Below, piece after piece: positions 1 to 21,489 of a DNA stretch of 21,489 nt. A model generated the notes under the pieces. That model was not told the DNA's origin. It was given only the letters and a program-made list of their open reading frames with translations, and did no database searches. Both the position numbers and the translations under genes were made by a program. Positions within the stretch are counted from its first letter, which is position 1. Every line of letters begins with the position of its first letter. Source of the stretch: a virus; the IMG/VR virus record IMGVR_UViG_3300047546_002137, positions 1 to 21,489 of that record; one strand, written 5' to 3'.

Positions 1-126
1 TGCCAGAAAAACCAGAATAGCCAGAAATACCTGATGCGCCATTTGTGCCGTTTGTTCCATTTGTGCCAGAAAAACCAGAATAGCCAGAAATACCTGATGC
101 GCCATTTGTGCCGTTTGTTCCATTTG
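1..126 (-). repeat. Perfect 63-bp tandem duplication within the Gly-X-Y array
   Basis: Bases 1-63 and 64-126 appear identical, and a shortened 54-bp diverged copy follows at 127-180. The unit encodes 21 residues (seven Gly-X-Y triplets), so copy-number change keeps the frame. It may continue left of the window. Elsewhere in the gene, triplets are coded with mixed synonymous codons, so this identity suggests a recent expansion. Confidence 0.85.
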
Positions 127-2608
127 TTCCGCTGAAACCAGAATAGCCAGAAATACCTGATGCACCATTTGTTCCATTTGTTCCGCTAAAGCCAGAATAA
201 CCGCTGATGCCTGATGCACCATTTGTTCCGCTATAACCAGAAATCCCGCTAAAACCAGAATAACCGCTTATTCCACTAAATCCTGAATATCCAGAAATTC
301 CTGATGTGCCGTTTGTTCCGCTATAACCAGAAATTCCGCTAAATCCTGAATACCCGCTGATGCCACTAAATCCAGAATATCCAGAAACACCACTTCCAGA
401 AAAACCAGAATAACCAGAGATACCGCTAAAACCAGAATAGCCACTAACACCACTTCCAGAAAATCCAGACCGACCACTAAAACCAGAAATACCACTAAAC
501 CCAGAATAGCCAGAGATTCCAGAAAAACCAGAATAGCCAGAAATTCCAGATGCGCCATTTGTGCCACTAAAACCAGAGATACCACTAAAACCAGAATAAC
601 CGCTGATTCCAGAAACACCATTTATTCCAGAAAATCCAGAATAACCGCTAATCCCCGAATTTCCAATAGCACCAGACCAACCAGACCAACCAGAAAAACC
701 AGAAATTCCTGATGCGCCATCAATTCCTGAATATCCAGAAAAACCAGAAATTCCAGAATCACCGCTAAATCCAGAAATACCAGAAAAGCCGCTATAACCA
801 GATACACCGCTATACCCGCTTTGGGTATACATTACTTGTGTAGCCGTAAAAATAACACCAGGGACAGATGGCGAAACTGGTGATGTGCCAGCAGGGTCAG
901 ATTGAATTGAAACTTGTGTGTCAGTTGTTGACCAGATCATTTCAATGTAATCATTGGCAACAACTTTTAACACATAGTTAACAGTCATCAATCCATAGCC
1001 ATTAACGCTACCATGTTTGGATTGAATACTTAATTTGGTGTCGCTATCAGGAATATCGCCTGTGCTACCGCTATCATTTTTTCTCAACCAAACATTAACA
1101 TCATGAATTTGTGTATCTGTGTTAACGAATTGAATTGAAAAAGTCAGGCTATAAACACCAGCATTTGAAAATGTTACTCTGCTACCAGATACAACATTAA
1201 CACCTGTGTTGTTTGAATCTGCACTATTCAAAGTGATTGAATATGCAGTATTGGCAGATGTGGCAACCTGATCTGTTGTGTCCCAAAAAGAACCCCAATT
1301 GCCAATAGCACCACCAGCCCCAGGCGCACCGCTGTAACCAGAATAGCCAGAAATACCCGAATAGCCACTCAAGCCAAGACCAGAGTAACCGCTAAATCCT
1401 GATGCGCCTGAATAGCCCGAAATGCCAGAACCAGAATAGCCGCTAAAACCTGACTGACCAGAGAATCCAGACAAACCAGAATCACCGCTGTAACCGCTGA
1501 TGCCGCTAAAGCCAGAATCGCCAGAATATCCGCTAAAGCCAGAAATGCCTTGTTCGCCTGAATAGCCAGAGAATCCAGAATAACCACTTACACCAGAACC
1601 CGAATATCCCGATGTTCCAGACTCACCACTAAATCCAGAATAGCCAGAAATGCCCGATTCGCCATTCAGTCCAGAATAGCCAGAAATACCAGAATCGCCG
1701 CTAAAACCACTAATTCCAGATGCGCCTGATTCACCCGAATAACCGCTGAACCCAGATGCGCCAACTTCACCCGAATAGCCAGAAAATCCGCTGATGCCTG
1801 ACCAACCACTTTGACCAGACTCACCAGACCAACCGCTATAACCAGATTGCCCTGACCAACCAGATTCACCACTAAAACCTGAATAACCAGATTGACCAGA
1901 AAAGCCAGAATATCCAGATTCGCCAGAGAATCCAGAAATACCTACTTCACCAGACCAGCCAGAATATCCGCTAAAGCCAGACCAGCCACTTGTGCCAGAT
2001 TCGCCAGAGTAACCGCTAAAACCAGATTGACCAGAGAATCCGCTTAGACCAGAAAAACCAGACGCACCCGATTCACCTGAATAACCGCTAAATCCAGATT
2101 CGCCAGAAAAGCCTGAATAGCCAGATACACCGCTATATCCAGATGTTCCTGTTGCGCCTGTTGCGCCTGACTCACCGCTAAAGCCTGAATAGCCACTAAA
2201 TCCAGAAATTCCAGATTGCCCATCCAATCCAGAATAACCGCTGAATCCGCTAAAACCGCTTAGACCAGATGCGCCAGTTTGACCCGAAAATCCAGAGAAT
2301 CCAGACTCACCTGAAAATCCAGAATAGCCTGATTCACCAGATGCGCCAGATGTTCCTGTTGCGCCACTAAATCCTGAAAAACCAGAAGTGCCACTAAAGC
2401 CAGAATAACCACTAGCCCCAGGCAGACCAACGCCAGAATACCCACTATAACCAGAGTAACCAGATGTTCCGCTTGGACCATATAGCCCCCGATTGATGTT
2501 TATGTTTTGCTGTGCAGGGGGCTGAACATTGATGACATTGCGTGTCGGGGGATGAATGGAAACATTCAGGTTGTTTTGATCAACCACATCAACTTTTATG
2601 TTTCCCAT
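1..2608 (-). CDS. Collagen-like phage tail adhesin with internal jelly-roll-like domain (partial)
   Basis: The frame opens at ATG 2608-2606, directly after the TGA of the upstream gene (TGATCATG junction). I translated it to base 2 with no stop, giving 869 codons; the C-terminus is outside the window. Residues 1 to about 40 form a non-repetitive head beginning MGNIKVDVVDQNN, probably the attachment to the tail. Residues about 41-430 are Gly-X-Y triplets, almost all GYS, GFS, GIS, GES, GAS or GTS. Residues about 433-598 (near 1310-815) are a non-repetitive, beta-rich domain beginning GAIGNWGSFWDTTDQVA, which looks like a C1q/TNF-type jelly roll. From about residue 600 to the edge the Gly-X-Ser array resumes, with added GTN and GAS units. 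Proline is nearly absent. The role inferred from the cassette position and collagen-like repeats is a trimeric tail fibre or adhesin for host binding. The repeat and frame are certain; the function is inference. Confidence 0.85.
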   Translation of the reverse strand, partial: MGNIKVDVVDQNNLNVSIHPPTRNVINVQPPAQQNININRGLYGPSGTSGYSGYSGYSGVGLPGASGYSGFSGTSGFSGFSGATGTSGASGESGYSGFSGESGFSGFSGQTGASGLSGFSGFSGYSGLDGQSGISGFSGYSGFSGESGATGATGTSGYSGVSGYSGFSGESGFSGYSGESGASGFSGLSGFSGQSGFSGYSGESGTSGWSGFSGYSGWSGEVGISGFSGESGYSGFSGQSGYSGFSGESGWSGQSGYSGWSGESGQSGWSGISGFSGYSGEVGASGFSGYSGESGASGISGFSGDSGISGYSGLNGESGISGYSGFSGESGTSGYSGSGVSGYSGFSGYSGEQGISGFSGYSGDSGFSGISGYSGDSGLSGFSGQSGFSGYSGSGISGYSGASGFSGYSGLGLSGYSGISGYSGYSGAPGAGGAIGNWGSFWDTTDQVATSANTAYSITLNSADSNNTGVNVVSGSRVTFSNAGVYSLTFSIQFVNTDTQIHDVNVWLRKNDSGSTGDIPDSDTKLSIQSKHGSVNGYGLMTVNYVLKVVANDYIEMIWSTTDTQVSIQSDPAGTSPVSPSVPGVIFTATQVMYTQSGYSGVSGYSGFSGISGFSGDSGISGFSGYSGIDGASGISGFSGWSGWSGAIGNSGISGYSGFSGINGVSGISGYSGFSGISGFSGTNGASGISGYSGFSGISGYSGFSGISGFSGRSGFSGSGVSGYSGFSGISGYSGFSGSGVSGYSGFSGISGYSGFSGISGYSGTNGTSGISGYSGFSGISGYSGFSGISGYSGTNGASGISGYSGFSGTNGTNGASGISGYSGFSGTNGTNGTNGASGISGYSGFSGTNGTNGTNGASGISGYSGFSG

Positions 2609-2610
2609 GA

Positions 2611-3099
2611 TCACTCCACAATGATGCCATCAGAACGAACCAAGAACAGCAAAAAGATGATGTAGTCATTGGCAGGGTTAGTGCCATCTGTGGGGAAACT
2701 GATTTTAATGCGACCAGAGTAGCCAACACAATCAACAGCGTTGATATCCAATTCAGGGTCTGTTGCCATCAAGCCCCAAGCACCCGCATCAATCACCAGC
2801 GTAAATTCGCCAAGCAAGTCATGTCGATTGGTGATGGTCAAAGGGATGGGTTCGGGGGTCGGCTCATAGTTACCGATATCAAAAGTCAAACCATTGCGGG
2901 TATCTTCAATGTTTGTGACTTCCCTGCGAATGATCTGTGCATCAATCGTTGCGGTTGTTAGATCAACAGGGGTAACATCATCTGTCCCTTTAATCGCCAG
3001 ATTCCAATAGGTTTGTTGTTCCCAAACCAATTCGCCAGCAATAATAGGATTGTCGAACCCGCTAACTTGCGTTAGGGTGTTTTTGTTAAACACAGCCAT
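2611..3099 (-). CDS. Small baseplate/tail-fibre associated structural protein
   Basis: This 162-residue protein starts at ATG 3099, about 7 bases after a strong ribosome binding site (AAAGGGG). Its middle (WNLAIKGTDDVTPVDLTTAT, then DAQIIRREV) resembles the beta-sandwich N-terminal domain of phage upper-baseplate (BppU-like) proteins, which carry a phrase of the type 'gdd..pvDLtgaT..aqir'. The C-terminal part is also beta-rich and ends in a hydrophobic stretch, IIFLLFLV, before RSDGIIVE. There is no signal peptide. The gene sits between the tail fibre and the collagen-like adhesin, two bases ahead of the latter's start, so it probably helps attach or assemble that adhesin. The domain resemblance is moderate and the role is inferred from context; a hypothetical virion protein is the safe reading. 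Confidence 0.6.
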   Translation of the reverse strand: MAVFNKNTLTQVSGFDNPIIAGELVWEQQTYWNLAIKGTDDVTPVDLTTATIDAQIIRREVTNIEDTRNGLTFDIGNYEPTPEPIPLTITNRHDLLGEFTLVIDAGAWGLMATDPELDINAVDCVGYSGRIKISFPTDGTNPANDYIIFLLFLVRSDGIIVE

Positions 3100-3157
3100 G
3101 ATGTTCCCCTTTCTAGGGTCTAACGCAACCCATACCCTTACAGGTCACGACCCTTTA

Positions 3158-3186
3158 ATTGTCCCAAATATCAAAAATTCAATCAA
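3158..3186 (-). promoter_or_regulatory. Possible sigma70-type promoter before the adhesin cassette
   Basis: On the minus strand TTGATT (3186-3181) and GACAAT (3163-3158) are separated by 17 bases, each matching the -35/-10 consensus at four of six positions. It lies in the 95-base gap 3100-3194, the longest gap between genes in the tail region. An AT-rich hairpin (AATTCAA / TTGAATT) after the fibre stop overlaps the -35. The leader downstream holds GGTCGTGACC and GGGT/ACCC inverted repeats ahead of the ribosome binding site. The match is weak and the host sigma factor is unknown. Confidence 0.3.
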
Positions 3187-3194
3187 CATTTGAA

Positions 3195-3770
3195 TTATCT
3201 GAACACAGAAATTCCAATGTAGTCTCGATCAAAAAGAATGCCGTTTGTTCCCTGAATGATTATTCGGAAATTACTTGTTGATAGACCACTTTGACCTGTA
3301 TAGGCAGAAACGAATACAAAACCATTGTCAGAGTTACCAACTGTTGCAACAAAACAATAATTGATATCAGGCATATTGTTTGTAAAATTGATCGTGTAAT
3401 CGCCTGTGCCGTTTTTATAGACGCTGGCAATGTTAAATTGTCCACGAATAGTTTGGTTTGCACCTGATGTGCCTGTGCCATTAAAGTTTACCCAGGCTCG
3501 GCACAATGTGCCCATTTGAGTGCCACCAGAATCTTGAAATACAGTTGCAACACCACTACTGGCAGATTTGATAGTTGCAATTGTCGGGGTGGTAATAGTA
3601 GGGGATGAAGAACCAATGCCGCCCAAATTAGCAAGGGCAGTTGCGGCTGTTGTTGCGTTTGTGCCTCCATTGGCAATAGGCAATGTTCCAGCAACACCAG
3701 CAGTTAAAGAAAGTTGTCCAGATGTGTTTACATTGTTGCCAAGCAATCCAAGATTTAGTGCTTGCGTCAT
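3195..3770 (-). CDS. Short phage tail fibre protein
   Basis: The 191-residue protein starts at ATG 3770, immediately after the TAA of the tip protein gene (TAAATG). Residues about 28-51 carry LPIANGGTNATTAATALANL, a widespread linker signature of phage tail fibres, preceded by a short N-terminal region likely to dock on the tail. Residues about 86-191 form a beta-rich domain beginning LCRAWVNFNGTG, with IRGQFNIASVYKNGTGDY, typical of compact C-terminal receptor-binding modules found in many phage fibres. No chaperone or peptidase domain is visible. Its position after the J-like gene fits a side or tip fibre that contacts the host surface. Fibre identity is well supported; the receptor is unknown. 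Confidence 0.8.
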   Translation of the reverse strand: MTQALNLGLLGNNVNTSGQLSLTAGVAGTLPIANGGTNATTAATALANLGGIGSSSPTITTPTIATIKSASSGVATVFQDSGGTQMGTLCRAWVNFNGTGTSGANQTIRGQFNIASVYKNGTGDYTINFTNNMPDINYCFVATVGNSDNGFVFVSAYTGQSGLSTSNFRIIIQGTNGILFDRDYIGISVFR

Positions 3771-6700
3771 TTATGCGCCTCCAGTTCGTTGATATGAAAC
3801 TTGTTGCATTGTTGATGTTGATGTTGTTGGTGTGATAGACAAAGTATATGAACCACTACCAGAAGTGTAATCACCACCATTATCCAACAATGAACCATTG
3901 AAATACAATTCAAAAGCATTAATGTCAAAGTTATAGTTATAGTTTGTTTGACCTACAACTGTATTTGTCGCCACACTTGCCGATGAACCAATAGGTGTTG
4001 TCAAAATATTGGGTGCAAACTGAATGATTGTTGCCAATCCAGAAACATTCTGAATAAAAGTCAATGTATTGGTCAAATCGTAATCTTGATCGTTAACAGC
4101 AGTTCCATTTAAGAAAATCTTTTCTGCGCCCGACATGAAAGCCCATTCAGTAGGCGTATAAGTGTTTGTGTTGGTCAATGTCGTTGTCCATCGGCTCATT
4201 GGTCGATAGGCAGATGCTGGCGCACGATATTGATAAATGATTGCACCAGCAGTTACACCTGTTACAGTTGTCGAAAATGTAATTTGGCGTGTCGTGTAAT
4301 TAACAGATGAAACTGTGTATTGTGTTGGTGAACCACTATTGGCAAATGTCATTATGTCGCCAGCAACAATTTTTTGACTTGGCAAATATGTAGCAGAATA
4401 AGTTACAACATTTGTTGCAACAGATGCCACAATCAATTGTGTGCTTGAATAATTTGTGCTGTTTGATATCGCACTCATGCTAATGATTGAAATACGATCA
4501 TTCAAAAGTGCGCCAGTTCCCAATGTAACTGTGGTCGTTGTATCAGTGTATTCAGTTTCATCAAGCAAGCAACCATTTCTGAAAACCAAACATTGACCCG
4601 CAAAATATGCGGCACTTCTTGATGTTGGCGTAAATACAGTTTGACCAGAAGTGGCAACAAATTCAGTTAGCGTATATCCAAAAGAATCAGGAGATTGGAA
4701 ACCCAAAACTCGACCATATTTATCAATGGTCAAAGTGGCAACAGATGAAGTTTTAGAATAAACACCAGTTCCAAAATCAAGCAATGTAGCCAATTGCGCC
4801 ACTACTCGACCATCAGGAGAATTGATAATGTTTAATTCACCAGCACCAGATCCTGTTTGTGTCGTGCCTGTGGTTAGCAACTGACCTGTTCGGGCATCAA
4901 GATCAATGATGTTTGAATTCCCAGGCAATGCCGACCAAATAGACGAATCATATTGGGTCGTTGTTGTTGGAACAAATGCGCCTGTTCCAGCGGCATAGCC
5001 AGCATAGTCTGTGGCAAAACTAAACTTGCGATTGCTTCGATTGCAGAATGCAAGATAGATGTTTGTTCCAAAAGTTGGCTGTGCCAAATACCATGTGTAA
5101 TTTGCTGGATTAGATGAATAGGCTGGACTAGATGCCACATTCCACAAACCATAATAGGATTTGTTTGTTGGGCTATTTGAAATGCCTGTGCCTGTAATGC
5201 TGTCAGCATAAGCAACAACAATATAACGATTGGTAAATTGGAAAGTGGTTGGTCGCCAACGGAAAACGCTACTAGATGCACTAAACACACTTGTGCCAAT
5301 AGCATTAACCATTTTCACAGAGAAATACCAATCCCCCTGTGGAATATTTGTTAAAGCAACAGTCCCCATTGATGCGCCTGGGGTGTATGGATTGCCGCCT
5401 GGGTTTACTGGTGTCGTGCCAGCAAAAATCCTTTGCGAATCAGTTGGTGATGCATAGGCTGAATAATAAATTTCAGCATATTGCACAATGCCGTTAGGTG
5501 GGGCTGTAACTGCAACACCAAAATAGGGAATTGCCGCATTTGGAAATTGCGTAGTTACAACAGGAACAGGAATTGTGCCGAACCCTAAAGGCGAACCAAT
5601 GCCGCTATTGGGTGCTGGCGTAAACTGTGTAACATTAACATCGTCATACACAGTTGGGTTGTATTCCATCAAGGTCAACGATGCAGTCATGCTTCCATCG
5701 TCACCATATTTTTCTACCACTTGCCCAATCCTAAACAATTTGGCAGACCAACCATAATTGGAATTAGTGACAGAAACAATATCACCCGCTTCTAACTGAA
5801 TGCCAGAATAGTTGATATCAACCTTGATCTGCAAATCTTCACGCACAGATTCAAGGAATCGGTTAGCCAAATATTGCGCCCGAACATCATTGTTAACAAG
5901 ATTCAGGTTGATGGTCTGTTTGTTAACAGGCTCATTGGGGTAAAGCAATGAAGGGTTAACATCTGCCAAATCAAATGTTGCGCTACTAAAACTATCCTTT
6001 TGAGTTCCATCAGTAAATTTGACTTCAGCCACATTAAATGTGCTGGACAAGTCAATAGGTGTAACCTGAATGGCTGAAACCATGTTGCTATCGTTGATAG
6101 CCATAGCAATCGAATATGTGGGCGACTGAACAACAACACCCCACTTGCCTGTAATTTCGTTGTAACGAATCAAACAATCACAGCAAGCCGCCATGATCTG
6201 CAAGTTGGTCATAATGGTTTGATCAGTCTGCACAACTCCATCAAACCTAAATCTTGTAATTGTTGATGTGCTACCAGAATATGTTGTATAAACCATATTG
6301 GCATTGCAATATGTGTTTAGCGCAGTTAATGATGTTGAATCAATATTGGCAGAAGGAATTGCCGCACCATATCTTTCATTGACCAAATAATCAGAAATGC
6401 AATCCCCAGGCTTGTATCTGCTATTTGTCAATTGGAATCGTGTTTGCTGGATTCCTTGCAAGTTAGCAGAAACGCTATATGTCATTTCAATGATGGCAAA
6501 AGCCACATTGGTCATTAATTTTGTGCCATTCCATGTGTAAACAAGACCAGCAGAATTCATAATGTCAACAGCACTTTGTGTTGTGTTAACACCAGAATAT
6601 GAACCATTTTTAAACAGATAAATATTCAGTTTGCCAGAAACTGTGCTATCTGTTGTTCCATTTGATTCGTCATAAAGACCAATGACTTTGTATTGATCTG

Positions 6701-7094
6701 TTCCGTCAAAAATACAACGCTTGCCACCCCAATACACATTGCCAAATGTATAGGTATCAGGCGTTTGCCCTGTGTTGGTGTTGGTAACTTCAGCCAGCGT
6801 CAAAACATAATAAAGTTTTTGATTGTCGCTTGTAATGCTCAAGTCAGTAATGATTCCACCTGTGTAGGCTGTGCCATAAATCACAGGCACTTTGTTTGAA
6901 CCATTAGGGGGCAACTGAGCAGAATTTCCTGGGTTTGGCGTTTGATCTACGCTAGACCCAGGCATTGATGGCGCAAATGCTTTGGCAATAATTGTGCTTG
7001 CCACCATGTTGATAGCAAATGCAGTTGCGTATGCGCCAATACCCCAAGTTGCAACAGCACCAAAAATTTGAGTTGCAATGATTGTTCCTGGCAT
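3771..7094 (-). CDS. J: Tip attachment / host specificity protein (J-like)
   Basis: This is the largest complete protein (1107 residues). ATG 7094 follows the preceding TAA directly. Residues about 4-42 are hydrophobic and alanine/isoleucine-rich, as in many J-type central tip proteins. Residues about 85-110 carry NKVPVIYGTAYTGG, a hub-domain signature of phage tip proteins. Residues about 380-490 resemble the baseplate-hub portion (ANRFLESVREDL; QLEAGDIVSVTNSNYGWSAK). Residues about 515-620 look like a fibronectin type III fold. The C-terminus carries up to three related beta modules near residues 810-880, 970-1030 and 1043-1105, seen as LVFRNGCLLDETEYT, IFLNGTAVNDQDYD and LYFNGSLLDNGGDYT. 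The protein would sit at the distal tail tip and mediate receptor contact and DNA-channel opening. Its length matches lambda J. The assignment to the J group is firm; the domain borders are estimates. Confidence 0.88.
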   Translation of the reverse strand: MPGTIIATQIFGAVATWGIGAYATAFAINMVASTIIAKAFAPSMPGSSVDQTPNPGNSAQLPPNGSNKVPVIYGTAYTGGIITDLSITSDNQKLYYVLTLAEVTNTNTGQTPDTYTFGNVYWGGKRCIFDGTDQYKVIGLYDESNGTTDSTVSGKLNIYLFKNGSYSGVNTTQSAVDIMNSAGLVYTWNGTKLMTNVAFAIIEMTYSVSANLQGIQQTRFQLTNSRYKPGDCISDYLVNERYGAAIPSANIDSTSLTALNTYCNANMVYTTYSGSTSTITRFRFDGVVQTDQTIMTNLQIMAACCDCLIRYNEITGKWGVVVQSPTYSIAMAINDSNMVSAIQVTPIDLSSTFNVAEVKFTDGTQKDSFSSATFDLADVNPSLLYPNEPVNKQTINLNLVNNDVRAQYLANRFLESVREDLQIKVDINYSGIQLEAGDIVSVTNSNYGWSAKLFRIGQVVEKYGDDGSMTASLTLMEYNPTVYDDVNVTQFTPAPNSGIGSPLGFGTIPVPVVTTQFPNAAIPYFGVAVTAPPNGIVQYAEIYYSAYASPTDSQRIFAGTTPVNPGGNPYTPGASMGTVALTNIPQGDWYFSVKMVNAIGTSVFSASSSVFRWRPTTFQFTNRYIVVAYADSITGTGISNSPTNKSYYGLWNVASSPAYSSNPANYTWYLAQPTFGTNIYLAFCNRSNRKFSFATDYAGYAAGTGAFVPTTTTQYDSSIWSALPGNSNIIDLDARTGQLLTTGTTQTGSGAGELNIINSPDGRVVAQLATLLDFGTGVYSKTSSVATLTIDKYGRVLGFQSPDSFGYTLTEFVATSGQTVFTPTSRSAAYFAGQCLVFRNGCLLDETEYTDTTTTVTLGTGALLNDRISIISMSAISNSTNYSSTQLIVASVATNVVTYSATYLPSQKIVAGDIMTFANSGSPTQYTVSSVNYTTRQITFSTTVTGVTAGAIIYQYRAPASAYRPMSRWTTTLTNTNTYTPTEWAFMSGAEKIFLNGTAVNDQDYDLTNTLTFIQNVSGLATIIQFAPNILTTPIGSSASVATNTVVGQTNYNYNFDINAFELYFNGSLLDNGGDYTSGSGSYTLSITPTTSTSTMQQVSYQRTGGA

Positions 7095-7550
7095 TTACAT
7101 CACCCAAAATTCTTCTAATTTTTGAAATCCAAACTTGCCATAATTCAAATTTGGACTATTGACCATTTTGCTGATAAAAAAATGATTGATTCGACCATCT
7201 TCTTTCATCTGTATGGCTTCTTCAAGATAACGGCTTAACAACCTATGTCCAGCAGTTCCCATCCTATGTTCTTGCTTGACATAGTAAGCCAGTTCGGTCA
7301 AAAAGAAATGCTTGGGCGACCAAATGCTAGGCATCACAATAGCCATGATCAAACCAACAATTTCCTGATCGCATTCAGCCACCAAAAGAATGCCCTTTCC
7401 AGCCATGATTTCAGCCAGCATTGCTGTGATGTATTCGGCATCATCAGCATCTTGCAAAAAGCCATAGGGCATATTAGACCTGTATTCCCTTAATAGGTCT
7501 AGTATTTGTGGAATGTCGTATGGCGACACTTTACGAATTTGCGGGTGCAT
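7095..7550 (-). CDS. GNAT-family N-acetyltransferase inside the tail operon
   Basis: I chose ATG 7550, which has GGAAAAG just upstream and gives 151 residues; a longer reading from TTG 7583 overlaps the previous gene more and has no better signal. The fold signature is clear: an N-terminal strand/helix (IRKVSPYDIPQILDLLREY), central strands ILLVAECDQEIVGLIMAIV, the acyl-CoA loop region EHRMGTAGHRLLSRY (a variant of R/Q-x-x-G-x-G/A), and the C-terminal NYGKFGFQKLEEFWVM. The family transfers an acetyl group from acetyl-CoA to an amine. The target is unknown: a tail protein, a host protein or a small molecule are all possible. The gene lies between a minor tail protein (20-base overlap) and J (TAAATG junction), so it is expressed with the tail genes. 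Confidence 0.85.
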   Translation of the reverse strand: MHPQIRKVSPYDIPQILDLLREYRSNMPYGFLQDADDAEYITAMLAEIMAGKGILLVAECDQEIVGLIMAIVMPSIWSPKHFFLTELAYYVKQEHRMGTAGHRLLSRYLEEAIQMKEDGRINHFFISKMVNSPNLNYGKFGFQKLEEFWVM

Positions 7551-8136
7551 CTTTTCCAAACTGGTAATTAATGGTTTCCACAAAACTAACTCGATTCATG
7601 GAAGTGTCGCCTGGGGTAAAAAATTGCCAACTATTATTGTTTGTATAGCGACCAGCCACTCTATTTTGTAAAACAAGTTGAATGGATGCGGCAGAAATTG
7701 TTACTGTGCCAACATAGGTTTTAATTTCTTCCATCCATTGTTCAGTAATGGCAAAACTATTTACAAAACCATTAAAAAATTGATACAAGCCGCCTGTGCC
7801 GCCAGTTGTAATCAAAGCCCCATTTGTATCAAAAAAGCCATGCCACATTTGAATTGCGCTACCTTTTAGGTTTTGCGACAAAACCCAACCAAGCACACTT
7901 GTATCAATGCCTGTCATGGTTACTGTAGTTTCATTGGCTGTTGATTTAATGTCACGCTGAACATCATTAACTTTAACCAATACACCAACAGCAGAAAATG
8001 GACCAGCATCAACGGCGGAAACAGTTATATCATTAGGCGCTGTGGTAAAACGATATACTGTTCCATTAACTGTAATACGCACAAAATCAGCGTATCGAAT
8101 ATTATTTGTTCCATCAACAGGCGCAATAATGTTCAT
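7531..8136 (-). CDS. Minor tail protein upstream of the tip
   Basis: The 201-residue protein starts at ATG 8136 in an ATGA overlap with the preceding gene. It is beta-rich, with an N-terminal part RYADFVRITVNGTVYRFTTA and a C-terminal segment NNSWQFFTPGDTSMNRVSF followed by YQFGKDAP. Such phrases occur in minor tail proteins encoded between tape measure and tip genes, where the equivalents of lambda L/K/I or distal-tail proteins lie. No NlpC/P60 peptidase motif or metal-binding motif is visible, so it is not the lambda K-type enzyme. It probably forms part of the tail-tip complex. The tail role rests mainly on gene order. Confidence 0.65.
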   Translation of the reverse strand: MNIIAPVDGTNNIRYADFVRITVNGTVYRFTTAPNDITVSAVDAGPFSAVGVLVKVNDVQRDIKSTANETTVTMTGIDTSVLGWVLSQNLKGSAIQMWHGFFDTNGALITTGGTGGLYQFFNGFVNSFAITEQWMEEIKTYVGTVTISAASIQLVLQNRVAGRYTNNNSWQFFTPGDTSMNRVSFVETINYQFGKDAPANS

Positions 8137-8813
8137 AAAACACTTTCAAAGGCTTTAAATGCGCCTGTCCATTGCACAAAACTGTCATTGGTCATTGGGA
8201 CTAAATTATATGTAGGGTAATCCCTAAGAATGACAGGAAATGTAACACCTGTATAAGTTAATCCACCCATGCTAATTGTTGTTCCATATTCACCCGCAAC
8301 ACACGCCACAGGCGAAACCAAAGTGGCAATCAAATTTCTATGCACAGGCACATTGACTGTTGATCCTGAACCACGCAAAACATCGGCTGTAACAATGTAA
8401 GCATAGCGATCAACTTGGACAAAATCACCAATCTTAAAAAGATATATTCCGCTTGAAACGCTAGGCAACGACCCAAGCACTAAGGTTTTGTTTGCGCTAC
8501 TGGTTTGCCATTGACAGGCGGCAATCTGCACAGAAGTCATTTGACCCTGATACTTAATGTAATTGACCCATCCTGTGCTGGCAAAATTCAAATATTGTTC
8601 TAGTGATTTGTCAGCAATACGCAAGGAATTAAGAATGGTGCGACTTTGCGAATACAGCAAATAATTCATTGGTCGCATTTCAAACACAAAAGGCACAACA
8701 GTCAGCACTTCTGATGTGATGATTTTCTGGTTGCGACTGATCGTTTGCCCAACAAACCGCTGGTCATTAATGCCGACCGATTCGCAAATAGATAGGATGT
8801 TTGTCAGGCTCAT
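8133..8813 (-). CDS. Minor tail / tail-tip assembly protein
   Basis: The 226-residue protein starts at ATG 8813, three codons-worth of bases after the tape measure stop region (TAATCATG junction). It has no signal peptide or transmembrane helix. The N-terminus ICESVGINDQRFVGQTISRN is followed by a helical-looking stretch (YLLYSQSRTILNSLRIADKS) and beta-rich segments including FKIGDFVQVDRYAYIVTADV and a C-terminal WTGAFKAFESVL. The position directly after the tape measure is that of distal tail (Dit or lambda M-like) proteins, which begin the tip complex. I do not recognise a named family with certainty; a structural tail role is the likely reading from position and composition. Confidence 0.6.
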   Translation of the reverse strand: MSLTNILSICESVGINDQRFVGQTISRNQKIITSEVLTVVPFVFEMRPMNYLLYSQSRTILNSLRIADKSLEQYLNFASTGWVNYIKYQGQMTSVQIAACQWQTSSANKTLVLGSLPSVSSGIYLFKIGDFVQVDRYAYIVTADVLRGSGSTVNVPVHRNLIATLVSPVACVAGEYGTTISMGGLTYTGVTFPVILRDYPTYNLVPMTNDSFVQWTGAFKAFESVL

Positions 8814-8815
8814 GA

Positions 8816-10825
8816 TTATTTATTCACAGGCAAAGACCTTTGGGCACTCAAATTAGCCGCAAACACCGCTTGTTTGTTTCTGGCTAGGAATTGAGTGGCA
8901 GATTGAGTATCAATTGCTTGCATACTCTGAATGTATGGACCATTGTAATTTACAGTTTGCCCACCGATCATGTTTGTTAGTTGATTGTTTGGGATGATTG
9001 TTCCAGGCACTTTAGGCACAAACAATTCTGGACCACGCTCACCAACAAGACTAGCGACCCCCACAGGAGGTTCGCCACCATCGGCAAATCCTAGTGCGCC
9101 AGCGGGTTCAATACCGCCACGCTCATTTAAAAATCCACCACCAAACAAGGTTTTAAAACCTGTAAACATTGACATCATCTGTGCTCTCATTTGAATCATG
9201 ATCAAATCTTGAATCACAGACCTAGCAAAATCTTTAAATGACAATTTACCTGTTCGGACAAATTGGTTTAAAGCATTTTCCATATTGCTCATAACCGCTT
9301 CAAACATCTGTTGCCCACGCTGAAACTCTGTGGAAATTGTCCTAGCAGACTTTTCCATTGCATTATAAAAACCTTCTTCAAAAGTTCCCATGCGGGTTTC
9401 TTGGGTTAAGCGCAATCTTGTTCGGGCTAATTCATTGCCTTTTTCAGCCAATTCATTTTCTCTACGCAATGCATATTCTTTAGCGTCAGCATCAAGATTA
9501 GTATCTTCCATAATCTTTTCAATGTTGTCACGCCGTTTATATTCAATCTCAAGTAATTCTTGTTGATATTGCAAATCTTCAACCCTCATGTTGCGACCTT
9601 TAAAAACCAGTTGCAACATTTCTTTTTCCCGATCCAATTCTTTATCAGCCAATCGAATTCTTGATGCTTGATTAGTCAATGCATCAGCAGATGCTTTATA
9701 AAATTGACCTAATTGGGATGCGCTTTCTTCTTGTTGTCTTGCAAGTTCGGCTTGCCCTTTTAAATACAATTGCAATCGGCGCAAGGCTTCTGGATCAATA
9801 CCTGGTTTAACTTCTCTGCGAATGCCAACAGCCCCACCAGAAGAACCACTTTCACCACCCTTATTAGTTACTGATTCAACAGCAGAACCAATCCCCAAAA
9901 TCTTTTTTTCAAAATCATCTAGGTCTTTTCTGGCTTGCTTTGTCCATTCAATGTATTTTTCATTTTCAGCAATGGCATACGCAATGCTTACAGTTGTTGC
10001 ATTCTTAACGAAATTGAACATTGCGCCAATTTCTTCAACAATTCCACGAACAACAAAAGCCACATTAGCACCTACAACAGCCACCGCTTGAAATGCTGTT
10101 GTAAAAATCTTTGCACCTGTGCCACTTTCTGTTCCAAACTTTTTCATGTAGTCAATGACTTCACTTAAAGCAGGGGCAACCAAAGTAACAAGTGTTAATT
10201 GAACATCCCTTGCGTGTTGCTCAAATTTATCAAATAAATCACCAGCAATCTTAATTGCGTTGGCTTGTTCATCAGTAGCGCCAGCATTGGCTTTTATATC
10301 GTTGTTAAGTCCAGCAAAATCTACATTTTTTGCCGCTTTGCCAAACAAATCCATTGCATAGGCATTGCGTGTTAATGGATCAGACATTTTTGACAAGCCT
10401 TCAAGAGTCTTATCAATTAGTCCTTGTGTATCCAAGGTTGCAATATCACCAAGACTTACACCAAGTTTGGCAAATTTTTGTTGGGTTTCGAATGACCCCT
10501 CTGCCGCTTTTTCAATTGAATTTGTAAAAGACGCAAGAAATTTGCTTGCGTTTTCTGCTTCACCACCATTTAAGGCTAAAGCATTTCTTAATTTTAAAAC
10601 GCTATCAATTGCAAGATCATTGGCTTTTGCTGTGTCAGAAATTTGATCTGCATAGGCAAAGGCTTGTGCTGTCATTGCCGACAAAGCCGCCGCACCAACC
10701 ATAGATGATGTTCGGGCTTTCTCAACAAATTGATCAAGTTGTCGGCTTGCCTGTTCAATGCCTTTTCTAAATTCGGCACTATCCAGACCTAGCAAAACTC
10801 CCAATCTTCCAATAAAGTTAGCCAT
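8816..10825 (-). CDS. Tail length tape measure protein
   Basis: The 669-residue protein starts at ATG 10825 and overlaps the end of the T-like frame by 8 bases (ATGGCTAA). Residues 1-60 (IGRLGVLLGLDSAEFRKGIE) match the usual N-terminus of lambda/HK97-type tape measures. Residues about 240-262 form a hydrophobic segment (AVAVVGANVAFVVRGIV) that could enter the host membrane. Residues about 352-485 are charged, with long coiled-coil potential (ADKELDREKEMLQLVF, ENELAEKGNELARTRLRL). Residues about 495-600 resemble the lambda-type tape measure C-terminal domain (MENALNQFVRTGKLSFKDFA), followed by GERGPELFVP. It sets tail length and is ejected with DNA. At roughly 0.15 nm per residue, an inferred tail of about 100 nm would fit a siphovirus. 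The preceding chaperone genes support the call. Confidence 0.93.
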   Translation of the reverse strand: MANFIGRLGVLLGLDSAEFRKGIEQASRQLDQFVEKARTSSMVGAAALSAMTAQAFAYADQISDTAKANDLAIDSVLKLRNALALNGGEAENASKFLASFTNSIEKAAEGSFETQQKFAKLGVSLGDIATLDTQGLIDKTLEGLSKMSDPLTRNAYAMDLFGKAAKNVDFAGLNNDIKANAGATDEQANAIKIAGDLFDKFEQHARDVQLTLVTLVAPALSEVIDYMKKFGTESGTGAKIFTTAFQAVAVVGANVAFVVRGIVEEIGAMFNFVKNATTVSIAYAIAENEKYIEWTKQARKDLDDFEKKILGIGSAVESVTNKGGESGSSGGAVGIRREVKPGIDPEALRRLQLYLKGQAELARQQEESASQLGQFYKASADALTNQASRIRLADKELDREKEMLQLVFKGRNMRVEDLQYQQELLEIEYKRRDNIEKIMEDTNLDADAKEYALRRENELAEKGNELARTRLRLTQETRMGTFEEGFYNAMEKSARTISTEFQRGQQMFEAVMSNMENALNQFVRTGKLSFKDFARSVIQDLIMIQMRAQMMSMFTGFKTLFGGGFLNERGGIEPAGALGFADGGEPPVGVASLVGERGPELFVPKVPGTIIPNNQLTNMIGGQTVNYNGPYIQSMQAIDTQSATQFLARNKQAVFAANLSAQRSLPVNK

Positions 10826-11183
10826 TTTTTACCTTGAACATTTCTGGGTTAAAGCCAGGCGCAATCGTCATAAATGTTTTTAACGCATCATTGACTTTTT
10901 CCGCTTTACCCTCATCGGGCAATGGTGGATATATGTAATCATACGCACTACCTAAAATGTTGGATAGTTTGTAATCAGGAGTATTTGCCGCCCTCATGTA
11001 ATTAAACACGCCAGCGGTCAATTGACCCAAAACAGTCAAAATTTGATGATTACCTATCAAACCATCGGCATACATGGTTTGTAATCGTTTCATGGTAATT
11101 TCATCAATTTGCGCCAAAGATTGTTTTGTGTGCCCATTAAAGATCATGGCGCATTCAACTTGCGACCTTAATGAGCCAATTAG
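10818..11183 (-). CDS. Tail assembly chaperone, T extension (expressed by -1 frameshift)
   Basis: This frame is -1 relative to the preceding gene and is open from the slippery site at 11183 to TAA at 10818. It adds about 121 residues to make a fusion of about 281 residues. An internal ATG at 11147 (MIFNGHTKQSLAQIDEITM) exists but has only a weak ribosome binding site, so frameshifting is the likelier route. The sequence is helical and includes YDYIYPPLPDEGKAEKV. In lambda the gpGT fusion binds the tape measure through its T part and recruits tail tube subunits through G; neither is part of the finished virion. The next gene here is the tape measure, as expected. The identification comes from order, frame relation and slip site more than from residue similarity. 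Confidence 0.82.
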   Translation of the reverse strand, partial: LIGSLRSQVECAMIFNGHTKQSLAQIDEITMKRLQTMYADGLIGNHQILTVLGQLTAGVFNYMRAANTPDYKLSNILGSAYDYIYPPLPDEGKAEKVNDALKTFMTIAPGFNPEMFKVKNG

Positions 11184-11662
11184 TTTCCCCTTGATTCCTT
11201 ATAAGTAGGGGAAATAACTTCGCTTATCTTTTCAATCAGACTCAATTGGATAGGCAAGGGAAATTCTGCTTCAATGTCTGCATAGGTAATATCAGCCATT
11301 GTGTCATTAGGATTAGCAGGGCAAAGCAACCTAATGTATTCGGTAATTTTGGTTTCTGTAATAACTTTATTTCTAGCGGCTTCACGCATAGATTTGCCAT
11401 TAACCAAAATATCATTATCTTTAAATTCAAGCCCTTCTGATGGCTCATTTTTAAATTTCAACAAAGGTTCAGCCATGCGCTGATAAACCTGATCAATTGC
11501 ACTTTCGTCAGGATTTAAAACCTTTTCAAAAATCATGTCAGTTTCTGAAACATTGGGCACACGAACCTTAAATGTATGCCCACCAAGTTCAAACTGGCGT
11601 GTAAAGATCATTTCCCGCTTGGCTTTGTAATTGTCACCAAGCATTTCTGATAGCCGTGTCAT
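11180..11662 (-). CDS. Tail assembly chaperone, G-like
   Basis: The 160-residue protein starts at ATG 11662 with AAAGGA upstream. It opens MTRLSEMLGDNYKAKREMIF, then a beta-rich segment (QFELGGHTFKVRVPNVSE), and is otherwise helical and acidic, ending SPTYKESRGN. Position just before the tape measure, two overlapping frames and a lambda-type slip site at its last codons identify it as the short form of the tail assembly chaperone. The short form is made in excess of the fusion; both coat the tape measure during tail assembly and are absent from the mature tail. Length is close to lambda gpG (about 140 residues). The ATP-independent chaperone role is from family knowledge. Confidence 0.85.
   Translation of the reverse strand: MTRLSEMLGDNYKAKREMIFTRQFELGGHTFKVRVPNVSETDMIFEKVLNPDESAIDQVYQRMAEPLLKFKNEPSEGLEFKDNDILVNGKSMREAARNKVITETKITEYIRLLCPANPNDTMADITYADIEAEFPLPIQLSLIEKISEVISPTYKESRGN
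11183..11189 (-). promoter_or_regulatory. Programmed -1 ribosomal frameshift site GGGAAAC
   Basis: The G-like gene ends AGG GGA AAC TAA, so GGGAAAC is phased exactly as X XXY YYZ and sits directly before the stop. Lambda G/T uses GGGAAAG. After slipping, translation continues CTA ATT GGC in the open T frame. A small hairpin (CGCA at 11164-11161, TGCG at 11153-11150) lies about 18 bases downstream but is weak. The heptamer, its phase and the open -1 frame are seen directly; use in vivo is inferred. Confidence 0.85.
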
Positions 11663-11665
11663 GTT

Positions 11666-12145
11666 TTATCCTTTTGTGTTTTTTGCTCTGAATTCAGTAA
11701 TCCTTCTTGCCAGAATATCTGCCAATCTATTTACTGTGCTTTGAGCATTTGATTCAAGGGCAGGGCGCAAATATGGTTGTGCTGGATTTTTAGCAGTTCC
11801 AAATTCTTGTGCAATTGCCCTTGCATCACTTTTAATGCCCATTTTTTTTAATTTTTTGCCAGATGCAGTTGTTACAGCCGCAATAACTGTGTCAGTTTGT
11901 GTAATATATTTGCTTCTACGATCTCGCTTATTGGGTCGCCTTGCTTCAATAATCAATGATCTGGCAAGATCACCTGTATCTTTAGGTGCATTTAGTTTTG
12001 CCGCTGTTAAAACAGGTTTCATGGCTTCACGCACAGCAGGGACAAGCACTTTACTTTGTGCCATTTTGTCGCCAAATTCTCGCTCAAGTTCTTTTAGGGC
12101 TTGATCAACAGACCCAATGCCTTCAAGTTTGATAGAAATGCTCAT
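11666..12145 (-). CDS. HK97 gp10-like head-tail/tail completion protein
   Basis: The 159-residue protein starts at ATG 12145 in an ATGA overlap with the preceding gene. The pattern matches the HK97-gp10-like family: an N-terminal helix (VDQALKELEREF), the phrase NAPKDTGDLARSLI at about residues 56-70, a basic stretch (RRPNKRDRRSKY), and the C-terminal AQEFGTAKNPAQPYLRPALE, close to the typical 'eyGt.....PFlrPA' motif. Members join the head to the tail or complete the tail. The gene usually lies between the head-tail adaptor and the tail tube genes. Here it follows the tube gene, an unusual position. The family call is strong. Confidence 0.85.
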   Translation of the reverse strand: MSISIKLEGIGSVDQALKELEREFGDKMAQSKVLVPAVREAMKPVLTAAKLNAPKDTGDLARSLIIEARRPNKRDRRSKYITQTDTVIAAVTTASGKKLKKMGIKSDARAIAQEFGTAKNPAQPYLRPALESNAQSTVNRLADILARRITEFRAKNTKG

Positions 12146-12417
12146 GATGACCCCTGTTTTATGATGCGTTTGAAAATTTCCTCATTCAATTCAATTGAGT
12201 ATTGAACCGCTTGTGCAGGGGAAATCTTATCGGCATGATGCTGTGCGATCAGATGTGCTGTCGCAATAGCGGTCATTTTTTGCTGTGTATAGCCAAACCA
12301 ATCCTTTCGAACTTCGGATTGGGCGACTAAATAATTCAGAATGTCATTTTTGATGACTGCCTGATTGAGAACCCAATCAAGCAAGTCATCGCTATTTTGT
12401 ATTGTCTTGGTGGTCAT
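12142..12417 (-). CDS. Unknown small helical protein between tail tube and gp10-like genes
   Basis: I chose ATG 12417, one base after the tail tube stop (TAAGATG), giving 91 residues. A longer reading from GTG 12453 would overlap the tail tube gene by 35 bases and adds an unconvincing N-terminus. The product is predicted to be mainly helical (DLLDWVLNQAVIKNDILNYL, then AIATAHLIAQHHADKISPAQ) with no membrane segment or signal peptide. It overlaps the gp10-like start by ATGA, so the two are probably translated together. I do not recognise a family. Its place in the tail operon suggests a tail assembly or virion role, which is only inference. Confidence 0.65.
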   Translation of the reverse strand: MTTKTIQNSDDLLDWVLNQAVIKNDILNYLVAQSEVRKDWFGYTQQKMTAIATAHLIAQHHADKISPAQAVQYSIELNEEIFKRIIKQGSS

Positions 12418-12418
12418 C

Positions 12419-12943
12419 TTAGGGGTTGGTAGTCCAGCCGTAAGAATTGCCACCGACAGGGTGCAAAGTAAATGTGAATTTGCCTTCTGCGGCAGTATTC
12501 ATATCCCATTGCATTCCACCAACTCTAGCATTGAACGCATAAGCAACTGTGTTTGTGCCATCATAGACAGCGACCACATAGGTGCGAATGATAGAACCGC
12601 TGTAACCATCAGCACGAATCAGCAACAAAGCCGCATCAGCGGGATTCCAAGCCGCTGTAATGGTCATGCTAGTAACCTGGTTTTGAGTGGTGATTTTTGC
12701 ACCAGTTCTTGCACCAGCCACAGCATAAGCCGCAAATGCGTCATCTGCACCAAACGGAGGGATGTTTTCAACAGGGATAAGTGTTCCACCTGTGCCTGTT
12801 CCACCAGCCGCAGTTCCAATAATGTCAGCAACTTGGGCTGTCCAAGTTGACAGTTGCGCATCGGTCAAAGGGGTAGGGGTTGCATCATCTTGACACCACA
12901 GCGTTGCGGCGTATCCAGGCATTACCTTATTGATTAAAGCCAT
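12419..12943 (-). CDS. Major tail tube protein
   Basis: The 174-residue protein starts at ATG 12943 behind a strong ribosome binding site (AAAGGAAACC), which fits a highly made virion protein. It is beta-rich and alanine/threonine/glycine-rich, opening MALINKVMPGYAATLWCQDD and ending MQWDMNTAAEGKFTFTLHPV then a short tail. These are properties of siphovirus tail tube proteins, which stack as hexamer rings around the tape measure. It lies between the tail terminator and the chaperone/tape measure genes, as expected. A glycine-rich loop (IGTAAGGTGTGGTLIP) occurs near residues 42-57. Residue-level similarity to a named family is not decisive by eye, so the call rests on order, size and composition. 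Confidence 0.75.
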   Translation of the reverse strand: MALINKVMPGYAATLWCQDDATPTPLTDAQLSTWTAQVADIIGTAAGGTGTGGTLIPVENIPPFGADDAFAAYAVAGARTGAKITTQNQVTSMTITAAWNPADAALLLIRADGYSGSIIRTYVVAVYDGTNTVAYAFNARVGGMQWDMNTAAEGKFTFTLHPVGGNSYGWTTNP

Positions 12944-12979
12944 TTTGGTTTCCTTTACAAGAGTTGAAAGAGTCCTGTC

Positions 12980-13399
12980 TTATGCTGGAATATACAAGGT
13001 GCAATCCAAAAAGATTTGCGCCAATTTTTCTGTGTTATCGTAACTGTTGTATAGCCAAAACACATCGGCTTTACTTATATTAAAGCCGTATGTTGCGCCA
13101 CCAAACAATCCCGCATAACCATGCAATGATTGTAATATTTGATTGGAAATTGTGAAACCATCTTCTATTTTTTGGGTAAAAATAGATATTTGAAATGTTG
13201 GCGTATCAATGCCTTTATTGTTTTGGATTTGACCTGTATAAACAGGCTGATGGACATTTCTTAACATCCAAACAATGAATTTTGGCTCTGTGGCAAAGTT
13301 TCGGTTAAATGCCGCATAGACAGGAATAGGGGTCACAATGCTTTGCAATTGCGCCTGTATCGCTTGTCCATATTGAACGACATTATTTTGTGTTGCCAT
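12980..13399 (-). CDS. Tail terminator / tail completion protein
   Basis: The 139-residue protein starts at ATG 13399, immediately after the TAA of the head-tail adaptor (TAAATG). It begins with a helix (VVQYGQAIQAQLQSIV) followed by alternating strands and a helix (GFTISNQILQSLHGYAGLFG), then ADVFWLYNSYDNTEKLAQIF. This layout resembles the DUF3168/gpU-like tail terminator group, whose members cap the tail tube and form the interface with the head. It lies between the head-tail adaptor and the tail tube gene, exactly where terminators are found. The fold assignment is by pattern and position; I could not align it. Confidence 0.72.
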   Translation of the reverse strand: MATQNNVVQYGQAIQAQLQSIVTPIPVYAAFNRNFATEPKFIVWMLRNVHQPVYTGQIQNNKGIDTPTFQISIFTQKIEDGFTISNQILQSLHGYAGLFGGATYGFNISKADVFWLYNSYDNTEKLAQIFLDCTLYIPA

Positions 13400-13744
13400 T
13401 TAAACCGCCGTTGATGGGTCAGAACGATAACACATGAATGTGATATTCATGCGATCATTTGATTCTCTAGCGTCTGTAATTCGCCAATCTTGATTGCGCC
13501 AAATAATTGAATAAAGATTTTGATCATCAACAATCTTTTTCATATTTGGGGTGTAATTGACTGTTAAATTAACCAAATCTTGATACAAACGATATTTTTC
13601 GCTGATTTTCACACTATTTGCAACATCACGCACCCTAGCCCTAGTTTGAAACCATCGGGTAATAGTTGTGCTTTGCTCACCAAACGCATCTTTGCTAAAA
13701 GTGAGTTTATTAATTGTGATGTTTTCAAATCTTGCAATTGCCAT
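13400..13744 (-). CDS. Head-tail adaptor (stopper) protein
   Basis: The 114-residue protein starts at ATG 13744, sharing one base with the stop of the connector gene (TAATG). The pattern matches the phage head-tail joining family (SPP1 gp16 / HK97-type): an N-terminal strand pair, the segment TTITRWFQTRARVRDVANSV, then YTPNMKKIVDDQNLYSIIWR and the near-C-terminal DWRITDARESNDRMNITFMC. Family members form a ring under the connector that closes the head and docks the tail. The gene neighbours are the connector and the tail terminator, in standard order. Confidence 0.85.
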   Translation of the reverse strand: MAIARFENITINKLTFSKDAFGEQSTTITRWFQTRARVRDVANSVKISEKYRLYQDLVNLTVNYTPNMKKIVDDQNLYSIIWRNQDWRITDARESNDRMNITFMCYRSDPSTAV

Positions 13745-14409
13745 TACATCACCAAAGGTTTGTAAGGTCTGAGCAACATTTCAATTCCATAAGGAATTTT
13801 ATTTTGCTTTACATCTGTTGCGGCATCACGATTGTTGTAAAGGTGGGTCAACAACAATAGACCAGCCTGTTGAATCACAGGGTAGGTAGCCAAAACACTT
13901 TGTGCTGTGGTGTAGATCGCCACAATCGGGGCTGTGCGATTAGTGTCAATATCTGTCGGCAGATTGTTGACAATGATCTTATTGCCTGAGTTATCGTAAA
14001 TATAACCATTTGGATCAAGTGTTGTAAATACGCCACTACTATTGTAGTAACCAACCGAATCAATAACGATATTTGGCTGTAAGGGAAATGCGTTTTGGCT
14101 TACTTCTGGCAAATCAAGGCTGGCTGGTTGCAAGCCAAATGATTCAGGACCATAGTAAACCCGATATTTCACCGAAAAAATCGACAGACCTAGATAATCT
14201 TCAATTGCCATTCGCACAGCCAATTCAAGACCTTCTAAATATGTATCTTGCGATTCATCATCAAACAGATTTAACTGATTGGTGATTTGGGTCAGGGTTA
14301 GCCATGATGTAGATACATCACGCTCAATCTGTTCAAACTTTTGATAGTTGAATGGATTGCGGGTCTGTGCCCCAAAGGGCAAGCCAGCAATATCCTGATT
14401 TACTGGCAT
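13744..14409 (-). CDS. Head-tail connector protein (gp6/gp8-like)
   Basis: The 221-residue protein starts at ATG 14409 with AAAGGGG upstream. The N-terminal half is helical and acidic (TLTQITNQLNLFDDESQDTY, LELAVRMAIEDYLGLSIFSV), as in HK97 gp6 and the phiE125 gp8-type connectors, which begin 'lkaHLrid...ed..l..li.aA...iE.ylg'. The middle is beta-rich (VIDSVGYYNSSGVFTTLDPN) and the C-terminal part is helical again (VIQQAGLLLLTHLYNNRD), ending RPYKPLVM. These proteins form a dodecamer or tridecamer ring below the portal. The position after the capsid genes and before the adaptor agrees. Confidence 0.85.
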   Translation of the reverse strand: MPVNQDIAGLPFGAQTRNPFNYQKFEQIERDVSTSWLTLTQITNQLNLFDDESQDTYLEGLELAVRMAIEDYLGLSIFSVKYRVYYGPESFGLQPASLDLPEVSQNAFPLQPNIVIDSVGYYNSSGVFTTLDPNGYIYDNSGNKIIVNNLPTDIDTNRTAPIVAIYTTAQSVLATYPVIQQAGLLLLTHLYNNRDAATDVKQNKIPYGIEMLLRPYKPLVM

Positions 14410-14420
14410 TGTTGACCCCT

Positions 14421-15437
14421 TTAGGCGGCAGAGATACGAACACCCGCAAATGGATTGCGAACAGATGAAACCACCCGCTTTTCAGCGTATAGCGTCACAA
14501 AGCCTGGTTGTGTTTGTTCAAACATTTGAACATTGAATGTTTCTGTGTCGCCAATGGTCAAGAATTGTTCCCAATTAGCCAAATAAGCAGGGAATGCGCT
14601 GGTCAGGTAAGGGTTGGGAATTACAGGGAAACCAAACACATTACCAACAGCCGCACCATCTTTTTCGCCAATTTCCAAGAACAGCGGCAAGCCTTGACTG
14701 TCTTTCAATTCACGCAAAGCAAGAATGAAGTCAGGACTCATGTGCCATGCAGTTCCAGGCAACGACCAATACACAGGCGGCAACGCTTTAGCCGTATCCA
14801 CAATCTTGTTATAGGTCACAGCAGACCCGCCAAGGCTAACTGTGGCAATTGTATGGATACCAGCAGTAATGGCTGTGCCAGAAGTGCCATAAGCACTAGC
14901 CGCACCACTTGTGTAGGAATCTAAGCCACGCAAACCATCTGTGCCACCAGTAGATGTGGTAGTCGAACCAGCCTGATCATTATTGACAATCATGGATTGA
15001 CCTTCTAACTGGCTAAATTCAAGCATAAGGTCATCAACCAATGTTGGTTGCAATCCATTAATGTCGGACATAGCGGCTGTGCGGATAGGCAACTGTGCAG
15101 TAATCACACGCACAGGCAATTGCCAAATGCTTGTGTTCACATTGGGCGAACCCGAATCAGGCACAACAGCATAAGTCCAAGGATTTGTAGAGTTAGCGGC
15201 ATTACCAGTTTTAGCAACAAACTGAATATCAGAACCACTAACAGTAATTTGGCGTGAACCTTGACGCAAAGGATTTGCAGAACGCAATGCGGCAAAGGCA
15301 TCATCAAAAACAACATTACCACCAATGCCAGAACCAGAACCTGTCAGGTTGCTTGCTTCACGCAAATCAATCGTTTGTTTGCCACCTTCATGAATGGCTT
15401 TTTTGATACCTTCAAGGATTGTTTCGGTAATGTTCAT
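14421..15437 (-). CDS. Second HK97-fold capsid protein, paralogue without scaffold domain
   Basis: The 338-residue protein starts at ATG 15437. It is clearly related to the major capsid protein encoded next to it. Shared segments include ANPLRQGSRQ (versus MNPLRGVSRT), QLPIRTAAMSDINGL (versus QFPIRTAALDDIDGL), EFSQLEGQSMIVNNDQAG, GGTDGLRGLD, ALPPVYW and the C-terminal EKRVVSSVRNPFAGVR. It lacks about 80 N-terminal residues corresponding to the scaffold-like domain, retaining only a short helix (ITETILEGIKKAIHEGG). The E-loop, P-domain and A-domain regions appear complete, so it is unlikely to be decaying. It may form pentamers, a minor shell component or an alternative capsid. A strong terminator lies just upstream, which suggests lower expression than the first copy. 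The role is inference. Confidence 0.88.
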   Translation of the reverse strand: MNITETILEGIKKAIHEGGKQTIDLREASNLTGSGSGIGGNVVFDDAFAALRSANPLRQGSRQITVSGSDIQFVAKTGNAANSTNPWTYAVVPDSGSPNVNTSIWQLPVRVITAQLPIRTAAMSDINGLQPTLVDDLMLEFSQLEGQSMIVNNDQAGSTTTSTGGTDGLRGLDSYTSGAASAYGTSGTAITAGIHTIATVSLGGSAVTYNKIVDTAKALPPVYWSLPGTAWHMSPDFILALRELKDSQGLPLFLEIGEKDGAAVGNVFGFPVIPNPYLTSAFPAYLANWEQFLTIGDTETFNVQMFEQTQPGFVTLYAEKRVVSSVRNPFAGVRISAA

Positions 15438-15464
15438 GGCAATATTCCAAAAAATTCAAGAGTT

Positions 15465-15495
15465 AAAAAAGGGTGGGGGTTTCCCCCCGACCCTT
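15465..15495 (-). terminator. Strong intrinsic terminator between the two capsid genes
   Basis: On the minus strand, starting two bases after the capsid stop, AAGGGTCGGGGGG pairs with CCCCCACCC around an AAA loop with one bulged C, followed at once by TTTTTT (15470-15465). The stem is almost all G-C. It is the only strong rho-independent terminator I see in the operon. The second capsid gene starts 27 bases beyond the T run. Confidence 0.88.
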
Positions 15496-15496
15496 C

Positions 15497-16837
15497 TTAG
15501 GCGGCAGTAGCCGTAGAACGATAGCGAACGCCAGCAAAGGGGTCACGCACCGATGTTGCCAAACGCTTCTCACCATAGAAAGTGATGTAGCCAGGCAATG
15601 TTTGATCGTAGCGGCGAACAATCATGTTCAGACGATCAATGATGGTGTGATAGCGACTCCAATCGGCAAACCACATCGGATAAAGGCTGGTAGTGCCAGG
15701 AGAACCAGCCGCACCTGTGGGGGCATCAACATAGTTGTTAACAACCACATCAAAGCCCAACAGTTTACCGACAATGCCTTCATACACCAGAGGCGACATA
15801 CGCTCAAACACAGGAGTGCCATTGTCATCTTTCAGACCACGAATAGCCGACAGCATCAGAGGACTGATCATGAATTTGGCATTAGGTGTCCAGTATTGTT
15901 GCGGCAGGGCATAAATCAGGTTGATAACATCGTCAAAAGTGACATTGTTAGCAGAACCATTGCCGTTGGTGGTCAACTGGTCATAGGTAGCCAGCGAATG
16001 CAGACCATTCGTTGTGGCTGTGCCAGATGTGCCAAACGCAGACACGCTGGTTGTGCCGCCTGTGTAAGAACCATTAGCACCGCCGTATTGATCCAAACCA
16101 CGCAGACCATCAGCACCGCCAGTAGTCACAGAAGTGCCTGTGCCCGACTGATCGTTGTTGCGAATCATGGACAGACCTTCCGACTGACTGAATTCAGCCA
16201 GCATATCGTCAACCACATTGGCTTCCAAACCATCAATGTCATCCAAAGCCGCTGTGCGGATCGGGAATTGCACATTAATATCTTTCAAAATCAACTGCCA
16301 AATGGAAGTGTTTTCTGTGGTGGGTGTGCCGTTGTTCTGAATGCCATAACCCCATTGTGCGCCAGCATTACCTGTTTTCACTCGGAATTGATAAGCAGAA
16401 CCATCGGTTGCAACTGTGCGAGAAACACCACGCAAGGGGTTCATCAGACGCAAAGCAACAAATGTGGGATCGTATGTTGTGCGACCACCTTGGTTATAAC
16501 CACCAGCAGTCAGGGCAGATGCTTCATTCATGTAAGCCTGATATTGGCTTTCATCAGCAAACATCTTAATTTCTTTGTCCATCTGCTTGCCTTCTTTGTA
16601 GAAGGAAGTCAGTTGCTCACGCACCGAACGATTCACATCCTGACGCACAGTTTTAGCGATAGGCTTGATGATTTCGGGGGCGGCAAGAGTAGAAATCTTG
16701 GCTTCTAGGGCGGCGACTTGTTCAGTCAGTTCACCTTTGACAGTTTCGATTTCGGTTTTGACCTGAGTGGTCACTTCGGCAATCTTTTCCACATTAGCGG
16801 CTTCGATTGCATCCAGTTTTTCAATGATTTCTTTCAT
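15497..16837 (-). CDS. Major capsid protein, HK97 fold with N-terminal scaffold-like domain
   Basis: The 446-residue protein starts at ATG 16837 with AAAGG six bases upstream and a TAATCATG junction to the protease gene. Residues 1 to about 65 form a charged coiled coil (MKEIIEKLDAIEAANVEKIA, TEQVAALEAKISTLAAPE), like the delta scaffold domain of HK97 that the protease removes. From about residue 108 the shell domain starts: RLMNPLRGVSRTVA, INVQFPIRTAALDDIDGLEA, EFSQSEGLSMIRNNDQSG, GADGLRGLDQYG, and the C-terminal EKRLATSVRDPFAGVRYRS. This is a typical HK97-type major capsid layout. It would form hexamers and probably pentamers of the head. The protease gene directly upstream supports processing; the exact cleavage site cannot be read here. 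Confidence 0.93.
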   Translation of the reverse strand: MKEIIEKLDAIEAANVEKIAEVTTQVKTEIETVKGELTEQVAALEAKISTLAAPEIIKPIAKTVRQDVNRSVREQLTSFYKEGKQMDKEIKMFADESQYQAYMNEASALTAGGYNQGGRTTYDPTFVALRLMNPLRGVSRTVATDGSAYQFRVKTGNAGAQWGYGIQNNGTPTTENTSIWQLILKDINVQFPIRTAALDDIDGLEANVVDDMLAEFSQSEGLSMIRNNDQSGTGTSVTTGGADGLRGLDQYGGANGSYTGGTTSVSAFGTSGTATTNGLHSLATYDQLTTNGNGSANNVTFDDVINLIYALPQQYWTPNAKFMISPLMLSAIRGLKDDNGTPVFERMSPLVYEGIVGKLLGFDVVVNNYVDAPTGAAGSPGTTSLYPMWFADWSRYHTIIDRLNMIVRRYDQTLPGYITFYGEKRLATSVRDPFAGVRYRSTATAA

Positions 16838-16839
16838 GA

Positions 16840-17646
16840 TTAACCTTTGATTCGTTGGTTTAGGATTTTGACCAGTTCACGCTGTTCAAGCAACGCAAGC
16901 AAGTCAGTCTTTTCGGTTGCCTCCACATCGGCATCACGCTGATCTGGCGCAGTTTCAGCAGTAGTTTGAACAACATCACGCTGTTCGATTACTTGCTTAA
17001 ACACAGATGCGGCGGCAACCGCATCCTTCTTGGACAGTCCAACATCACGCAGGGCTTTTTCCAAAACTTTTAAATCCGCTGTGCCATCTTCCCTGAAATA
17101 TTCAAGGCTTTTAACTTCGGCTTGCGGATTATTTGGGTGAATCACGACAGAGACTTCACGCAGACCACCTTTAGTAATCTGGAAATATCCATCTTCATAA
17201 GGATTGTCGCTACCAACAGTCATTGGTTCGCCATCTTCTTTGACCCATTGATATTGTTCAGCGTATGCGCCAACAGAAACACCGCCAAACATATTCGGCG
17301 ATTCACACATAATTTGATACAGGTCAGAACCTGTTGTGGTGTTCATATACAGCCTACCACTTGCTGTCATGCCATCATCGTCAAATTCAAACTCTGTCCA
17401 TTCACCGACAGGCATCATTTGCGATTCATGATTCACATACATTGGAAGGGGTCTGCCTTGATCGGCAAACTCTTTTGCCCATTCCATAAAACCTTCAGGC
17501 TTATAAAAGAATTTGCGCCCATCTGCGCCTTCTCTTGCGCCCCATGTGGTGACTTTTGCGCTAATCTTGCCTGTCGGCTCTTTGCTTGCGTCTTGGCTTT
17601 CGATTGCCATTTTCGCTTCGCAAAGCATTATCAATTGTTTGGTCAT
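16840..17646 (-). CDS. HK97-type prohead maturation protease
   Basis: I prefer ATG 17646 (MTKQLIMLCEAKMAIESQDA, 268 residues), which has GGGG six bases upstream. A longer reading from ATG 17727 adds 27 residues with no family resemblance and lies over another small ORF. The domain resembles prohead protease family U35: KISAKVTTWGAREG, then MYVNHESQMMPVGEW with likely catalytic His73, and NMFGGVSVGAYAE with likely catalytic Ser124. The region after about residue 190 is helical (LEKALRDVGLSKKDAVAAAS) and ends ELVKILNQRIKG; such tails occur in these enzymes. The enzyme cleaves the scaffold part of the capsid protein during head maturation. The start choice is moderately sure; the family is firm. 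Confidence 0.9.
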   Translation of the reverse strand: MTKQLIMLCEAKMAIESQDASKEPTGKISAKVTTWGAREGADGRKFFYKPEGFMEWAKEFADQGRPLPMYVNHESQMMPVGEWTEFEFDDDGMTASGRLYMNTTTGSDLYQIMCESPNMFGGVSVGAYAEQYQWVKEDGEPMTVGSDNPYEDGYFQITKGGLREVSVVIHPNNPQAEVKSLEYFREDGTADLKVLEKALRDVGLSKKDAVAAASVFKQVIEQRDVVQTTAETAPDQRDADVEATEKTDLLALLEQRELVKILNQRIKG

Positions 17647-17746
17647 AAATAACCCCATTGCCTTTTGATTGGTCAATGTCATATATTGTTTTAGGTGGGC
17701 GACCCCTTTTTTTAGGGGGTTCGCCATTTGGCTTGTATGTTGCCAA
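17561..17746 (-). CDS. Small basic ORF with AT-hook-like motif, overlapping the protease start
   Basis: This frame differs from both the portal and protease frames. Read from TTG 17746 it encodes 61 residues beginning with the phrase ATYKPNGEPPKKRGRPPKTI; an upstream GTG at 17779 would give 72 residues. KRGRPPK matches the AT-hook core (R-G-R-P), which binds the minor groove of AT-rich DNA. The C-terminus is strongly basic (RKPRRKQRADRQD). It fills the gap of about 135 bases between the portal stop (17781) and the preferred protease start (17646), overlapping the latter by 86 bases. A small gene would explain that gap better than a 5'-extended protease. Initiation signals are weak and the function is unknown. 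A chance ORF is possible. Confidence 0.5.
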   Translation of the reverse strand: MATYKPNGEPPKKRGRPPKTIYDIDQSKGNGVIYDQTIDNALRSENGNRKPRRKQRADRQD

Positions 17747-17780
17747 GGATGCTACCACTATTTTAAAAATAATGGACACT

Positions 17781-19178
17781 TTATTTTGCGCCGATATTCA
17801 TCTTTTTGGTTTGATTGCCCCCGCCACCCCCTGTATCTTGTGGACTTGAACCAGGAATAGGCTTATCTTTGCCATCAATATCAAGCAAATCGTCAGCCCC
17901 TTCTTTTTCAGCCATCCCTAGATATTCTCTGGCTTCATTAGGGGTCATAATGCCATTTTTAACGCCAGCAGTCGCAAAATTCATCTGGTCTAAGGGTGCG
18001 CCTTTGAGGAAATTGCGTGTATCAAATTCAATGCAAAGATTTGGAAATCCTGGGAAAAGATGTTGTTTTAACTTTTGCTGAACATTAACAATTAGCGGCG
18101 ACATGGTGGATTTATAAAATTCATCCATCATGGTTTGAGTATTATTGAATTTGCTTTCACCAATATTCAACATTGAATGAGGAACGCCAAACAAACCGCA
18201 AATCCGCTTCATGGTTTGCATTTTTAATTCGGCTGTTTGGGTATCTTGCATTGTCAACATTTGTAAAGGCGTGTATTTCATGCCTTGATCTAACAACATA
18301 CCCTGTCCAGGTTTAGATGGGTCACTTGTGCGACTGCCCACCATGTTCGACCATGCTTCTTTCAATCGACTAGCAATTTCCTTATATTTGGCATCAGGAA
18401 TAACTTGCTCTGTTGTAAACATACCACTAGGTTTTGCGCCATTTTGCATCACATAGTTGGCATACAGGTCAATGTCCTGATCAAGTCCAACCAATTCAGC
18501 CATCAACACGCCTTTGTTGAAACCTGACGAACCCTGCCAGCCCATTTCCTTGATGTGCATGACTTGATGGGCGGCTAATTGCTGGTCTTTGCTAAAACCA
18601 TAACTAGGAGTAGACAGGCGATAAGATGGATAACGCAAATCTGTAATCGTTACAGCAATCAATGTGCTATCTAGCACATACATTTCCAAAGGTGTTTGTG
18701 TCGGATTGTCTTGGTCTTTCCTCCACCACAAAGTAAAGGCTTCGCCAAGCAATTCATGCCACATCAACCATTGATACCAAAATTCATAAGTTGTTTGAAA
18801 ATGGTTAGGGCTGTTTAACAGGTTATGAACCTGTTTGGCTTTGGTTTTATCTCTTGTTCCAACTTTATTGGATTTCAAGGCATCTACATAAGTGCCATCT
18901 TCTGCTTGCGCCATGACACGAATAGGCAATTGCGCCAATGCTCTTGCTTTAATGCCAACGCAAGACATAACTGTTGAATTGCGTGAAAGAACCGAAACAT
19001 CCACAGGGCGACCAGCATTTGTGGTGCTACCTGTGGTGACATATAAAATTTGTGTCGATACTGTCGGTTTTTTCTGTCCACCTTGGTAAATAACATTATT
19101 ACCAAGGGCAGTTTGACCAAACAGGGCATTGCTTTCCTGTTGCGTGTTTGTGCGCTTAAAAATATCAAGAATGCCCAT
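17781..19178 (-). CDS. Portal protein, HK97 family
   Basis: The 465-residue protein starts at ATG 19178 with TTGGGGGATTT upstream, a strong ribosome binding site. It opens MGILDIFKRTNTQQE, typical of HK97-type portals, and contains SVLSRNSTVMSCVGIKARAL, an N-terminal region of the family ('vy.ci..ia..va.lpl.v'), then HNLLNSPNHFQTTYEFWYQW and LLGEAFTLWWRKD, the familiar portal core. IKEMGWQGSSGFNKGVLMAE and the downstream RICGLFGVPHSMLNIGESKF also match the family. The C-terminal portion carries PNEAREYLGM and ends in a glycine-rich tail (PQDTGGGGGNQTKKM). It forms the dodecameric DNA gate at one capsid vertex. Gene order (large terminase, portal, protease, capsid) is canonical. Confidence 0.95.
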   Translation of the reverse strand: MGILDIFKRTNTQQESNALFGQTALGNNVIYQGGQKKPTVSTQILYVTTGSTTNAGRPVDVSVLSRNSTVMSCVGIKARALAQLPIRVMAQAEDGTYVDALKSNKVGTRDKTKAKQVHNLLNSPNHFQTTYEFWYQWLMWHELLGEAFTLWWRKDQDNPTQTPLEMYVLDSTLIAVTITDLRYPSYRLSTPSYGFSKDQQLAAHQVMHIKEMGWQGSSGFNKGVLMAELVGLDQDIDLYANYVMQNGAKPSGMFTTEQVIPDAKYKEIASRLKEAWSNMVGSRTSDPSKPGQGMLLDQGMKYTPLQMLTMQDTQTAELKMQTMKRICGLFGVPHSMLNIGESKFNNTQTMMDEFYKSTMSPLIVNVQQKLKQHLFPGFPNLCIEFDTRNFLKGAPLDQMNFATAGVKNGIMTPNEAREYLGMAEKEGADDLLDIDGKDKPIPGSSPQDTGGGGGNQTKKMNIGAK

Positions 19179-19208
19179 AAATCCCCCAAGTTTTCGCTAT
19201 TTTATGCG

Positions 19209-20882
19209 TCAAAATAATCTAAGTCCATAGGAATCTGACACAAAAACATTGTCCAAATGGCAATGTAAAGCCATGATTAAAGCAATAATTCCATCTACTT
19301 TTGCTGATGGGTCTGCCTCATTTTTACGCACTTTTACATTGCCGTTTACATCTGTATAAACTTCACAGTTACCCAATTGCCATCCCACAAATGGGTTTCC
19401 ATCATGCCCAATGCCATGTTTCAATATCAATTGTTCGGCAGTTTTTGATGGGTTTGACAGCACCGCCATGCCCTGACCGACCTTTTTAACAGGCAATCCA
19501 TCGGCATATAAATTTGCCACCAATGCGGCGGCATTGTATGGGTCATACCCAATTTCTTTGATATTGTGTTCAATACATTCGTTTTTAATGTATTGCTCAA
19601 TTTCATTTAAATCGGTCACATTACCTGGGGTTAACCTTAATATGCCAGATTGATAGGCTTGGCTAAATATGCTTTTGTAATGATTGGGAATCAAATCCAA
19701 TGAATCTTCTGGCAAGAAAAACTGGAATTTAGCCCACAAATCTTCTTCACCATACCTATGTAAAGTCACCACAGCATTAAGGTCACGGCTGTGCGCCAAG
19801 TCAAAAGCAAGGAATGTGGCTTCTGGCTTGTCTTTTGGTTTGGGTCTAATTGATTCATCCCAATGCCTACGATCAACCCATGCGGCATTTGCTGACACAT
19901 AGATGTTCAATTGCTTGCACAGGAATTCGTTAAGGCTGGCTGGCTTGCTCATGGCTTCATCTGCCATGTGCCTAATGGCTTCCACAGTCACCGATATGCC
20001 AAGCATAGGGTTGGCTTTATACCAAGTGGATTCGTCTTGCCAATTGTCGCCTGGGTCAATTGAATAACACAGCCCAAACCACCTAAAGTTGTCGTGCGCC
20101 GCCCCACGCAAGACAGCCCTGTAATGACTTAAATCTTCAAAGAATTTGGTTTCTTTCGTGAAACTTGCTGTAGTTAAATACAAACGCAATGGGTTTTTCC
20201 TAGCACCCATACCCGAATGCAAAACTTCAATGCTAGTGCGTTCAACAATTTGCGCCGCCTCATCAATCAGGGCGCATGATGGGTTTTTACCATCGCCTGT
20301 TTTTCTGTTTTCCCTAGATAGCGCACGATAGGTAGAAGTAATATCGCCACGCTTTTTTATTTCATGTCGATAGGGTTCATATTTGGCTTTTAGTTTGGCA
20401 TCCATGCCATCCAAAATAGCCTTGGATGAATCAAAACAAATGGATGATTGTTCACGGCTAGTAGCCAGCGTAAACACTTCTGAACCCATTTCGCCAAATT
20501 GCAATTCATAAAGGGCAATGATAGATGCCAATGTTGTTTTGCCTGACTTTCGGGGCACAAACAAAATAACATCAGTTACCCATCTTTTGTCATGATCTTT
20601 CTTGTCCCTAAAACCATAAATGGCGGCAAGAAACATGACTTGGAAACCCTCAAGTTCAATGGGCTTCCCTGCATCTGGACCTTTAATGTGTTTGCAAAAT
20701 TTGCTGAATTTAAGGATGTGTTCTGCTTTGGCAGGGACAAACTCAAATGGCGCATCTTTGCGCTCAACCATGTCAAGAAATCTTTGACAGGCTATTTTTA
20801 CATCTTCACAAGCAACTATATCGCCACGAACAACACCTATGGCATATTTAAATCCTGGCTCAAGCAGTATCGAATAACTCAT
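19209..20882 (-). CDS. terL: Terminase large subunit, HK97 type
   Basis: The 557-residue protein starts at ATG 20882, overlapping the small terminase gene by 23 bases. The ATPase half carries a Walker A motif (VPRKSGKTT, residues 109-117) and a Walker B motif (CALIDEA, residues 203-209) with catalytic Glu208. The nuclease half shows Asp361 in FLAFDLAHSRDLNAV, Asp447 in EIGYDPYNAAAL and Asp530 in AKVDGIIALIMAL, the expected metal-binding acidic residues. Length and motif spacing fit the HK97-type large terminases. It is the packaging motor that cuts concatemers and pumps DNA into the prohead through the portal, gene for which follows. All key residues are present. Confidence 0.96.
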   Translation of the reverse strand: MSYSILLEPGFKYAIGVVRGDIVACEDVKIACQRFLDMVERKDAPFEFVPAKAEHILKFSKFCKHIKGPDAGKPIELEGFQVMFLAAIYGFRDKKDHDKRWVTDVILFVPRKSGKTTLASIIALYELQFGEMGSEVFTLATSREQSSICFDSSKAILDGMDAKLKAKYEPYRHEIKKRGDITSTYRALSRENRKTGDGKNPSCALIDEAAQIVERTSIEVLHSGMGARKNPLRLYLTTASFTKETKFFEDLSHYRAVLRGAAHDNFRWFGLCYSIDPGDNWQDESTWYKANPMLGISVTVEAIRHMADEAMSKPASLNEFLCKQLNIYVSANAAWVDRRHWDESIRPKPKDKPEATFLAFDLAHSRDLNAVVTLHRYGEEDLWAKFQFFLPEDSLDLIPNHYKSIFSQAYQSGILRLTPGNVTDLNEIEQYIKNECIEHNIKEIGYDPYNAAALVANLYADGLPVKKVGQGMAVLSNPSKTAEQLILKHGIGHDGNPFVGWQLGNCEVYTDVNGNVKVRKNEADPSAKVDGIIALIMALHCHLDNVFVSDSYGLRLF

Positions 20883-21219
20883 CTACATCAGAAGGTTGTT
20901 TATTGGTTTTACCCACAATGCCCAATTCTTTAATAATCTTTACAGCCTTATCCAAACATTCTGTCCTGATTTTTAAATAGGGCGACATGGATGGTCCAGC
21001 GTTGTAATGGTGAACAATGCCTGATTCCAATATTGTCAGTTGTGCGTCAATAAGGGTGTCAACAGTCATGACCAGCATTCCCACCAATAATTCTTCGCTG
21101 GCAGTCATTTCGCCTTTAATTAATTCCAATTCACTTCGGATAGCAGTTTCAAAGGCTTTGCTGTCATATGTTTCTGGCTTGCTAATAAAAGCCAAAATCT
21201 GTTTAGGTGCTTTTTTCAT
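20860..21219 (-). CDS. terS: Terminase small subunit, P27 family
   Basis: The 119-residue protein starts at ATG 21219, with a short GAG-type ribosome binding site. It resembles P27-family small subunits: helical throughout, with SEELLVGMLVMTVDTLIDAQ, then the family-typical SPYLKIRTECLDKAVKIIKE and a C-terminal tail NKQPSDVDELFDTA. It recognises phage DNA at the packaging site and stimulates the large subunit. Its overlap with terL supports coupled translation. The DNA it binds is likely close by: the upstream 270 bases hold several repeats and palindromes. Assignment is by pattern, order and size. Confidence 0.85.
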   Translation of the reverse strand: MKKAPKQILAFISKPETYDSKAFETAIRSELELIKGEMTASEELLVGMLVMTVDTLIDAQLTILESGIVHHYNAGPSMSPYLKIRTECLDKAVKIIKELGIVGKTNKQPSDVDELFDTA

Positions 21220-21244
21220 AACTCTATATTAACCAGATTTACAA

Positions 21245-21319
21245 CAATTGAAAAGTGGGCTGTTTTTCCCAAGCACATGATCGGGCAACCAAGATTTAGG
21301 GCAACCCACTTATCAATTG
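21245..21319. repeat. 15-bp near-perfect inverted repeat between tRNA and terS
   Basis: The arms 21245-21259 (CAATTGAAAAGTGGG) and 21305-21319 (CCCACTTATCAATTG) are complementary at 14 of 15 positions, around 45 bases. The right arm overlaps the last bases of the tRNA. No T-run follows, so a plain terminator is unlikely. Two GGTTGCCC (minus strand) copies at 21283-21290 and 21299-21306 lie 16 bases apart inside or across an arm. Candidate packaging or control site. Confidence 0.7.
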
Positions 21320-21393
21320 GTGCTGACAGTAGGACTTGAACCCACAACCTACTGATTACAAATCAGTTGCGCTACCAGTTGCGCTATGCCAGC
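21318..21393 (-). tRNA. tRNA-Thr (UGU anticodon), CCA encoded
   Basis: The 76-nt gene folds fully by eye: acceptor GCTGGCA pairs with TGTCAGC (one G-U), then A and the encoded CCA; the D stem is GCGC/GCGC with loop AACTGGTA; the anticodon stem ACTGA/TCAGT encloses TTTGTAA, giving anticodon TGT; the T stem GTGGG/CCTAC encloses TTCAAGT. The variable loop is short. It is transcribed in the same direction as the late genes and lies about 100 bases ahead of terS. It would read ACA (and by wobble ACN) threonine codons. Confidence 0.95.
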
Positions 21394-21424
21394 ATTAAAC
21401 GCATCTTATCATGACTTACGCAAG

Positions 21425-21460
21425 GGGAATTCCCTAGAGGATTTCCCATGGGAATTCCCT
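21425..21460. repeat. Cluster of GGGAATTCCC palindromes at the right edge
   Basis: GGGAATTCCC is present at 21425-21434 and 21450-21459, each followed by T, with starts 25 bases apart. A diverged GGATTTCCC lies at 21439-21447, and TTCCCATGGGAA at 21443-21454 is a perfect palindrome overlapping the second copy. This dense dyad symmetry suggests binding sites for a dimeric protein such as a repressor or terminase. No gene is visible from 21394 to the edge. Confidence 0.75.
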
Positions 21461-21489
21461 GCTAATCCCCCTCAAAAACCATCCCCGAC

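Follow-up and report, generated by a model that had tools for sequence, protein, structure and literature searches.

Why would a small tailed phage keep a pair of related, adjacent genes for shell proteins? Most tailed phages build the hexamers and pentamers of the head from one protein, T4 being the textbook exception (PMC9958956). The question arose from a 21,489-base virus record (hereafter the window), whose minus strand encodes a head and tail module of siphophage type. The gene order on that strand is tRNA-Thr, a small ORF at the place usual for a terminase small subunit, terminase large subunit (TerL), portal, S78 protease, a first capsid gene (MCP1), a second capsid gene (MCP2) and a connector, and then neck genes, tape measure, and tail tip and fibre genes. 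Family matches identified TerL (19209..20882, minus strand; PF20441 and PF03354; phrog_9, 3e-129), the portal protein (17781..19178, minus strand; PF04860, 1.1e-64), the prohead protease (Peptidase_S78; 16840..17727, minus strand; PF04586, 1e-8) and the head-tail connector (13744..14409, minus strand; PF05135, 6e-5; phrog_40, 1e-12). The tRNA-Thr (TGT; 21318-21393, minus strand) lies directly upstream of the packaging genes, and an Rfam scan of the window returned nothing besides this tRNA. An acetyltransferase-like gene (7095-7583, minus strand; phrog_1249, 1.4e-19) sits within the tail gene cluster. At the end of the window, a long gene that runs off the edge (2-2614, minus strand) encodes a collagen-like repeat protein (GFSGYSG/GISGYSG units), probably a tail fibre, whose repeats are broken by a globular stretch.

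The two capsid genes, MCP1 (446 aa; 15497..16837, minus strand) and MCP2 (338 aa; 14421..15437, minus strand), encode proteins with 151 of 342 residues identical (44%; BLASTP E 7e-80), far beyond chance. Both proteins score well above the curated cut-offs of PF05065 (Phage_capsid; MCP1 97.0 bits, 1.7e-27; MCP2 66.4 bits, 3.6e-18; cut-off 24.2) and TIGR01554 (MCP1 101.6 bits, 5.1e-29; MCP2 69.6 bits; cut-off 27.5), and both match phrog_10 (3.2e-27 for MCP1). MCP1 also matches the RcGTA capsid protein at the sequence level (2.4e-7). An AF2 model of MCP2 built from a 37-sequence alignment (pLDDT 70, pTM 0.72) was compared with the PDB by Foldseek, and the nearest solved structures were the RcGTA capsid protein (Rcc01687; 6tb9, 1.3e-16) and HK97 gp5 (prohead I, 8fqk, 5.3e-15), both of HK97 fold. 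The corresponding model of MCP1 (pLDDT 44) was too poor for use, but its family matches are clear and stronger than those of MCP2. These results bear out the initial annotation, which had described the two genes as HK97-fold capsid paralogues, had listed motifs that do recur in both proteins in the alignment, and had named beforehand the fold of the second protein as one point on which its reading could fail. It is very likely that MCP2 is a second shell protein of HK97 fold, which arose by duplication and has been kept. In both HK97 and RcGTA, by contrast, a single protein forms hexamers and pentamers alike.

To place the pair among relatives, we used loci from scans of viral contigs together with the record of phage P19250A. 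In all 300 loci with each gene as a single ORF, MCP1 lies ahead of MCP2 and shares its strand; 270 of these passed a complete-ends filter. Some contigs are represented more than once, and the distinct protein pairs number 210. Of another 22 loci, 19 are truncated on one side by the end of the contig or locus and three have a split ORF (L099 and L110 in MCP2, L133 in MCP1), in good agreement with the earlier impression that both copies are intact. MCP2 never occurs alone except at cut contigs. A search of GTDB genomes with MCP2 found no relatives, and the sole isolate with the pair is Methylophilaceae phage P19250A (KX815270, genes 0005 and 0006). Its tandem pair, gene order and intergenic hairpin are as in the window, with identities of 58% for MCP1 and 54% for MCP2; its record, however, lists the second protein as 'hypothetical' and assigns it no role. 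Phage Venkman, a reported relative of P19250A (PMC8163748), was considered as a further member and rejected, having a scaffold and single-capsid head module and giving no match. The group is a family of small, tailed, freshwater and aquatic phages that keep two related shell-protein genes adjacent. Its nearly whole-looking contigs measure about 35-41 kb, close to the genome size of HK97, a T=7 phage, and a T=7 head is therefore likely. One contig of 75,987 bases (IMGVR_UViG_3300022748_000017; loci L221 and L279) is about twice the usual length and holds two different head-module copies, which reads as a chimera or as two joined phage genomes.

Both copies evolve under equal and strong purifying selection (945 close pairs; dN/dS 0.146 for each copy). 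A tree was built from 48 pairs and four single-capsid outgroups; in it, the MCP2 sequences form one clade (support 100) on a stem of 1.77 changes per site. This topology is consistent with one old tandem duplication before the group diversified, and agrees with the duplication origin suggested initially. An attempt to root the duplication with the single-capsid phages did not settle the root: the distance to these outgroups is too great (stem about 3), and MCP2 branches from within a poorly resolved group of MCP1 sequences. At E<=1e-3, MCP1 matched 37 phage records and MCP2 matched P19250A only; MCP2 hence looks like the derived copy. MCP2 is the more divergent protein in 90% of representative phage comparisons, and its per-site variability is higher across most of the shell. 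Fixed residue differences between the copies are confined to five positions, none interpretable alone. The second copy is seen only in this phage group, which suggests a duplication independent of that in T4.

The clearest difference between the paralogues lies at their N-termini. Approximately 104 residues precede the common 'EAS-LT' junction in MCP1 and approximately 26 in MCP2 (junction at residues 105 and 27), so that MCP2 joins the alignment about 78 residues after MCP1, close to the 80 or so noted initially. The N-terminus of MCP1 (approximately residues 1-104; 16526..16837, minus strand) is charged, with helices predicted at low confidence at residues 2-50, 64-81 and 96-110, and resembles a delta-type scaffold domain such as the HK97 capsid protein carries; it is presumably cleavable, at a putative point near the junction. 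MCP2 is without this scaffold-like stretch of about 100 residues, as had been proposed, but it is not bare: the earlier description missed an N-peptide of its own (residues 1-26; 15360..15437, minus strand) before the shell domain. The N-peptide has a conserved consensus across relatives, and is predicted to form an amphipathic helix (residues 3-17 in the model; hydrophobic moment z 2.25 on average). A further suggestion, that lack of a scaffold domain makes the second copy dependent on the first, is plausible; it does not follow strictly, given that MCP2 keeps this short N-peptide and that the propeptide of T4 gp24 has 10 residues only. During T4 maturation, gp24 loses those 10 residues and gp23 loses 65 (PMC9958956), hence a short propeptide on a vertex copy has precedent, and the N-peptide of MCP2 may likewise be a site of cleavage.

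A feature absent from the initial annotation, a G+C-rich hairpin followed by a U-tract, was found by a terminator scan at the MCP1/MCP2 junction (15466..15498, minus strand). Its folding energy is -23 kcal/mol, and its z of -1.8 in single-sequence shuffles is not extreme. A G+C-rich hairpin was nevertheless present in every one of the 210 distinct MCP1/MCP2 spacers, accompanied by a U-tract in 196, while only ~1% of shuffled representative spacers had one; the hairpin persists among relatives even as its sequence varies freely. Elsewhere in the head module such sites occurred in 0-7% of bins, with the exception of a single bin within the last part of the protease gene. There, 17 of 56 representatives have terminator-like sites ~1500 nt ahead of the MCP1 stop, which look like a coding palindrome and were discarded. 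The protease/MCP1 and MCP2/connector junctions nearly abut and have no hairpin, the connector starting 11 nt past the MCP2 stop in the window and 0-20 nt past it in relatives. With its G+C-rich stem, U-tract and retention in relatives, the hairpin has the features of an intrinsic (rho-independent) terminator, and because it stands between the capsid genes, with none at the neighboring junctions, MCP2 would be on the attenuated side. Codon bias points in the same direction: judged by Nc and GC3, which are indirect measures of expression, it is stronger for MCP1 than for MCP2 in 84 of 93 representatives, which would fit greater production of MCP1. On the hairpin and the weaker codon bias, MCP2 may be made in fewer copies than MCP1. 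However, the attenuator-like hairpin stands above all downstream late genes, and Burkholderia phage Bcep176, whose head module has the same layout (portal, protease, capsid, hairpin, then neck genes) but a single capsid gene, likewise has a hairpin after that gene. The hairpin therefore need not have evolved to set an MCP1/MCP2 ratio; the terminator may be older than the duplication, with MCP2 later placed on the weakly expressed side.

Within the shell domain, we asked where the copies differ. Using rough domain limits taken from the MCP2 model, itself of modest confidence, identity between MCP1 and MCP2 was 32% in the A-domain and 43-57% in the N-arm, E-loop, spine, linker and C-terminal strands. 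Three deletions of 7-9 residues specific to MCP2 also lie in or just before the A-domain. This domain lies around the axis of the capsomer, the place at which pentamers and hexamers have to be different. T4 mutations that bypass gp24 map to the A domain as well (PMC9958956). The predicted A-domain differences lend modest support to a vertex role; within each family, too, no region varies more than this one, which limits their weight.

Comparison of close relatives revealed exchanges of capsid alleles by recombination. Within five clusters of MCP1 (shell identity at least 95%), 14 pairs of phages share no more than 75% identity in the MCP2 body. For example, DNA identity between loci L151 and L152 is 94-97% for the upstream sequence, MCP1, the spacer and the genes downstream, and 69% for MCP2; MCP2 was similarly swapped between the otherwise near-identical phages L179/L181, L143/L146 and L154/L155. 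The reverse case, similar MCP2 beside different MCP1, was seen in L002/L003 and L248/L258. The N-peptide is better kept in swapped pairs (87% identity) than in control pairs (59%), whereas the C-terminal end of MCP2 is not (62% versus 64%), placing the upstream breakpoint inside MCP2, just past the N-peptide. This position may simply reflect conserved DNA there. That MCP2 bodies have been exchanged beside near-identical MCP1 indicates that MCP1 tolerates quite different (~30%) MCP2 bodies. Tentatively, the vertex protein could be an exchangeable module, its body giving way, in several groups of near-identical phages, to an allele that differs by ~30%, with MCP1, spacer and N-peptide unchanged, although we consider this doubtful. 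If MCP2 is the penton, the corners of the capsid would be renewed by recombination independently of the remaining shell, perhaps in response to selection by an agent in contact with the vertices.

What, then, might MCP2 do? We propose that a tandem duplication of an HK97-type capsid gene would have produced MCP1, which kept the N-terminal scaffold domain and would build the bulk of the shell (the hexamers), and MCP2, which lost most of that domain and may have become a dedicated minor shell subunit. Most likely, MCP2 would supply the pentamers for every vertex but the portal one (11 in all) in a head of T=7 size, comparable to T4 gp24. The hairpin after MCP1 would pass only part of transcription, giving less MCP2, like the neck and tail proteins encoded below it. 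MCP2 would join the growing prohead via lateral contacts with MCP1, and the S78 protease would probably trim its N-peptide of ~26 residues together with the MCP1 domain. On the T4 analogy, the expression evidence and the A-domain evidence, we consider it probable, with moderate confidence, that MCP2 is a dedicated vertex (penton) protein that co-assembles with MCP1. Such a protein is not a requirement, since one protein serves for both kinds of capsomer in other HK97-type phages.

MCP2 might instead be mixed with MCP1 inside hexamers, or occupy particular hexamer positions, in a two-protein lattice. It has a full HK97 fold with N-arm and E-loop kept, and lattices of two capsid proteins exist in another virus realm (PMC6414509). 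Nevertheless, we think this arrangement rather unlikely: the three MCP2-specific deletions around the capsomer centre and the lower-expression position of MCP2 both fit separate pentamers better, and the compatibility of MCP1 with such different MCP2 bodies would be harder to achieve within one capsomer. A gene directly preceding the connector, on the attenuated side of the hairpin, could also encode an HK97-fold ring near the portal or associated with the neck, or a low-copy size or assembly factor; yet the lattice-forming segments (N-arm, E-loop, spine helix and C-terminal strands) are all conserved, and we know of no such portal or neck ring, making this role improbable. The initial annotation had also entertained an alternative capsid. 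On such a reading, MCP2 would be the main shell protein of another kind of particle, or one used under different conditions, and would not assemble together with MCP1. MCP2 could in principle form its own shell, but its lack of a scaffold domain and its strict co-occurrence with MCP1 in one operon leave this idea very little probability. The three split-ORF loci might hint at a decaying or non-structural duplicate, an explanation that is barely credible and largely refuted by the strength of selection and by intact copies in nearly all relatives, P19250A included.

The analogy to T4, drawn from the outset, remains the best available. T4 gp23 (hexamer) and gp24 (vertex) are likewise two paralogous HK97-fold shell proteins, both retained, for which an origin by duplication has been proposed (PMC9958956, PMC3185693), and there too the vertex copy has the much shorter N-terminal propeptide. 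The systems also differ: the T4 copies are ~20% identical, against 44% here; the T4 head is large and prolate, and its core scaffold is a separate protein, whereas a scaffold-like domain is fused to MCP1. We liken the pair to a hexamer/vertex paralogue arrangement and do not place MCP2 in the gp24 family. A literature search for two HK97 capsid proteins in small phages found none (coverage was incomplete, making this weak evidence), and the division of labor known from the much larger T4 appears to be undescribed for phages of this size. If MCP2 is indeed a vertex protein, the pair would be an independent and much simpler case of a capsid protein splitting into two roles, in a widespread aquatic lineage, and a dedicated second shell protein would need no large genome. 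Cultivated P19250A makes the vertex hypothesis directly testable.

Lastly, we noted extra ORFs between the capsid genes of seven loci, all standing after the hairpin. The spacers of L127, L161, L167, L183 and L186, which belong to one subgroup, share a conserved ORF of ~100-115 aa (MPKP.DAMKAEAKRGLAWREEFKRGGTA...) with no assigned function. In L122 (5704-6243) and in the L208 spacer, the ORF between the hairpin and MCP2 gave no Pfam match at 0.01; its start is GIY-YIG-like (YTYIHF...PFYVGKGKGRR) and it has motifs of the SESHKANI type, so that it resembles a homing endonuclease.
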